Assembly: GCF_001425825.1 (NCBI RefSeq)
Contig: NZ_LMDM01000048.1
Span: forward strand, 1 to 64,000
Direction of reading: 5' to 3'
Source: Rhizobacter sp. Root1238
Lineage (GTDB): Bacteria > Pseudomonadota > Gammaproteobacteria > Burkholderiales > Burkholderiaceae_C
Length of the DNA stretch: 64,000 nucleotides
Part shown: in pieces, positions 1 through 64,000 of the stretch
Position numbering within the stretch: position 1 is the first letter of the stretch
Layout of the letters: every line of letters begins with the position of its first letter
The notes under the pieces: generated by a model
Database searches by the model: none
What the model was told of the DNA's origin: nothing
Seen by the model: the letters and a program-made list of their open reading frames with translations, nothing else
Translations under genes and position numbers: made by a program

Positions 1-1094
1 GGAACCACTGATTTATTCGGGCAGATCTCGATGGCCGAATGAGCTGCGGACGGCGAGGATGGCGGCATGAAACAGACGAGCTTTGCGAGCCTGGAGTACG
101 CGGGCAAGAAGCGCCAGACGAGGCGCGAGAAGTTCCTGGGCGAGATGGAGCGCGTGGTGCCGTGGTCGGCGTTGTGCGGGCTGATCGAGCCGCACTATCC
201 GCGCAGCGGCCGTGTCGGCCGCCCACCGATCGGTGTGGAACGGATGCTGCGGATGTACTTCCTGCAGCAGTGGTACAGCCTGAGCGACGAGGGCCTGGAG
301 GACGCGCTCTACGACAGCCAGGCGATGCGCGAGTTCGTGGGCGTGGATCTGTCACGCGAGCAGGTGCCTGACGCGACCACGCTGCTGAAGTTCCGCCGGC
401 TGCTGGAGCAGCACGAGCTGACGAAGGCGATCTTCGAGAAGGTCAACGCGCACCTGGGCGAGCGCGGGTTGCTGATGCGCGAGGGAACGCTGGTGGACGC
501 GACGATCATCGCGGCGCCGAGCTCGACGAAGAACCAGGACGGTGAGCGCGACCCTGAGATGCACCAGGCCAAGAAGGGCCAGCAGTACTACTTCGGCATG
601 AAGGCACACATCGGCGTGGATGCCGACTCGGGCCTGGTGCACAGCGTGCACGTGACCTCTGCCAACGAGAGCGACGTGGTCAACACGCATGCGCTGCTGC
701 ACGGCCAGGAGCGCCGTGTGCACGGCGACTCGGGCTACACGGGTGTTGCCAAGCGAGAAGAGATCATCAAGGCGCAGGACGAGGGCCGCATCCGCGGTGA
801 CATCGCTTGGCTGATCGCGACCAAGCGCGGCGTGCTCGCTGCGATGGCCGACGGGGTGCACAAGCGCTTGGCAGAGTTGGTCGAACACAAGAAGGCGCAG
901 ATCCGGGCGCGGGTGGAGCACCCGTTCCACATCGTCAAGAACCTGTTCGGCCACAAGAAGGTCAGCTATCGCGGGCTGGCCAAGAACCGGGCGCGCATGT
1001 ACAGCCTGTTCGCGCTGGCCAACCTGGCGATGGCCAAGAGGCCGTTGCTGAGGCCCGCCGGGGTCAGTGCGTCTTGAGGGCCAAGACGAGCTCG
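1..1094 (+). mobile_element. IS5-family insertion sequence (right end not identified)
   Basis: A full-length IS5-type transposase gene fills this stretch and starts 67 bases from the window edge, so the left end of the element is at or just before base 1. I searched 1078-1300 for the reverse complement of the first 20-30 bases and found no convincing right terminal inverted repeat. A 98-bp tandem duplication begins at 1095 instead. The right boundary given is therefore only the last base before that duplication. The right end may be lost or altered. Confidence 0.6.
67..1077 (+). CDS. IS5-family DDE transposase
   Basis: This 336-residue protein matches IS5-group transposases in length and order of motifs. 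An N-terminal DUF772-like region (about 45-115) includes the GRPPIGVERMLRMYFLQQWY stretch. The catalytic DDE core follows, with D144 in GTLVDATIIAAPSS, D221 in VHGDSGYTG and E284 in ARVEHPFHIVKNLFG. The C-terminal YSLFALANL segment is typical of the family. The frame is intact and all three acidic residues are present, so the enzyme could be active for cut-and-paste transposition. The start at 67 gives the usual IS5 N-terminus (MKQTSFASLEY). Confidence 0.93.
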   Translation: MKQTSFASLEYAGKKRQTRREKFLGEMERVVPWSALCGLIEPHYPRSGRVGRPPIGVERMLRMYFLQQWYSLSDEGLEDALYDSQAMREFVGVDLSREQVPDATTLLKFRRLLEQHELTKAIFEKVNAHLGERGLLMREGTLVDATIIAAPSSTKNQDGERDPEMHQAKKGQQYYFGMKAHIGVDADSGLVHSVHVTSANESDVVNTHALLHGQERRVHGDSGYTGVAKREEIIKAQDEGRIRGDIAWLIATKRGVLAAMADGVHKRLAELVEHKKAQIRARVEHPFHIVKNLFGHKKVSYRGLAKNRARMYSLFALANLAMAKRPLLRPAGVSAS

Positions 1095-1290
1095 CCAATC
1101 GTTCAAAACCCGCGGAAACTCGCGCTCGCCGCGGTGCACCGGTGTTCGCAGAGAAGCTGTCGGCTCCAGAAATTGAATTGATCAGCACATCCCCAATCGT
1201 TCAAAACCCGCGGAAACTCGCGCTCGCCGCGGTGCACCGGTGTTCGCAGAGAAGCTGTCGGCTCCAGAAATTGAATTGATCAGCACATCC
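1095..1290. repeat. Perfect 98-bp tandem direct repeat (two copies)
   Basis: Bases 1095-1192 and 1193-1290 are identical as read. Each unit begins CCAATCGTTCAAAACCCGCG and ends GATCAGCACATCC. The repeat lies directly between the transposase gene and a truncated gene remnant. No inverted terminal structure is evident in the unit. A short open frame crosses the junction, but it is simply the repeat translated twice and I do not call it. The exact identity of the copies suggests a recent duplication. Confidence 0.95.
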
Positions 1291-1505
1291 TTAAGGGTGA
1301 GTTCGAGGGCTGCGAGCACGGCAAGAGAATTCGGTTTGAGAACGGCATGAGTCTCGTTTGCGACTCCTACTCGTACATGTACGCCTACCAGCCTGACGCC
1401 GTAATCTTCACCAAAGGGGTGACGCTGAAAGGGAGGTCCTATGTGCTGATCAAGGTACTCATCGATGACGAATTCTTCGATATGCACATCGTGGCCGTGA
1501 AATAG
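1290..1505 (+). pseudogene. 5'-truncated hypothetical protein remnant
   Basis: An open frame starts right after the 98-bp repeat and runs to TAG at 1503-1505, about 71 residues. It reads LKGEFEGCEHGKRIRFENG, then a Y/A-rich YSYMYAYQPDAV segment and VLIKVLIDDEFFD. An in-frame stop at 1272-1274, inside the repeat, prevents extension, and no start codon with a ribosome site exists at its beginning. The sequence looks like the C-terminal two thirds of a small secreted hypothetical protein with a conserved F-x-G-C motif. The missing 5' end would have been removed by the adjacent IS and duplication event. The family assignment is from memory. Confidence 0.6.
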
Positions 1506-1912
1506 GATAGTGCCCGGAGAGAGAGACTAGCTTGGGATGCTCAAAGCGCTCAATGGGCACTTTGCGCAGTGGAATTGATCCGCGGGCCGCCATTCGGAAT
1601 CCAGATCACCGGAAGGTCCGGCAGCCAACGATGCCGAGTTCGTTGCCGTCGTGAGGGGCAGCAGCCGGGGACAGCCCACCCAACAGTTAACATAATATAC
1701 ATTGTCGCGCTTAAGGAGCAACCAGCCAGAAGCCTCGCCCGGCCGCCCATCGCCCCGGCTTCGCATTTGCCATCGCCCGTTCGCATGGGTCTGCTGCCGC
1801 ATCTGCACCGGGCCGGACACTGCTGCCACGGCCGCGTCCGCGCCGCAAGCACTGAAAGGTAAACACGTGTTGCCAACGAATCCAGCCAATCCAACCCGGA
1901 GGGACCTCGTCC
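1506..1912. other. Intergenic region with an AT-rich island, possible promoter
   Basis: No convincing gene was found. Open frames here have no ribosome site and poor codon bias. The only conspicuous signal is an AT-rich island at 1685-1703 (AGTTAACATAATATACATTG) in otherwise GC-rich DNA. It could hold a -10-like element for the gene starting at 1913, with a leader of about 200 bases. The spacing to any -35 element is not clear. Confidence 0.3.
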
Positions 1913-2299
1913 ATGACTCGACTGACCCATGACCACCTGCTGGCGATAGAACGCCATGCCGACTTTGCGCCGGTGCAGCAGCTGCGGCTGCAGGTGATGC
2001 AGATCCGCGACGAACTGCAGCACCTGGTGGCCGACGAAGCCGACTACGCCCGTGCGCTGCTGATGAAGCTCGGCCGCATCGTCGACGAGCAACTGACGCC
2101 GCGCGTCAGCACGCAGCCGCCGCCCGCCTGGTTCGGCGACTGGCAGCCACCCACGTGGCTGACGCAGCCGATCCAGGTCACGGCTGCCGCCATCGCCACG
2201 CCACGCTCGATGCCGGCGATGCACGGCCGCATCGGCCGCCGACGACCGAAGACCGGTCCCACCCTGCCGCAGCGCGCGATCGGCGCGGGCACGGCCTGA
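1913..2299 (+). CDS. Small hypothetical protein
   Basis: This is a 128-residue protein of unknown function. The N-terminal two thirds is predicted helical, with alternating hydrophobic and charged residues (about 8-60, e.g. QLRLQVMQIRDELQHLVADE). The C-terminal third is proline- and arginine-rich and probably disordered. A GGAGG sits about ten bases before the ATG, and third-position GC bias is strong, so translation is plausible. No signal peptide or membrane segment is visible. A second ATG lies six codons downstream. No family is recognised, and the neighbours give no function. Confidence 0.55.
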   Translation: MTRLTHDHLLAIERHADFAPVQQLRLQVMQIRDELQHLVADEADYARALLMKLGRIVDEQLTPRVSTQPPPAWFGDWQPPTWLTQPIQVTAAAIATPRSMPAMHGRIGRRRPKTGPTLPQRAIGAGTA

Positions 2300-2471
2300 G
2301 CCTTGCCCGGCAGCAGCCGCAGCGTCCCCGCACGCTGCGTGCTCTGCCTGGCATCGTTTGCAGCACCCGAAGTCGTTTCGACAACAGGGTGAACTGCACA
2401 ATTTCTCCTCTTGTTGTGACTAGGGTCGCCGGTGCTCCACCGATCCGCAAACACATTCAGGAGGACTGATC

Positions 2472-3434
2472 ATGAGCACCGACCTACTCTCGCAGCCGTC
2501 GACGCCGCACGGCAACAGCCCCGAAACCACCGCCCGCTACGCGCGCTGCATCGAGATCTCCAAGCGCGTGCGCTGGGAAATCGACCGCGACGTCATCCGC
2601 AGCCGCACCTTCGATTTCGACCGCAAGTTCCTGCCCGACGGGCTGACGCACCTCGAGCACCTGCACGGCTTCAGCACCGGCGAGAAACGGCTGCTGAGCC
2701 AGATCCAGGGCCGCACCTACGCCAACATGTTCGGCATGGTCGAGCGCTTCATCAACGCCAAGCTGCTCGAGGTGAGCCGCGAGCACTGGTTCGGCGACCA
2801 GGTCGCCCTCGAGGCGCTGATCCGCTTCAGCGACGAGGAGCTGAAGCACCAGGCGCTGTTCCGGCGGCTCGAACACCTGATGGCCACCGGCATGGCGCCG
2901 GGCTACCAGTTCGTGCCCGAGGCCGACCCCGTCGCGCGGCTGGTGCTCGGCAAGTCGACCTGGGCCGTGCTCGCGCTGACCTGCCACATCGAGCTCTTCA
3001 CGCAGACGCACTACCAGCGCAGCATCCACGTCGACCCCGACCTGTCGGAGCTGTTCAAGGACGTGTTCCTGTTCCACTGGAAAGAAGAATCGCAGCACGC
3101 GGTGCTCGACGAACTGGAATGGCGGCGCGAAGACGCCAAGCTGACACCGCCCCAGCGCGATGCCGCCGTCAACGACTTGATCGAACTGATGCGTGCCATC
3201 GACGGCCTGCTGCTGCTGCAGAGCCAGGCCGACGTGCGGTACTTCGTCCACCTGCGCGGCCAACCGTCGCCGGAGCAGCTGGCCCGGCTGCACGCGGTGA
3301 TGCTGAAGGCCTACCGCTGGCAGTACATCGTCTCCGGCATCGAACAGCCCCGCTTCTTCCAGCTGCTCACCGGCATGCTGACCGAGGAACAGGCCAGCCG
3401 CGTGACCCGCGCGCTGACGCCGATGATCAGCTGA
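2472..3434 (+). CDS. Ferritin-like di-iron protein (AurF-like)
   Basis: A 320-residue cytoplasmic helical protein with two E/ExxH pairs typical of ferritin-like di-iron enzymes: E in MVERF followed by EELKH, then E in [10 protein letters not shown] followed by EESQH. This pattern resembles the p-aminobenzoate N-oxygenase (AurF) group and related di-iron proteins of unknown substrate. The motif supports metal binding, but the reaction cannot be read from the sequence. A good AGGAGG site lies eight bases before the ATG. The gene stands alone between a hypothetical protein and a sensor kinase, with no redox partner adjacent. Confidence 0.7.
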
Positions 3435-3501
3435 CCCATCAGCCAAGCGCCCACCGGAATCCCCGGGGCTCCCGACCGGCAAAACGCGGCATCATCCGCG
3501 C

Positions 3502-6084
<2,583 letters not shown>

Positions 6085-6163
6085 CGGTGCCGACGCGCCG
6101 CGGCCTGCAGGCCGCGTTCCTGCATGCGAACATCGGGCCGACACCTTTGCGACGGAGACCTCC

Positions 6164-6772
6164 ATGGCAACCCGCGGATTCTTCGGCCGCCGCCCCGCCA
6201 CCGACCTGGCGAAGCGGCTGCCACCGGGCCAGCACCTCACCGACGATTTCCCGGTGCTGTCGTACGGCCCGACACCCGATGTACCGCTCGCCGACTGGCG
6301 CTTCACGCTGCACGACGGCCCGCGGCCGCTGGCCAGCTGGTCGTGGGACGAATTCAACGCCCTGCCCCAGACCACCTGGCGCGGCGACATCCACTGCGTG
6401 ACCACCTGGTCGAAGTTCGACACCGAATGGCAAGGCGTCACCATCGACGACCTGCTGCGCGCCGCCGGCATCGAGGCGCCGACGCCCTGGGTGCTGGCCC
6501 GCTCGTTCGACGACTACGACACCAACGTGCCGCTGGCCGACCTGGTCGGAGGCCGGGCGATGGTCGCGACGCGCTTCGGCGGCGCCCCGCTCGCCCCCGA
6601 GCACGGCGGCCCGGCGCGGCTGCTGGTGCCGCACCTGTATTTCTGGAAGAGCGCGAAGTGGCTCAAGGGCCTGCGCTTCACCGCGCGCGACGAAGCCGGC
6701 TTCTGGGAGCTGCGCGGCTACCACATGCGTGGCGATCCGTGGCGCGAGCAGCGCTACACGAACGATCCGTGA
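6164..6772 (+). CDS. Sulfite oxidase-like molybdopterin oxidoreductase
   Basis: A 202-residue protein of the oxidoreductase molybdopterin-binding (YedY/sulfite oxidase) superfamily, in the short soluble form without a signal peptide. The segment DIHCVTTWSKFDTEWQGV carries the conserved cysteine expected to bind molybdenum. WKSAKWLKGLRF near the C-terminus and the final ELRGYHMRGDPW are also typical. The start at 6164 was chosen because an ATG lies ten bases after GGAGACC and gives the usual N-terminus. The stop overlaps the start of the flavin reductase gene (TGATG), which suggests an electron-transfer pair. The substrate is unknown. Confidence 0.85.
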   Translation: MATRGFFGRRPATDLAKRLPPGQHLTDDFPVLSYGPTPDVPLADWRFTLHDGPRPLASWSWDEFNALPQTTWRGDIHCVTTWSKFDTEWQGVTIDDLLRAAGIEAPTPWVLARSFDDYDTNVPLADLVGGRAMVATRFGGAPLAPEHGGPARLLVPHLYFWKSAKWLKGLRFTARDEAGFWELRGYHMRGDPWREQRYTNDP

Positions 6773-7500
6773 TGGCCACCGGCACCTGGCAAGAGGTCGC
6801 GGTCGACGCGATCGTGCGGCGCACGCCGCGCGTCGTCAGCGTGTTCCTGCGGCTGCAGCTGCCCGCGTCGCTGGCCGGCCAGCACCTGGACCTGCGGCTG
6901 TCGGCGCCCGACGGCTACCAGGCGCAGCGCAGCTACTCGATCGCGTCGGCACCAGGCGCGGCGCCGGTCGAGCTGCTGGTCGAGCGGCTCGACGACGGCG
7001 AGGTCTCGCCGTGGTTCCACGACGCCGCCGAGGCCGGCGACACGCTGGAAGCGCGCGGCCCGATCGGCGGTCATTTCGTGTGGCAGCCGGCCGACGGCGG
7101 ACCGCTGCTGCTGGTCGGTGGCGGCTCGGGTGTCGTGCCGCTGCTGGCGATGCTGCGGCTGCGGCACACGGCCGGTCGTGGCGTGCCGACGCTGCTGCTG
7201 TACTCGGCGCGCCGCCACGAGGAGCTGATCGCTGCCGATGAACTGGGCGCGATGGCATCGGCCGATCCATCGCTGCGGCTGGTCTTCATCACGACCCGCG
7301 AACCCGCCCGCCGGCCCGGCGACCTCGACCGCCGGCTGGACGACGCGCTGCTGCGCGAGGCACTGGCCGACTGGGGCCACGCGCCCGCGGCCACCTTCGT
7401 CTGCGGCGCGACGCCCTTCGTCGAGGCGGTGGCATCCGGGCTGCGCGCCGCCGGCCTCGATGCGTCGACGATCCGCACCGAGCGCTACGGCGGGGCCTGA
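6772..7500 (+). CDS. Ferredoxin-NADP reductase-like flavoprotein, partner of the molybdoenzyme
   Basis: A 242-residue protein with the FNR fold. The FAD motif RSYSIASAP lies near 53, the pyrophosphate/NAD(P) motif GGGSGVVPLLAML near 120, and the C-terminal VCGATPFVEAVASGL near 212. No cysteine cluster for a 2Fe-2S centre is present, so this is the minimal flavin/pyridine-nucleotide module. The ATG overlaps the stop of the upstream molybdopterin oxidoreductase, indicating coupled translation. By analogy with similar pairs, it probably supplies electrons from NAD(P)H to that enzyme; this partner role is inferred from the overlap. Confidence 0.85.
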   Translation: MATGTWQEVAVDAIVRRTPRVVSVFLRLQLPASLAGQHLDLRLSAPDGYQAQRSYSIASAPGAAPVELLVERLDDGEVSPWFHDAAEAGDTLEARGPIGGHFVWQPADGGPLLLVGGGSGVVPLLAMLRLRHTAGRGVPTLLLYSARRHEELIAADELGAMASADPSLRLVFITTREPARRPGDLDRRLDDALLREALADWGHAPAATFVCGATPFVEAVASGLRAAGLDASTIRTERYGGA

Positions 7501-7538
7501 CGCCGGGCCGAGCGCCGGGCCGCCCCAAGCCGGCCCGG

Positions 7539-7575
7539 GTCCCCTCGGGGGACCGCCCGACGTACCCGTCGGGCG
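7539..7575. repeat. Two adjacent perfect hairpins (REP-like or terminator)
   Basis: Two stem-loops sit end to end behind the flavin reductase gene: GTCCCC-TCG-GGGGAC at 7539-7553 and CGCCCGACG-TACC-CGTCGGGCG at 7554-7575. No T-tract follows, so a classical rho-independent terminator is unlikely. The closely packed GC-rich hairpins resemble REP-like elements of Burkholderiales. They could protect the upstream mRNA or mark the operon end. Confidence 0.6.
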
Positions 7576-7606
7576 AGGGGTCGTCATCTCGGGAGACAAT
7601 CGCCCG

Positions 7607-8398
7607 ATGTCCCGCCCTGCCCTGCGCACCGTCTGCGCCCACCGCTACGTCACGCCGCTGCGCGAAGGCGGCTCGCTGCCCGCGATCATCGAGGCCGATG
7701 ACGAAGGCCTGTACGTGCTCAAGTTCCGCGGCGCCGGCCAGGGCCCGAAGGCGCTGATCGCCGAGCTGGTGTGCGGCGAGCTGGCCCGCATGGCCGGCCT
7801 GCTGGTGCCCGAGATCGTGCTGGTCGAACTCGAGGCCGAACTCGCCCGCACCGAACCCGACCCCGAGATCCAGGACCTGATCCGCGCCAGCGCCGGCCTG
7901 AACCTCGCGCTCGACTACCTGCCCGGTTCGGTCACCTTCGATCCGCTGGTCGACCGGCCGGCCGCCGACATCGCCTCCGCCATCGTCTGGCACGACGCCT
8001 TCGTCACCAACGTCGATCGCACGCCCCGCAACAGCAACCTGCTGATGTGGCACCGGCGGCTGTGGCTGATCGACCATGGCGCGGCGCTGTATTTCCATCA
8101 CTCGTGGGATGGCCACCTCGACCGCGCCGCCAGCCCTTTTGCGCTGGTGCGCGACCATGTGCTGCTGCCGTTCGCGGCCGCGTTGCCCGAGGCCGATGCG
8201 CGCATGCACGAAGCGATCACGCCGCAGGCGATTGCCGAGATCGTCGCGCTGATTCCCGATGCCTGGCTCGACGAGCCGGAGGTGTTCGCCGACCGGGCCG
8301 CGCACCGCCAGGCCTATGCCGACTACCTGACGCGCCGGCTGGCGGCGTCGCATGTCTTTGTCGAGGAGGCGATCCGTGCCCGCTCCCAGCTCCGCTGA
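7607..8398 (+). CDS. HipA-like kinase-fold protein
   Basis: This 263-residue protein shows kinase-like landmarks of the HipA family. K39 lies in GLYVLKFRG, and the acidic helix AELVCGELARMAG follows. The loop VTNVDRTPRNSN (D137) is the catalytic/metal segment, and IDHGAALYFHH (D156) corresponds to the DFG-like position. It is much shorter than HipA toxin (about 440 residues) and lacks the N-terminal subdomain. The downstream DUF3037 gene overlaps its 3' end. This two-gene arrangement recurs in proteobacteria, but I know of no proven function. There is no Xre-type antitoxin next to it, so calling it a toxin would be unsupported. Confidence 0.75.
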   Translation: MSRPALRTVCAHRYVTPLREGGSLPAIIEADDEGLYVLKFRGAGQGPKALIAELVCGELARMAGLLVPEIVLVELEAELARTEPDPEIQDLIRASAGLNLALDYLPGSVTFDPLVDRPAADIASAIVWHDAFVTNVDRTPRNSNLLMWHRRLWLIDHGAALYFHHSWDGHLDRAASPFALVRDHVLLPFAAALPEADARMHEAITPQAIAEIVALIPDAWLDEPEVFADRAAHRQAYADYLTRRLAASHVFVEEAIRARSQLR

Positions 8399-8819
8399 CC
8401 TCTGCACCTACGACTACGCGATCGTCCGCGTGGTGCCGCGGGTCGAGCGCGGCGAGTTCATCAATGTCGGGGCGATCGTCTCGTGCGCGCCGTCGGGCTT
8501 CCTGCAGGCGGGCATCGAGGTCGACGACGCGCGGCTGCTGGCGCTCGATCCGGGGCTCGACCTGGCCGCGATCCGCGCGTCGCTGGCCGCGATCCCGGCC
8601 ATCTGCCGCGGCGGTGCGGACGCCGGCGCGCTCGGCCGGCTGCTGCCCCGCGAGCGTTTCGACTGGCTGGTCGCGCCGCGCAGCACCGCGATCCAGACCT
8701 CGCCGGTGCACACCGGGCGCTGCCGCGACCTGCCGGGCGCGCTCGAGCGGCTGCTCGACGCGATGGTGCGGCCGCGCCGCGCTGCCATCGCGGGCAGCGC
8801 AGAAGTTCAGCCGAGGTAG
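8376..8819 (+). CDS. DUF3037 protein
   Basis: A 147-residue cytoplasmic protein of the DUF3037 family. The characteristic opening is YDYAIVRVVPRVERGEFINV with GAIV after it, and a C-terminal TSPVHTGRC precedes a helix ending in LLDAMV. GTG at 8376 was chosen as start because GAGGAGG lies six bases upstream; an ATG at 8352 would lack a ribosome site. The gene begins inside the end of the HipA-like gene (23-base overlap), so the two are translationally coupled. Its 3' end overlaps the convergent carboxypeptidase gene by 13 bases. The function is unknown. Confidence 0.82.
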   Translation: MPAPSSADLCTYDYAIVRVVPRVERGEFINVGAIVSCAPSGFLQAGIEVDDARLLALDPGLDLAAIRASLAAIPAICRGGADAGALGRLLPRERFDWLVAPRSTAIQTSPVHTGRCRDLPGALERLLDAMVRPRRAAIAGSAEVQPR

Positions 8820-10300
8820 CGGCTTTCGAGGTGCCGCCGGAAATGCAGCGGGTTCAGCGTCTCGCCGCTCGCGCGCACCGACAGTTCGGCCGTCGTCCAG
8901 CGGCTCGCCTGCTGCCAGACCTGCTCGCGCAGCCAGTCGAACACCGGTGACAGGTCGCCGGCAGCGATGCGCGAATCGAGATCGGGGTGCTGGCGGCGCA
9001 GCGTCGCGAACCACTGCGCGGCGTACATCGCGCCGAGCGTGTAGCACGGGAAGTAGCCGAACAGGCCCTCGGGCCAGTGCACGTCCTGCAGCGGGCCGTT
9101 GGTGAAGTTGCCGCGGGTGTCGACCCCCAGCAGTTCCATCATGCCGGCGTCCCACAGCGCCGGGATGTCTTCCGCCTCGATCTCGCCTTCGATCAGCGCG
9201 CGCTCGATCCGGTAGCGCAGGATCACGTGCGCCGGGTAGGTCACCTCGTCGGCGTCGACACGGATGAAGCCCGGGTTCACCCGCGTGACCAGGCGGTACA
9301 GGTTGTCGGGCGCGAAGGCCGGTTGCGCGCCGAAATGCGTGGCCAGCATTGGCGCGAGCAGCTGCGTGAAGCCGCGGCTGCAGCCGAGCTGCATCTCGAA
9401 GCTCAGGCTCTGGCTTTCGTGGATGGCCATCGAGCGCGCACTCGACACCGGCTGGCCGAGCCAGCTGCGCGGCCGGTTCTGCTCGTAGCGGCCATGGCCG
9501 GTCTCGTGGATGGTGCCCATCAGGCTTTGCAGGAAGCCGTCTTCGCGGTAGCGGGTGGTCAGTCGCACGTCTTCCGGCACGCCGCCGGAGAACGGATGGG
9601 CGCTGGTGTCGAGCCGGCCAGCGTCGAAATCGAAGTCCAGCAGGTGCATCACCGCCTCGCACAGCCGGCGCTGCTGCTCGACCGGGAACGGCCCGGTCGG
9701 CTCGATGCAGGTCTCGCGGGACTGCCGCTCGCGCACCTGCGCGATCAGCCCGGGCAGCCATTGGCGCAGGTCGTCGAAGACGCGGTCGACCTCGACGCTG
9801 GTCATGCCGGGCTCGTAGCGGTCCATCAGCGCGTCGTATTTCGACAGGCCGGTCTGCTGCGACAGCAGGCTCGCCTCTTCGCGCCCGACGCGCAACACCT
9901 CGCGGAAATTGACGACGAAGCCGGCCCAGTCATTGGCCGGGCGCTGCGTGCGCCACGCGTGTTCGCAACGTGCGGTGGCCAGCGAGCGAGCCTGCACCAG
10001 CGATTCGGGGAGCGCGTTCGCGAGCTGCCATTCGCGGTGGATCTCGCGCAGGTTGGCGCGCTGGAAGTCGTCGAGCGGCTCCTGCCCGGCGCGTTCGAGT
10101 TCGCCGGCGGTCGACGGATCGGTGCGCAACCGATGCATCAGCGCCGAGAGCTCGGCCACCGCGGCGGCCCGGGCGTCGTTGCCCTTGGGCGGCATCATCG
10201 CGGCCTGGTCCCAGCCGGCGATGGCGCGAAGGTGATCGAAGTGGTGAAGGCGTTGGCTCAGGGCGGCCAGCGCGTCGTAAGCGGGTGTCTTGGTGGTCAT
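8807..10300 (-). CDS. M32 family metallocarboxypeptidase (carboxypeptidase Taq type)
   Basis: A 497-residue cytoplasmic zinc peptidase that trims C-terminal residues from peptides. The M32 zinc site is complete: H265-E-T-G-H269 and the downstream glutamate in MAIHESQS (about 294-298). Other family landmarks are the opening LHHFDHLRAIAGWDQ and the GVDTRGNFTNGPLQDVHW segment. The length is the usual one (about 500). The gene converges on and overlaps the DUF3037 gene. A 9-bp hairpin sits immediately upstream of the start codon and leaves no normal ribosome site, which is unusual (see findings). Confidence 0.93.
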   Translation of the reverse strand: MTTKTPAYDALAALSQRLHHFDHLRAIAGWDQAAMMPPKGNDARAAAVAELSALMHRLRTDPSTAGELERAGQEPLDDFQRANLREIHREWQLANALPESLVQARSLATARCEHAWRTQRPANDWAGFVVNFREVLRVGREEASLLSQQTGLSKYDALMDRYEPGMTSVEVDRVFDDLRQWLPGLIAQVRERQSRETCIEPTGPFPVEQQRRLCEAVMHLLDFDFDAGRLDTSAHPFSGGVPEDVRLTTRYREDGFLQSLMGTIHETGHGRYEQNRPRSWLGQPVSSARSMAIHESQSLSFEMQLGCSRGFTQLLAPMLATHFGAQPAFAPDNLYRLVTRVNPGFIRVDADEVTYPAHVILRYRIERALIEGEIEAEDIPALWDAGMMELLGVDTRGNFTNGPLQDVHWPEGLFGYFPCYTLGAMYAAQWFATLRRQHPDLDSRIAAGDLSPVFDWLREQVWQQASRWTTAELSVRASGETLNPLHFRRHLESRYLG

Positions 10301-10302
10301 GT

Positions 10303-10325
10303 CATCGATGCGTTGTGCATCGATG
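10303..10325 (-). promoter_or_regulatory. Hairpin abutting the M32 carboxypeptidase start codon
   Basis: The arms CATCGATGC and GCATCGATG form a perfect 9-bp stem around a 5-base loop. It ends only two bases from the start codon at 10300-10298 and occupies the place where a ribosome site should lie. It could modulate initiation, or the core CATCGATG palindromes could be protein sites. The structure is seen directly; the role is inferred. Confidence 0.4.
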
Positions 10326-10370
10326 CTACGTCAGGCCGGCCTGGCCGGACCCGGACAGACCCCGAGGAAT

Positions 10371-10598
10371 TCAGTCGGCCGAATCGGCTTCCGATTCGGG
10401 TTCCGCGTCGATCAGGTGATCGTAGGCGTTGATGTCGGACTCGACGCGCGGGATCAGCGGCTTGTCCAGCGGGCGGCAGATGCGGCGCTGCAGGCGTTCG
10501 AGTCGCTCGGAACGCTCCATCGCCTGGAACACTTCGGCCGGATTCATCATCAGAACGAAGGGGTTGCCAACGATCTCGGTGCTGTCGGTGCTCTGCAT
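10371..10598 (-). CDS. Small acidic hypothetical protein
   Basis: A 75-residue protein starting MQSTDSTEIVGNPFVLMMNP and ending in an acidic tail (EPESEADSAD). The middle contains a charged helix, MERSERLERLQRRICR. The ATG at 10598 is preceded by GGAG at eight bases; an upstream in-frame ATG at 10637 has no such site. Sequences of this type (opening with IVGNPF and an M-NP-E segment) occur as short conserved hypotheticals in betaproteobacteria as far as I recall, but I know no function. It sits 70 bases before the carboxypeptidase gene in the same direction. Confidence 0.6.
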   Translation of the reverse strand: MQSTDSTEIVGNPFVLMMNPAEVFQAMERSERLERLQRRICRPLDKPLIPRVESDINAYDHLIDAEPESEADSAD

Positions 10599-10747
10599 GG
10601 TGACGCTCCAGTGAACGGGGTGTATCGATGGAGTCACTGTAGGCGCCGCGTCCGCTTCCTCGTAGTCGGTACTGCTCCAAACGAGGGGTCAGAAGAACCC
10701 TGACATGCCTGTCGGTGGCGGAGCGAAGGAGCCGGTGATCCAGCTCC

Positions 10748-10761
10748 ATATGAAATCATAT
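10748..10761. promoter_or_regulatory. AT-rich dyad ATATGA-AA-TCATAT upstream of the small hypothetical gene
   Basis: A perfect 6-bp inverted repeat with a two-base spacer lies in a short AT-rich island (about 10745-10775) between the end of tatD and the small acidic protein gene. It is about 150 bases upstream of that gene, so it could be an operator or promoter element. No clear -35/-10 pair at proper spacing was found. Confidence 0.3.
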
Positions 10762-10822
10762 TTATCTTTACAGATCAATGAACTGCATGCGTTACCTCAT
10801 GCAAAACTTGAGATCTGAATGC

Positions 10823-11614
10823 TTACACCGGCGCCGGGGCAGGCAGGCGAAACAGCGCTTCGAAATTCCGACTGGTGTGGGCCGCGACCTCTTCCACCGT
10901 GCAGCCTTTCAACTCGGCGAGCTGCTTGGCGACGTAGGGCACGTACGCCGGTGAATTGGTCTTGCCGCGGTACGGCACCGGCGCCAGGTAGGGGCTGTCG
11001 GTCTCGATCAGGCAGCGGTCCAGCGGCACGTAGCGCGCGACCTCTTTCAGCTCGACGGCGCTCTTGAAGGTCAGGATGCCGGAGAACGAGATCAGGAAGC
11101 CGAGGTCGAGCGCCTCGCGCGCGACGGCCATCGTTTCGGTGAAGCAATGGAACACGCCGCGCGAGCGGCCGGCGCCCTGCTCCTTCAGCAGCGCGACGGT
11201 GTCGTCCGACGCGCTGCGAGTGTGGATGACGAGCGGCAGGTCGCGTTCGAGCCCGGCGCGGATGTGCACCCGGAAGCGCTCGCGCTGCCATTCCATGTCG
11301 GCGATGCTGCGGCCGTTCAGGCGGTAGTAGTCGAGCCCGGTCTCGCCGATCGCGACCACCTTGTCGCGTTGGCTCAGCGCCACCAGCGTCTCGACGCTCG
11401 GCTCGAGCACGTCCTCGTTGTCGGGGTGCACGCCGACCGAGGCCCAGAAGTTGTCGTGACCCGCCGCCAGCGCCTGCACGCCGTCGAACTCCTCGAGCGT
11501 CGTGCAGATGCACAGCGCGCGGTCGACCTGCGCGGCCGCCATCTCGGCGCGGATCTCGTCGAGGCGGGCATGCAGCTCAGGAAAGCTCAAATGGCAGTGC
11601 GAGTCGACGAACAT
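10823..11614 (-). CDS. tatD: TatD family hydrolase/deoxyribonuclease
   Basis: This 263-residue protein has all TatD metal-binding landmarks. The N-terminal FVDSHCHL comes first, then GETGLDYYR (about 91-99) and LPLVIHTRSA with a metal histidine. HCFTETM and CLIETDSPYLAPVPYRGKTN follow near the C-terminus. These coordinate two divalent metals for 3'-5' DNA exonuclease activity in the characterised family members. It is the last gene of a block that reads, in transcription order, mltG-tmk-holB-pilZ-tatD. This order is well conserved in betaproteobacteria and strengthens the assignment. Confidence 0.93.
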   Translation of the reverse strand: MFVDSHCHLSFPELHARLDEIRAEMAAAQVDRALCICTTLEEFDGVQALAAGHDNFWASVGVHPDNEDVLEPSVETLVALSQRDKVVAIGETGLDYYRLNGRSIADMEWQRERFRVHIRAGLERDLPLVIHTRSASDDTVALLKEQGAGRSRGVFHCFTETMAVAREALDLGFLISFSGILTFKSAVELKEVARYVPLDRCLIETDSPYLAPVPYRGKTNSPAYVPYVAKQLAELKGCTVEEVAAHTSRNFEALFRLPAPAPV

Positions 11615-11677
11615 GGGGAACGGCGGGAGCGGGAAATTGGCGTCGACGGGCCCGGCGCGGTGCGCCGGCAGGCGGGT

Positions 11678-12067
11678 TCAGATCGTCTGCGTCGGCTTGG
11701 ACGACTGGATCGAGGTGCCGAGGATCTCTTCGATCTTCAGCTTCAGCACCCGCGTCTTCTCGTCGGTCGGGAAGCGCACGCCGACACCCTGGGTGCGGCC
11801 GCCCGAGGCGTTGGGCGGCGTCAGCCACGACACCTTGCCGGCGACCGGATAGCGCTGCGGATCGTCCGGCAGCGACAGCAGCAGGTAGATGTCTTCGCCG
11901 AGCTTGTACTCGCGGGTGGTCGGCACGAACAGGCCACCTTCGCTGAACAGCGGGATGTAGGCGGCGTACAGCGCACCTTTTTCGCGGAAGACCAGCTGGA
12001 TGACGCTCGGCCGCGAGGCCGCGGCCGGTGCGACTGCGCGGGAGGGAGTGGCGGAGGAATCGCTCAT
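11678..12067 (-). CDS. pilZ: PilZ domain protein (type IV pilus-associated type)
   Basis: A 129-residue PilZ domain protein. The core contains LYAAYIPLFSEGGLFVPTT, LLLSLPDDPQRYPVAGKVSW and GVGVRFPTDE. It lacks the RxxxR motif that canonical PilZ domains use to bind cyclic di-GMP. In that it resembles PilZ itself, which acts in type IV pilus assembly without binding the nucleotide. The ATG at 12067 overlaps the stop of holB by four bases (ATGA), and the same holB-pilZ linkage exists in Pseudomonas and Xanthomonas. No other pilus gene is in the window. Confidence 0.88.
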   Translation of the reverse strand: MSDSSATPSRAVAPAAASRPSVIQLVFREKGALYAAYIPLFSEGGLFVPTTREYKLGEDIYLLLSLPDDPQRYPVAGKVSWLTPPNASGGRTQGVGVRFPTDEKTRVLKLKIEEILGTSIQSSKPTQTI

Positions 12068-13116
12068 CGGGCCGAGTGTACCGAAGGACCCTTGGCATGG
12101 CGTGCCGGTGCCAGCGCCTCGCGGGCCTGTTGCACCAAGGATTCCACCATCACCGGCTGATTCCACGGGTGTTCGCCATGCCGGCTCGCGGCCGACAGCG
12201 ACGCCGCCCAGCGCGTCAGGCCGTACAGCGGCATCGCCGGTGGCAGCGAGGCCGGCGGAAAGTAGCGCGGCGGTGCACCGCACGCCAGGCACAGCGCGTC
12301 ATGGCAGAGCTTGTGCATCGCCTCCAGCAGCCGCGGCAGCGGCCAGGCGGCCAGTTGACCCGCGTCGCCGGCCGCAAGCTGCTTCGGCAGGCGCAGCCAG
12401 GCCACCGCGTCGACGCCGTCCTGCGCCCAGTCGAGCGCCTGCAGCGGCTGGCCGCCGGCCGCGGCGAGCAGCACGTCCGGTTGCGCGATCTTGTGCTCGG
12501 CCAGCCAGCGGGTCGCCTGGTCGGTCGGCGGCAGCGCGAGCGGCAGCGCCTGGCAGCGGCTGCGGATCGTCGGCAGCAGCGAATCCGGCGAGCCGCTGCT
12601 GAGGATGAAGCGCGCCTGGCCGGGCGGCTCTTCCAGCGTCTTCAGCAGCGTGTTGGCCGAGATGCCGTTCATGCGCTCCGCCGGGTGCAGCAGCACGACC
12701 TTGCCGCGCCCGCGCGCCGAGGTGGTCTGCGCGAAGTTGACCGCGCCGCGGATCGCCTCGACCTTCAACTCCTTGCTCGGCTTGGCCTTCGAGGCCTTGG
12801 TCTCGCTGTCGCCGCCGTCGTCGGCGCTGTCCCAGCCCAGCGCTTCGCGCAGCGCCTCGGGCAGCAGCACCAGCAGGTCGGGATGCGAGCGCGCCTGCAC
12901 CAGGTGGCAGCTCGCGCAACGCCCGCAGGCCGGCTTGAACTGTCCGGCCGGCACGGCCTCGCACAACCACGATTGCGCCAGCGCCAGCCCCAGTTCGAAC
13001 TGGCCGATGCCCTGCGGCCCGTGGATCAGCAGCGCATGGCCGCGCTGCGTGCGCAGCGCCTCGTCGAGCGCCGTCGCCAGCCAGGGCAACGGCAGCTTTC
13101 CTTCGGGATCTACCAC
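12064..13116 (-). CDS. holB: DNA polymerase III delta-prime subunit
   Basis: A 350-residue clamp-loader subunit. The P-loop region reads IHGPQGIGQ, with glutamine replacing the lysine of Walker A, consistent with the non-ATP-binding delta-prime subunit. A four-cysteine zinc module is present (C52, C64, C67, C70, in ACGRCASCH). The conserved segment [20 protein letters not shown] precedes LEEPP, and RSRC (sensor 1 region) follows. The start is taken as GTG at 13116, overlapping the tmk stop by seven bases. An open frame continues upstream but lies inside tmk. The upstream tmk and downstream pilZ overlaps indicate one operon. Confidence 0.9.
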
Positions 13117-13727
13117 GGGTACTGCTCCAACGAGGCGAGAACTTGCTGCCAGACCTGCTCGCGCGGTGCGGCGGCATCGATGCGGACGATGCGATCCGGC
13201 GCGGCCTGCAGGCGCGATGCATACCCCGAGCGGACGCGCTCGAAGAAGGCCAAATCTTGTTGTTCGAAACGGTCCGGCGCCCGCACCGCGGCACGGCGTT
13301 CGGCCGCCAGCGCGGCCGGCAGGTCGAACCAGAAGGTCAGGTCGGGCTGCAGGTGGCGGTGCACCCAGCTTTCGAGCGTGGCGAGCACGCCGGCATCGAA
13401 GCCGCGCCCGCCGCCCTGGTAGGCGAAGCTCGCATCGGTGAAGCGGTCGCACAGCACGGTGCGGCCGGCGGCCAGCGCCGGTTCGATGACCTGCGCCAGG
13501 TGGTCGCGGCGCGCGCCGAAGACCAGCAGCGCCTCGGTCAGCGGGTCCATCGGCGAATGCAGCAGCAGTTCGCGCAACTGCTCGGCCAGCGGGGTGCCGC
13601 CCGGCTCGCGGGTCAGCACGACCGGCTGGCCGGCGCTGCGCAGGTGTTCGGCCAGCGCGTCGATGTGCGTGGACTTGCCGGCGCCGTCGATGCCTTCGAA
13701 GGTGATGAATCGTCCGCGCACGGGCAC
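13110..13727 (-). CDS. tmk: Thymidylate kinase
   Basis: A 205-residue dTMP kinase that makes dTDP in the dTTP pathway. The P-loop [10 protein letters not shown] lies at 11-20. The DR-Y/F element is [18 protein letters not shown], and TREPGGTP forms part of the dTMP site. The lid region [14 protein letters not shown] follows. The length is the usual one. It starts seven bases after the mltG stop and overlaps the start of holB, placing it in the middle of the conserved block. Confidence 0.96.
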
Positions 13728-13733
13728 TGGTGG

Positions 13734-14732
13734 CTACTTCTGGTACTGGTTGACCGCGCGATTATGCTCGGCCAGCGTCTCGCTGAACTGGCTGCTGCCG
13801 TCGCCGCGGGCCACGAAGTACAAGGCCTTGGTGGTGTCGGGCCGCACCGCGGCCAGCAGCGAGGCCCGCCCCGGCATCGCGATCGGGGTCGGCGGCAGCC
13901 CGGTGCGCAGGTAGGTGTTGTACGGGCCGTCGGTGGTCAGGTCACGCTTGCGCAGGTTGCCGTCGAAGGCCTCGCCGAGCCCGTAGATCACCGTCGGGTC
14001 GGTCTGCAGCGGCATGCCGATGCGCAGCCGGTTCGTGAACACGCCGGCCACGCGGCTGCGATCGGCGGGCGTGCCGGTCTCCTTCTCGACGATCGAGGCC
14101 AGCGTCAACGCGTCGTCGGCATTGCGCAGCGGCGAGCTGGCGGCCCGCTCGGCCCAGGCCAGTTCCAGCTGGCGCTGCATCGCGCGGTGCGCCCGCTTCA
14201 GCACCGCGACATCGCTTGCGCCCTTGCTGTAGGCATACGTGTCCGGATAGAAGCGGCCTTCGGGCGACAGGCCGGCCGCGCCTATCGCGGCCATCAGCTG
14301 CGCTTCGGTCATGCCGGTGGTGGTCTGCTTCAGGTTCTCGGCCTTCGCGAGTTCGGCGCGGAACTGGCGGAAGGTCCAGCCTTCGATCAGGCGCACGGTG
14401 GACAGCACCTCGTCGCCGCGCACCATCTTGTCGAGCAGGCCGCGCGGCGTGATGCCGCGCGCGATCGCATAGCTGCCCGCGCGGATCTTGCGCGCCTGGC
14501 CCGACCAGCGGAACCATTCGTAGAGCAGCACCGGCGGCGCCTGCACGCCGGCCTGGGTCCAGGCCAGTGCGACCTCGCGCGGCGAGGTGCCGGGTTCGAT
14601 CGACACCTCGACCGCATCGGCATTCAGCGGCAGCGGCTGCTGCAGCCACCACACCGTGCCGCCGACGGCCGCACCGACGACGAGGAGGCCCAGCACGAAC
14701 ACCAGCAGGACGAGACGGCGCAGGAATTTCAC
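13734..14732 (-). CDS. mltG: Endolytic murein transglycosylase
   Basis: A 332-residue inner-membrane YceG/MltG protein that cleaves nascent glycan strands. A single N-terminal transmembrane helix (about 6-28) follows the positive KFLRR. A LysM-like region follows, and then the catalytic domain with SIVEKETG (catalytic glutamate), DPTVIYGLG and the YLRTGLPPTPIAMPG signature near the end. The start is GTG at 14732, giving the usual short cytoplasmic tail; the ribosome site is weak. It heads the mltG-tmk-holB-pilZ-tatD block and is divergent from the ygfZ gene 92 bases away. Confidence 0.93.
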   Translation of the reverse strand: MKFLRRLVLLVFVLGLLVVGAAVGGTVWWLQQPLPLNADAVEVSIEPGTSPREVALAWTQAGVQAPPVLLYEWFRWSGQARKIRAGSYAIARGITPRGLLDKMVRGDEVLSTVRLIEGWTFRQFRAELAKAENLKQTTTGMTEAQLMAAIGAAGLSPEGRFYPDTYAYSKGASDVAVLKRAHRAMQRQLELAWAERAASSPLRNADDALTLASIVEKETGTPADRSRVAGVFTNRLRIGMPLQTDPTVIYGLGEAFDGNLRKRDLTTDGPYNTYLRTGLPPTPIAMPGRASLLAAVRPDTTKALYFVARGDGSSQFSETLAEHNRAVNQYQK

Positions 14733-14824
14733 GGCGGGAAGCTCGAAAGAAGGCCCGGAGACCCCGGTCGGGACCCGATGACGGGCGCTGATGATAATCG
14801 GCACTTCCGCACGGCTTGTATCCA

Positions 14825-15745
14825 ATGAGCACAACACTCTCCCTCGACGGCATCGCGACCCTGTCCCACTGGGGCGTGATCCGCGCGCGCGGCGCCGATG
14901 CCGCCTCTTTCCTGCACGGCCAGCTGACCAGCGACGTCGCGCAGCTGGGTGCCGACCAGGCGCGGCTGGCCGGCTACTGCTCGGCCAAGGGCCGCCTGCT
15001 CGCGAGCTTCGTGGTGTGGAAACCGGCCCCCGACGAGCTGCTGCTCGCCTGCAGCGCCGACCTGCTGGCGCCGACGCTGAAGCGGCTGTCGATGTTCGTG
15101 CTGCGCGCGCAGTGCAAGCTGAGCGATGCGTCGGCCGAGTTCGTGCTGCACGGTCTCGCCGGCGCCTCGGCCCGGGCCTGGCTCGGCAGCGCGGCATCGG
15201 CCGCGCCGTGGCAGCGCAGCGAGCACGCCGGCGCAAGCCTGGTGCGCCTGCCGGATGCCGATGGACACGAACGTTACCTGTGGGCCGCGGCCGCCGGCAC
15301 GCCGGCCCCTGCCCTGCCCGTGCTGTCGCTCGATGCCTGGCGCGAAGGCGAGGTCGCGAGCGCGGTGCCGCGCGTCGAGGCGGCCACCGTCGACCAGTTC
15401 GTGCCGCAGATGCTCAACTTCGAGCTGGTCGGCGGCGTCGACTTCAAGAAGGGCTGCTACCCCGGGCAGGAGATCGTCGCGCGCAGCCAGTACCGCGGCA
15501 CCATCAAGCGCCGCAGCTTCCTGTTCGAGTCGGCGGTGCCGGCGAGCGCCGGGCAGGAGATCTTCCACAGCGCCGATCCCGGGCAGCCGGCCGGCCTCGT
15601 CGTCAATGCGGCCGGGCCGCGCGTGCTGGCCGAGGTCAAGCTCGCGGCGCTCGACGGCGGCAGCCTGCACCTGGGCGCCGTCGACGGGCCGGTGCTGGTC
15701 CGCCAACCGATGCCATACGACGTCGACATCGACGTGACGGCCTGA
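14825..15745 (+). CDS. ygfZ: Folate-binding protein YgfZ (Fe-S cluster repair)
   Basis: A 306-residue GcvT-fold protein with the diagnostic YgfZ motif KGCYPGQE (209-216), whose cysteine is needed for function in E. coli. In characterised members, tetrahydrofolate-dependent YgfZ supports maturation or repair of certain iron-sulfur enzymes. The N-terminal segment SFLHGQLTSDV and the C-terminal VLVRQPMPYDVDI are typical. ATG at 14825 was preferred over an upstream TTG at 14816. It shares a divergent promoter region with mltG, as in many betaproteobacteria. Confidence 0.93.
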   Translation: MSTTLSLDGIATLSHWGVIRARGADAASFLHGQLTSDVAQLGADQARLAGYCSAKGRLLASFVVWKPAPDELLLACSADLLAPTLKRLSMFVLRAQCKLSDASAEFVLHGLAGASARAWLGSAASAAPWQRSEHAGASLVRLPDADGHERYLWAAAAGTPAPALPVLSLDAWREGEVASAVPRVEAATVDQFVPQMLNFELVGGVDFKKGCYPGQEIVARSQYRGTIKRRSFLFESAVPASAGQEIFHSADPGQPAGLVVNAAGPRVLAEVKLAALDGGSLHLGAVDGPVLVRQPMPYDVDIDVTA

Positions 15746-15807
15746 GCGGCCGGGCTGCCTCGGGCATTCCAGGCACGACTTCACGGACCCGCATCGGCGG
15801 CGGCATC

Positions 15808-16104
15808 GTGCGCGAATTGTTCATCTACTATCGGGCGAAGGCCGGCGACGCCGAGGCGTTGTCGGCCGCGGTCCTTGCGGCCCAGGCGCTGTTGCAGTCG
15901 GCCTGGCCCGGGCTCCAGGCCCGGCTGCTGCGCCGCCCCGATTCCCGCGACGAACACCACACCTGGATGGAAACCTACGCCTTCGCGCCCCACGGCATCG
16001 ACGACACGCTGGCGCGCCAGATCGAAGCGCAGCTCGCTGCCGTGCTCGCGCCGTGGATCGTTGGCCCCCGCCACTGCGAGGGCTTCGTGCCATGTGCCTC
16101 GTAG
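15808..16104 (+). CDS. DUF4936 family protein
   Basis: A 98-residue protein of the small DUF4936 family of betaproteobacteria. It opens RELFIYYRAKAGDAEAL and ends with CEGFVPCAS. It resembles an antibiotic biosynthesis monooxygenase-like ferredoxin fold in length and spacing, but I see no catalytic motif. The start is GTG at 15808, and no strong ribosome site is present. The 3' end overlaps the start of the NRDE gene by 13 bases, so the two are probably co-translated, downstream of ygfZ. Confidence 0.8.
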   Translation: MRELFIYYRAKAGDAEALSAAVLAAQALLQSAWPGLQARLLRRPDSRDEHHTWMETYAFAPHGIDDTLARQIEAQLAAVLAPWIVGPRHCEGFVPCAS

Positions 16105-17051
16105 CGCTGGCGATCGACCAGTCGCGCCGCTTCCCGCTGGTGATCGCGGCGAACCGCGACGAGTTCTTCAAGCGCCCGACCGCACGCCTCGCCTGGTGGT
16201 CGCCGGGCGCCGACCGGCCCGACATCCTCGGCGGGCGCGACCTCGAAGCCGGCGGCACCTGGCTCGGCCTGACGGCCGCCGGGCGCCTGGCCTTCGTCAC
16301 CAACGTGCGCGACCCGTCGCGCCAGGACCCGCTGGCGCCGTCGCGCGGCGACATCGTGCCGCGCTGGCTGTCGGGCGACCTGCAGACCGACCGCTTCTGG
16401 ATGCGCACCGCGCTGGCCGGCTACAACGGCTTCAACCTGGTGGCCGCCGATTTCCAGCGCGGCGAATGCTTCTGGGCGTCGAGCCACGAGGTGCACCCGG
16501 TGCGGCTCGAACGCGGGCTGTTCGGCCTGTCGAACGGCCGGCTCGATGCGCCGTGGCCCAAGGTCGACCTGCTGAAGGCGCGCGTCGATGCGGCGCTGTC
16601 GGCGAGCGACACGGTCGACACGCTCGGCACCCGGTTGTTCGAGGCGCTCGGCGACCGCACGCTGGCCGAAGACGCGCTGCTGCCGTCGACCGGCGTGTCG
16701 CCCGAATGGGAAAAGCTGCTGTCGGCCGCGTTCATCCGCACGCCGGACGGCAGCTACGGCACCCGCTGCTCGACACTGGTCATCACCGAGCGCGTCAACA
16801 AGCGGCTGGTCACGCACGTGCTCGAACGCACCTACGCCGCCAGCGGCGGCATGGCGCTGCTGCGCCGCTCGACGCTGAAGGACTGGCCGCCGCGCTACAG
16901 CGAAGCGCCGCCGGCCGAGGCCTCCGCGCAGGGCAGCGTCGACGAGGCTGACGACCCGTCGGGCAGCAGCGCCGCCGTGCCGCGCAAGACGCGGGTGCGC
17001 AGCCTGCTGAAGCCGGAGCGGCCGCGCCGCAACCGGCCGGCCGGCGACTGA
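16092..17051 (+). CDS. NRDE (TANGO2-like) family protein
   Basis: A 319-residue protein starting directly with the MCLVALAID segment, so the N-terminal nucleophile cysteine (C2) expected in this Ntn-hydrolase-like family is present. The name-giving motif is AANRDEFFKRPTARLAWW. GLSNGRLDAPWPKV and the TRCSTLVI segment are also typical. Bacterial and eukaryotic members (TANGO2) have been linked to haem or lipid handling, but the reaction is unsettled. The last 40 residues are low-complexity and arginine/proline-rich. The gene overlaps DUF4936 by 13 bases. Confidence 0.88.
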   Translation: MCLVALAIDQSRRFPLVIAANRDEFFKRPTARLAWWSPGADRPDILGGRDLEAGGTWLGLTAAGRLAFVTNVRDPSRQDPLAPSRGDIVPRWLSGDLQTDRFWMRTALAGYNGFNLVAADFQRGECFWASSHEVHPVRLERGLFGLSNGRLDAPWPKVDLLKARVDAALSASDTVDTLGTRLFEALGDRTLAEDALLPSTGVSPEWEKLLSAAFIRTPDGSYGTRCSTLVITERVNKRLVTHVLERTYAASGGMALLRRSTLKDWPPRYSEAPPAEASAQGSVDEADDPSGSSAAVPRKTRVRSLLKPERPRRNRPAGD

Positions 17052-17052
17052 A

Positions 17053-18072
17053 TCACACCGCGCTGAACCCGAGCGACTTCACGACGGCGCCCCAGCGTTC
17101 GGTGTCACGTCGCTGCAAGGCCGCCAGTTCGGCCGGGGACGACCCGGCCGGATCGAAGCCCATGCGGGCCAGCATCGCGACCACCTGCGCATCGTCGAGC
17201 GCACCGCGCAATGCGGCATTTGCGCGCTGCACGACCTGCGGCCCCGCACCGCCCGGCAGGTAGAACGCATACCAGCCGTCGGCGACGATGTCCTTCAGGC
17301 CTTGCTCGACGAAGGTCGGCACCTCCGGCACGAAGCGGCTTCGCCGTGCCCCGCAGACACCCAGCAGGCGGATCGGTCCGGCCTGCAGGTGCGGCAGCAT
17401 GTCGCCCAGCGGTGTGCAGACCGCGGCGACCTGCCCGCCCATCAGGTCGACGATGGCAGGCCGGCTGCCGCGGTACGGCACATGGCGCAGCGGCAGCTGG
17501 CCGGCGCGGGCCAGCATCTCGCCGACGAAATGGGTCGACGAGCCGGTCGCCGGGCTGCCGAAGTTGGCCAGCTCGGGATGGGCCCGCGCCCAGGCGATGA
17601 ACGCCTGCAGCGTCTGCACCGACGCATCGACCTGCGGTCCGACGGCGAACGCCAGGTCGAAGGTGCAGGCCAGCGACACCGGGGCGACGTCGCGCAGCGG
17701 GTCGTACGGCAGCTGCTTGTAGGTGTGCGGAAAGAGCGTCAGCATCGACGACGGGGTCAGCAGCAGCGTGCTGCCGTCCGCCGGCGCGGTCTTCATCGAC
17801 AGCAGCGCCAGCTGGCCGCCGGCGCCGATCCGGTTGTCGACCAGCGCCGTGCGCGCATGCGTGCCATGCAGCGATTCGGCCACGCTGCGGGCGAGCAGGT
17901 CGCCGGAGCCGCCGGCCGCGAACCCGATGACGATGCGCAGCGTCTCGATCGGCGGATCGATCGGCACCGGCTTGTCGCCGGGCGGTCCGGCCTGCACGAC
18001 GCCGCCGGCGAACCACGCGGCCCCGAGGGCGGCGCCGGCGTGGCCGAGGAACTGTCGACGCGTCGTGCCCAT
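17053..18072 (-). CDS. Bug/TctC-type periplasmic solute-binding protein
   Basis: A 339-residue extracytoplasmic receptor of the tripartite tricarboxylate (Bug) family. The N-terminus MGTTRRQFLGHAGAALGAA is a twin-arginine signal, so it is probably exported folded by Tat. The family motifs VIGFAAGGSGDLLAR, IGAGGQLAL and ANFGSPATGSSTHFVGEM are present, as is the C-terminal WYAFYLPGGAGPQVV. These proteins bind carboxylates, but the ligand cannot be inferred. No TctA/TctB membrane genes are adjacent, which is normal for the expanded Bug paralogues of Burkholderiales. It lies 13 bases after the frameshifted kinase gene. Confidence 0.9.
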   Translation of the reverse strand: MGTTRRQFLGHAGAALGAAWFAGGVVQAGPPGDKPVPIDPPIETLRIVIGFAAGGSGDLLARSVAESLHGTHARTALVDNRIGAGGQLALLSMKTAPADGSTLLLTPSSMLTLFPHTYKQLPYDPLRDVAPVSLACTFDLAFAVGPQVDASVQTLQAFIAWARAHPELANFGSPATGSSTHFVGEMLARAGQLPLRHVPYRGSRPAIVDLMGGQVAAVCTPLGDMLPHLQAGPIRLLGVCGARRSRFVPEVPTFVEQGLKDIVADGWYAFYLPGGAGPQVVQRANAALRGALDDAQVVAMLARMGFDPAGSSPAELAALQRRDTERWGAVVKSLGFSAV

Positions 18073-18085
18073 GGCAACTCTCCTG

Positions 18086-21030
18086 TCAGCGGTCCGCCTC
18101 GTTCAGCAAGGCCTGGATCCGCTTGAATTCGAAGCGCGCGGCCATCGCCGAGAGGGCCTCGGCGGTGTCGGCATCGCCGGGCCGGATCTGCTGCAGCGCC
18201 TGCTCGATGGACTGCGGGTCGCCACGATCGAGCGCGCTGCGCAGCCGGGCCAGCAGCGGCTGCGGCACCTGCGCGAGCCGTTGCCGGTCGAGCACCGCGT
18301 CGGCGGGCGCGGCAGGCGGCGCTTCATGCTCGTAGCGCAGGCCGAGGTGCCGGCCGATCATCTCCAGCAGCGCCTCTTCCTTGAACGGCTTGCCGAGGAA
18401 GTCGTCGCAGCCCAGGCGCAGGAACTCCTCGCGCTGTTCGTCGAAGCTGCTGGCGGTCAATGCGATCACCAGCGTGCCGCCGGGCCCGGCCTTCACCCGT
18501 CGCGTGGCGTCGCGCCCGTCCATCACCGGCATGCGCATGTCCATCAGGACCAGCTGCGGCGCCCATTGCTGCCAGAGTTCCACCGCTTCGCGGCCGTTGG
18601 CCGCCTCGCGCACCACGAAGCCCAGCGGCTGCAGCAGCCGCACCAGCAGCGCCCGGCCGTCGGCCAGGTCGTCGACGACGAGGATGCGCTGTTGCGGCGT
18701 GCCCGCGGCCAGCGCGACGGCCCGGCCGGGCGCCGCCGGGGCGTCCGCCGCCGCGCCTTCGTCGCGCACGCGCACCGGGATCTCGAACTGCGCCGTGGTG
18801 CCCCGGCCGGGTTCGCTGTCCATCCGCAGTTCGCCGCCCATCAGCTGCACGAAGCCGCGGCTGATCGCCAGGCCCAGGCCGGTGCCTTCGGCGGCCTGCC
18901 TGCCGGCCTGGGCCTGCACGAAGGCCTCGCCGAGCATGCGCAGTTCGGCCGCGGCAATGCCGACGCCGGTGTCGGTGACGCCGACCTGCAGCCAGCCGTC
19001 GCCGACCATCCGGACCGCCAGCGTCACGCTGCCCTGCGCGGTGAACTTGATCGCATTGCCCAGCAGGTTGACCAGCACCTGCCGCAGCTTCAGCACATCG
19101 GCCTCCAATGCGACGGCAGCCCCGGCGCGGCCTCCACCACGAGGCGCAGGCCCTTCTGCCGCGCACTCAGCGCGAACACCTCCTCCAGCTCGTGCAGCAC
19201 CACCGGCAGGTTGAAGCCGACCGGCTTCACGCTCATGTGGCCGGCCTCGATCTTCGACAGCTCCAGCACCTGGTTGATCACCTGGTACAGGTGCTCGCCG
19301 CTGGACAGCACGACGCCCACGTCGCGGCGCGCGCGCTCGCCCAGGCTGGCGTCGCGCATCAGCAGGCGCGAGAAGCCGAGCATCGCGTTCAACGGCGAAC
19401 GCAGCTCGTGGCTCATGCTCGCGAGGAACACGCTCTTCGCGCGGTTGGCGGCCGCCTCCGCGTCGGCGCGGCGCGCCTCGGCCTCGGCCAGCGCACGGTT
19501 GTGCTCGGCATCGGCCTTCGCGCGCTCCGTCTCGAAGCGCACCTGCATCGCCGCCGCCAGGTCGGTCGCCTTCTTCGACTGGATGCGCACGCGGGTCGCC
19601 ATCGCGCGCCGCTCGAACGCGAGCGCCCGCGCCAGGTCGCCAGCGGCTTCGTACTCCCGCGACAGCTCGCTGCACAGCTCGTCGGACACCGTCTTGCCCT
19701 CGGTGCCTTCGTCGATCGCGAGCGCCTGTTCGAGGTAGTGGATCGTGCCGGTCGCCGCGCTCGATCCGGCCGGTGGCGGCAACTGGTGTTCGCGGGCGAT
19801 CGTGGCCAGCGCCTGCAGGCAGGCGGCCTGCCGCCAGCGCACGCCGGCCTTCACGTGGATCGCGATCGCCTCCTCGATCGCGGCGACGGCCTCGCCGCGG
19901 CGGCGAAAGCGCGACAGCACCAGCGACTTGCCGCGCAGCGCATCGGCCAGGTACCAGGTGCTGCGGCCGGCCCGCCGCTCGATCTCCTCGCTGACCGCAT
20001 AGGCATCGGCCGCCGCCGCGTACTCGCCGAGGCTGACGCAGACGTCGCCCAGCAGCGTCGAGGCAATCGTGTGGAAGTTGCCTGTGCGCGCGCCCGAGCC
20101 GGCCAGCGCCTCGTCCAGCAACGCGCGCGCCGCCTCCGGGCGCCCCATCCGGTGCAGCGCCATGCCCATCCACGACAGGCTCAACGTCAGCGTGGCCGGC
20201 CAGCCGGTCCTGCGGGCGAGCGCGACGGCGCGTTCCGCCCACTCCAGCGCCTGCGCCGGGTCGTTCAGGTTGATGAAGGCCCGGGTGACATTGCCGGCCA
20301 CGATGATCGCCGTGCGCAATTGCCCGGCCACCAGCGCCAGCGAGAACGCGCGCTGGTTGAGCGCGATCTCCTGCGCCAGCTCGCCGCGGAACTGCGCGAA
20401 CCAGCCGTTCGTCACCGCGATCCGCGCGTCCAGCCCGGCATGGCCCGACGGCGGCGCGGCACCGAGCACCGCCGCCCAGCGCGCGACCGCCGCCGCGGGC
20501 TCCTGCATGAACTGGCCGAGCGCCAGGCTGGCCTCGGCGCAGCGCAGGCGCAGCTCGTCGCCGGCGCTGCGGTAGGCGGACTGCGATTCGGCGAAGCAGG
20601 CGTTGGCGCGCGCCGGTTCGTCGGCATGGAACTGCAACAGCATGGCCAGCGCGAGCCAGGCGTCGCCGGCCCCGGTGGCATCGCCGATCGCGGCGAATCG
20701 CTCGCGCGCCTGCGAAAGAAGCTGTTGCGCCGGCGCCAGCTCGGCGAACAGCCACCGGGCTTCGCCCTCGACCAGCATCAGCCGGGCCTGGCAGCGGACC
20801 CGCTCGGTGTCGTCGCCGGCGGTCGCGTCCGGCGTGGCCGACCCTGTCGACCCGGTCGCGAGCAGCGCCTGCGCCTCGTGCACCAGCAGCAACGCGCGCC
20901 GCGTGTCGCGCTGGCGCAGGTACCAGGCCAGCGCGGTCAGGCCAGGCAGCCGCAACGGGCCGTCGACGACGGCCAGCTGCCGTTCAAGACCTTGAACGTC
21001 GTGATCCGCCCCGAAGTAGTCAAGGTCCAT
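18086..21030 (-). pseudogene. TPR-containing hybrid histidine kinase, one-base frameshift
   Basis: The first frame (21030 down to about 19115) encodes a cytoplasmic TPR-like array (about 20-430), a coiled coil and a HisKA domain with VFLASMSHELRSPLN. It then breaks after PGLP. The second frame resumes as VALEADVLKLRQVLVNLLGN and gives the HATPase ([14 protein letters not shown]) and a receiver domain (LVLMDMRMPVMDG). Adding one base near 19115 restores a single 981-codon frame: 2945 + 1 is divisible by three, and the join reads PGLPVALEAD. A sequencing error or a real null mutation are both possible. ATG at 21030 was preferred over TTG at 21051. Confidence 0.85.
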
Positions 21031-21159
21031 CGAGCGCCTGCCGGGAAACAACGGTCGAGGTATACCCGCCGGCGCCTTCGCTCACAACGGTGGATGCGCC
21101 GACATCCCCCCGGATCGGACGGCGCGCCGGCGTCTGACGGATGCCCGTCGACGCCGGCG

Positions 21160-22017
21160 TCAGAGCGTCCGCACCATCTCGATGTGCGGGATGTCGACCT
21201 CCTCGAACACCGGCCCGCGCGGGGCGAACCCGGCCCGCAGGTAGAACGCCTCGGCCGAGGTCTGCGCATGCAGCACGGCTTCGCGGTAGCCCTGCTCGCG
21301 CGCCGACTTCATCAGCGCATCGAGCACCGCGCGCCCGACGCCGCTGCCGCGCATCGCCTGCGTCACCGCCATGCGGCCGATCTTCGCGACGCCCGGCACG
21401 TGCTCCAGCAGCCGGCCGGTCGCGAGCGCCGCGCCGAAATGGTTGTAGGCGACGGCGTGCAGGCAATCGGCGTCGGCATCGTCCCATTCGCGTTCCGGCG
21501 GGATGCGCTGCTCCTCGACGAACACCTCGGTGCGGATGCGCTGGGCATCGCGCCCCAGCTCGGCCCAGCGGCCGACGCGCACCGCCACCATCGGCTTGCC
21601 GGCCTCGAAATCCTGCAGCAGCTCGCGCAGTTCCTGCGGCACCGGTTTCGAGGTGTGCGCGACCGGGTCGGCGAACACGTAGACCAGCTCGGCGCTGACC
21701 AGCAGCTGGTCCTGCCGGAACGCGGCCGCGCTGAACACCATCGACGAGGTGCCGATGCGCCCGCAGCGCACGCCGATGTCGAGCACGTCGTCGTAGCGCG
21801 CCGAGCCTTCGTACTCGACGGTGCTCTTGCGCACGAACAGGTCCCCGCCCAGGTAGTGCATCGTCGACGCGTACGGCATCGCCAGCGCCCGCCAGTAGCC
21901 GGCGACCGCGGTGTCGAAGTACATCAGGTAGTGGCCGTTGAAGACGATCTGCTGCAGGTCAACCTCGGCCCAGCGCACGCGCAGCCGTTCGAGGAATCGG
22001 AAATCGGTGCGTTTCAT
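21160..22017 (-). CDS. Hotdog acyl-CoA thioesterase fused to a GNAT acetyltransferase
   Basis: This 285-residue protein joins two enzymes. Residues 1-135 are a YbgC/FadM-type 4-hydroxybenzoyl-CoA thioesterase-like hotdog domain, with RVRWAEVDLQQIVFNGHYLMYFD carrying the catalytic aspartate and the NGHY pattern. Residues about 145-285 are an ElaA-like GNAT domain, with RTEVFVEEQRIPPEREWDDAD and the acetyl-CoA loop MRGSGVGRAVL. The start overlaps the stop of the esterase gene (ATGA). Such fusions are known in Burkholderiales annotations, but the joint substrate is unknown. Confidence 0.88.
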   Translation of the reverse strand: MKRTDFRFLERLRVRWAEVDLQQIVFNGHYLMYFDTAVAGYWRALAMPYASTMHYLGGDLFVRKSTVEYEGSARYDDVLDIGVRCGRIGTSSMVFSAAAFRQDQLLVSAELVYVFADPVAHTSKPVPQELRELLQDFEAGKPMVAVRVGRWAELGRDAQRIRTEVFVEEQRIPPEREWDDADADCLHAVAYNHFGAALATGRLLEHVPGVAKIGRMAVTQAMRGSGVGRAVLDALMKSAREQGYREAVLHAQTSAEAFYLRAGFAPRGPVFEEVDIPHIEMVRTL

Positions 22018-22925
22018 GCGAGCAGGGCTTTCTTCAGTGCGGCGGCGATGGCGTCCTGCGCGGCGACGGCTTCGTCGAGTTCGCGGGCCATCTTGATGAA
22101 ATCGTGCGTCACGCCGCGGTACAGCTCGAGCTCGATGCCGACGCCAGCGGCACGCAGCCGGTCGGCATAGGCGACGCCCTCGTCGACCAGCGGATCGCAT
22201 TCGGCCAGCACCACGCAGGCCGGAGCGACGCCGTCGAGATCGGGGGCATTCAGCGGTGCGAAGCGCCAGTCGCCGCGGTCGGCATGGTCGATGTAGTGGC
22301 CGAAGAACCACTCCATGCCGCGCGCGTCGAGCAGGAAGCCTTCGGCGAATTCGCGGTGCGACGGGGTGTCGGCGTAGGCCGTCGTGCCGGGCGTGATCAA
22401 CACCTGAAGCGCGAGCGGCAGGCCGATGTCGCGCGCATGGATCGCGCTGACCGCCGCCAGCGTGCCGCCGGCGCTGTCGCCGGCGACGGCCAGGCGGCGT
22501 GCGTCCAGCCCCAGCGTCTGGGCATGCGCGGCCAGCCACGCGAGCGCGGCCCAGGCGTCGTCCACTGCGGTCGGGAAGCGGTGCTCCGGTGCGAGCCGGT
22601 AGTCGATCGCGACCACCGCGGTGCCGCTGCGCAGCGCGAACTGGCGGCACAGGCTGTCGTGGGTTTCGAGGTTGCCGATCGTGAAGCCGCCGCCATGCAG
22701 GTACATCGTCAGCGGCAGCCGGCCGGTCGACGGCGCGTAGAGCCGCGCGCGCAACGGCGTGCCGTCGGCGGCCGGCAGCGAGAAGTCCTCGACGCGCGCC
22801 AGCGACGCCCGCGGCGGGTCGATGGTTTCGGCGGCCGCGGTGTAGACCTCGCGGGCCTGCGCGACCGGCATGGTGTGGAACGGGGGGCGCCTGGCGCGGC
22901 CGATGCGATACAGCAGGCTGCTCAT
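22014..22925 (-). CDS. HSL-family alpha/beta hydrolase (esterase)
   Basis: A 303-residue hormone-sensitive-lipase-type esterase. The oxyanion motif HGGGFTIG lies at 77-84 and the nucleophile S151 in GDSAGG. The acid lies in AECDPLVDEG and the catalytic histidine in GVTHDFIKMARE. There is no signal peptide, so it is probably cytoplasmic and acts on short-chain esters. ATG at 22925 was chosen. It is translationally coupled to the thioesterase-GNAT gene and divergent from the alcohol dehydrogenase gene, which may share a role in ester or alcohol metabolism. Confidence 0.9.
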   Translation of the reverse strand: MSSLLYRIGRARRPPFHTMPVAQAREVYTAAAETIDPPRASLARVEDFSLPAADGTPLRARLYAPSTGRLPLTMYLHGGGFTIGNLETHDSLCRQFALRSGTAVVAIDYRLAPEHRFPTAVDDAWAALAWLAAHAQTLGLDARRLAVAGDSAGGTLAAVSAIHARDIGLPLALQVLITPGTTAYADTPSHREFAEGFLLDARGMEWFFGHYIDHADRGDWRFAPLNAPDLDGVAPACVVLAECDPLVDEGVAYADRLRAAGVGIELELYRGVTHDFIKMARELDEAVAAQDAIAAALKKALLA

Positions 22926-23008
22926 CGCGGGGGTCAGGGGATGCGAGCTCACGGGGGGCGAGTGTGCCAGAGCATACTGGCCCGTCCATCGCAACGTCCT
23001 GTTCAGCC

Positions 23009-24157
23009 ATGGCCTTCATCTACTACCTCACGCAGATCCAGCTCGACTTCGGCGCGCTCGCGCTGCTGCCCGCCGAGTGCGAGCGCATCGGCATCCGCAA
23101 GCCGCTGGTCGTCACCGACGCCGGCGTGCGCGCGGCCGGCGTGCTGGACCAGGCGCTGGCGGCACTCGGCCCCCTGCCCCATGCGGTGTTCGACGGCACG
23201 CCGTTCAACCCGACCGAGGCGGCGGTGCGTTCTGCCGTGCAGGTCTGGCGCGAACACGACTGCGACGGGCTGATCGCGGTCGGCGGCGGCTCGAGCATGG
23301 ACCTGGCCAAGGGCGTCGCGATCGCCGCGACGCACGACGGCCCGATGAAGACCTACGCGACCATCGAAGGCGGCAGCACGAAGATCAGCGACCGCGTCGC
23401 GCCGGTGATCGCGGTGCCGACGACCGCCGGCACCGGCAGCGAGGTCGCGCGCGGCGCGATCGTGATCGTCGACGACGGCCGCAAGCTCGGCTTCCACAAC
23501 TGGAACCTGCTGCCGCGCGCGGCGATCTGCGACCCGGCGTTGACGCTCGGCCTGCCGCCGCTGCTGACGGCGGCGACCGGCATGGACGCCATCGCGCACT
23601 GCATGGAGACCTTCATGGCGCCGGCGGTGAACCCGCCCGCCGACGGCATCGCGCTCGACGGCCTGGAGCGCGGCTGGAGCCACATCGAGCGCGCCACGCG
23701 CAACGGCCAGGACCGCGACGCGCGCTGGAACATGATGAGCGCGAGCCTGCAAGGCGCGATGGCGTTCCAGAAGGGGCTCGGCTGCGTGCATTCGCTCAGC
23801 CACAGCCTGGGCGGCGTGAACCCGAAGCTGCACCACGGCACGCTGAACGCGATGTTCCTGCCGGCGGTGATTCGCTTCAATGCCGGTGCCGAATCGATCG
23901 TGCGGGAGCGCCGGCTGGCGCGCATGGCGCATGCGATGGGCCTCGGCGCCTGCGATGCGAAAGGCACCGAACTCGCCGACGCGGTGCGCGAGATGAACGC
24001 GCGGCTCGGGCTGGCCCCGGGCCTGCGTGCGCTCGGCGTCACCGAAGACCTGTTCGAGCGCGTGATCGACGGCGCGATGGTCGACCACTGCCACAAGACG
24101 AACCCGCGCCTCGCGACGCGGGACGACTACCGGGAGATGCTGGCAGCGTCGATGTAG
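23009..24157 (+). CDS. Iron-containing alcohol dehydrogenase
   Basis: A 382-residue class III alcohol dehydrogenase. The NAD(P) segment GGGSSMDLAKG lies near 94. PTTAGTGSEVARGAIV and the metal-site stretches DAIAHCMETF and CVHSLSHSLGG supply the iron ligands. The C-terminal HCHKTNPR region is normal. It probably interconverts a primary alcohol or hydroxy acid and its carbonyl compound in the cytoplasm; the substrate is not evident. The start was set at 23009, MAFIYYLTQIQLDFG. The divergent esterase may be functionally linked. Confidence 0.93.
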   Translation: MAFIYYLTQIQLDFGALALLPAECERIGIRKPLVVTDAGVRAAGVLDQALAALGPLPHAVFDGTPFNPTEAAVRSAVQVWREHDCDGLIAVGGGSSMDLAKGVAIAATHDGPMKTYATIEGGSTKISDRVAPVIAVPTTAGTGSEVARGAIVIVDDGRKLGFHNWNLLPRAAICDPALTLGLPPLLTAATGMDAIAHCMETFMAPAVNPPADGIALDGLERGWSHIERATRNGQDRDARWNMMSASLQGAMAFQKGLGCVHSLSHSLGGVNPKLHHGTLNAMFLPAVIRFNAGAESIVRERRLARMAHAMGLGACDAKGTELADAVREMNARLGLAPGLRALGVTEDLFERVIDGAMVDHCHKTNPRLATRDDYREMLAASM

Positions 24158-24186
24158 CCGGCTGCATGCGTCATGCCATCAGGCCG

Positions 24187-24681
24187 TCAGGCCAACCTCA
24201 GGTCGTAGGTCCAGGGCCGCTCCTTCACCGCCCGGATCTGCGCGGCATCGGCATGCAGCGGATTGATCAGCACGTTGCACTCTTCCGGCACGATCACCGA
24301 CGGCACCACCAGCAAGGCCGACGACGCGGTGCGCAGCCAGGCGTCGCCGATGTCGAGCGACACCTTGCCTTCGGGGATCGCGCTCCAGCCCACCGGCAGG
24401 TCGGCGGGCGCGAACAGCCGGCGCGACTGCCACACCGCCGCCGGCACCTCGATGCGCACCAGGAAGCGATTCAGCGGCAGTTCACCGGCATTCAGGTGCA
24501 CCACCGTCTCGAGGCATGCCAGCGACGCCGTCGACGCGGCGTAGACGAGCGGCCGGCCGGGCCGGTTCCAGCGCCCGCCGGTCTGCTCGGCGCCTTTGCC
24601 GCTCAGGTCATCGGCCTCGTACTCGCGAGCGTCGGTGGCGATGCGCCACAACCGGTGCGCCCCGGCCCCCTCCTCCGTCAA
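24187..24681 (-). CDS. RES domain toxin
   Basis: A 164-residue RES domain protein. The conserved arginine lies in HRLWRIA, followed by AEQTGGRWNRPGRPLVYAAS with the family's GGRWN motif and SLACLETVVHL with a conserved glutamate. Characterised RES toxins (MbcT, ParT, Res) attack NAD+ or ADP-ribosylate a metabolic enzyme. The likely start is TTG at 24681, overlapping the stop of the upstream antitoxin by four bases and preceded by GGAG. No ATG exists in the expected region. The antitoxin-first order with overlap is the standard arrangement. Confidence 0.88.
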   Translation of the reverse strand: MTEEGAGAHRLWRIATDAREYEADDLSGKGAEQTGGRWNRPGRPLVYAASTASLACLETVVHLNAGELPLNRFLVRIEVPAAVWQSRRLFAPADLPVGWSAIPEGKVSLDIGDAWLRTASSALLVVPSVIVPEECNVLINPLHADAAQIRAVKERPWTYDLRLA

Positions 24682-25214
24682 GCGTAGGCTCCGCTGCGCA
24701 TCCGAGCGACCAGCTGGGACACCAGCCCCTGCCCTTCGGCGGTGTCCATCAGCTCGGCGGGGCGCTGACCGCCCAGCGCTGGCAGCGGCCGGTCGAGCCA
24801 CCCTGCGACCCAGGCCGCCGCATCGAAGCCCGCCGCGTCGCCGGACTCTTCGACCATTGCCTGCACCTGCCCCACCAGTCGCGCCATGCCCAGCACCTTC
24901 GAGCCTTCGTCGGGCGACAGCGGCTTGCTGTCGCGCGCCTTGCGATCGACGGTGGCGCGGGCCAGGCCGAGCGTCACGATCAGTTTTTCCTTCGGCATGC
25001 CCATGCGCCGAGCCATCGTGTCGATCACGCCGGCCGGCACGCCGCGCTTGACGATGCGCACGCGTTCCATCGCGTCGGCCTGGAAGGCCTGCAGGAAATC
25101 GGTCGAGACGGTGCTGCTGGCCAGTGGAACAGCCGCCCGGGCCGATGTCAGCTTGAGGGCGGGCTGGCTCGCTGTTGGGCGGCGCGGAGGGCGTGGGGTT
25201 CGAGACCTGCTCAT
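24678..25214 (-). CDS. Xre/MbcA/ParS-type antitoxin
   Basis: A 178-residue antitoxin of the class paired with RES toxins. The N-terminal 40 residues are basic and serine/proline-rich. A central Xre-like helix-turn-helix region follows (MERVRIVKRGVPAGVIDTM to EKLIVTLGLARATVDRK). The C-terminal DUF2384-type toxin-binding domain (KVLGMARLVGQVQAMVEESG and GWLDRPLPALGGQRPAELMD) ends at the toxin-blocking tail. ATG at 25214 follows AAAGGA by about eight bases. A dyad just upstream overlaps the expected promoter and ribosome site, suggesting autoregulation. Confidence 0.88.
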   Translation of the reverse strand: MSRSRTPRPPRRPTASQPALKLTSARAAVPLASSTVSTDFLQAFQADAMERVRIVKRGVPAGVIDTMARRMGMPKEKLIVTLGLARATVDRKARDSKPLSPDEGSKVLGMARLVGQVQAMVEESGDAAGFDAAAWVAGWLDRPLPALGGQRPAELMDTAEGQGLVSQLVARMRSGAYA

Positions 25215-25224
25215 CGGTGCATCC

Positions 25225-25248
25225 TTTGAGCGGATATTTTCACTCAAA
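25225..25248 (-). promoter_or_regulatory. Operator candidate of the Xre-RES operon (TTTGAG-N12-CTCAAA)
   Basis: A perfect 6-bp inverted repeat with a 12-base spacer ends ten bases upstream of the antitoxin ATG. The spacer contains the AT-rich GATATTTTCA, which could include the -10 element. The position directly over the ribosome site and presumed promoter is typical for antitoxin autorepression. No binding data exist; this is inferred from symmetry and position. Confidence 0.5.
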
Positions 25249-25284
25249 TGAGCAGCCTGCGCCAGCAGGTCTCTCCCGGACCGC

Positions 25285-26601
<1,317 letters not shown>

Positions 26602-26968
26602 GTCGGTCTCCGGAAGTGTGAGGGGGTGAAAAACGAGGACTTGATGACTTCAAGAATAGAAGCCATGCGTTCGTTCCGGAAGACTTGTGTCTTATATAAG
26701 ACTAAAAATATTGTTCAACGAAATCAATGGCTTGCACTTTAAATTTCTGGATGTGAAACCAGCTCTTCCCATCTGGAAGAACGCAATCATGTCGACCCCG
26801 ACGACCTCCCGCGATGCGAAATGATGTTTTCTTGATGTGGAAGCTGGTGCGTGCATCGGAACCGCCCGCCTTGGGCTGTCACCAACTCGAAATGCTGCGC
26901 GGACAAGATCGCGGGCTTTCGAGGAGTGCCTTCGTGTCGAACCGTCGTCTGTCGAGCCGCCGCCCTGC
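26602..26968. promoter_or_regulatory. aceA upstream regulatory region with palindromes
   Basis: This stretch has no supported gene start. It contains the perfect palindrome GTCTTATATAAGAC (26689-26702). An AGAC half-site just before it makes a second overlapping dyad, AGAC-TTGT-GTCT (26681-26692). A separate dyad TCTTCC-CATCT-GGAAGA lies at 26764-26780. These are plausible operators for aceA, which starts at 26601 on the minus strand. The rest up to 26968 has weak coding character and is probably debris upstream of the truncated 5'-nucleotidase. Confidence 0.55.
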
Positions 26969-27472
26969 CCGGTGACCTACGCCCAGGTGAACACCGTGGC
27001 GCCGTTCGCGAACACCGTCGTCAAGGTCTCGGTCACCGGTGCCCAGCTGGTCCGCCTGCTCGAGCAGCAGTGGGAAGCCCCGAACTGCAGCGCCAAGTTC
27101 AACCCGGCGACGATGCAGTACGGCCGCCTGCTGCAGGTCTCCGGCGGGCTGACCTACAGCTTCGACAACAGCGTCAACGCCTGGACGTCCGGCGCGAGCC
27201 CGAACAACTGCGCGGACGCGGGCACCGGGCATCGCGTGGTGGTGTCGTCGGTCAAGGTCAACGGCGCGGCGCTGGACCTGGCCAAGACCTACGTCGTCAG
27301 CACCAACAACTTCCTGGGCCTGGGCAGCGGCGGCGACAACTTCACCGTGCTGGCCACCCAAGGCAGCAACGTGGTGGACTCCAAGGTGATCGACCTCGAT
27401 GCGCTGATCGCCTACTTCCGCGAGAAATCGCCGGTCGCGCCGACGACGCCGCGGATCACGCGCATCAACTGA
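26969..27472 (+). pseudogene. C-terminal fragment of a 5'-nucleotidase family protein
   Basis: About 167 residues match the C-terminal substrate domain of secreted 5'-nucleotidases/UshA-like phosphoesterases. PVTYAQVNTVAPFANTVVKV is followed by the TGAQLVRLLEQQW and LQVSGGLTYSFD segments, then NFLGLGSGGDNF. The N-terminal metallophosphatase domain (with DxH and GNHD motifs) and the signal peptide are absent. The frame is open upstream to 26837, but that part shows no homology and no ribosome site. A deletion or rearrangement removed about two thirds of the gene. The stop overlaps the next ATG (TGATG), suggesting it was once the first gene of a pair. Confidence 0.75.
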
Positions 27473-27927
27473 TGCGGTCGCTGCCGACCTTCGGGCGTAT
27501 CGGGGCGCTGGCTGGCATCGCACTGTCGTGTGCGCTGCCGGCCTGGCCTGCCAGCGCGTTCGACAAGGCGCGGTGGGACGCCTTGAACGAGGCCGTGCAG
27601 CAGACCTCGCAGGCCTGCCTGCACCAGATGCACCACGACACCGACGAGTTCTCGGCCTGTGTCGACGCGCGGCTGCTGCGCGCCGAGGGAAAGCCGGTCG
27701 AACAACTCGGCGCGGCCTACCTGGGCCTGGTCGGCTGCGTGTCGGCCGCGCGGATCGCGACCCTGCATTCCGACGTCTGCGCCCGCGGCTACCTCGCGCG
27801 GGTGGATGCATTGCGCAAGCCGCTGAAGCTGAGCCACGAGGCCCTGTGCCCCACGGTGGCCGGTGACTGCCGCAGCCGGTTGGCGCAGATCGAGGCGCTG
27901 CGCAAGGGCAGCAAGCCGAAGCCCTGA
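27472..27927 (+). CDS. Secreted six-cysteine hypothetical protein
   Basis: A 151-residue protein with a clear signal peptide: a short basic start, the hydrophobic stretch GALAGIALSCALPA and an AxA-like cleavage site at PASA before FDKARW. The mature part is helical and carries six cysteines, suggesting three disulfides in the periplasm. Their spacing (SQAC, FSAC, VGC, DVC, ALC, GDC) is regular across the chain. I do not recognise the family. Its start overlaps the stop of the 5'-nucleotidase remnant, so expression may now depend on read-through or an internal promoter. Confidence 0.7.
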   Translation: MRSLPTFGRIGALAGIALSCALPAWPASAFDKARWDALNEAVQQTSQACLHQMHHDTDEFSACVDARLLRAEGKPVEQLGAAYLGLVGCVSAARIATLHSDVCARGYLARVDALRKPLKLSHEALCPTVAGDCRSRLAQIEALRKGSKPKP

Positions 27928-27945
27928 ATCCACGAGAATTGCGGG

Positions 27946-28884
27946 ATGAGCAGCTTCGCCTTCCTGTCGAACAACGCCTTTCTCAAGTCGCCCGCCGCGT
28001 CGGCCGACACGCCGTACGCGGTGGCCGGCATCGCCTGGGACGGCTCGGTGACGAACCGCCCCGGCGCGCGCTTCGGCCCGCGGGCGATCCGCGAAGCGAG
28101 CCACATGTTGTGCGACGGCATCCATCCGTTCTTCGACACCACGCCGGATGGCCAGCTCGGCGACGCCGGCGACCTGCTGCTGCCGAACACCAGCCTCGAG
28201 CGCATGCGCGCGGCGATGGGGCCGCAGGTGGCGCCGCTGATCCGCCAGCACCACATGGCCTGGCTGGGCGGCGACCATTCGATCACGCTGCCCTTGCTGC
28301 GCAGCTATGTCGAATGGCTGGGCAAGCCGCTGGCGGTGATCCATTTCGATGCGCACTGCGACACCTGGGAGGACCACTTCGGCGAGCCGAGCGGCCACGG
28401 CACCTGGGTCTACGAAGCGATCAACGAAGGCCTGGTGATCAAGGAATGCTTCACGCAGATCGGCATCCGCTCGGCCGGCCAGCGCGAGGCCCGCGAGTAC
28501 GTGCGCGACCAGGGCGGGCAGATCTTCACCGCGCGCGACCTGCGCGGCCTCGACGGCGCGGTGCAGCTGCAGCCGGTGCTGTCGGCGATCCGCAGCCGGC
28601 TGTCCCGCCACGGCAACCCGCCGGTCTACCTGAGCCTGGACATCGACTGCCTCGACCCGGCCTTCGCGCCCGGCACCGGCACGCCCGAGCCTGGCGGCCT
28701 GACGACCACGCAGGTGCTGACGGTGCTGGAAGAACTGGCCGACCTGCCCTTCGTCGGGATGGATTGCGTGGAGGTCTCGCCGCCGTACGACCACGCGGAA
28801 CTCACCAGCTATGCGGCGGCGAATTTCGTCTGGACCTACCTGTGCGGCCGGCTCGCTACACGGCCAGCGCGGTCGTCTTCTTGA
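27946..28884 (+). CDS. speB: Agmatinase-type ureohydrolase
   Basis: This 312-residue protein belongs to the arginase/agmatinase family, which use a di-manganese centre. Metal motifs are GGDHS (108-112), FDAHCDTW (134-141) and the SLDIDCLDPAFAPGTGTPEP segment. Agmatinase hydrolyses agmatine to putrescine and urea. Its place at the head of a putrescine catabolism region supports this substrate over guanidinobutyrate or formiminoglutamate, though those are possible. The last 15 residues overlap the convergent Lrp-type gene by 29 bases. Confidence 0.85.
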   Translation: MSSFAFLSNNAFLKSPAASADTPYAVAGIAWDGSVTNRPGARFGPRAIREASHMLCDGIHPFFDTTPDGQLGDAGDLLLPNTSLERMRAAMGPQVAPLIRQHHMAWLGGDHSITLPLLRSYVEWLGKPLAVIHFDAHCDTWEDHFGEPSGHGTWVYEAINEGLVIKECFTQIGIRSAGQREAREYVRDQGGQIFTARDLRGLDGAVQLQPVLSAIRSRLSRHGNPPVYLSLDIDCLDPAFAPGTGTPEPGGLTTTQVLTVLEELADLPFVGMDCVEVSPPYDHAELTSYAAANFVWTYLCGRLATRPARSSS

Positions 28885-29335
28885 CCGTCCGCAGCACCAG
28901 CATCGAGTTCGATCGCACGACCCCAGGCAGCCGCTCCAGCACCTCGGTGTGGAAGCGCTCCAGGTCGCCGGCATCGCAGTAGGTGAAGCGCAGCAGGTAG
29001 TCGTTGGTGCCGGCCACGTAGAAGCAGTCGAGGATCTCGGCCACGCCGCGCACCGCCTGCTCGAACTCGGTCATCGCTGCCTGCGTCAGCTTCTCGAGGT
29101 TGACGATCGTGAAGCTGGTGCCCGGTTGGCCGACCGCCTTCGAATCGATCAGCGCGACGTACTGCGCGATCACGCCGCCGTCTTCCAGCGCCTTCACGCG
29201 CCGCAGACAGGCCGACGGCGACAGGTGAACCCGTTCGGCCAGGTCGACATTGGCCAGCTTCCCCTCGACCTGCAAGACCCGCAGGATCTGGCGGTCGATC
29301 GCATCGAGTTGCACCGTCGGCTTGCTGCTTGCCAT
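28856..29335 (-). CDS. Lrp/AsnC family transcriptional regulator
   Basis: A 159-residue regulator with an AsnC-type helix-turn-helix (LDAIDRQILRVLQVEGKLAN through SPSACLRRVKALEDGGVI) and a C-terminal RAM ligand domain. The latter includes the VRGVAEILDCFYVAGTNDYL stretch. It is transcribed divergently from the omega-aminotransferase gene. It probably controls that gene and perhaps the island in response to an amino acid or polyamine. ATG at 29335 was chosen because it gives the usual short N-terminal tail. The 3' end overlaps speB convergently. Confidence 0.9.
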   Translation of the reverse strand: MASSKPTVQLDAIDRQILRVLQVEGKLANVDLAERVHLSPSACLRRVKALEDGGVIAQYVALIDSKAVGQPGTSFTIVNLEKLTQAAMTEFEQAVRGVAEILDCFYVAGTNDYLLRFTYCDAGDLERFHTEVLERLPGVVRSNSMLVLRTVKKTTALAV

Positions 29336-29471
29336 ATTCTTCGAATCCTTGAACGTTCCACCGCATGATATTGCTCGGCGGATCGAAATCGGGCTGCGTT
29401 GCGCAAGCAAATTTCGCGGCAGCCCGGCTAGACTGCGTGACGGAAATCACAAGCCATCTGGACCGCCTGTC
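29336..29471. promoter_or_regulatory. Divergent promoter region, Lrp regulator / omega-aminotransferase
   Basis: The 136-bp gap between two divergent genes must hold both promoters. It contains the 8-bp palindrome TTGCGCAA (29399-29406), followed by AGCAAATTT. A -10-like TAGACT lies at 29430-29435, about 40 bases before the aminotransferase ATG. The first 60 bases on the regulator side are AT-richer than average. An Lrp-type protein binding here is likely from the layout alone. Confidence 0.45.
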
Positions 29472-30776
29472 ATGGACAACACGCTCGACGCCCACTGGAT
29501 GCCTTTCACCGCCAACCGGCAGTTCAAGCAGGCGCCGCGCCTGCTGTCCCGCGCCGAAGGCATGCACTACTGGACGCCCGAGGGCCGCCAGGTGCTCGAT
29601 GGTGCCGCCGGCCTGTGGTGCGTGAACGCAGGCCATGCGCGGCCGAAGATCGTCAAGGCGATCCAGGCGCAGGCCGCCGAGATGGATTTCGCGCCGCCCT
29701 TCCAGATGGGCCACCCGAAGGCCTTCGAACTGGCCGAGCGCCTCGTCAAGCTCGGGCCGGCCGAACTGACCAAGGTGTTCTTCACCAACTCCGGCTCCGA
29801 AGCGGTCGAGACCGCGCTGAAGATGGCGATCGGTTACCACCGCGCCCGCGGCGAAGGCCAGCGCACCCGGCTGATCGGCCGCGAGCGCGGCTACCACGGC
29901 GTCAACTTCGGCGGCATCTCGGTCGGCGGGCTGGTCGCCAACCGCAAGATGTTCGGCAGCCTGCTGCCGGGCGTCGACCACATCCGCCACACGCACGATC
30001 CGCGCAACGCCTTCACGCAGGGCCAGCCGCTGCACGGCGCCGAGCTGGCCGACGACCTGGAGCGCCTGGTCGCGCTGCACGATGCATCGACCATCGCCGC
30101 GGTGATCGTCGAGCCGGTCGCCGGCTCCACCGGCGTGCTGGTGCCGCCGCAGGGCTACCTCGAACGCCTGCGCGCGATCTGCGACAAGCACGGCATCCTG
30201 CTGATCTTCGACGAGGTCATCACCGGCTTCGGCCGCCTCGGCGCGCCGTTCGCCGCGACGAAGTTCGGCGTCACGCCCGACCTGATGACGGTCGCCAAGG
30301 GCCTGACCAACGGCGCGGTGCCGATGGGCGCGGTGTTCGCGAAGCAGCATGTGCACGACGCCTTCATGAACGGCCCCGAGCAGGCCATCGAGTTCTTCCA
30401 CGGCTACACCTACTCGGCGCATCCGCTGGCCTGCGCCGCGGCGCTCGGCACGCTCGACACCTATGCCGACGAAGGCCTGCTGACGCGTGGCGAATCGATG
30501 GCACCAACGTTCGAGCGCGCAGTGCATTCGCTGAAAGACCTGCCGAACGTGGTCGACGTGCGCAACCTCGGCCTGGTCGGCGGCATCGAGCTCGCGCCGA
30601 TCGACGGCCAGCCCGGCAAGCGCGCGTTCTCGGTCTTCCTCGACTGCTGGGAGAAAGGCCTGCTGATCCGCACCACCGGCGACACGATCGCGCTGTCGCC
30701 GCCGCTGATCATCGAGAACAGGCACATCGACCAGCTGATCGGCACGCTGTCGGACGCGATCAAGCGAGCCGCCTGA
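29472..30776 (+). CDS. Omega-amino acid:pyruvate aminotransferase (BauA-like)
   Basis: A 434-residue class III PLP aminotransferase. It closely resembles beta-alanine:pyruvate transaminase in the opening LDAHWMPFTANRQF and in FFTNSGSEAVETALKMA, GRERGYHGVNFGG and FDEVITGFGRLG. The PLP lysine lies in LMTVAKGLTNGAVPMG and FHGYTYSAHPLACAA follows. Such enzymes accept beta-alanine, GABA, putrescine or other omega-amines with pyruvate as acceptor. It is the first gene of the catabolic run and lies 54 bases before the PuuB-like oxidase. The exact amine is not determined by sequence. Confidence 0.88.
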   Translation: MDNTLDAHWMPFTANRQFKQAPRLLSRAEGMHYWTPEGRQVLDGAAGLWCVNAGHARPKIVKAIQAQAAEMDFAPPFQMGHPKAFELAERLVKLGPAELTKVFFTNSGSEAVETALKMAIGYHRARGEGQRTRLIGRERGYHGVNFGGISVGGLVANRKMFGSLLPGVDHIRHTHDPRNAFTQGQPLHGAELADDLERLVALHDASTIAAVIVEPVAGSTGVLVPPQGYLERLRAICDKHGILLIFDEVITGFGRLGAPFAATKFGVTPDLMTVAKGLTNGAVPMGAVFAKQHVHDAFMNGPEQAIEFFHGYTYSAHPLACAAALGTLDTYADEGLLTRGESMAPTFERAVHSLKDLPNVVDVRNLGLVGGIELAPIDGQPGKRAFSVFLDCWEKGLLIRTTGDTIALSPPLIIENRHIDQLIGTLSDAIKRAA

Positions 30777-30830
30777 TCACCCCCCGTTCCTGCCACCGCA
30801 CACCAGAGGGCCTTGCCTAGCGCCTACCGT

Positions 30831-32159
30831 ATGAGCTTCCTGAGCGCCGACAGCGATCTCACCCGCCACTCGTACTACGCCGCGACCGTGCAGCGGACGC
30901 AGGGCTTTCCCACGCTGTCGTCGTCCCTCGAATGCGATGTCGCGGTGGTCGGCGGCGGCCTCGCCGGGCTGTCGGCCGCGATCGAGCTGGCCGACCGCGG
31001 CTACCGCGTCGCGCTGCTCGAAGCCCGCGAGGTCGGCTGGGGCGCCTCGGGCCGCAATGGCGGCCAGGCCATCGCCGGCCTGGCCTGCGAGCAGACGGTG
31101 ATCGAGGACCAGCTCGGCCTCGATGCATCGCGCCGCGTGTGGACGATGACGCTCGAAGCGCTGGACCTGATCCACGCGCGCTGCAGGCGTTTCTCGATCG
31201 ACTGCGACTGGCAGCCGGGCTACCTCAGCGTGGCCGTCAATGCCCGAAAGGCGCGCGAGCTGCACGACTGGCACGTGCTGATGCGCGAGCGCTACGACCA
31301 CGACACCACCTGGATCGCGCCGGCCGAGCTGCCGCAGTGGATCGCGAGCCCGCGCTTCCACAGCGGCGCGCACGATGCGCGCTCGGGGCACCTGCATCCG
31401 CTGAAGTACAGCCTGGGGCTCGCGCGAGCCGCGGCCAGCCTCGGCGTGCAGCTGTTCGAGCAGTCGCCGGTCACATCGATCACGCCCGGCCCCACGGTGC
31501 GGCTGCGCACACCGCAGGGCGAGTTGCGCGCGAAGCACGTGCTGCTCGCCGGCAACGTCTACCTGCAAGGCCTCGCGCCGCAGCTCGAACGCCGCATCAT
31601 GCCGGTCGGCACCTACATCGTGGCCTCGCGGCCGATCGATCCCTCACTCGCGCGCTCGCTGATCCCGTCGCAGTCCGCGGTGTGCGACACCAACTTCGTG
31701 CTCGACTACTTCCGCCCGACGCCCGACCACCGCATGCTGTACGGCGGACGCGTCAGCTACAGCACCAGCACGCCGATCAACCTCGCGGCCAGCATGCAGC
31801 GCCGCATGGCGCGCAGCTTCCCGCAACTGAAGGACACCGCGGTCGAGTTCTCGTGGGGCGGCTTCGTCGACATCAGCATGAACCGCGCGCCCGATTTCGG
31901 GCGCCTGCCCGCCGAGGGTGCAGGCGCAGGCTCGAAACCGCACCACGACAACATCTACTACCTGCAGGGCTTCTCGGGCCACGGCCTCGCGCTGACCGGC
32001 CTCGCCGGCCAGCTGGTCGCCGAGGCGATCGACGGCCATGCGGCCCGCTTCGACACCTTCGCGGCACTGCGCCACCGCCCGTTCCCCGGCGGCCCGCTGC
32101 TGCGCACGCCGGCCCTGGTGATGGGCATGGCGTACTACCGCCTGAAGGACATGCTGTGA
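30831..32159 (+). CDS. puuB: FAD-dependent amine oxidoreductase (PuuB-like gamma-glutamylputrescine oxidase)
   Basis: A 442-residue DAO-family flavoprotein. The dinucleotide-binding motif is CDVAVVGGGLAGLSAAIELA, followed by WGASGRNGGQAIAGLACEQT with the usual covalent-flavin-region pattern. The C-terminal substrate and FAD part contains YYLQGFSGHGLALTGLAGQL. PuuB oxidises gamma-glutamylputrescine to the aldehyde with release of hydrogen peroxide and ammonia. The neighbouring puuA, puuC and puuD homologues make this reaction the best guess. ATG at 30831 is given; a TTG at 30813 behind AGAGGG is an alternative start. Confidence 0.85.
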   Translation: MSFLSADSDLTRHSYYAATVQRTQGFPTLSSSLECDVAVVGGGLAGLSAAIELADRGYRVALLEAREVGWGASGRNGGQAIAGLACEQTVIEDQLGLDASRRVWTMTLEALDLIHARCRRFSIDCDWQPGYLSVAVNARKARELHDWHVLMRERYDHDTTWIAPAELPQWIASPRFHSGAHDARSGHLHPLKYSLGLARAAASLGVQLFEQSPVTSITPGPTVRLRTPQGELRAKHVLLAGNVYLQGLAPQLERRIMPVGTYIVASRPIDPSLARSLIPSQSAVCDTNFVLDYFRPTPDHRMLYGGRVSYSTSTPINLAASMQRRMARSFPQLKDTAVEFSWGGFVDISMNRAPDFGRLPAEGAGAGSKPHHDNIYYLQGFSGHGLALTGLAGQLVAEAIDGHAARFDTFAALRHRPFPGGPLLRTPALVMGMAYYRLKDML

Positions 32160-32191
32160 GTGCCGCAGCGAGGTTCCTTCCGATTGACTTT

Positions 32192-32220
32192 GTGCCTCGT
32201 GGGGTCAAACTCACAGGCAC
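32192..32220 (+). promoter_or_regulatory. Stem-loop between puuB-like and puuD-like genes
   Basis: Outer arms GTGCCT/AGGCAC and inner arms GTG/CAC pair around a 10-base loop, with one bulged C, giving nine base pairs. It lies in the 70-150 base gap before the PuuD gene. No T-run follows, so it is not a standard terminator. It may be an RNA processing or attenuation element or an operator. Confidence 0.4.
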
Positions 32221-32292
32221 GCTCATTGCTCCATGTCTGTTGACAGCAAGCCCAGTGTGCTGTCGCTCAACAAGCGACACGCAGCAAGCCCA

Positions 32293-33081
32293 ATGAAAAC
32301 ACCCAACAAGCCGGTCGTCCTGGTCCCCGCGTGCAACCGACTGGTCGGCCTGCATCCCTTCCACATCGCGGGCAAGAAGTACATCGACGCGGTGCGCCTG
32401 GCCGGCTGCCTGCCGCTGGTGGTGCCCTCGTCCACCGCGGCCGAGATCGACGAACTGCTCGACGTCGCCGATGGCGTGCTGCTCACCGGTTCGCCGTCGA
32501 ACGTGCACCCCAGCCACTTCGGCGAAGCGGTGCACGACCCGTCGCTCCCGCTCGACCCCGACCGCGACGACTGGACGCTGCCGATGATCCCGCGGGCGCT
32601 CGCGCGCGGCATCCCGCTGTTCGCGATCTGCCGCGGTTTCCAGGAGGCCAACGTCGCGCTCGGCGGATCGCTGTACCAGGCCGTGCAGGAGGTGCCCGGC
32701 CAGCGCGACCACCGCGGCGCGCCGCATCTGAAAGACGCGCCGCCCGAGGTGGTCTACGACTTCGCGCACGAGGTCACCGTGGTCCCCGGCGGCACGCTCG
32801 CCGGCATCGTCGAGAGGCCGTCGTTCCAGGTGAACTCGGTGCACGGCCAGGGCGTCAACAAGCTCGCGCCGGGGCTGCGCGTCGAGGCGCGCGCGCCCGA
32901 TGGCCTGGTCGAGGCCTTCTCGATGGCCGAGGCCAAGTCCTTCAACCTCTGCGTGCAATGGCACCCCGAATGGCAGGCCGCGCAGAACCCGATCTCGCTG
33001 CGCCTGTTCAAGGCCTTCGGCGCCGCCTGCCAGTCGTTCCGCGACCGCCACCGGGAGCCGCACCGCGACCCCGACCGTTAG
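32293..33081 (+). CDS. puuD: Gamma-glutamyl-GABA hydrolase (PuuD-like)
   Basis: A 262-residue class I glutamine-amidotransferase-fold peptidase (C26). The nucleophile C113 lies in FAICRGFQEAN, and the catalytic histidine and glutamate lie in VQWHPEW. LTGSPSNVHP, VNSVHGQG and VEARAPDGLVEA also match E. coli PuuD, whose cysteine is at 114. PuuD releases GABA from gamma-glutamyl-GABA at the end of the glutamylated route. The ATG at 32293 gives an N-terminus matching PuuD; an in-frame ATG at 32233 would add 20 residues. Neither has a strong ribosome site. Confidence 0.9.
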   Translation: MKTPNKPVVLVPACNRLVGLHPFHIAGKKYIDAVRLAGCLPLVVPSSTAAEIDELLDVADGVLLTGSPSNVHPSHFGEAVHDPSLPLDPDRDDWTLPMIPRALARGIPLFAICRGFQEANVALGGSLYQAVQEVPGQRDHRGAPHLKDAPPEVVYDFAHEVTVVPGGTLAGIVERPSFQVNSVHGQGVNKLAPGLRVEARAPDGLVEAFSMAEAKSFNLCVQWHPEWQAAQNPISLRLFKAFGAACQSFRDRHREPHRDPDR

Positions 33082-33162
33082 GTGCGTTCCACCCTGCCCT
33101 GACGCTCGACCCAACCGCAGGTCACTCCCGACCTGCGGCCAACGAATCAAACAGGTGATCCC

Positions 33163-34530
33163 ATGGTGGACAAGAACAACTTCAATTTCAGCGACCTCGA
33201 ACAGTGGCTCAACGACCGCCGCGTGACCGAGATCGAATGCCTGGTGCCCGACCTCACCGGCGTGGCCCGCGGCAAGATCCTGCCGCGCGAGAAATTCACC
33301 GAAGACCGCGGCATGCGGCTGCCCGAGGCCATCGTCGCGATCGGCGTCACCGGTGAGTTCCCCGAGGAAGGCCCGTACTACGACGTGATCCATGCGACCG
33401 ACCGCGACATGCACCTGCGCCCCGACCCGAGCACGGTGCGCATCGTGCCGTGGGCGGTCGACCCGACCGCGCAGGTCATCCACGACTGCTTCGACCGCGA
33501 CGGCAAGATGATCCCGTACGCGCCGCGCTCGGTGCTGCGCAACATCTGCGACCTGTACGCCGCCGAAGGCTGGGACCCGGTGGTCGCGCCGGAACTCGAG
33601 TTCTACCTGATCGAGCGCAGCACCGACCCGAACCAGCCGCTGCGCCCGCCGAAGGGCCGCAGCGGCCGCGCCGAGACCTCGCGCCAGGCCTATTCGATCG
33701 ATGCGGTGAACGAGTTCGACCCGCTGTTCGAGGACATCTACGCCTACTGCGAGCAGATGGAGCTGAACGTCGACACGCTGATCCACGAGGTCGGCGCGGG
33801 CCAGATGGAGATCAACTTCTTCCACGACCACCCGCTCGGGCTGGCCGACGAGGTGTTCTTCTTCAAGCGCACGATCCGCGAGGCGGCGCTGCGCCACGAG
33901 ATGTACGCCACCTTCATGGCCAAGCCGATGGCCAACGAGCCGGGCAGCGCGATGCACGTGCACCAGAGCATCGTCAGCAAGCTGACCGGCAAGAACATCT
34001 TCAGCAACGAGGACGGCTCGCCGTCGAAGGAGTTCTTCTGGTACATCGGCGGGCTGCAGAAGTACACGCCGGCGGCGATGGCGCTGTTCGCGCCGTACGT
34101 CAACTCGTACCGCCGGCTCGCGCGCTCGACCGCGGCGCCGATCAACATCCAGTGGGGCACCGACAACCGCACTGTCGGCATCCGCTCGCCGGTGGCGACA
34201 CCGGCGGCACGCCGGGTCGAGAACCGCGTGATCGGGGCCGATGCGAACCCGTACGTGGCGCTGGCGGCCACGCTCGCCTGCGGCTACCTCGGCATCAAGA
34301 ACCGGATCGAGCCGGCCGCCGAGTGCAAGGGCGACGCCTACCTGTCGGAGTACCAGCTGCCGCGCTCGCTGAGCGAGGCGCTGGGCTGGCTGTCGGACGA
34401 GAAGGACCTGCACGACGTGCTGGGCAAGCCGTTCATCACCGTCTACTCCGAGATCAAGGAGATCGAGCACGACGAGTTCATGAAGGTGATTTCCCCCTGG
34501 GAGCGCGAACACCTCCTCCTCCATGTCTGA
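33163..34530 (+). CDS. puuA: Gamma-glutamylputrescine synthetase-type ligase (PuuA-like)
   Basis: A 455-residue glutamine-synthetase-fold enzyme. GS landmarks are the VPDLTGVARGKILPREKF beta-grasp segment, APELEFYLIE (metal-binding glutamates), EVGAGQMEINFFHDHPL, MHVHQSIV and the ATP/glutamate loop NRTVGIRSP. PuuA ligates glutamate to putrescine with ATP. Its position between puuD and an SpuC-like aminotransferase, upstream of a polyamine importer, supports an amine rather than ammonia substrate. The start has only a weak ribosome site (AGGTGATCCC). Confidence 0.88.
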   Translation: MVDKNNFNFSDLEQWLNDRRVTEIECLVPDLTGVARGKILPREKFTEDRGMRLPEAIVAIGVTGEFPEEGPYYDVIHATDRDMHLRPDPSTVRIVPWAVDPTAQVIHDCFDRDGKMIPYAPRSVLRNICDLYAAEGWDPVVAPELEFYLIERSTDPNQPLRPPKGRSGRAETSRQAYSIDAVNEFDPLFEDIYAYCEQMELNVDTLIHEVGAGQMEINFFHDHPLGLADEVFFFKRTIREAALRHEMYATFMAKPMANEPGSAMHVHQSIVSKLTGKNIFSNEDGSPSKEFFWYIGGLQKYTPAAMALFAPYVNSYRRLARSTAAPINIQWGTDNRTVGIRSPVATPAARRVENRVIGADANPYVALAATLACGYLGIKNRIEPAAECKGDAYLSEYQLPRSLSEALGWLSDEKDLHDVLGKPFITVYSEIKEIEHDEFMKVISPWEREHLLLHV

Positions 34531-34546
34531 CCGGGAGATCAAGACC

Positions 34547-35929
34547 ATGAGCAACCCGCAACGCAGCACCGCGCAATGGCAGGCCGCCGACGCGGCCCAC
34601 TACCTGCACCCGTTCACCGACTACAAGTCGCTGTCGGCCAAGGGCTCGCGCATCATCACGAAGGCCGACAACATCTACCTGTGGGACAGCGAGGGCCACA
34701 AGATCCTCGACGCGATGTCCGGCCTGTGGTGCGTCAACGTCGGCTACGGCCGCCAGGAGCTGATCGACGCCGCCACCGCGCAGCTGAAGCAGCTGCCGTT
34801 CTACAACTCGTTCTTCCAGACCGCGACACCGCCGGCGATCGAGCTGGCCGAGTTGCTGGCGCAGGTGACGCCGCCGCAGTTCAAGCATGTGTTCTTCAGC
34901 GGCTCCGGCTCCGAAGGCAACGACACCGTGGTGCGCATGGTGCGCCGCTACTGGGACGTGCTCGGCCAGCCCGAGCGCACGGTGATCATCAGCCGCCACA
35001 ACGCGTACCACGGCTCGACGATGGCCGGTGCCTCGCTCGGCGGCATGAGCGGCATGCATGCGCAGGGCGGGCTGCCGATTCCGGGCATCACCCACATCGA
35101 GCAGCCGTTCTGGTTCGAGAACGGCCAGGGGATGAACCGCGAGGAGTTCGGCATCCGCGCGGCCGACTGGCTGGAAGCGAAGATCCTCGAGGTCGGCGCC
35201 GACAAGGTGGCCGCCTTCATCGGCGAGCCGGTGCAAGGCGCCGGCGGCGTGATCGTGCCGCCGTCGAGCTACTGGCCGGCGATCCAGCGCATCTGCGACA
35301 AGCACGGCATCCTCGTCGTGTCCGACGAAGTCATCACCGGGTTCGGTCGCACCGGCCGCTGGTTCGGCTGCGAGACGATGGGCTTCAAGCCCGACCTGAT
35401 GACTTTCGCGAAGGGCGTGACCTCGGGCTACATCCCGCTCGGCGGCGTGATGGTCGGCGACCGCATCGCGAAGGTGCTGATCGAGCAAGGCGGCGAGTTC
35501 AACCACGGCTACACCTACTCCGGCCACCCGGTGGCCTGCGCGGTGGCGCTGGCCAACATCCGGCTGATCCAGCGCGAGGGGCTGGTCGACCGCGTGCGCA
35601 CCGAGCTCGGCCCGCACCTCGCGGCGCGCTTTGCCGAACTCGGCGAGCACCCGCTGGTCGGCGAGGCGCAGACCTGCGGAATGATGGGCGCGCTGCAGCT
35701 GGTCAAGGACAAGGCGGCCAACCGGGTGTTCGACCCCTTGCTCGAAGTGGGCATGGTGTGCCGCGGCCACTGCTTCGGCAACGGGCTGATCATGCGCGCC
35801 GTCGGCGACCGGATGATCGTCGCGCCGCCGCTGGTGATGACGATCGCGCAGCTCGACGAGATGGTCGGGCTGATCCGCAAGTGCCTCGACCTGACGCTCG
35901 CCGACGTGAAGCAGCGCGGCTGGATCTGA
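34547..35929 (+). CDS. spuC: Putrescine/polyamine:pyruvate aminotransferase (SpuC-like)
   Basis: A 460-residue class III PLP aminotransferase of the putrescine-pyruvate type. Motifs include HPFTDYKSLSAKGSRI, LWDSEGHKILDAMSGLWCVN, FFSGSGSEGNDTVVRM and the PLP lysine in LMTFAKGVTSGYIPLGG, then HGYTYSGHPVACAVALAN. It would convert putrescine to 4-aminobutanal, bypassing gamma-glutamylation. ATG at 34547 follows GGGAG and is preferred to ATG at 34523, which overlaps puuA. It lies 33 bases upstream of the binding-protein gene, as in Pseudomonas spu clusters. Confidence 0.88.
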   Translation: MSNPQRSTAQWQAADAAHYLHPFTDYKSLSAKGSRIITKADNIYLWDSEGHKILDAMSGLWCVNVGYGRQELIDAATAQLKQLPFYNSFFQTATPPAIELAELLAQVTPPQFKHVFFSGSGSEGNDTVVRMVRRYWDVLGQPERTVIISRHNAYHGSTMAGASLGGMSGMHAQGGLPIPGITHIEQPFWFENGQGMNREEFGIRAADWLEAKILEVGADKVAAFIGEPVQGAGGVIVPPSSYWPAIQRICDKHGILVVSDEVITGFGRTGRWFGCETMGFKPDLMTFAKGVTSGYIPLGGVMVGDRIAKVLIEQGGEFNHGYTYSGHPVACAVALANIRLIQREGLVDRVRTELGPHLAARFAELGEHPLVGEAQTCGMMGALQLVKDKAANRVFDPLLEVGMVCRGHCFGNGLIMRAVGDRMIVAPPLVMTIAQLDEMVGLIRKCLDLTLADVKQRGWI

Positions 35930-35962
35930 GTTCACGCCTCAAGTTTTCTCAACACGAAGGAC

Positions 35963-37081
35963 ATGACCATGAAGCAGATGTTCGGTGCATTGGGCTTTGC
36001 ATTCGCCGCGACCGTGGTGGGCTGGAGTCCGCAGGCGCTGGCGCAGGAAGAAGACAAGGTCATCAACATCTACAACTGGTCCGACTACATCGCCGAGGAC
36101 ACGCTGGCGAACTTCGAGAAGGAGACCGGCATCAAGGTGCGCTACGACAATTTCGACAACAACGAAATCGTCCATGCGAAGCTGGTGGCCGGCAAGAGCG
36201 GCTACGACGTGGTGGTGCCGTCGTCGTACTGGGCCAAGCTGCAGGCCGACGGCGGGCTGCTGCGCAAGCTCGACAAGAGCAAGCTGCCGAACCTGAAGAA
36301 CATGGACCCGCAGACCCAGGCGACGCTGGCGCGGCTGGACCCGGGCAACGACTACATGGTGGACTGGCTGTGGGGCTACACCACGGTGGGCATCAACGTC
36401 GACAAGGTGAAGGCTGCGCTCGGCAGCCTGCCGATGCCCGACAACGCCTGGGACCTGGTGTTCAAGCCTGAATACATCAGCAAGCTGAAGTCGTGCGGCG
36501 TGTCCTTCCTCGACTCGCCGACCGACATCGTGCCGGCCGCGATGCACTACCTCGGCAAGCCGGCGTTCTCGCGCAATGCCGGCGACTACCAGGCGGTGCC
36601 GGACCTGCTGAAGAAGATCCGCTCGTCGGTGACGCTGTTCAGTTCGTCGGGCTACATCAACGACATGGCCAACGGCTCGATCTGCGTCGCGCTCGGCTGG
36701 TCGGGAGACATCAACATCGCCCGCCAGCGCGCGATCGACAGCAAGACCGGGCAGAAGATCGAGGCGCTGATTCCGAAGACCGGCGGCGTGCTGTTCTTCG
36801 ACACGATGGTGATCCCGGTCGATGCGCCGCACCCGGACAACGCGCACAAGTTCATCAACTACATCATGAAGCCCGAGGTGCACGCCTCGCTGACGAACAA
36901 GGTGTTCTACGCGAATCCGAACAAGGAGTCGCGCAAGTTCATCAAGCCCGAGGTGGCCAGCAACCCGACGGTGTTCCCGGGCGATGCCGACATGCAGAAG
37001 ATGGCGCTGCCGGAGGCGGTGACGAACGACATCCGGCGCACGATGACGCGCATTTACACCAGCTTCAAGACCGGCATCTGA
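35963..37081 (+). CDS. potF: Periplasmic polyamine-binding protein (PotF/SpuD type)
   Basis: A 372-residue substrate-binding protein with a signal peptide cleaved after SPQALA (about residue 27). Polyamine-site residues are recognisable: the IYNWSDYIAEDTLANFEKET stretch (tryptophan and serine), YDVVVPSSYW, YMVDWLWGYTTVGIN and LGWSGDINIA, which supply aromatic and acidic contacts in PotF. It would deliver putrescine or spermidine to the PotGHI-type permease downstream. ATG at 35969 is an alternative start with better spacing from AAGGA. A string of hairpins follows the gene. Confidence 0.92.
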   Translation: MTMKQMFGALGFAFAATVVGWSPQALAQEEDKVINIYNWSDYIAEDTLANFEKETGIKVRYDNFDNNEIVHAKLVAGKSGYDVVVPSSYWAKLQADGGLLRKLDKSKLPNLKNMDPQTQATLARLDPGNDYMVDWLWGYTTVGINVDKVKAALGSLPMPDNAWDLVFKPEYISKLKSCGVSFLDSPTDIVPAAMHYLGKPAFSRNAGDYQAVPDLLKKIRSSVTLFSSSGYINDMANGSICVALGWSGDINIARQRAIDSKTGQKIEALIPKTGGVLFFDTMVIPVDAPHPDNAHKFINYIMKPEVHASLTNKVFYANPNKESRKFIKPEVASNPTVFPGDADMQKMALPEAVTNDIRRTMTRIYTSFKTGI

Positions 37082-37093
37082 TGACCCACCCCC

Positions 37094-37150
37094 GAGGCGC
37101 TGACGCGCCTCCCCCTCAAGGGGGCGCCGCCAGCGGCCCGGCAAAGCCGG
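37094..37150 (+). repeat. Triple hairpin (REP-like element) between potF and potG
   Basis: Three perfect stem-loops follow one another: GAGGCGC-TGAC-GCGCCTC (37094-37111), CCCCC-TCAA-GGGGG (37111-37124) and CCGGC-AAA-GCCGG (37138-37150). Similar strings of this composition are common between genes in Burkholderiales, as I recall. Their position just behind the binding-protein gene resembles the REP element after malE in E. coli, which stabilises the upstream mRNA. Differential expression of potF over potGHI is therefore plausible but untested. Confidence 0.65.
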
Positions 37151-37196
37151 TTCCGCGGCGGCCGCTTGATCTCAGCTCTTTGCGTGGATCTTCCCA

Positions 37197-38306
37197 ATGA
37201 CGGATACATCTCAAGGCGGCTTTCTTCGCATCGAGGATGTGGTGAAGGATTTCGGCGGCGGTGCCGTCGCGGTCAACCACGTCAGCGTCGACATCGCGAA
37301 AGGCGAGATCTTCGCGCTGCTCGGCTCGTCGGGCTGCGGCAAGACGACGCTGCTGCGCATGCTCGCGGGCTTCGAGACGCCGACCTCGGGCCGCATCGTG
37401 CTCGACGGCAAGGACCTCGCCGGCCTGCCGCCGTACGCCCGGCCGCTGAACATGATGTTCCAGTCGTACGCGCTGTTCCCGCACCTGACGGTGTGGGACA
37501 ACATCGCGTTCGGCCTGCGGCGCGACCGGCTGCCGAAGGCCGAGATCGCCGAGCGGGTCGACGCGATGCTGAAGCTGGTGCAGCTGACGAAGTACGGCAA
37601 GCGCAAGCCGCACCAGCTGTCGGGCGGCCAGCAGCAGCGGGTGGCGCTGGCGCGCAGCCTGGCGAAGAAGCCGCAGCTGCTGCTGCTCGACGAACCGCTG
37701 GGCGCGCTCGACAAGAAGCTGCGCGAGGAAACGCAGATCGAGCTGGTGAACATCATCGAAGAGGTCGGCGTGACCTGCGTGATGGTGACGCACGACCAGG
37801 AAGAGGCGATGACGATGGCGTCGCGCATCGCGGTGATGAGCGAAGGCCGCTTCCTGCAGGTGGGCCCGCCGGCCGACATCTACGAGACGCCGGCGACGCG
37901 CTTCGTCGCCGACTTCATCGGCAACGTGAACCTGATGGACGGCGCGGTGACGGTGGACCAGCCCGACCACGTCGTGATCACCTGCCCCGACTGCACGCAC
38001 TACGTGGGCCACGGCATCACCGGCACCGAGGGCATGGAGGTGACGGTGGCGCTGCGGCCCGAGAAGATCCAGCTGTCGCGCAACCCACCGGAGGGTGAGC
38101 ACGGCCCGCACAACCGGGCCCGCGGCAAGGTGAAGAACCTGGCGTACTTCGGCAGCTTCACGGTCTTCCACATCCAGCTGCCGAGCGGCGCGATGCTGAA
38201 GGTGAGCCAGAACAACGCCGAGCGGCACCGCGACGACGTGCTCACCTGGGACGACGAGGTCTGGGCGCATTGGTCTCCCTCGGCTCACGTGGTGCTGACG
38301 CAATGA
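37197..38306 (+). CDS. potG: Polyamine ABC transporter ATP-binding protein
   Basis: A 369-residue ATPase of the PotA/PotG type. The Walker A motif GSSGCGKTT is at 43-51, the Q-loop at MMFQSYALFPH, the signature at LSGGQQQRVALAR, Walker B at LLLLDEPLGALD, and the H-loop at VMVTHDQEEA. A C-terminal TOBE domain (about 265-360) carries the regulatory part. It couples ATP hydrolysis to polyamine uptake with PotHI. It lies between two palindromic intergenic elements. The segment ITCPDCTHYVGHG in the C-terminal domain, with two cysteines, is somewhat unusual. Confidence 0.93.
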   Translation: MTDTSQGGFLRIEDVVKDFGGGAVAVNHVSVDIAKGEIFALLGSSGCGKTTLLRMLAGFETPTSGRIVLDGKDLAGLPPYARPLNMMFQSYALFPHLTVWDNIAFGLRRDRLPKAEIAERVDAMLKLVQLTKYGKRKPHQLSGGQQQRVALARSLAKKPQLLLLDEPLGALDKKLREETQIELVNIIEEVGVTCVMVTHDQEEAMTMASRIAVMSEGRFLQVGPPADIYETPATRFVADFIGNVNLMDGAVTVDQPDHVVITCPDCTHYVGHGITGTEGMEVTVALRPEKIQLSRNPPEGEHGPHNRARGKVKNLAYFGSFTVFHIQLPSGAMLKVSQNNAERHRDDVLTWDDEVWAHWSPSAHVVLTQ

Positions 38307-38730
38307 CAGCCCCCTCACGAACCGCTCGCCTTGCGCGCGGCCTTCGACAAGCTCAGTCCGAACGGGGTCTTGCTCGGCCCGAACGGGGTCTTGCTCGACC
38401 CGAACGGGATGGTCTTGCGCGCTGCGACGGCGTGGTACTTCGACGAACACAAGCGGTTCGCGGGCTGCGGCAGGGGGACTGGGCTGGGGGCGATTTCTGG
38501 GGCGACGAAGAAGATCGGCTCCGGGGTCGGCGCGCTTGCGCGCTTCGTGAGACTGACTCGCCGCGACTGTCTGACCACAGCGAACGAAGTGAGCGGAGGG
38601 AGTTTCGCGGCGCGACCCCGGAGCCGATCTTCTTCGTGAAGTCGGCCCGCCAGGGCCGACCGACCCGGCATGAGCCCCCAGCCCAGTCCCCCTGCCGCAG
38701 CCTGCGCGCACAGCAAGAAGGAGCAAACCC
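38307..38730. repeat. 424-bp gap with triple 21-bp repeat and nested inverted repeats
   Basis: No gene is supported here. The gap contains a 15-base arm of a dispersed repeat (38342-38356), then three tandem 21-base units built on CCGAACGGGGTCTTGCTCG (38358-38420, the third imperfect). A large palindromic structure follows, with an outer perfect 29-bp inverted repeat (38463-38491 with 38674-38702), an inner perfect 25-bp pair (38505-38529 with 38613-38637) and a central 8-bp pair (38559-38566 with 38605-38612). It interrupts the potG-potH operon and ends 28 bases before the potH start. Confidence 0.85.
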
Positions 38731-39648
38731 ATGAACGCTCCGACATGGTGGAGAGGAAGAAGCGCCGTCATCGGCATCCCGTACCTGTGGCTGCTGGTGT
38801 TCTTCCTGGCCCCGTTCCTGATCGTGCTGAAGTACAGCCTGTCGGAGATGGGCGCCGTGACGCCGAACGACATCACGAGCGTGGCCGACGGCGCGCTGAA
38901 GATCACGCTGAAGTTCGGCAACTATGTCTTCATGACCGGCGACGCGCTGTACTTCAAGGCATATGTCTCCAGCCTGAAGTTCGCGCTGATCACCACCGTG
39001 CTGTGCCTGCTGATCGGCTACCCGTTCGCCTACTTCATGGCCCGGGCGAAGCAGAGCCTGCAGCCCGCGCTGCTGATGCTCGTGATGCTGCCGTTCTGGA
39101 CCTCGTTCCTGCTGCGCGTCTATGCCTGGAAGGGCCTGCTCGAGGAAAACGGCTGGGTGCACCGCCTGATCGTCGGGCTGCACCTCGACACGCTGCTCGT
39201 GCAGGCGCAGATGATCGAGGTGCCCGGCAAGCTGATGAACACGCCCTTCTCGCTCGTGATCGGCATGACCTACACCTACCTGCCGTTCATGATCCTGCCG
39301 CTGTACGCCAACCTCGCGAAGATGGACCTGCGGCTGCTCGAGGCCGCGGCCGACCTCGGCGCGACGCCGTGGCAGGGGTTCTGGCGCATCACCGTGCCGC
39401 TCTCGAAGGCCGGCATCATCGCCGGCTCGATGCTGGTCTTCATTCCCTGCGTCGGCGAGTTCGTCACCCCCGAGCTGCTCGGCGGCCCGCAGACGCTGAT
39501 GATCGGCCGCGTGCTGTGGGACGAGTTCTTCAGCAACAACGACTGGACCATGGCGTCCACCGTCGCCGTCGTGCTGGTGCTGCTGATCGTGTTTCCGCTG
39601 GCGCTCTTCAACAAGTACCAGGTCGAAAGCCAGGAGCGCAGGCGATGA
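38731..39648 (+). CDS. potH: Polyamine ABC transporter permease (PotH type)
   Basis: A 305-residue inner-membrane permease with about six transmembrane helices. The first follows RSAVIGIPYLW, and others lie near 87-110, 120-140, 175-195, 225-245 and 270-295. The EAA loop LEAAADLGATPWQGFWRITV contacts the ATPase. Together with PotI it forms the membrane channel of the PotFGHI importer. The start follows AAGAAGGAGC in the palindromic gap. The stop overlaps the potI start (ATGA). Confidence 0.93.
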   Translation: MNAPTWWRGRSAVIGIPYLWLLVFFLAPFLIVLKYSLSEMGAVTPNDITSVADGALKITLKFGNYVFMTGDALYFKAYVSSLKFALITTVLCLLIGYPFAYFMARAKQSLQPALLMLVMLPFWTSFLLRVYAWKGLLEENGWVHRLIVGLHLDTLLVQAQMIEVPGKLMNTPFSLVIGMTYTYLPFMILPLYANLAKMDLRLLEAAADLGATPWQGFWRITVPLSKAGIIAGSMLVFIPCVGEFVTPELLGGPQTLMIGRVLWDEFFSNNDWTMASTVAVVLVLLIVFPLALFNKYQVESQERRR

Positions 39649-40493
39649 GCGGCACCGTGCACCCGAGGGCCGCCTGGTTCGGCCGCGCCTGGCTGGTCGG
39701 GGGCTTCGTGTTCCTGTACCTGCCCATCGTCACGCTCGTCATCTACTCGTTCAACGCGTCGCCGCTGCCCACCGTGTGGGGCGGCTTCACGCTCGACTGG
39801 TACGGCAAGCTCGCCCACGACCGCGAAATGCTGTCCGGCCTGTGGCTGTCGCTGAAGATCGCCTTCCTCAGCGCCTGCGGCTCGGTCGTGCTGGGCACGC
39901 TGGCCGCGTTCTCGCTCGTCAAGTACCGGCGCTTCACCGGCCGCACGCTGTTCAACGGCCTGGTCAACGCGCCGCTGGTGATGCCTGAGGTGATCTGCGG
40001 GCTGTCGCTGCTGCTGATGCTGGTGTCGGTGCAGAAGGCGGTCGGCTTTCCCGAGCGCGGGCTGATGACGATCTGGCTCGGCCACCTGCTGCTCGGCATG
40101 TCGTACGCCACCGTCGTCGTGCAGGCCCGGCTGCAGGACCTGAACCCGTCGCTCGAAGAGGCCGCGATGGACCTCGGCGCGCGGCCCTGGCAGGTGTTCA
40201 CGCTGGTCACGCTGCCGATGATCGGCCAGGCGCTGGCCTCGGCCTGGCTGCTCACCTTCAGCCTGTCGCTCGACGACGTGGTGGTGTCGGCCTTCCTGTC
40301 GGGCCCCGGCGCCACCACGATGCCGCTGGTGATCTTCTCGCGCGCCCGGCTCGGGCTGAACCCGAGCGTCAATGCGGTCGCCACCGTGATCATCGTGATC
40401 GTCGCCATCTGCGTCGCGGCGGCCAGCCTCTGGATCGCGCGCGCCGAGCGGCGTCGCGTGCAGGAAATGAACGCGGCCCAGCGTGGCGCCTGA
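39645..40493 (+). CDS. potI: Polyamine ABC transporter permease (PotI type)
   Basis: A 282-residue permease with about six transmembrane helices and the EAA loop LEEAAMDLGARPWQVFTLVT. The segment LSLDDVVVSAFLSGPGATTM is characteristic of PotC/PotI polyamine permeases. The start at 39645 overlaps potH by four bases, indicating translational coupling. The C-terminal tail is basic (RAERRR). The porin-like DUF3138 gene follows 39 bases later, probably in the same transcript. Confidence 0.93.
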   Translation: MSGTVHPRAAWFGRAWLVGGFVFLYLPIVTLVIYSFNASPLPTVWGGFTLDWYGKLAHDREMLSGLWLSLKIAFLSACGSVVLGTLAAFSLVKYRRFTGRTLFNGLVNAPLVMPEVICGLSLLLMLVSVQKAVGFPERGLMTIWLGHLLLGMSYATVVVQARLQDLNPSLEEAAMDLGARPWQVFTLVTLPMIGQALASAWLLTFSLSLDDVVVSAFLSGPGATTMPLVIFSRARLGLNPSVNAVATVIIVIVAICVAAASLWIARAERRRVQEMNAAQRGA

Positions 40494-40532
40494 CATCGCA
40501 ACACCCCGAATCCAACCCCGAGGAGAAAACCG

Positions 40533-41945
40533 ATGAAGTTCGCGAAGCTCTCGACCCTGGCGCTGGCGATCGCCGCCGCGTTCGCGGCCCCCGCCCAGGC
40601 GCAGTCGAACAAGGAGTTGATGGACGAGTTGAAGGCGATGAAGCAGCGCATCGCGGACCTGGAGAAGAAGCTGGCCGAGAAGTCGGCCCCCGAGGCCAAG
40701 CCCACTGAAAAGCAATGGGGCATGACCCCCGAGCAGGTGCAGGACTTCAACCGCATCGCGGTGAAGACCGAGGCGCTCGAAGACGCGATGGAAGCGCAAG
40801 GCCTGAAGGGCCTGAAGATCGGCGGCTACGTCGACCCGACCTGGATCTACAACAAGAACCAGCACAGCGCCGGCTTCCAGTTCCTGAACCGCGTCTCGGA
40901 CGACGGCTACAACTACGACAACGGCTACTTCGGCGTGGTCAACCTCGATTTCCAGAAGGAGCTCGATGGTGGCACCAAGCTGCGCCTGACGCTGATGCCC
41001 AACCGCGGCGCCGGCTCCATCGCCGACCCCGACGGCAATTCGATCGTGCACGAGGCCTCGGCGTCGATCCCGATCGGCGACCTGCAAACCCGCTTCATCT
41101 TCGGCCAGATCCCCGACTGGTCGGGCTACGAATACGTGCAGGGCCCGTTGACCAAGCTGGTGACGCGCGGCCTGCTGCTCGATTTCACCGAGCCCACCGT
41201 GTACACCGGTGCCGGGCTGGAATTCATCCGCGGCAAGTGGGACATCAAGGGCGTGCTGGCCAACTACAACAAGACGAAGAACGGCGCGAACCACAAGGCG
41301 CCGGTGTTCGCCTACCGCGTCGACTACTCGAAGGGCGAGTTCAACGGCTTCGGCTTCGCCGGCGTGCACGGCAAGGTCGGCAACTTCTCCGAAAGCGCGA
41401 TCGATCCGACGACGCTCGAGGTGATCCCGCAGGACGACACCCGGCTCGACCTGTTCGAGATCGACGGCTACTTCATCCGCGGCGACTGGACGGTGCAGGG
41501 CCAGGTCGGTGTCGGCCGCCAGCGCAATGCGTCGATCGTGCCGGCGGCCGACGGCAGCCTGCGCGACGCGAAGTGGTGGGGCCTGTCGGCGCTCGCCGCC
41601 TACAAGTTCCAGCCGCGCTTCGAGGGCGTGGTCCGCGCCGACTACATCAACAACAAGAAGAACGGCGGCGGGCTGCTGCAGTACTCGGTGGCCGACGACC
41701 GCAACGGCATCGGCCCTGACCCGGCACTGGGCTGCGCGCCGGGGGCGCTGGTCGACGGCTGCGACGAAGGCGCGAACCGCTATGCGCTGGCCGTCGGCTT
41801 CAACTACCTGATGACCCGCAACACGACCCTGAAGGCCGAATACCGGCTGGATCGCGCGACACTGCCGGTCTTCATCGACGCCAACGACGGCAGCTACAAG
41901 AAGAGCAACCACCTGCTCGGAGCCTCGGTGGTGTTGACGTTCTGA
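40533..41945 (+). CDS. DUF3138 outer-membrane protein
   Basis: A 470-residue protein of the betaproteobacterial DUF3138 family. A signal peptide ends after APAQA. A charged coiled coil follows (about 25-55, KELMDELKAMKQRIADLEKK), and then a long region of alternating aromatic/polar strands ends in phenylalanine (GASVVLTF), the typical end of an outer-membrane barrel. By its position after the polyamine importer and before catabolic genes, it may act as a porin for polyamines or amino acids; this is inference. AGGAGAAAA precedes the ATG. Confidence 0.82.
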   Translation: MKFAKLSTLALAIAAAFAAPAQAQSNKELMDELKAMKQRIADLEKKLAEKSAPEAKPTEKQWGMTPEQVQDFNRIAVKTEALEDAMEAQGLKGLKIGGYVDPTWIYNKNQHSAGFQFLNRVSDDGYNYDNGYFGVVNLDFQKELDGGTKLRLTLMPNRGAGSIADPDGNSIVHEASASIPIGDLQTRFIFGQIPDWSGYEYVQGPLTKLVTRGLLLDFTEPTVYTGAGLEFIRGKWDIKGVLANYNKTKNGANHKAPVFAYRVDYSKGEFNGFGFAGVHGKVGNFSESAIDPTTLEVIPQDDTRLDLFEIDGYFIRGDWTVQGQVGVGRQRNASIVPAADGSLRDAKWWGLSALAAYKFQPRFEGVVRADYINNKKNGGGLLQYSVADDRNGIGPDPALGCAPGALVDGCDEGANRYALAVGFNYLMTRNTTLKAEYRLDRATLPVFIDANDGSYKKSNHLLGASVVLTF

Positions 41946-41958
41946 CGAAGGAGACGAC

Positions 41959-43446
41959 ATGGCTTCCATCGACTGGATCGCTCGGGCCGCTGAACAACGA
42001 TTCGACGGCCGCGCCTTCATCGGCGGCCAGCGCGTTGCGGCCCTCGCGGGCGAGACCTTCGGCTGCGTATCGCCGCTCGACGGCCGTACGCTGACGCAGG
42101 TGGCCCGCGGCCAGTCGGCCGACGTCGATGCGGCGGTGCAGTCGGCGCGCCGTGCGTTCGACGACGGCCGCTGGTCGCGCAAGGCGCCCGCCCAGCGCAA
42201 GAAGGTGCTGCAGCGCTTCGCCGAGCTGATCCTCGGCGCGAAGGAGGAGCTGGCGCTGCTCGAGACGCTCGACATGGGCAAGCCGATCAAGTACAGCCTG
42301 AGCGTCGACGTGCCGTCCACCGCGCGCTGCATCGCCTGGTATGCCGAGGCGGTCGACAAGGTCTACGACGAGATCGCGCCGACGCCGCACAGCGCGCTGG
42401 CGCTGATCACGCGCGAGCCGATGGGCGTGATCGGCGCGATCGTGCCGTGGAACTACCCGATGATCATGGCCTCGTGGAAGCTCGGCCCGGCACTTGCCGC
42501 CGGCAACAGCGTGGTGCTGAAGCCGAGCGAGAAATCGCCGCTGACCGCGCTGCGCCTGGCCGAGCTCGCGCTGCAGGCCGGCCTGCCCGAAGGCGTGTTC
42601 AACGTGGTGCCCGGCTACGGCCACGAGGCCGGCGAGGCGCTCGCACTGCACCCGCAGGTCGACGCGATCGGCTTCACCGGCTCCACGCGCGTCGGCCGCA
42701 AGATGCTGGAGTACGCCGGGCGCAGCAACCTGAAGCGGGTCTACAACGAGCTGGGCGGCAAGTCGGCCTTCGTCGTGTTCCCCGATTTCGACGACCTCAC
42801 CCGCGCCGCGCAGACGGTGGCCGGCAGCATGTTCTTCAACCAGGGCGAGTCGTGCAATGCGCCGTCGCGGGTGTTCGTGCACGACAGCATCGCCGACGAC
42901 TTCGTGAAGACGGTGACGGCCGAGGCGTCGAAGTACCAGCCGGGCAACCCGCTCGACGCCGGCACCGAGCTCGGCGCGCTGGTCGACGACACGCAGCTGC
43001 GCACGGTGATGGGCTACATCGATGCCGGGCAGAGCGAAGGCGCGCGGCTCGCCGCCGGCGGCCGGCAGTCGCGCCAGGACAGCGGCGGCTACTTCGTCGA
43101 ACCGACGGTGTTCGACGGTGTCAGCAACAGCATGAAGATCGCCCGCGAGGAGATCTTCGGGCCGGTGCTGTCGGTGATCCGCTTCAAGACCGAGGACGAA
43201 GCGATCGCGATGGCCAACGACAGCGCCTACGGCCTGCAGGCGAGCGTGTGGAGCAGCAACATCAACCGCGCGCACCGCGTGGCCCGCGCGCTGCGCGCCG
43301 GCACGGTGCACGTCAACCAGTACGACGAAGACGACATCACCGTGCCGTTCGGCGGCTTCAAGCAGAGCGGCAACGGGCGCGACAAATCGCTGCATGCGTT
43401 CGACAAGTACACCGAACTCAAGACCACCTGGATACGGTTGGACTGA
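41959..43446 (+). CDS. puuC: Gamma-glutamyl-aminobutyraldehyde dehydrogenase (PuuC-like)
   Basis: A 495-residue NAD(P)-dependent aldehyde dehydrogenase. Catalytic residues are E264 in YNELGGKSA and C299 in NQGESCNAPSR; the cofactor site includes PWNYPMIMASWKLGPALAAG and GFTGSTRVGR. The PuuC/AldB-type features and location suggest oxidation of gamma-glutamyl-gamma-aminobutyraldehyde, or 4-aminobutanal from SpuC, to the acid. It follows the DUF3138 gene by 13 bases and precedes the GABA aminotransferase gene by the same distance, so it lies within one operon. Confidence 0.9.
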   Translation: MASIDWIARAAEQRFDGRAFIGGQRVAALAGETFGCVSPLDGRTLTQVARGQSADVDAAVQSARRAFDDGRWSRKAPAQRKKVLQRFAELILGAKEELALLETLDMGKPIKYSLSVDVPSTARCIAWYAEAVDKVYDEIAPTPHSALALITREPMGVIGAIVPWNYPMIMASWKLGPALAAGNSVVLKPSEKSPLTALRLAELALQAGLPEGVFNVVPGYGHEAGEALALHPQVDAIGFTGSTRVGRKMLEYAGRSNLKRVYNELGGKSAFVVFPDFDDLTRAAQTVAGSMFFNQGESCNAPSRVFVHDSIADDFVKTVTAEASKYQPGNPLDAGTELGALVDDTQLRTVMGYIDAGQSEGARLAAGGRQSRQDSGGYFVEPTVFDGVSNSMKIAREEIFGPVLSVIRFKTEDEAIAMANDSAYGLQASVWSSNINRAHRVARALRAGTVHVNQYDEDDITVPFGGFKQSGNGRDKSLHAFDKYTELKTTWIRLD

Positions 43447-43459
43447 CCGGAGAACCGCG

Positions 43460-44746
43460 ATGAACCACTCGCAGAACGAACAGCTGATGGCCCGCAAGGC
43501 CGCGGCCACGCCGCGCGGCGTCGGCGTGATGGGCACGTTCTTCGCCGACCATGCCGAGAACGCCGAGCTGTGGGATGTCGAAGGCCGGCGTTTCCTCGAT
43601 TTCGCCGGCGGCATCGCGGTGATGAACACCGGCCACCGCCACCCGAAGATCGTCGCGGCGATCGAGGCGCAGTTGAAGCGCTTCACGCACACCTGCTACC
43701 AGGTCGTGCCCTACGAGGGCTACATCGCGCTGGCCGAGCAGCTCAATGCGCTGACGCCCGGCCGCCACGCCAAGAAGACCGCGTTCTTCAGCACCGGTGC
43801 CGAGGCGATCGAGAACGCGGTGAAGATCGCCCGCGCCCACACGAAGCGCGCCGGTGTCATCGCGTTCGGCGGCGCCTTCCATGGCCGCAGCCTGTTCGCG
43901 GTGGCGCTGACCGGCAAGGTGCAGCCGTACAAGGCCGGCTTCGGCCCCTTCCCGCCCGAGATCTACCACGTGCCCTTCCCCGCTGAAGGCACGAACCTGG
44001 CCGAAGTGCAGAAGGCGGTGCAGCACCTGTTCAAGGCCGACATCGAGGCGTCGCGCGTCGCGGCCATCGTGTTCGAACCGGTGCAGGGCGAAGGCGGCTT
44101 CAACGTGATCCAGGCCGACGCGCTGCGCTGGCTGCGCGCGCTGTGCGACGAGCACGGCATCGTGCTGATCGCCGACGAGGTGCAGACCGGGTTCGGCCGC
44201 ACCGGCCGGCTGTTCGCGATGGAGCACTTCCCCGACGTGCTGCCCGACATCCTCGTCAGCGCCAAGTCGCTGGCCGCCGGGCTGCCGCTGTCGGCGGTGA
44301 CCGGCCGCGCCGAGATCATGGATGCCCCCGCGCCCGGCGGCCTCGGCGGCACCTACGCCGGCAACCCGCTGGCGATTGCCGCCGCGCATGCGGTGATCGG
44401 CGTGATGCACGACGAGCAGTTGCCGGCGCGCGGCCAGGCGCTCGGCGACCGGCTGAAGGCGGTGCTGAACGAGCTGCGCGCTGCCGTGCCGCAGATCGCC
44501 GACGTGCGCGGGCTGGGCGCGATGGTGGCGGTGCAGTTCGACTGCCCCGGCACCGACGCGCCCGACGCCGCGTTCACGAAGCAGGTGCAGGCCGAAGCCC
44601 TGCAGCGCGGGCTGATCCTGCTGAGCTGCGGCGTCGATGCCAACGTGATCCGCTTCCTGTTCCCGCTGACGATCCCCGACGCGCATTTCGTCGAGGCGAC
44701 CGCGATCCTGCAGGCCTCGCTGCGGGCGGCCGCGGCGAGCGCATGA
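43460..44746 (+). CDS. gabT: 4-Aminobutyrate aminotransferase
   Basis: A 428-residue class III PLP aminotransferase of the GabT type, converting GABA and 2-oxoglutarate to succinate semialdehyde and glutamate. Motifs are FLDFAGGIAVMNTGHRHPKI, FFSTGAEAIENAVKIAR, GAFHGRSLFAVALTG, EPVQGEGGFN and ADEVQTGFGRTGRLF. The PLP lysine is in ILVSAKSLAAGLPLS. It completes the route from putrescine. No succinate semialdehyde dehydrogenase is adjacent unless PuuC doubles for it. Its stop overlaps the next GS-like gene by four bases. Confidence 0.92.
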   Translation: MNHSQNEQLMARKAAATPRGVGVMGTFFADHAENAELWDVEGRRFLDFAGGIAVMNTGHRHPKIVAAIEAQLKRFTHTCYQVVPYEGYIALAEQLNALTPGRHAKKTAFFSTGAEAIENAVKIARAHTKRAGVIAFGGAFHGRSLFAVALTGKVQPYKAGFGPFPPEIYHVPFPAEGTNLAEVQKAVQHLFKADIEASRVAAIVFEPVQGEGGFNVIQADALRWLRALCDEHGIVLIADEVQTGFGRTGRLFAMEHFPDVLPDILVSAKSLAAGLPLSAVTGRAEIMDAPAPGGLGGTYAGNPLAIAAAHAVIGVMHDEQLPARGQALGDRLKAVLNELRAAVPQIADVRGLGAMVAVQFDCPGTDAPDAAFTKQVQAEALQRGLILLSCGVDANVIRFLFPLTIPDAHFVEATAILQASLRAAAASA

Positions 44747-46062
44747 AAGAACTCCGCGAGCGGCTGCAGGCCGAGGGCGTCCACACGCTGGTCGCGCAGT
44801 TCACCGACCTGCACGGCGTCGCGAAGGGCAAGTACGTGCCGCTCGCGCACCTGGAGAGCCTGCTGGCCGAGGGCGCGGGCTTTGCCGGTCCGTCGATCTG
44901 GGGCACCGGGCTGCCGCGCACCGGCCCGCGCGCGGAGTACTACGGCCGCGGCCAGCCCGAGACCGCGCGCGCGTTGCCGTGGATGCCGGGCTATGCGCGC
45001 ATCGTCTGCGACGGTCATGTCGCCGGCGAGCCGTTCGACGCCTGCCCGCGCCAGGTGCTGAAGCGCCAGCTGGCGCGGCTGGCCGGGCGCGGCTGGACGC
45101 TGCGCACCGGCATCGAGCCGGAGTTCTTCCTGCTGCGCCGCACGGCCGACGGCGGCATCGCGCCGGCCGATCCGCACGACGCGCTCGACAAGCCGTCGTA
45201 CGACCTGAAGACGCTGCCGCGCCAGGCCGCCTTCCTGCACGAGCTCGCCGCGGCGCTCACCGAATGCGGCCTCGACGTGTTCCAGGTCGACCATGAAGAC
45301 GCGCACGGCCAGTACGAGCTGAACTTCCACCATGCCGAGGCACTGGCGAGCGCCGACCACCTGATGCTGTTCAAGCTGGCTGCGCAGGCGCTGGCCGAGC
45401 GGCACGGCAGTGTGTTCTCGATGATGCCGAAGCCGTTCGCGAACCAGCCGGGCAGCGGCATGCACTTCCACGTGTCGCTGTGGGCCGGTGGCGACTGCGT
45501 GTTCGCCGACCGGCAGCAGCCGCTGTCGACGCTCGCACTGCAGTTCATCGCCGGCGTGCTGGCGCATTCGGCCGCGCTGTGCGCGCTGGCCGCGCCGACC
45601 GTCAACAGCTACAAGCGGCTGGTGGTCGGCGAATCGCTGTCGGGCACCAGCTGGGCGCCGGCCTACGTCGCGCACGGGCCGAACAACCGCACCGCGCTGG
45701 TCCGCACGCTCGACGGCCGCTTCGAATGGCGCCTGCCGGATGCGTCGGCGAACCCGTACCTGGCGACGGCCGGGTTGATCGCCGCCGGGCTCGACGGCAT
45801 CGCACGCGCGCTCGACCCGGGGCCGGCCTGCACCGAAGACCTGTTCCCGCTCAGCCTGGCGCAGGTCCGCGAGCGCGGCATCGGGCTGCTGCCGCAGAGC
45901 CTGGGCGAGGCGGTCGACGCGCTCGAGGCCGACGACGTGATCCGCGCGGCGCTCGGCGAGACCTTGTCGGCCGAGTTCATCCGGCTCAAGCGCGCCGAGT
46001 GGACCGACTACGCGCGCCATGTGAGCGGCTGGGAGATTGCGCGGTACGCTTCGGCGTTCTGA
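44743..46062 (+). CDS. Type III glutamine synthetase-like ligase (GlnT family)
   Basis: A 439-residue GS-fold ligase of the GlnT-like group, different from the PuuA-like one at 33163. It opens directly with VAQFTDLHGVAKGKYVPLAH. The metal-binding segment is GIEPEFFLL, followed by EDAHGQYELNFHHAEAL, GSGMHFHVSLW and the NNRTALVRTLDGRFEWRLPD loop. The loop lacks the canonical RxP arrangement, suggesting a substrate other than ammonia. The ATGA overlap with gabT places it in the catabolic operon. It may glutamylate a second amine, but which one is unknown. Confidence 0.8.
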   Translation: MKELRERLQAEGVHTLVAQFTDLHGVAKGKYVPLAHLESLLAEGAGFAGPSIWGTGLPRTGPRAEYYGRGQPETARALPWMPGYARIVCDGHVAGEPFDACPRQVLKRQLARLAGRGWTLRTGIEPEFFLLRRTADGGIAPADPHDALDKPSYDLKTLPRQAAFLHELAAALTECGLDVFQVDHEDAHGQYELNFHHAEALASADHLMLFKLAAQALAERHGSVFSMMPKPFANQPGSGMHFHVSLWAGGDCVFADRQQPLSTLALQFIAGVLAHSAALCALAAPTVNSYKRLVVGESLSGTSWAPAYVAHGPNNRTALVRTLDGRFEWRLPDASANPYLATAGLIAAGLDGIARALDPGPACTEDLFPLSLAQVRERGIGLLPQSLGEAVDALEADDVIRAALGETLSAEFIRLKRAEWTDYARHVSGWEIARYASAF

Positions 46063-46095
46063 GCCCTCCCCCGTGCCCCCTCTCCTCCTTCTCGA

Positions 46096-47028
46096 ATGAA
46101 CTCTTCGTCTTCGGCCCCTGGGGCCGCCCACCGCGCGCACGCGCCGTGGATCGCCTACCTCTGCCTCGGCAGTTCGATGGCCCTGGTGGGCAGCTACGTG
46201 GGGCTGTCGAAGCTGCTGCTGGCGGTGTTCCCGGTCTTCCTGCTGGCCTGGCTGCGCTTCGGCATGGCAGCGGTCGCGATGGTCGGCTGGGTGAGGCGCC
46301 GGCCCGGCGAAGCGCCGCTGAGCCGGCACGACCGCATCCTGCTGTTCTTCGAATCCTTCTTCGGCAATTTCCTGTTCTCGATCTGCATGCTGTTCGGCGT
46401 CGGCCTCAGCTCGGCGCTGGCGGCGGGCGTGATCATGGCCGCGATCCCGGCTGCGGTGGCGATCCTGTCGCGGCTGTTCCTGAAGGAGCGCATCGTGCCG
46501 CGCGTGGCGGTGGGCATTGCGTGCGCGGTCGGCGGCATCGCGCTGGTGTCGGTGGTGGCGCACGGCGGCAGCGACCAGGGCGGCAGTTCGCTGCTCGGCA
46601 ACCTGCTGCTGTTCGGCGCGGTGATCTGCGAGGCCTCGTACGTGGTGATGGGCAAGAAGCTCACCGGCAACGTGTCGGCCAGGCGCATCAGCGCGCTGGT
46701 GAACCTGTGGGGGCTGGCGCTGGTGACGCCGCTCGGGCTGTGGCAGGCGATGTCGTTCGACTTCGGCGCGGTGCAGCCGGGCTCGTGGTCGCTGCTGCTG
46801 TTCTATTCGCTCGCGGCCAGCATGGTCACCGTGTGGCTGTGGATGACGGGCCTGCGCCAGGTGCCGGCCTCGTCGGCGGGCATCTTCACGGTGCTGCTGC
46901 CGATCAGCGCGGCAGCGATCGGCGTGGTGTTCCTCGGGGAACGGATCAGCGCGACGCAGGCCGCTGCCTTTGGCCTGGCGATTGCCGGGGTGCTGTTCGC
47001 GACCTGGCCTGCCCGCAGCCCGGCCTGA
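46096..47028 (+). CDS. DMT superfamily (EamA) transporter
   Basis: A 310-residue inner-membrane protein with ten predicted transmembrane helices in two EamA repeats (about 20-155 and 165-305). Glycine-rich helices include CLGSSMALVGSYVGLSKLLL and AGVIMAAIPAAVAILSRLFL; the second repeat ends FLGERISATQAAAFGLAIAG. Members usually export amino acids or metabolites. It follows the GlnT-like gene by 33 bases, so export or relief of an amino-acid intermediate is plausible. The substrate is unknown. Confidence 0.88.
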   Translation: MNSSSSAPGAAHRAHAPWIAYLCLGSSMALVGSYVGLSKLLLAVFPVFLLAWLRFGMAAVAMVGWVRRRPGEAPLSRHDRILLFFESFFGNFLFSICMLFGVGLSSALAAGVIMAAIPAAVAILSRLFLKERIVPRVAVGIACAVGGIALVSVVAHGGSDQGGSSLLGNLLLFGAVICEASYVVMGKKLTGNVSARRISALVNLWGLALVTPLGLWQAMSFDFGAVQPGSWSLLLFYSLAASMVTVWLWMTGLRQVPASSAGIFTVLLPISAAAIGVVFLGERISATQAAAFGLAIAGVLFATWPARSPA

Positions 47029-47044
47029 CGCCCGGCAGGGGAAC

Positions 47045-49432
47045 CTACGGGAGCCGCGTCGTGCGGAGGGCAGGATCGCGCGCGATCTCGTCGTCGTGGA
47101 ACGGGAAGCGCAGCCACGCGCGGCGGGCATGGCGTGCGACCGACGCCTCGGCCGCGCCCTCGCCCGCTTCGACCGCGCCGTCGCTCTCGCCATGCGCGAG
47201 CAAGGTGTCCGCCACCACGCCGCGCGGCCCGAAGCGCACCACCTGCAGGTAGCTGTTGGCAACCGCGTCCGGGCCGATGCCGTGCGTGTCGTCGCCATCG
47301 CAGACCACCGCGAAATAACCCGCGCCATGGCAGCCTCCGAACAGCGCGAGCTGCTGGCCACCACTGCGCACGAAGCGTCGCCGCCCCAGCGGCTCGTCGA
47401 GCGCCCAGCCGCGTTCGGCGAACGCCGCAACCGTGGCCGCGAGCGCCTGTGCAATGCGCGGATCGGAACCGTTCGGCGCGCGCGGGGTGTCCAGCGGCGA
47501 CTGCGGCGAGAACGGCACGCCGAACAGCTCGACATCGGGCAGGCCTTGCAGGCGCGCCCAGAACGCATCCCACAGCAGCGCACCGCGCGCGTCGGGCTCT
47601 GCGCGACCGGACCAGTGCGCCAGCACCTCGCAGGCCCGGCCCACGTCGGCCGTCGCCGGCGCCGCGCAGGTCGGCGCCAGCAGCTCGCGCCTGAATCGCT
47701 CCGCCGCCCAGGCCCGCGGCGCGAGCACCGCCTGCTTCAGCCGGCCGGCCAGCGCCTCGGCCGAGCGCGACGGCGTCGCCGCCAGCTCCTGCGCGATCGT
47801 GTGGCCCAGCCGGGCGCGCAGCGACAAGGCCTGCCGCTGCGCACCGAGCACGCTCGGGTAGCCCTCCAGCGGCTGCTGCACGCTGAACAGCCAGTGGCTG
47901 TCGTTCATGTTCTCGACGTGGTCGCTGCGCAGCAGGCTCGGCAGCGCGGCCACCGGCATCGCACCCGGCTGCGGCGCCGCGGCATCGGCCGCCCAGTCGC
48001 AGTCCGCGCGGCTGCCGTCGAGGAACGGCGTGGCCGCATCGATCTGCGCGAAGCCGCGCGACAACGCGGTGCTGCAGCGCGCGCGCAGCGCATCGGGCAC
48101 GTTCGGCACCGTGCCCACGTCGGCGATCCACACCCTGCCGTCGCCGCGCCCGATGGCCGCGGTGTTGACCCACGGCATGCCGGCCTCGCGGCGCTGGATC
48201 GCGATGAAGTCGTCCAGCGAGCGCGCCTGGTTCCACGCGAAGAAGGTGCGGAACACCCGGAAGTTGTCGGCATTGATGTCGCGCAGCGCCAGTGCATGGG
48301 CCGTGCCCCAGCCGAACGGCGCGGCGCGCCGCCCGAGGTCGGCGATCGGGCCGAAGCGCGTGCCGTACAGCCGGCGCGTCACCGGCTGCAGCGTGCCGTC
48401 GGCCGCGCGCACCTGCACCGTGACCTCGCGCGACTGCATCGCCTCGCTGGCGCCGTCGACCTGGTAGCGCGTCGGGTCGGCCGGGTCCAGCGCCAGGTCG
48501 AAGAGGCCGAAGCGGCGCGCGGCCGACACGGTGTGGCTCCACGCGATGCGGTCGTTGAAGCCGATCATCACCAGCGGCACGCCGAGGAAGGCGACCCCGG
48601 CCACGTCGACGCGGCCCGGAATGCTCAGGTGCATCTGGTAGAAGCGATCGGGTCCGCCCCAGTACCAGTGCGGGTTGCCGAACAGCACGCTGCCGGCTTC
48701 ACCGGTGGCCTCGCGGCCGAACGCCATCATGTTGCTGCCGAGGCCGGCCTGCTCGCCCAGCGGGTGCGCGAGCTGGGCGCGCAGCGTGCCGTCGTCGGCT
48801 GCGTGGCCGACCTTCGCAGCGCCGGTCGCCGCGGGCCGCGCGTTGACGATCTCGGGAATGAAGCGCGCCTGCCCCGCGGCGACCTGCGCGGCGAACAGGC
48901 GGCGCAGGATGTCGTCGCCGCCGATCTCGTGCACCCACGGCTCGCGCAGGCAGGCCTGGCGCGGCGCGCCGGGTTCGCCACCGGCGCCGTTGCGCGCCTG
49001 CGCCAGGTAGCGGTTGTAGCCGTCCGCATACCCGTCGGCCGCGGCCAGCAGGTCCGGCTGCAGCGCGGCGCGCGAACGCGCGAGCATCGCGTCGTCGGCG
49101 AACGCGCGGAAGTAGAAGTCCAGCTCCAGGTTGGTCGGCCGGCCGAAGGTGGACAGCCGCGCCGGTCGCGCATCGGCGCCGAAGTGCTGCGATCGTTCGC
49201 CGCGCCAGGTGGTGAAGGCCTCGGCCAGCGTGCACAGCGCGTCCTGCGCCTGCGCATGGCCGATGCCGACGCCGAGCTCGCGCCAGCCTGGCGCGCGGAT
49301 GTGCGGAATGCGGTCGGCGGTGCGGCGGATCTCGACGCCGCCCGGCTGAGCCGCGGAAGCCGTCGAGACCATCAGCGGTATCGACAGCAGCGGCGCGAAC
49401 GCCCGCAGCAGGCCTCGGGTCGACAGTCTCAT
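47045..49432 (-). CDS. Penicillin acylase family N-terminal nucleophile hydrolase (PvdQ-like)
   Basis: A 795-residue periplasmic Ntn-hydrolase precursor. A signal peptide ends near STASAAQ. The alpha chain follows, and the autocatalytic cleavage site is before S233 in GLGSNMMAFG. The beta chain contains the HWYWGGPDRFYQMHLSIPG and GVPLVMIGFNDRIAWSHTVS stretches typical of acylases. In Pseudomonas, PvdQ removes the fatty acyl group of a siderophore precursor and can also cleave acyl-homoserine lactones. Adjacent siderophore genes favour precursor maturation. The ATG overlaps the formyltransferase stop (ATGA), so both are co-translated. Confidence 0.88.
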   Translation of the reverse strand: MRLSTRGLLRAFAPLLSIPLMVSTASAAQPGGVEIRRTADRIPHIRAPGWRELGVGIGHAQAQDALCTLAEAFTTWRGERSQHFGADARPARLSTFGRPTNLELDFYFRAFADDAMLARSRAALQPDLLAAADGYADGYNRYLAQARNGAGGEPGAPRQACLREPWVHEIGGDDILRRLFAAQVAAGQARFIPEIVNARPAATGAAKVGHAADDGTLRAQLAHPLGEQAGLGSNMMAFGREATGEAGSVLFGNPHWYWGGPDRFYQMHLSIPGRVDVAGVAFLGVPLVMIGFNDRIAWSHTVSAARRFGLFDLALDPADPTRYQVDGASEAMQSREVTVQVRAADGTLQPVTRRLYGTRFGPIADLGRRAAPFGWGTAHALALRDINADNFRVFRTFFAWNQARSLDDFIAIQRREAGMPWVNTAAIGRGDGRVWIADVGTVPNVPDALRARCSTALSRGFAQIDAATPFLDGSRADCDWAADAAAPQPGAMPVAALPSLLRSDHVENMNDSHWLFSVQQPLEGYPSVLGAQRQALSLRARLGHTIAQELAATPSRSAEALAGRLKQAVLAPRAWAAERFRRELLAPTCAAPATADVGRACEVLAHWSGRAEPDARGALLWDAFWARLQGLPDVELFGVPFSPQSPLDTPRAPNGSDPRIAQALAATVAAFAERGWALDEPLGRRRFVRSGGQQLALFGGCHGAGYFAVVCDGDDTHGIGPDAVANSYLQVVRFGPRGVVADTLLAHGESDGAVEAGEGAAEASVARHARRAWLRFPFHDDEIARDPALRTTRLP

Positions 49433-50298
49433 GACGGCTCCTTCGCCTGTTCGGCGAGTGTCGCGAGCCCGCGCTGCAGCGCAGGGAACAGGCTGCGGTG
49501 GAAGTTGTTCCAGCGCAGCTCGAGGATGGTGTCGGCCGGGTCGATCTCGGTGGCCAGCACGTCGACGATCACCTCGCCCGAATCGATGCCGTTGTCGACG
49601 TAATGGAACGACGCGCCGGTCTGCCGCACCGGCTCGACCGGCGTGCGCGCCATCGTGCGCCAGTCGATGCGTTGGCCCCGGGCACCGTGCAGCGCATCGA
49701 GCGTGGCCCACGCGCCGCGCCGCTGGTGCGGCGAGCCGTCGCGCGTGATGCCGGGGTGGATGTTGACGATGCGGCGGTGGAACGGCGCGCCCGGCCGCAC
49801 CAGCGCGTCGAGGATGACCAGCAGGCCGTCGAGCACGACGATGTCGGCTCGCAGCGCGAGCAGCCGCGCCAGCAGCCGGGTTTCGAAATCGCGCTTGCCG
49901 GCCACGCGCTGCGCCGCGCCGAGCGGCAGCCGGCGGTAGTCGGACGGCACCGCTTCCATCAGCTCGACGAGCGGCCTGCCCTGCACCTGCAGCGCCGGCG
50001 GGAACGGCCAGCAGCGGCTCGGGTGCGGCGAGAAGCCGTAGTCCTTCAGCAGCTCGCGGTCGCGCGGGTTGCCTTCGTCGTCGTCGACGATCACCGCCTG
50101 CAACGAATACGCATCGCCGAGCGCGCTGCCGTTCAGCGTCTCGACGAGGAATTCGAGCGGCGACTTCATGTAGCGCTGCCCGCCCTTGAACGCGACGGGC
50201 TGCCCGGCGCGGTCGGCGGCCGCGTTGCGCAGCGACGCGATGTAGACGAGCCTGGCCGGTCTCTCCGGCGGTCTGGTTGACGGTTCCATGTGCCACAT
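49429..50298 (-). CDS. N5-hydroxyornithine formyltransferase (PvdF-like)
   Basis: A 289-residue formyl_transf_N-type protein, about the length of PvdF. The catalytic region contains VVLDGLLVILDAL, RIVNIHPGITRDGSPHQRRG with the conserved N-x-H, and GASFHYVDNGIDSGEVIV with the usual aspartate near the end. It would transfer a formyl group from 10-formyl-tetrahydrofolate to N5-hydroxyornithine to make a hydroxamate. The ornithine hydroxylase gene lies on the divergent side. ATG at 50298 (MWHM) or at 50289 are both possible starts. Confidence 0.85.
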   Translation of the reverse strand: MWHMEPSTRPPERPARLVYIASLRNAAADRAGQPVAFKGGQRYMKSPLEFLVETLNGSALGDAYSLQAVIVDDDEGNPRDRELLKDYGFSPHPSRCWPFPPALQVQGRPLVELMEAVPSDYRRLPLGAAQRVAGKRDFETRLLARLLALRADIVVLDGLLVILDALVRPGAPFHRRIVNIHPGITRDGSPHQRRGAWATLDALHGARGQRIDWRTMARTPVEPVRQTGASFHYVDNGIDSGEVIVDVLATEIDPADTILELRWNNFHRSLFPALQRGLATLAEQAKEPS

Positions 50299-50317
50299 GA
50301 CGAAGCACGGGCCGCGC

Positions 50318-50344
50318 TGTTCAGCGGACGACTTCGGCTGAACA
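50318..50344. promoter_or_regulatory. Inverted repeat TGTTCAGC-N11-GCTGAACA between divergent siderophore genes
   Basis: A perfect 8-bp inverted repeat lies in the middle of the 73-base gap between the formyltransferase gene (minus) and the acyltransferase gene (plus). It is well placed as a shared operator or promoter element. It does not match the Fur-box consensus, and no clear ECF -35/-10 pair was found. Confidence 0.5.
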
Positions 50345-50371
50345 AACCCACCGACCGCTCGTCATGGAGGC

Positions 50372-51520
50372 ATGAACAGCGGCACCTCCCCACGATCCTC
50401 TCCCTCCCCTGCAGCACCGCGCTGCGTGAGCCATCCGTTCGGCCAGGCGCTGCAGGTGCAGCGCGACGGCGACCGGCTGGTGGTGACCGACCCGCAGCCG
50501 GCGCGCGCGGGCGACGCGCCGCGCGACCGCATCGGCCGCTGGCAGTGGCGGCACGGCGGCTTCGATGCCGGCCAGCTCTCGGAACTGCAATGGCTCGGCC
50601 CGTGCTCCGGCGAGCCTTCGGCCGCCCACCTGCTGGCGATCGTCGAGGCGGCGTTCACCTTCGAGCCGCGCACCGCCCGCCTGCTGCTGCAGCCGCCGTT
50701 CGCGTCGGCGCTGAACCTGGTCGAGCATGGCCTGGCCCTGCCGGCCACCGGCGGCGGATGGATCGTGCACCGCGAGATGTTCTTCCAGCACGCACCGATG
50801 TGGCTGCCGCAGGTGGCCTCGCCGATCCCGCTGCGCTATGCGCTGACCGGCGACCGCCGCCACCCGCTGCGCGCCGCCAAGCGCCGCGGCGTGCTGTACC
50901 AGCGGCACATCCCGTGGCTGGACCGCACGTTCTCGTTCCGCAGCCTGGACATCGAAACCGACCTGCCACGCTTCCACCGCTGGATGAACGACCCCGACGT
51001 GGCCCAGGTCTGGCAGGAAGACGGCGACCTCGCGAAGCACCGCGGCTACCTCGACGCCATCGCCGTCGACCCGCACATGCAGGCCATGATCGCCTGCCTG
51101 GACGGCGAGCCCTTCGGCTACTTCGAGGCCTACTGGGCGAAGGAGAACCGCATCGCGCCGTTCTGCGAGGCCGACGACCACGACCGCGGCTGGCATGTGC
51201 TGATCGGCGAGCCGGGCTTTCGCGGCAAGGCCTTCGCGACGGCCTGGCTCACGTCGATCTCGCACTACCTGTTCCTCGCCGACCCGCGCACGCGGCGCAT
51301 CGTCGGCGAGCCGCGCGCCGACCACCGCCAGCAGCTGCGCAACCTCGACCGCTCCGGCTACGCGAAGGTCAAGGAGTTCGACTTCCCGCACAAGCGCGCG
51401 ATGCTGGTGACGCTGCTGCGCGAACGCTTCTTCACCGACACGCTGTGGTGGCCGCGCGAGGACGAGCCCGCGCCCGTCCTCACGTCCGCCCCCCCCACCG
51501 CCCTGCAGGCAAGGACATGA
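50372..51520 (+). CDS. Siderophore hydroxamate acyltransferase (IucB/OrbL-like GNAT)
   Basis: A 382-residue protein with an N-terminal variable part and a C-terminal GNAT-type domain of the RhbD/IucB group. The core has SLDIETDLPRFHRWMNDP and VAQVWQEDG, then FGYFEAYWAKENRIAPFCEA, and the acetyl-CoA-binding region LIGEPGFRGKAFATAW. The C-terminal DRSGYAKVKEFDFPHKRAM is typical. It would acylate N5-hydroxyornithine or another hydroxylamine. Its stop overlaps the monooxygenase start. A GGAGG lies only one base before the ATG, closer than normal, so the true start is uncertain. Confidence 0.87.
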   Translation: MNSGTSPRSSPSPAAPRCVSHPFGQALQVQRDGDRLVVTDPQPARAGDAPRDRIGRWQWRHGGFDAGQLSELQWLGPCSGEPSAAHLLAIVEAAFTFEPRTARLLLQPPFASALNLVEHGLALPATGGGWIVHREMFFQHAPMWLPQVASPIPLRYALTGDRRHPLRAAKRRGVLYQRHIPWLDRTFSFRSLDIETDLPRFHRWMNDPDVAQVWQEDGDLAKHRGYLDAIAVDPHMQAMIACLDGEPFGYFEAYWAKENRIAPFCEADDHDRGWHVLIGEPGFRGKAFATAWLTSISHYLFLADPRTRRIVGEPRADHRQQLRNLDRSGYAKVKEFDFPHKRAMLVTLLRERFFTDTLWWPREDEPAPVLTSAPPTALQART

Positions 51521-52791
51521 GCATGCGCGTGCACGACCTCATCGGCATCGGCTTCGGGCCGTCGAACCTGGCGCTGGCGATCGCGCTCGACGAGCAGCGG
51601 CGTGCCGGCCGGCCGCTCGTCGACGCGCTGTTCATCGAGCGCCAGCCGGGCTTCGCGTGGCATCCGGATATGCTGCTGCCGCAGGCCCACATGCAGATCT
51701 CGTTCCTGAAGGACCTGGCGACGCTGCGCAACCCGACCAGCCGCTTCACCTTCGTGAACTACCTGCACCAGCAAGGGCGGCTGCAGGATTTCATCAACCT
51801 GAAGACCTTCTACCCGAGCCGCCGCGAGTTCAACGACTACCTCGGCTGGGCGGCGGCGCAGTTCGACGACGCCTGCGTCTACGGCGAAGAGGCGGTCGAG
51901 GTGCTGCCGCAGGCGCAGGGCCGCGAGGTGTCGCTGCTGCGCGTGCGCTCGCGCGACGCCGGCGGCCGGTGGCACGAGCGGCTCGCGCGCCACCTGGTGG
52001 TCAGCATCGGCGGCACCGCCCACATCCCCGAGGCCTTCCGCGCGCTGAAGGGCGACCCGCGGGTGATGCACTCCAGCGGCTACCTGGCCGGGATGGCGCG
52101 CCAGGCCGATGCGAAGCGCATCGCGATCGTCGGGGCCGGCCAGAGCGCGGCCGAGCTGTTCATCGACCTGCACGGCCGGCCGAACGCGCCACAGGTCGAC
52201 CTGATCATGCGGGCGCGCGCGATCCGGCCGGCCGACGACAGCCCGTTCGTCAACGAGATCTTCAACGCCGGCTTCGTCGACCAGGTGTATGCCCAGCCCG
52301 AAGCGCAGCGGGCCGAGATGCTGGCGGCGTTCCGCCACACCAACTACGCCTGCGCCGACCTCGACCTGATCCGGCAGATGTTCGCGGTGTTCTACGAGCA
52401 GCGCGTCAGCGGCGACGAGCGGCACCGCCTGCTGCGGCGGCACGAGATCCAGAGCGTGCGCGCCGTCCCCGACGGCATCCACCTGAACCTGCTCGACGTC
52501 AACGCCTCGCGCGAGCGCAGCCAGCGCTACGACGCGGTGGTGCTGGCCACCGGCTATGCGCGCGAGCAGCACCATGCGCTGCTGGGCGAGCTGGCGCCGT
52601 GGCTTGGGCGGCTGGAGGTGGACCGCGACTACCGCGTGATCGCGCCGCGCGAGTTCCGCCCGGCGGTGTTCCTGCAGGGGGCCTGCGAGACCACCCACGG
52701 GCTGAGCGACACACTGCTGTCGATCACCGCGGTGCGCTCGAACGAGATCGCGACGAACCTTGCTACACTCAATGCGAACAATTCTCATTGA
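51517..52791 (+). CDS. pvdA: L-ornithine N5-monooxygenase (PvdA-like)
   Basis: A 424-residue flavin-dependent N-hydroxylase. The FAD motif is LIGIGFGPSNLALAIAL, with MQISFLKDLATLRNPTSRFTF as family signature. The NADPH motif is IAIVGAGQSAAELF, and the C-terminal FAD/substrate motif is VLATGYAREQH. It makes N5-hydroxyornithine, the building block of hydroxamate siderophores. A lysine substrate is possible but less likely beside a formyltransferase. The 3' end contains the promoter and Fur box of the sigma factor gene that follows. Confidence 0.92.
   Translation: MSMRVHDLIGIGFGPSNLALAIALDEQRRAGRPLVDALFIERQPGFAWHPDMLLPQAHMQISFLKDLATLRNPTSRFTFVNYLHQQGRLQDFINLKTFYPSRREFNDYLGWAAAQFDDACVYGEEAVEVLPQAQGREVSLLRVRSRDAGGRWHERLARHLVVSIGGTAHIPEAFRALKGDPRVMHSSGYLAGMARQADAKRIAIVGAGQSAAELFIDLHGRPNAPQVDLIMRARAIRPADDSPFVNEIFNAGFVDQVYAQPEAQRAEMLAAFRHTNYACADLDLIRQMFAVFYEQRVSGDERHRLLRRHEIQSVRAVPDGIHLNLLDVNASRERSQRYDAVVLATGYAREQHHALLGELAPWLGRLEVDRDYRVIAPREFRPAVFLQGACETTHGLSDTLLSITAVRSNEIATNLATLNANNSH
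52764..52789 (+). promoter_or_regulatory. Fur box and -10-like element of the sigma factor gene
   Basis: Bases 52771-52789 read AATGCGAACAATTCTCATT. The two 9-base halves are complementary at seven of nine positions and match the Fur consensus closely. A -10-like TACACT lies at 52764-52769 directly before it. Both lie inside the last codons of the monooxygenase gene. Iron-bound Fur would thus repress the sigma factor independently of the upstream operon. No binding data are available. Confidence 0.75.
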
Positions 52792-52811
52792 GCGAGGTGC
52801 TCTTCCAACGC

Positions 52812-53390
52812 ATGCGCGAGCTGATCCAGGAACTGGTGGCCCATTGTGCGGACCTGCGACGGCAGCTGACGCGCGAGCTGCGCGACCCGCAGCATGCGGC
52901 GGACATCGCGCAGTCGAGCTTCGAGCGGGTCTATGCGCTCGCGCTGGGCGACGGGCCCCGGGCGTCGATCGCGGCGCCGCGGGCGCTGCTGTTCCGCGTG
53001 GCGCGCAACCTGTGCATCGATGAGGCCCGGCACCGGCAGGTGGTGCAGAGCTGGGCCGCGCAGCACGCCGGGTCCGGCCTGCAGACGACGGCCCCGTCGT
53101 GCGAATACGTGCATGCGCAGCGCCAGGTGCTGCGGCGCGTGATCGGCGTGCTGGAGTCGCTGCCGCCGTTGCGGCGCGAGGTGTTCCTGCTGTTCCGCGC
53201 CTACGGCTTCACGCGCACCGAGATCGCGGCGCGGCTCGCGCTCAGCGAGGCGGCGGTGGCCAAGCACCTGGTGCGGGCGGCGCTCGACTGCTCGCGCGTG
53301 TTTGCCGAGATGCAGGCGGAATTGATCGAGGCGCCGGCGGTGTCGCCGCGCAGCAGCTTCCGCGCGGCGCTGGCCGAGGAGGGGGCATGA
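52812..53390 (+). CDS. FecI/PvdS-like extracytoplasmic function sigma factor
   Basis: A 192-residue ECF sigma factor of the iron-starvation type. Region 2 contains DIAQSSFERVYALAL and PRALLFRVARNLCIDEARHR. Region 4 contains SLPPLRREVFLLFRAYGFTRTEIAARLA and the helix LSEAAVAKHLVRA. ATG at 52812 was selected because upstream TTG (52788) and GTG (52797) candidates lie in or next to the Fur box, and MRELIQELVAHC is the usual family start. It probably directs transcription of the TonB receptor and possibly the NRPS genes. Its stop overlaps fecR (ATGA). Confidence 0.88.
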   Translation: MRELIQELVAHCADLRRQLTRELRDPQHAADIAQSSFERVYALALGDGPRASIAAPRALLFRVARNLCIDEARHRQVVQSWAAQHAGSGLQTTAPSCEYVHAQRQVLRRVIGVLESLPPLRREVFLLFRAYGFTRTEIAARLALSEAAVAKHLVRAALDCSRVFAEMQAELIEAPAVSPRSSFRAALAEEGA

Positions 53391-54394
53391 GTCGCGCCGC
53401 GACCGCCGAAAAGCTGATCGAGCATGCGCTCGACCTGGTCGTCAAGAGCGAGGTCGAGCCTGAACCGGCCGCCGGCCGGGCGCTCGCGCGGCTGCGGCAG
53501 TGGATCGGCGAATCGCCCGACCATGCGGCCGCGGCCGACGAAGCGCGCCGGCGTTGGCAGATGCTGGGCGGCCTGTCGGAAGAGCTGCGCGAGCACTTCG
53601 ACGAACCGGTGGCCGCCGGTGCCTTCAAGGGGCGGCGCAACCTGCTGTTGTCGGCGGCTGCGGTGCTCGGCGGCGCGGCGCTTGCCGGCCGGCTGGGGTG
53701 GCAGCACTGGCAGACGCCGGTGTTCACGGCGGCGTACCGCACGCAACCGCTGCAGCTGCTCAATGTCAGCCTGCCCGATGCCCGGCCGGGCACGCAGCTG
53801 GCGCTCGGCGCCGACAGCGCGGTCGACGTGCGGCTGCACCGGCAGCGGCGCATCGTGCGGCTCGACGGCGGTGAACTGCGCTGCGACGTGGCGCACGACG
53901 CCGCGCGGCCGTTCCAGGTGCTGACGCGCGACGCGCGCATCGAGGTGCTGGGGACGGTGTTCAGCCTGCGCGACCGCGGCGGTGCACTGACGGTGGGTGT
54001 CGAACGCGGGCGGGTGCAGGTCGCGCTGCGCGCCACGGCGGCCGACGGCGGCGGTGACCGCGTCGGCCCGCCGATCGAACTGGGCGCCGGCGAGCTGATC
54101 GACATCCGCCACGGCATCGCGCAGCCGCCGCGCCAGGGCGACGCGGCGGCCCTCGCCGGCTGGCGCGACGGCTGGCTCAGCTTCGAGAACACCCCGCTGC
54201 GCGAGGCGCTGGCCAGCGTCAACGCCTACCGCAGCGCGGCGATCGTCAGCACCGACCCGCGGGTCGACGCGATGCGGCTGACCGGCCGCTTCCCGGTGCG
54301 GGATGCGGCCGGGTTGCTGGCGGCGCTGCCGCAGGTGTTGCCGATCACCGTCCGCCCGCGGGCGGATGGCAGCGCCGAACTGTTCGCTCGCTAG
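53387..54394 (+). CDS. FecR-like anti-sigma/sigma regulator
   Basis: A 335-residue inner-membrane protein. The N-terminal cytoplasmic domain has the DUF4880-type pattern (ALARLRQWIGESPDHAAAADEARRRWQ). A single membrane helix (about 83-103, LLLSAAAVLGGAALAGRLG) leads to a periplasmic FecR domain with VFTAAYRTQPLQLLNVSLPD, GGELRCDVAHDAARPF and the IEVLGTVFSLRD segment. It relays signal from the TonB receptor's N-terminal domain to the adjacent sigma factor. The gene overlaps the sigma gene by four bases. Confidence 0.92.
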   Translation: MSRAATAEKLIEHALDLVVKSEVEPEPAAGRALARLRQWIGESPDHAAAADEARRRWQMLGGLSEELREHFDEPVAAGAFKGRRNLLLSAAAVLGGAALAGRLGWQHWQTPVFTAAYRTQPLQLLNVSLPDARPGTQLALGADSAVDVRLHRQRRIVRLDGGELRCDVAHDAARPFQVLTRDARIEVLGTVFSLRDRGGALTVGVERGRVQVALRATAADGGGDRVGPPIELGAGELIDIRHGIAQPPRQGDAAALAGWRDGWLSFENTPLREALASVNAYRSAAIVSTDPRVDAMRLTGRFPVRDAAGLLAALPQVLPITVRPRADGSAELFAR

Positions 54395-54482
54395 CCATCG
54401 GATCGGGCCGGGCTGTCCTGCTTTGGGCGGCTCATCCGTCTAAGCCAGCAGGAAATCCCGAAAAACCTGACTGGAGTACCCC

Positions 54483-56882
54483 ATGCGTTCCCTCCCCCGC
54501 CAACGCCTGCTTGTCGTCGCGTTGGCTGCCGCCTTCAGCGGCCCCTTCGCGCCGTCGCGCGCGCTCGCCCAGGCCGCCGTGCTGGCCGAAGCCGAGTTCG
54601 ACGTCCAGGTGCCGGCCCAGCCGCTGGAGGCCGCGCTGAACGAGCTGTCGCGCCAGACCGGCGTGGCCGTCCTCGCGGCCGGTGACGCCACCAGCGGCAA
54701 GACCTCGCGCGCCGTGTCCGGCCGCTTCAGCGCGGCCCAGGCGCTGCAGCAGATGCTCGCCGGTAGTGGCCTCGAAGCCGCCCGTGCGCCGAACGGCGGC
54801 TTCGCGGTGCGCCAGGCGTCGGCCGCCGCAGCCGTGGCCGTGGCCGAGACCACGCTGCCCGCCCTCACCGTGCGCGCCCGCGCCGATGCCGATGCCGGGG
54901 GCTACGTCGCGCAGCGCGCCAGCGTCGGCACCAAGACCGACACGCCGCTCGCCGAGGTGCCGCAGTCGATCTCGGTCATCGGCAGCCAGGAGATCGACGA
55001 CAAGGGCCTGGCGACGCTGACCGACGCGCTCGCGCAGACCCCTGGCATCACCGTGAACCCGTACGGCTTCGATTCGCGCGGGCTCGACTGGGTGCTGCTG
55101 CGCGGCTTCGACGGCTGGTACACCAGCAGCTTCCGCGACGGCCTCGCGCAGAACGTCGGCATCACCTTCCTCGGCGTGCAGACCGAGGTCTACGGGCTGG
55201 AGCGCCTCGAGGTGCTGCGCGGCCCGTCGTCGGTGCTGTTCGGCAAGGGCGACGTCGGCGGCGTCGTCAACCGCGTCAGCAAAGTGCCCGGGCCCGACGC
55301 AGTGCGCGAGATCGGCGTGCAGACCGGCCGCTACGACCGCAAGCAGGTGATGGCCGACGTGGGCGGCGCGATCGATGCCGACGGCCAGTGGCGCTGGCGT
55401 GTCGTCGGCCTGGGCCTGGACACCGGCACGCAGGACCGGTACCCGAACGGCGAGCGCATGACGCAGAAGCGCCAGTACCTCGCGCCGTCGATCAAGTGGC
55501 AGCCGACGCCGCAGACCTCGCTGACGCTGCAGGCCGAGGTGCTGCGCGACGACGGCTCCGACGACGTGCAGTTCGTCAGCGACTTCAACAGGCAACCCAC
55601 CACCATCAAGGAAGGGGACCCCACCTTCAGCCGCATCGAGACCGGGTCGGACGCGCTCGGCTGGCAGTTCGCGCACCGCTTCGACAGCGGCTGGCAGCTG
55701 CAGCAGAAGGCGCGCTACGCGCACCGCACGTCGGACAAGCACCACATCCAGTCGTTCTTCGACACCACCCCCGGTGCCGATCCGAACCTGCTGCTGCGCC
55801 AGGCACGGCACGATGTCGAAGCGGTCGACGAGAACAGCATCGACACCTCGGTGCAAGGCCAGGTGGACGGCGGCGGCCTGTCGCACACGCTGCTGTTCGG
55901 TCTCGACGTCGACCGCAGCCGCGCCGAATGGCAGCGCTGGCAGGCCATGACGACGCCGCTCGACCTGAGCAACCCGGTCTACGGCGTGCCGATCGCCGAG
56001 CCGAGCTCCCAGTCCCGCGACAAGCAGGTGATCCTCGAGCAGGTCGGCCTGTACGCGCAGGACCAGGTGCGCTTCGATTCGCACTGGGGCATGACGGCAG
56101 GCGTGCGCCAGGACCGCGTGAAGACGCGCTACGAGAACCGGAGGGTCGGTCCCGTCGTCGCCGAGCGCACCGACAACGCCACCACCGGCCGGCTCGGCGT
56201 CAACTACCTGGTCGGCAACGGCTGGGCGCCGTATGCGAGCTACGCTGAATCGTTCGTGCCGGTGATGGCGGCGGATGAAGACCAACTGTTCGATCCGAGC
56301 CGCGGCCGGCAGGTGGAGTTGGGCGTGAAGTACATGCCCGAGGGCGAGGCGGTGTCGTTCACCGCGGCTGTCTTCAACCTCGTGAAGACCAACGTGGTCT
56401 CGTACGACCAGGTGAACTTTGCGCCGCACGCGATCGGCAAGGTGCGTTCGCGCGGGCTGGAGCTGGAGGCCAGGGCGGCCCTGACGAAGCAGCTGCGGCT
56501 GACCGGCTCGTTCACCGCGCTGGACATGAAGGTGCTGGCCAGCGCGATCGACACCGAGGTCGGCAACATGCCGATCCTGACGCCGAAGCGGACCGCGTCG
56601 CTCTGGCTCGACTACGCGCTCGGCGCCGGCGCGCTGCACGGCGTCAGCATCGGCGGCGGGCTGCGCCATGTCGGCAAGCGCTGGGACAACGGCGAGAACA
56701 CCGAGTCGCAGCCGGCCTACACGCTGGCCGATGCCGCGGTGCGCTACGACAACGGCCCGTGGCGCTTCGCGCTGAACGTCAGCAACCTGTTCGACAAGGA
56801 GTACCTCGCCGGCCACGCCTACGGCAGCTACTTCCGCGGCAACGAACGCAACGTGGTGCTGACGGCGAAGTACCGGTTCTGA
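54483..56882 (+). CDS. TonB-dependent ferric-siderophore receptor with signalling domain
   Basis: A 799-residue outer-membrane receptor. A signal peptide (1-29) ends at SRALAQ. The N-terminal STN signalling domain (about 38-110) has FDVQVPAQPLEAALNELSRQ and begins the surface signalling route to FecR. The plug (about 140-260) contains the TonB-box region ALTVRARADA and EVPQSISVIGSQE; the 22-strand barrel ends in F799. Sequence resembles FpvA/FecA-type hydroxamate receptors. A CGTCTAAG motif at about 54436 might be part of an ECF -10. It is 88 bases downstream of fecR. Confidence 0.93.
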   Translation: MRSLPRQRLLVVALAAAFSGPFAPSRALAQAAVLAEAEFDVQVPAQPLEAALNELSRQTGVAVLAAGDATSGKTSRAVSGRFSAAQALQQMLAGSGLEAARAPNGGFAVRQASAAAAVAVAETTLPALTVRARADADAGGYVAQRASVGTKTDTPLAEVPQSISVIGSQEIDDKGLATLTDALAQTPGITVNPYGFDSRGLDWVLLRGFDGWYTSSFRDGLAQNVGITFLGVQTEVYGLERLEVLRGPSSVLFGKGDVGGVVNRVSKVPGPDAVREIGVQTGRYDRKQVMADVGGAIDADGQWRWRVVGLGLDTGTQDRYPNGERMTQKRQYLAPSIKWQPTPQTSLTLQAEVLRDDGSDDVQFVSDFNRQPTTIKEGDPTFSRIETGSDALGWQFAHRFDSGWQLQQKARYAHRTSDKHHIQSFFDTTPGADPNLLLRQARHDVEAVDENSIDTSVQGQVDGGGLSHTLLFGLDVDRSRAEWQRWQAMTTPLDLSNPVYGVPIAEPSSQSRDKQVILEQVGLYAQDQVRFDSHWGMTAGVRQDRVKTRYENRRVGPVVAERTDNATTGRLGVNYLVGNGWAPYASYAESFVPVMAADEDQLFDPSRGRQVELGVKYMPEGEAVSFTAAVFNLVKTNVVSYDQVNFAPHAIGKVRSRGLELEARAALTKQLRLTGSFTALDMKVLASAIDTEVGNMPILTPKRTASLWLDYALGAGALHGVSIGGGLRHVGKRWDNGENTESQPAYTLADAAVRYDNGPWRFALNVSNLFDKEYLAGHAYGSYFRGNERNVVLTAKYRF

Positions 56883-56894
56883 GTTCCGTCCGGG

Positions 56895-56946
56895 CTGAGC
56901 TTGTCGAAGCCCCGCTCGATGCGAGCAGGCCCTTCGACAGGCTCAG
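56895..56946. repeat. Dispersed palindromic repeat between convergent genes
   Basis: The arms CTGAGCTTGTCGAAG (56895-56909) and CTTCGACAGGCTCAG (56932-56946) pair with one mismatch around a second hairpin, GCTCG-ATG-CGAGC (56914-56926). It lies between the stop codons of the TonB receptor and yebC. The left arm recurs as its exact reverse complement at 38342-38356, and a related pair is inside the NRPS gene. It may act as a bidirectional terminator, but there is no T-tract. Confidence 0.75.
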
Positions 56947-56970
56947 GGCGAACGGGAGGCGCAGGCAGCC

Positions 56971-57684
56971 TTATCCAGCCAACCCGGCGTAGACGTTCTG
57001 CACGTCGTCGCCGGCGTCGAGCGCGGTGAGGAAGCTCTCCACTTCCTCCAGCTGCTCGGCGGTCAGGCTCTTCGGGTCGACCGGGTTCTTCGGCTTGTAG
57101 CCGAGCTTGGCCGACAGCACCGTGAAGCCCTGGCCCTGCAGCGCGCGGCTCACCAGGTCCAGGTCGGCCGGATCGGTCAGGAACAGCGTGACGCCGTTCT
57201 CGTCGGCCGGCTCGAAGTCCTGCGCGCCGGCTTCGATCGCCGCCAGTTCCGGGTCGGCGCCCGGCGCCGCCGGCTCGGCCTCGATCATGCCGAGGTGGTC
57301 GAAGTCCCAGGCCACCGAGCCCGAGGTGCCGAGCTGGCCCTTGCGGAACAGCACCCGCATCTCCGACGCCGCGCGGTTCACGTTGTCGGTCAGGCACTCC
57401 ACCATCACCGGCACGCGGTGCGGCGCGAAGCCTTCATACAGCGCATGCTCGAAGTGCACCGTCTCGCCGGTCAACCCGGCGCCCTTCTTGATCGCGCGGT
57501 CCAGCGTGTCCTTCGGCATCGAGACCTTGCGCGCCTGCTCGACCACCAGCCGCAGCCGCGAGTTTGCGGCCGGGTCGGCGCCGTGCCGCGCGGCCACCAT
57601 GATGTCCTTGGCCAGCTTGCCAAACAGCCTGCTCTTGGCACTGGACGCCAGGTCCTTGTGATATGCCTTCCACTGCGCGCCCAT
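56971..57684 (-). CDS. YebC/PmpR family DNA-binding or translation factor
   Basis: A 237-residue YebC/TACO1-type protein. The conserved opening [28 protein letters not shown] (usually MAGHSKWANIKH in the other subgroup) identifies the YebC_II-like form. [36 protein letters not shown] and the ALLVFRKGQLG-type region follow. Family members were first described as transcriptional regulators and more recently as factors that help ribosomes at proline runs. An AAGGAAC lies before the ATG. It is a housekeeping gene lodged within the siderophore locus. Confidence 0.9.
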
Positions 57685-57745
57685 GCTGGTGTTCCTTGAT
57701 CGATGCCCCGGGCGACGTGCTCCGGGCCGACGATTCTAGGTTCGT

Positions 57746-60700
57746 TCAGCCGTCCAGCTCCTGCAGCGCTTCCCGCAGCGCCGCATGCAGCGGCGGGCGC
57801 CGGATGATGTCGAGGTGGCTCGCGCCGGCCACCACGCGGGTGGCGTCGACCGGCGCATGCGCCGACCAGTCGCGCAGCCTGCCGATGCCGGCCGCCGATG
57901 CGGCCACCGATTGCTCGGCCAGGAACACCTGCACCGGCGTCTCGATGCGGCCGTGCACCTGGCGCGCACCCTGCACGCGCTTGTCGATGGTCGCCCACAG
58001 CAGGCACTCGGCCGCGTCGTCGCCATCGCCATCCAGCGGCAGCGTCCGGTCACCGGACAGCACCTGCTCGGCCAGCCCGTCACGCTCGGTGTCGTCGAGC
58101 CGCGCGAACAGCTCGCGCCACGCGCCGGCCATCGTCGATCGGCCGACCCACGCGTCGATCTCCCGCCACGCCAGCGCACGTTCGGCCGCCGCGATCGGCC
58201 GCGACGCGCGCAGCGGCTCGGTTTCGAACACGTCGACCATGCCGAGAAAATCGACCGCGACCCGCCCCTGCAGCTGCCGCGCGACCTCGATCGCCAGGTC
58301 GCCGCCCGACGACCAGCCGAGCAAGGCGCAGCGCCCCTGCACCGCGGTGGCCTCGATGAAGTCCGCGTACTCGCCCGCCAGCGCCTCGACCGCAAAACCA
58401 CGCCAGCGCCGGCGCGTGTAGACATGGCTGACGAAGCCGTGCACCGGCCGCGCGCCCTGCAGCGCGTCGGCCAGCGGCAGGAACTCGCGCGAGTTGACGA
58501 TCATCCCCGGCAGGCAGTACAGCGGCACGCCGGCCCCACCCGCGTGCAGGCAGATCGCATCGTGCTGCTGCTCCAGCCGCTGCTGCAGCCGCCCGGCCAG
58601 GTCGCGCAGGCGCGTGGCCTGCATCAGCTCCGACAAGGCCAGCCCGGCGCCGCCCGGCACCTGCTTGCGGACGCGCGCGATCAGCTTCAGGCTGAGGATC
58701 GAATCGCCGCCGAGCTCGAAGAAGTCGTCGTCGCGACCGACCGCATCCAGCCCGAGCACCTCGCCGAAGAGGCGCGCCAGCGCCTGCTCGGTCGGGCCGC
58801 GCGGTGGCGCGATGGGGCGGCCCGGTGCCGATGGCGCCGGCCGCGGGAGCGCCTTGCGATCGATCTTGCCGTTCGGCGTCAGCGGCATCGCATCGAGCAC
58901 GACGATCGCCTCCGGCAGCAGCCAGGCCGGCAGGCTGGCCTGCAGCGCGAGCCGCACCGCCGCCGCGTCCAGCGTTGCGCCGGCGCGCGGCACCGCGTAG
59001 GCCCACAGCACCGGGCTGCCGGTCTCGCCGTCGCCGGCCACCACCGCCGCATCGGCCACGCCGTCCATCTCGCGCAGCCGCGCCTGCAGTTCGCCCGGCT
59101 CGACGCGGAAGCCGCGGATCTTCAGCTGGTCGTCGTTGCGGCCGAGGAATTCCAGCGCGCCGTCGCCGCGCTGGCGCACGCGGTCGCCGGTGCGGTACAG
59201 GCGCTCGCCCGCCGACGGTGCGCCGAACGGCGACGCGACGAAGCGGCTCGCCGTCAGCCCCGGCTGCCCCTGGTAGCCGCGTGCGACCCCCGGCCCGCCG
59301 ACGAACAGCTCGCCGGCGATGCCGGGCTGCACCGGTTGCAGCGCGTCGTCGAGCACGAAGGCCGACATGCCGGCGATCGGCCGGCCCAGCGGCAGCACGG
59401 CATCGTGCTCGCCGGCGACGTGCATCAGCAGGCCGACGCAGGTCTCCGTCGGCCCGTAGTGGCTGACGATGCGCAGCGCCGGCCGCAGCGCGCGCACCGT
59501 CGCCAGCAGCGCCGCATCGGCCGCCTCGCCGCCCAGCACCAGCGTGTGGGCCGGCAGCACGTCGTGCGGCCGCGCGGCGTTCAGCAAGCCCTTCAGGTGG
59601 CTGGGCACGATCTTCAGCACGTCGATGCGGTGGCGCGCCATCGCGTCGGCAAACGCGTCGGGGTCGAAGGCCGCGGCGCTGTCGAGCATCAGCAGGCTGC
59701 CGCCGGAGCACAGCGCGCCGAACAGCGCCGTGTGGCCCAGGTCGGCGGCCACGGTCGAGACCATCGCGAAGCGCAGGCCTTCGGGCAGCGGGCCTTGCGG
59801 ACCCATCAGCCGCGCCAGCATCGCCTGTGCGTAGTTCGCGAGCGCGCCGTGCGAGACGACCACGCCCTTCGGTGCGCCGGTCGAGCCGGAGGTGTAGACG
59901 ATGTACGCGGCCTGGTCGGGCCGCGGCAGCGCTGCGGGCGGCGGTTCCGGCGGGGGCAGCGGGCCTGCGACATCGAAGCCCGGCACGAGCACCGGCAGCG
60001 TGCTCCACGGCACCGGTCCGGCGGCCATCAGCGCATGGGCACCGCAGTCGCGCACCAGCGCCTGCAGCCGCGACGCCGGCAGCGACGGGTCCAGCGGCAC
60101 GGCCACCGCGCCGGCCTTCATCACCGCCAGCATCGCCAGCACGAACGGGCTGCCGCGTTCGAGCAGCAGCGCCACGCGCGCCTCGGTGCCGATGCCGCGC
60201 TGGTTCAGCTGCGCGGCCAGGCCGCCGGCGGCGCGGTCCAGCTGCGCATGGGTGCGTGCGCCCTGCGCGTCGAGCAGGGCCGGCCGGTCCGCATGGCGCT
60301 CGAGCTGGGCGGCCCACAGCGCCGGAACGCTGTGCCACGGCCACGACGGCGTCTCGCCGTGCAGCACCGACGAGGCGCCGGGCAAGGTGGTCGACGCCAG
60401 CGTGCGCTGCGGGTCGGCGGCGACCTGTGCCGCGAGCTCGCGGAACGCGCTCGCCAGCCGGTCGATCGTCGCGCGCTCGAACAGGTCGGTCGCCCAGGCG
60501 AGCTGGAAGTCCAGGCCGCGGTCGCTCTCCACCAGGTCGAGGCTCAGGTCGAAGTGCACCTCGTCGACCGCGACGGCGTCGATGTCGATCTGCAGCCCGT
60601 GCGCTGCGTGCAGGTCCTGCACACCGCCGGCCGCCTGCGACGCGCATTTGACCTGGAACAGCGGATTCAGCCCGGCGCTGCGCTCGATGCCGAGCGCCTC

Positions 60701-61801
60701 GACCAGTTGGTCGAGCGGCAGATGCGCGTGCTGCCGCGCGGCCAGCAGCCGCTCGCGCACCTGGCGCAGCAAGGCCGCGAAGCCGGCCTGCGGATCGATG
60801 CGCAGCCGCAGCACCAGCACGTTGGTGAAGTGCCCGACCATGCCGGCCAGTTCGGGCCGGTCGCGGTTCGCCGACGGCACGCCGATGCACAGCTCGCGGT
60901 CGCCGCCGTAGCGGTGCAGCAGCAGCGCGAGCAAGGCCAGCGTCACCATCGCAGGCGACGCGGCAGCGCGGCGGGCCAGTGCGAGCAACGCCTCGCCGGT
61001 CGCGGGCGGCAGGCCGAAGGCCAGCAGCTCGCCGCGGGCGCTGCGCCGCGCGCCGCGCGGGCGGTCCAGCGGCAGCGTCGTGACCGGCGGCGCGTCGCGC
61101 AGCTCGTCGACCCACCAGGCCTGCTGGCGCGCCAGCTCGCCGGCGTCGAGCCAGCGCTGCTGCCATTGCGCATGGTCGGCGTACTGCAGGGTCGGCGGCT
61201 CGGCCGCGTTCCCGGGATCGCGCAGCAGCGACGACAGCTGCTGCAGCAGCAGCGCGACCGAGCCGCCATCGGCCGCGATGTGGTGCACGCCGAGCAGCAG
61301 CACCAGCACGCCGTCGGGCTCGCGGTGCAGCGCCGCGCGGAAGACCGGACCGTGCTCCAGGTCGAAGGGCTGGGCCGCGAAGTCGCGTGCATCGGCCTCG
61401 CTGCACGCGCCGTGCACCGACCAGCCGAATGCATCCGCCGCGTCGTCGATGACCTGCACCGCCTGCCCGTCGGCGTCCAGCGCGATCCGCGTGCGCAGCA
61501 CCGCATGCCGCTGCACCAGCCGGCGCACCGCGACCTGCACCTCGTCGGCGCTGCACCCGCCGCGGATGCGCAAGCGCCCGGCCAGGTTGTAGGCCGGCGA
61601 CTGCGGCGCGCGCTGCCAGGCCAGCCACAGCGCTCGCTGTGCCGGGGCCAGTGGCGCCGGCGTGCCGGGCTCGCGGGCGATCAGCGGCAGCGCATCGAAG
61701 CCGATGCCTTCGCCGCGCAGCCGCTCGATGAACGCCGCGCGCTTGCCGGGTGGCAACTGCACGAAGCGGCGCGACAGCGAAGCCAGTTCCATCGTCGTCA
61801 T
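57746..61801 (-). CDS. NRPS termination module C-A-T-TE, predicted aspartate-activating
   Basis: A 1351-residue nonribosomal peptide synthetase. Condensation domain about 45-470 with HHIAADGGS (HHxxxDG) near 173. Adenylation domain about 490-990 with YTSGSTGAPKGV near 634, HYGPTETCVG and the RTGDRVRQRGDG and NGKIDRK motifs. Carrier domain has the Ser in ELGGDSILSL near 1034. A C-terminal thioesterase has GWSSGGD near 1167. By manual alignment to GrsA, the ten-residue A-domain code reads DLTKVGHVGK, one residue from the aspartate code DLTKVGHIGK. ATGA overlap with the upstream NRPS gene fixes the module order. Confidence 0.9.
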   Translation of the reverse strand: MTTMELASLSRRFVQLPPGKRAAFIERLRGEGIGFDALPLIAREPGTPAPLAPAQRALWLAWQRAPQSPAYNLAGRLRIRGGCSADEVQVAVRRLVQRHAVLRTRIALDADGQAVQVIDDAADAFGWSVHGACSEADARDFAAQPFDLEHGPVFRAALHREPDGVLVLLLGVHHIAADGGSVALLLQQLSSLLRDPGNAAEPPTLQYADHAQWQQRWLDAGELARQQAWWVDELRDAPPVTTLPLDRPRGARRSARGELLAFGLPPATGEALLALARRAAASPAMVTLALLALLLHRYGGDRELCIGVPSANRDRPELAGMVGHFTNVLVLRLRIDPQAGFAALLRQVRERLLAARQHAHLPLDQLVEALGIERSAGLNPLFQVKCASQAAGGVQDLHAAHGLQIDIDAVAVDEVHFDLSLDLVESDRGLDFQLAWATDLFERATIDRLASAFRELAAQVAADPQRTLASTTLPGASSVLHGETPSWPWHSVPALWAAQLERHADRPALLDAQGARTHAQLDRAAGGLAAQLNQRGIGTEARVALLLERGSPFVLAMLAVMKAGAVAVPLDPSLPASRLQALVRDCGAHALMAAGPVPWSTLPVLVPGFDVAGPLPPPEPPPAALPRPDQAAYIVYTSGSTGAPKGVVVSHGALANYAQAMLARLMGPQGPLPEGLRFAMVSTVAADLGHTALFGALCSGGSLLMLDSAAAFDPDAFADAMARHRIDVLKIVPSHLKGLLNAARPHDVLPAHTLVLGGEAADAALLATVRALRPALRIVSHYGPTETCVGLLMHVAGEHDAVLPLGRPIAGMSAFVLDDALQPVQPGIAGELFVGGPGVARGYQGQPGLTASRFVASPFGAPSAGERLYRTGDRVRQRGDGALEFLGRNDDQLKIRGFRVEPGELQARLREMDGVADAAVVAGDGETGSPVLWAYAVPRAGATLDAAAVRLALQASLPAWLLPEAIVVLDAMPLTPNGKIDRKALPRPAPSAPGRPIAPPRGPTEQALARLFGEVLGLDAVGRDDDFFELGGDSILSLKLIARVRKQVPGGAGLALSELMQATRLRDLAGRLQQRLEQQHDAICLHAGGAGVPLYCLPGMIVNSREFLPLADALQGARPVHGFVSHVYTRRRWRGFAVEALAGEYADFIEATAVQGRCALLGWSSGGDLAIEVARQLQGRVAVDFLGMVDVFETEPLRASRPIAAAERALAWREIDAWVGRSTMAGAWRELFARLDDTERDGLAEQVLSGDRTLPLDGDGDDAAECLLWATIDKRVQGARQVHGRIETPVQVFLAEQSVAASAAGIGRLRDWSAHAPVDATRVVAGASHLDIIRRPPLHAALREALQELDG

Positions 61802-64000: not shown

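Follow-up and report, generated by a model that had tools for sequence, protein, structure and literature searches.

The described repeat nearest to the element presented here is the beta-proteobacterial repeat element (BRE; Hot et al. 2011, PMC3110155), a sequence of 75-91 bp at full length and about 69% GC, found in several copies per genome, mostly intergenic, in Comamonadaceae and other Betaproteobacteria. As the text of that paper presents it, BRE is tandem in places and variable between strains, its mover is not known, and ERIC, BOX, RUP and Correia/NEMIS are named as comparators (PMC3110155). The REP, BIME and REPIN sequences, with RAYT, are likewise dispersed intergenic palindromes that form inverted pairs, lie mostly behind genes and are non-autonomous. 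ERIC, BOX, RUP and Correia/NEMIS resemble the giant hairpin repeat of the present study in being intergenic, structured, non-autonomous and multi-copy; they have other sequences and hosts, and they differ from it in unit size and in the double-hairpin composite. With Rfam families the repeat has a conserved and covarying secondary structure in common, and it matched none of them above chance.

The window analysed here is the whole stretch of 64,000 nucleotides from Rhizobacter sp. Root1238 (contig NZ_LMDM01000048.1, positions 1 to 64,000). Within it, 424 bp separate the stop of a potG-like gene (38306) from the start of a potH-like gene (38731), as the earlier note had reported and as the ends of both open reading frames confirm. 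The gap and its two neighbours hold the following features, all on the plus strand:

37197 to 38306, plus strand: potG-like ABC transporter ATPase gene, upstream neighbour (open reading frame; Pfam ABC_tran and TOBE_2)
38343 to 38413, plus strand: REP-like unit TTCGACAAGCTCAG, continued by three tandem units of 21 bp in decay (genome count of the 14-mer TTCGACARGCTCAG)
38459 to 38706, plus strand: giant hairpin repeat, B half (homologues in its own and related genomes; match to model R1 at 38516-38625, 109 bits)
38459 to 38491, plus strand: outer stem, 5' arm
38505 to 38529, plus strand: inner stem, 5' arm (perfect 25 bp)
38530 to 38612, plus strand: conserved core (from 50 aligned cores and a count of their pairs), with the invariant motifs CTTCGT, ACTGACT and GnGAGTT in the window copy
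38530 to 38543: core hairpin
38559 to 38566 with 38605 to 38612: core helix
38580 to 38594: small core hairpin
38613 to 38637, plus strand: inner stem, 3' arm (perfect 25 bp)
38641 to 38660, plus strand: 3' side hairpin GTCGGCCC/GGGCCGAC, also in the other B copies of this genome
38674 to 38706, plus strand: outer stem, 3' arm
38731 to 39648, plus strand: potH-like permease gene, downstream neighbour (open reading frame; Pfam BPD_transp_1)

The nested palindrome is 248 bp long. Its outer arms of 33 nt match at 97% and enclose a perfect repeat of 29 bp (38463-38491/38674-38702), its inner arms of 25 bp match at 100%, and its centre holds a GCGCGC hairpin and two further helices, so that the perfect outer repeat, the perfect inner pair and the central pairing proposed in the earlier note are all borne out. 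The RNA folding that the note had suggested gave -268.8 kcal/mol for the gap region against -199 +/- 7 in shuffled sequences (z = -10), far beyond chance. An assembly artefact, a concern raised at the same time, is ruled out by homologous copies throughout the genome itself, in other members of the genus and in many named public genomes.

Searched with the gap DNA, the 6.5-Mb genome returned 99 matches, about 70 of them bearing the core and about 25 nearly full length at 79-92% identity (read by eye; all copy counts rest on sequence searches and are approximate). The palindrome is thus a dispersed repeat, and two other genomes of the genus (G005 and G008) gave 16-17 matches each. Many contigs of the draft genome begin or end in or near a copy (in G000, contigs C1, C4, C12, C14, C16, C23, C25 and C29 at their starts and C6 at its end); the repeat therefore seems to break assemblies, which would leave its copies undercounted. 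The usual unit is a composite of about 560-660 bp, in which hairpin A, reversed, is followed by a linker with at least one linking hairpin and by hairpin B in forward orientation. Aligned copies of this genome show A and B to be alike only in the core, at 38530-38607 in the window copy; their arms differ. A is present at 16 of the 21 loci read closely, and the window belongs to the five B-only copies: it holds a B half-copy of the composite, A being lost or lacking. In match lists of other genomes, read by hand, about 28 pairs of cores were arranged (-,+) and none (+,-), and an exact offset of 258 bp between paired cores is common to two genera. The locus is probably best explained as one copy of a dispersed, non-autonomous intergenic repeat, the unit of which is a divergent pair of giant nested hairpins and the B half of which stands in the window. 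Around the A-B composite of another genome of the genus (L049, in G002), long T/A-rich palindromes such as CCTACTTTCTTTGGCGAAGCAAAGAAAGTAGG were seen on either side (1110-1165 and 1645-1690), and similar ones occur in L179.

With a covariance model of the core (R1), the repeat was traced through sampled genomes. Of the 301 family members sampled, 137 carry it, and they represent 67 of 141 genera. The sample of 300 genomes from the order gave 10 with the core, confined to families f1, f10 and f20, and that of 274 from the class gave 3, of which two come from the same family as Rhizobacter and one is marginal. A DNA pattern covering a subset of cores retrieved 59 named stretches, all from Betaproteobacteria/Burkholderiales where named, among them Methylibium, Rhizobacter, Piscinibacter, Variovorax, Ramlibacter, Acidovorax, Ottowia, Hydrogenophaga, Pelomonas, Aquabacterium and others, and the core had no match in IMG/VR, PLSDB plasmids or GenBank phages. 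Rfam 15 at a relaxed threshold returned chance matches only (best score in the window 14 bits, against the 48 required), five further loci matched none of its families, and a literature search with the core and TTCGACA sequences found nothing. The earlier note had named no described element of this layout, and these searches agree, BRE being the nearest candidate by description. BRE and the core agree in taxa, length and GC, a likeness drawn from description since the BRE sequence lies outside the text of the paper (PMC3110155); the core may be BRE. That text speaks of tandem or single units of about 90 bp, without inverted A-B pairs, giant arms or covarying structure (PMC3110155), and the giant double-hairpin family has apparently not been described so far. 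This delimits a structured repeat that almost half of the family's sampled genomes carry, that is absent from Rfam and whose conserved folding is strongly backed. It offers many natural comparisons on the origin, upkeep and decay of long palindromes in bacteria.

The conserved structure was assessed on an alignment of fifty diverse cores of about 110 nt, in which CTTCGT, ACTGACT, TGTnTGA and GnGAGTT are invariant. Four helices pair in 87% of cells, with changes on both sides at 26 of 32 pairs, and the covariation score of 0.580 compares with 0.149 +/- 0.010 after shuffling, and slid pairings reach no more than 0.115; the structure being drawn from the same alignment, some bias towards it is expected, and the difference is large. 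A pseudoknot between ACTGACT and GnGAGTT, considered by hand, was dropped because it would leave no room for loops.

In the arms, pairing has been kept while the sequence changed, for the 26-nt outer arms of 16 B copies in this genome share 96% identity within a copy against 73% between copies, and the own partner arm is the best match, or tied for it, in all 16. Both selection on folding and template-switch correction predict such coupling, and the outer-arm mismatches (9 G-U, 7 other or indel) do not separate pairing at the RNA level from pairing at the DNA level; the near-perfection within copies would come from template-switch correction, from selection for pairing, or from both. Template switching is described as homogenising the arms of inverted repeats (PMC8604942), and together with the coupling within copies this could suggest ordinary long palindromes, subject to neither selection nor recognition, that template switching alone keeps perfect and that rare recombination has spread. 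Such palindromes would leave unexplained the invariant unpaired motifs, a four-helix core held across dozens of genera and the fixed A-B arrangement, and we consider them an unlikely account of the repeat.

Upstream of the palindrome, the three 21-base tandem units that the earlier note placed at 38358-38420 are real, and the same array reads in another register at 38351-38413, where copies 2 and 3 have 90% and 71% identity to copy 1 (Tandem Repeats Finder: 2.8 copies, 91% matches). The 14-mer TTCGACARGCTCAG occurs 246 times in the genome, against 0 for its reversed control, and the triplet is a decayed array of this second, separate, REP-like repeat family, which is much nearer to REP in size and number than the giant hairpin is. 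No described name for it was found in a literature search with the TTCGACA sequence. In the window copy, the array stands where hairpin A is found in full composites; a TTCGACA repeat followed by B is seen again at L018, and at L147 the B that follows it is truncated. The window has two further copies of TTCGACARGCTCAG, at 56886 and 56933, which form an inverted pair at 56886-56955, one minus and one plus, in a REPIN-like arrangement. Elsewhere in the window, a 98-bp unit is perfectly duplicated in tandem (1095-1290; two copies, 100% identical).

Comparison of orthologous sites revealed both empty and reduced states. Between potG and potH, the gap is 10 bp in G005 (PotH 98% identical), 223 bp in G008 (PotH 90%), where it holds TTCGACA repeats without the giant hairpin, and short in the remaining genomes of the genus; at this junction, none of the eight further genomes of the genus in which potH was matched has the giant hairpin. 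The flanks of 12 copies from the Rhizobacter genome were also searched in G005 and G008. Of these copies, L008 and L017 have no counterpart in either genome, L004 has none in G008 and L009 none in G005, and the empty gaps at L004, L008 and L017 measure from a few to about 20 bp. In the four comparisons of an empty with a filled site, the junctions proved ragged: both sides carry tens of bases that are not shared, and a target-site duplication was seen in none of the four. Gain by transposition is therefore a candidate reading, short of proof, and some of the differences could be losses. At L006, G008 retains the outer arms of both hairpins, A and B, but neither inner hairpin; at L020, G005 carries a remnant in which both ends of the composite are fused; and at L014, L020 and L025, G008 has TTCGACA arrays in place of the missing half or interior. 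Together, the empty and reduced sites indicate that composites are gained and eroded in modules, gain and loss not always being separable. Erosion of resident copies may proceed by polymerase slippage across the long palindromes, which would remove inner hairpins or whole halves, the remnant often being filled by the TTCGACARGCTCAG family.

The earlier note had suggested a MITE-like or REP-derived mobile element. Copies, empty sites and the composite sustain a repeat-derived and apparently mobile nature, and the sequence in the potG-potH gap looks like a mobile or once-mobile element that landed there; MITE and REP in the proper sense do not stand. For a MITE, the ends of the composite should form terminal inverted repeats, whereas they share the core only, and no target-site duplication was observed. 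No autonomous partner and no recurrent transposase was found among the open reading frames near 59 loci of the repeat (clusters judged by eye), the large clusters of which look like translations of the repeat or host genes; a partner may lie elsewhere in the genome.

Mobilization of a REP or REPIN by a REP-associated tyrosine transposase (RAYT) would agree with the location behind genes and with the inverted pair of palindromic intergenic units, as described for REPINs (PMC3116915), since A-B composites are always divergent, the window copy being without A. In size, however, the unit is several times a REP, given as 20-40 bp in PMC3733652 against a core of about 110 nt inside hairpins of about 250 bp. 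Nor does presence of the repeat follow Y1 transposases: a hand tally puts Y1_Tnp in 71% of the core-positive genomes (97 of 137) and in 74% overall (223 of 301), core-rich genomes such as G002, G113 and G126 are without it, and the sole Y1 match of the Rhizobacter genome is weak (25.5 bits) and sits between housekeeping-like genes at a locus without a core match. Movement by RAYT is accordingly improbable. For the dispersed double-hairpin repeat that we favour, we infer instead that the unit spreads, or did so in the past, through a factor encoded elsewhere, which would recognise the core folded as single-stranded DNA or as RNA, and the covariance model R1 provides a tool for seeking this missing enzyme.

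The gene context was examined with a crude codon-usage gene finder. Among the 64 copies with both neighbours resolved, 35 lie in co-directional, 26 in convergent and 3 in divergent gaps; the excess of convergent over divergent gaps has a binomial probability of about 1e-5, calculated by hand with equal neutral expectation and no gap-length correction. REPs are tolerated behind genes and kept out of promoters, and the bias seen here fits the same tolerance and exclusion.

The other proposal of the earlier note, an RNA element setting PotG:PotH ratios, would make the hairpin a dedicated cis-acting RNA working by attenuation, processing or 3'-end protection. Its operon-gap position and very strong fold are consistent with such a role, as is the A-to-B direction, which follows flanking transcription in 12 of the 13 co-directional gaps of this genome. 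Yet the eight same-genus genomes compared above do without the hairpin at this very junction, the same element lies beside unrelated genes at many loci, and the gap has no sigma-70-like promoter and no intrinsic terminator beyond chance; the single terminator-like site of the scan lies on the minus strand within potH and is no stronger than chance predicts. As a dedicated function, control of the PotG:PotH ratio is unsupported; a control RNA specific to this junction is unlikely, and the mechanisms listed for it we regard as highly improbable. As part of the dispersed-repeat explanation, the giant hairpin is in our judgement probably a passenger of the operon, and potH expression, if affected at all, would be affected only incidentally.

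Finally, the A and B hairpins could be the recognised ends of a new mobile unit, processed as folded single-stranded DNA or RNA by a putative enzyme, with mostly a short linker and sometimes passenger genes between them, a speculative proposal to which we attach a low probability. Four widely spaced A-B pairs (L178, L055, L179 and L180) do bracket one or two small genes, and passenger carriage by such pairs is a lead, not a result. At L178 (G570 C6:380500-382500), a toxin-antitoxin-like pair, RelE-like and HTH/MqsA-like with weak scores below curated cut-offs, lies between A and B at 625-1286. At L055 (G016 C6), inverted cores about 1 kb apart enclose an orphan open reading frame of 262 aa (1808-2596), which has no match in Pfam or NCBIfam. 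Orphan open reading frames also lie between the paired hairpins of L179 and L180, and Methylibium sp. NZG (L109) has the same bracketed arrangement as L055.
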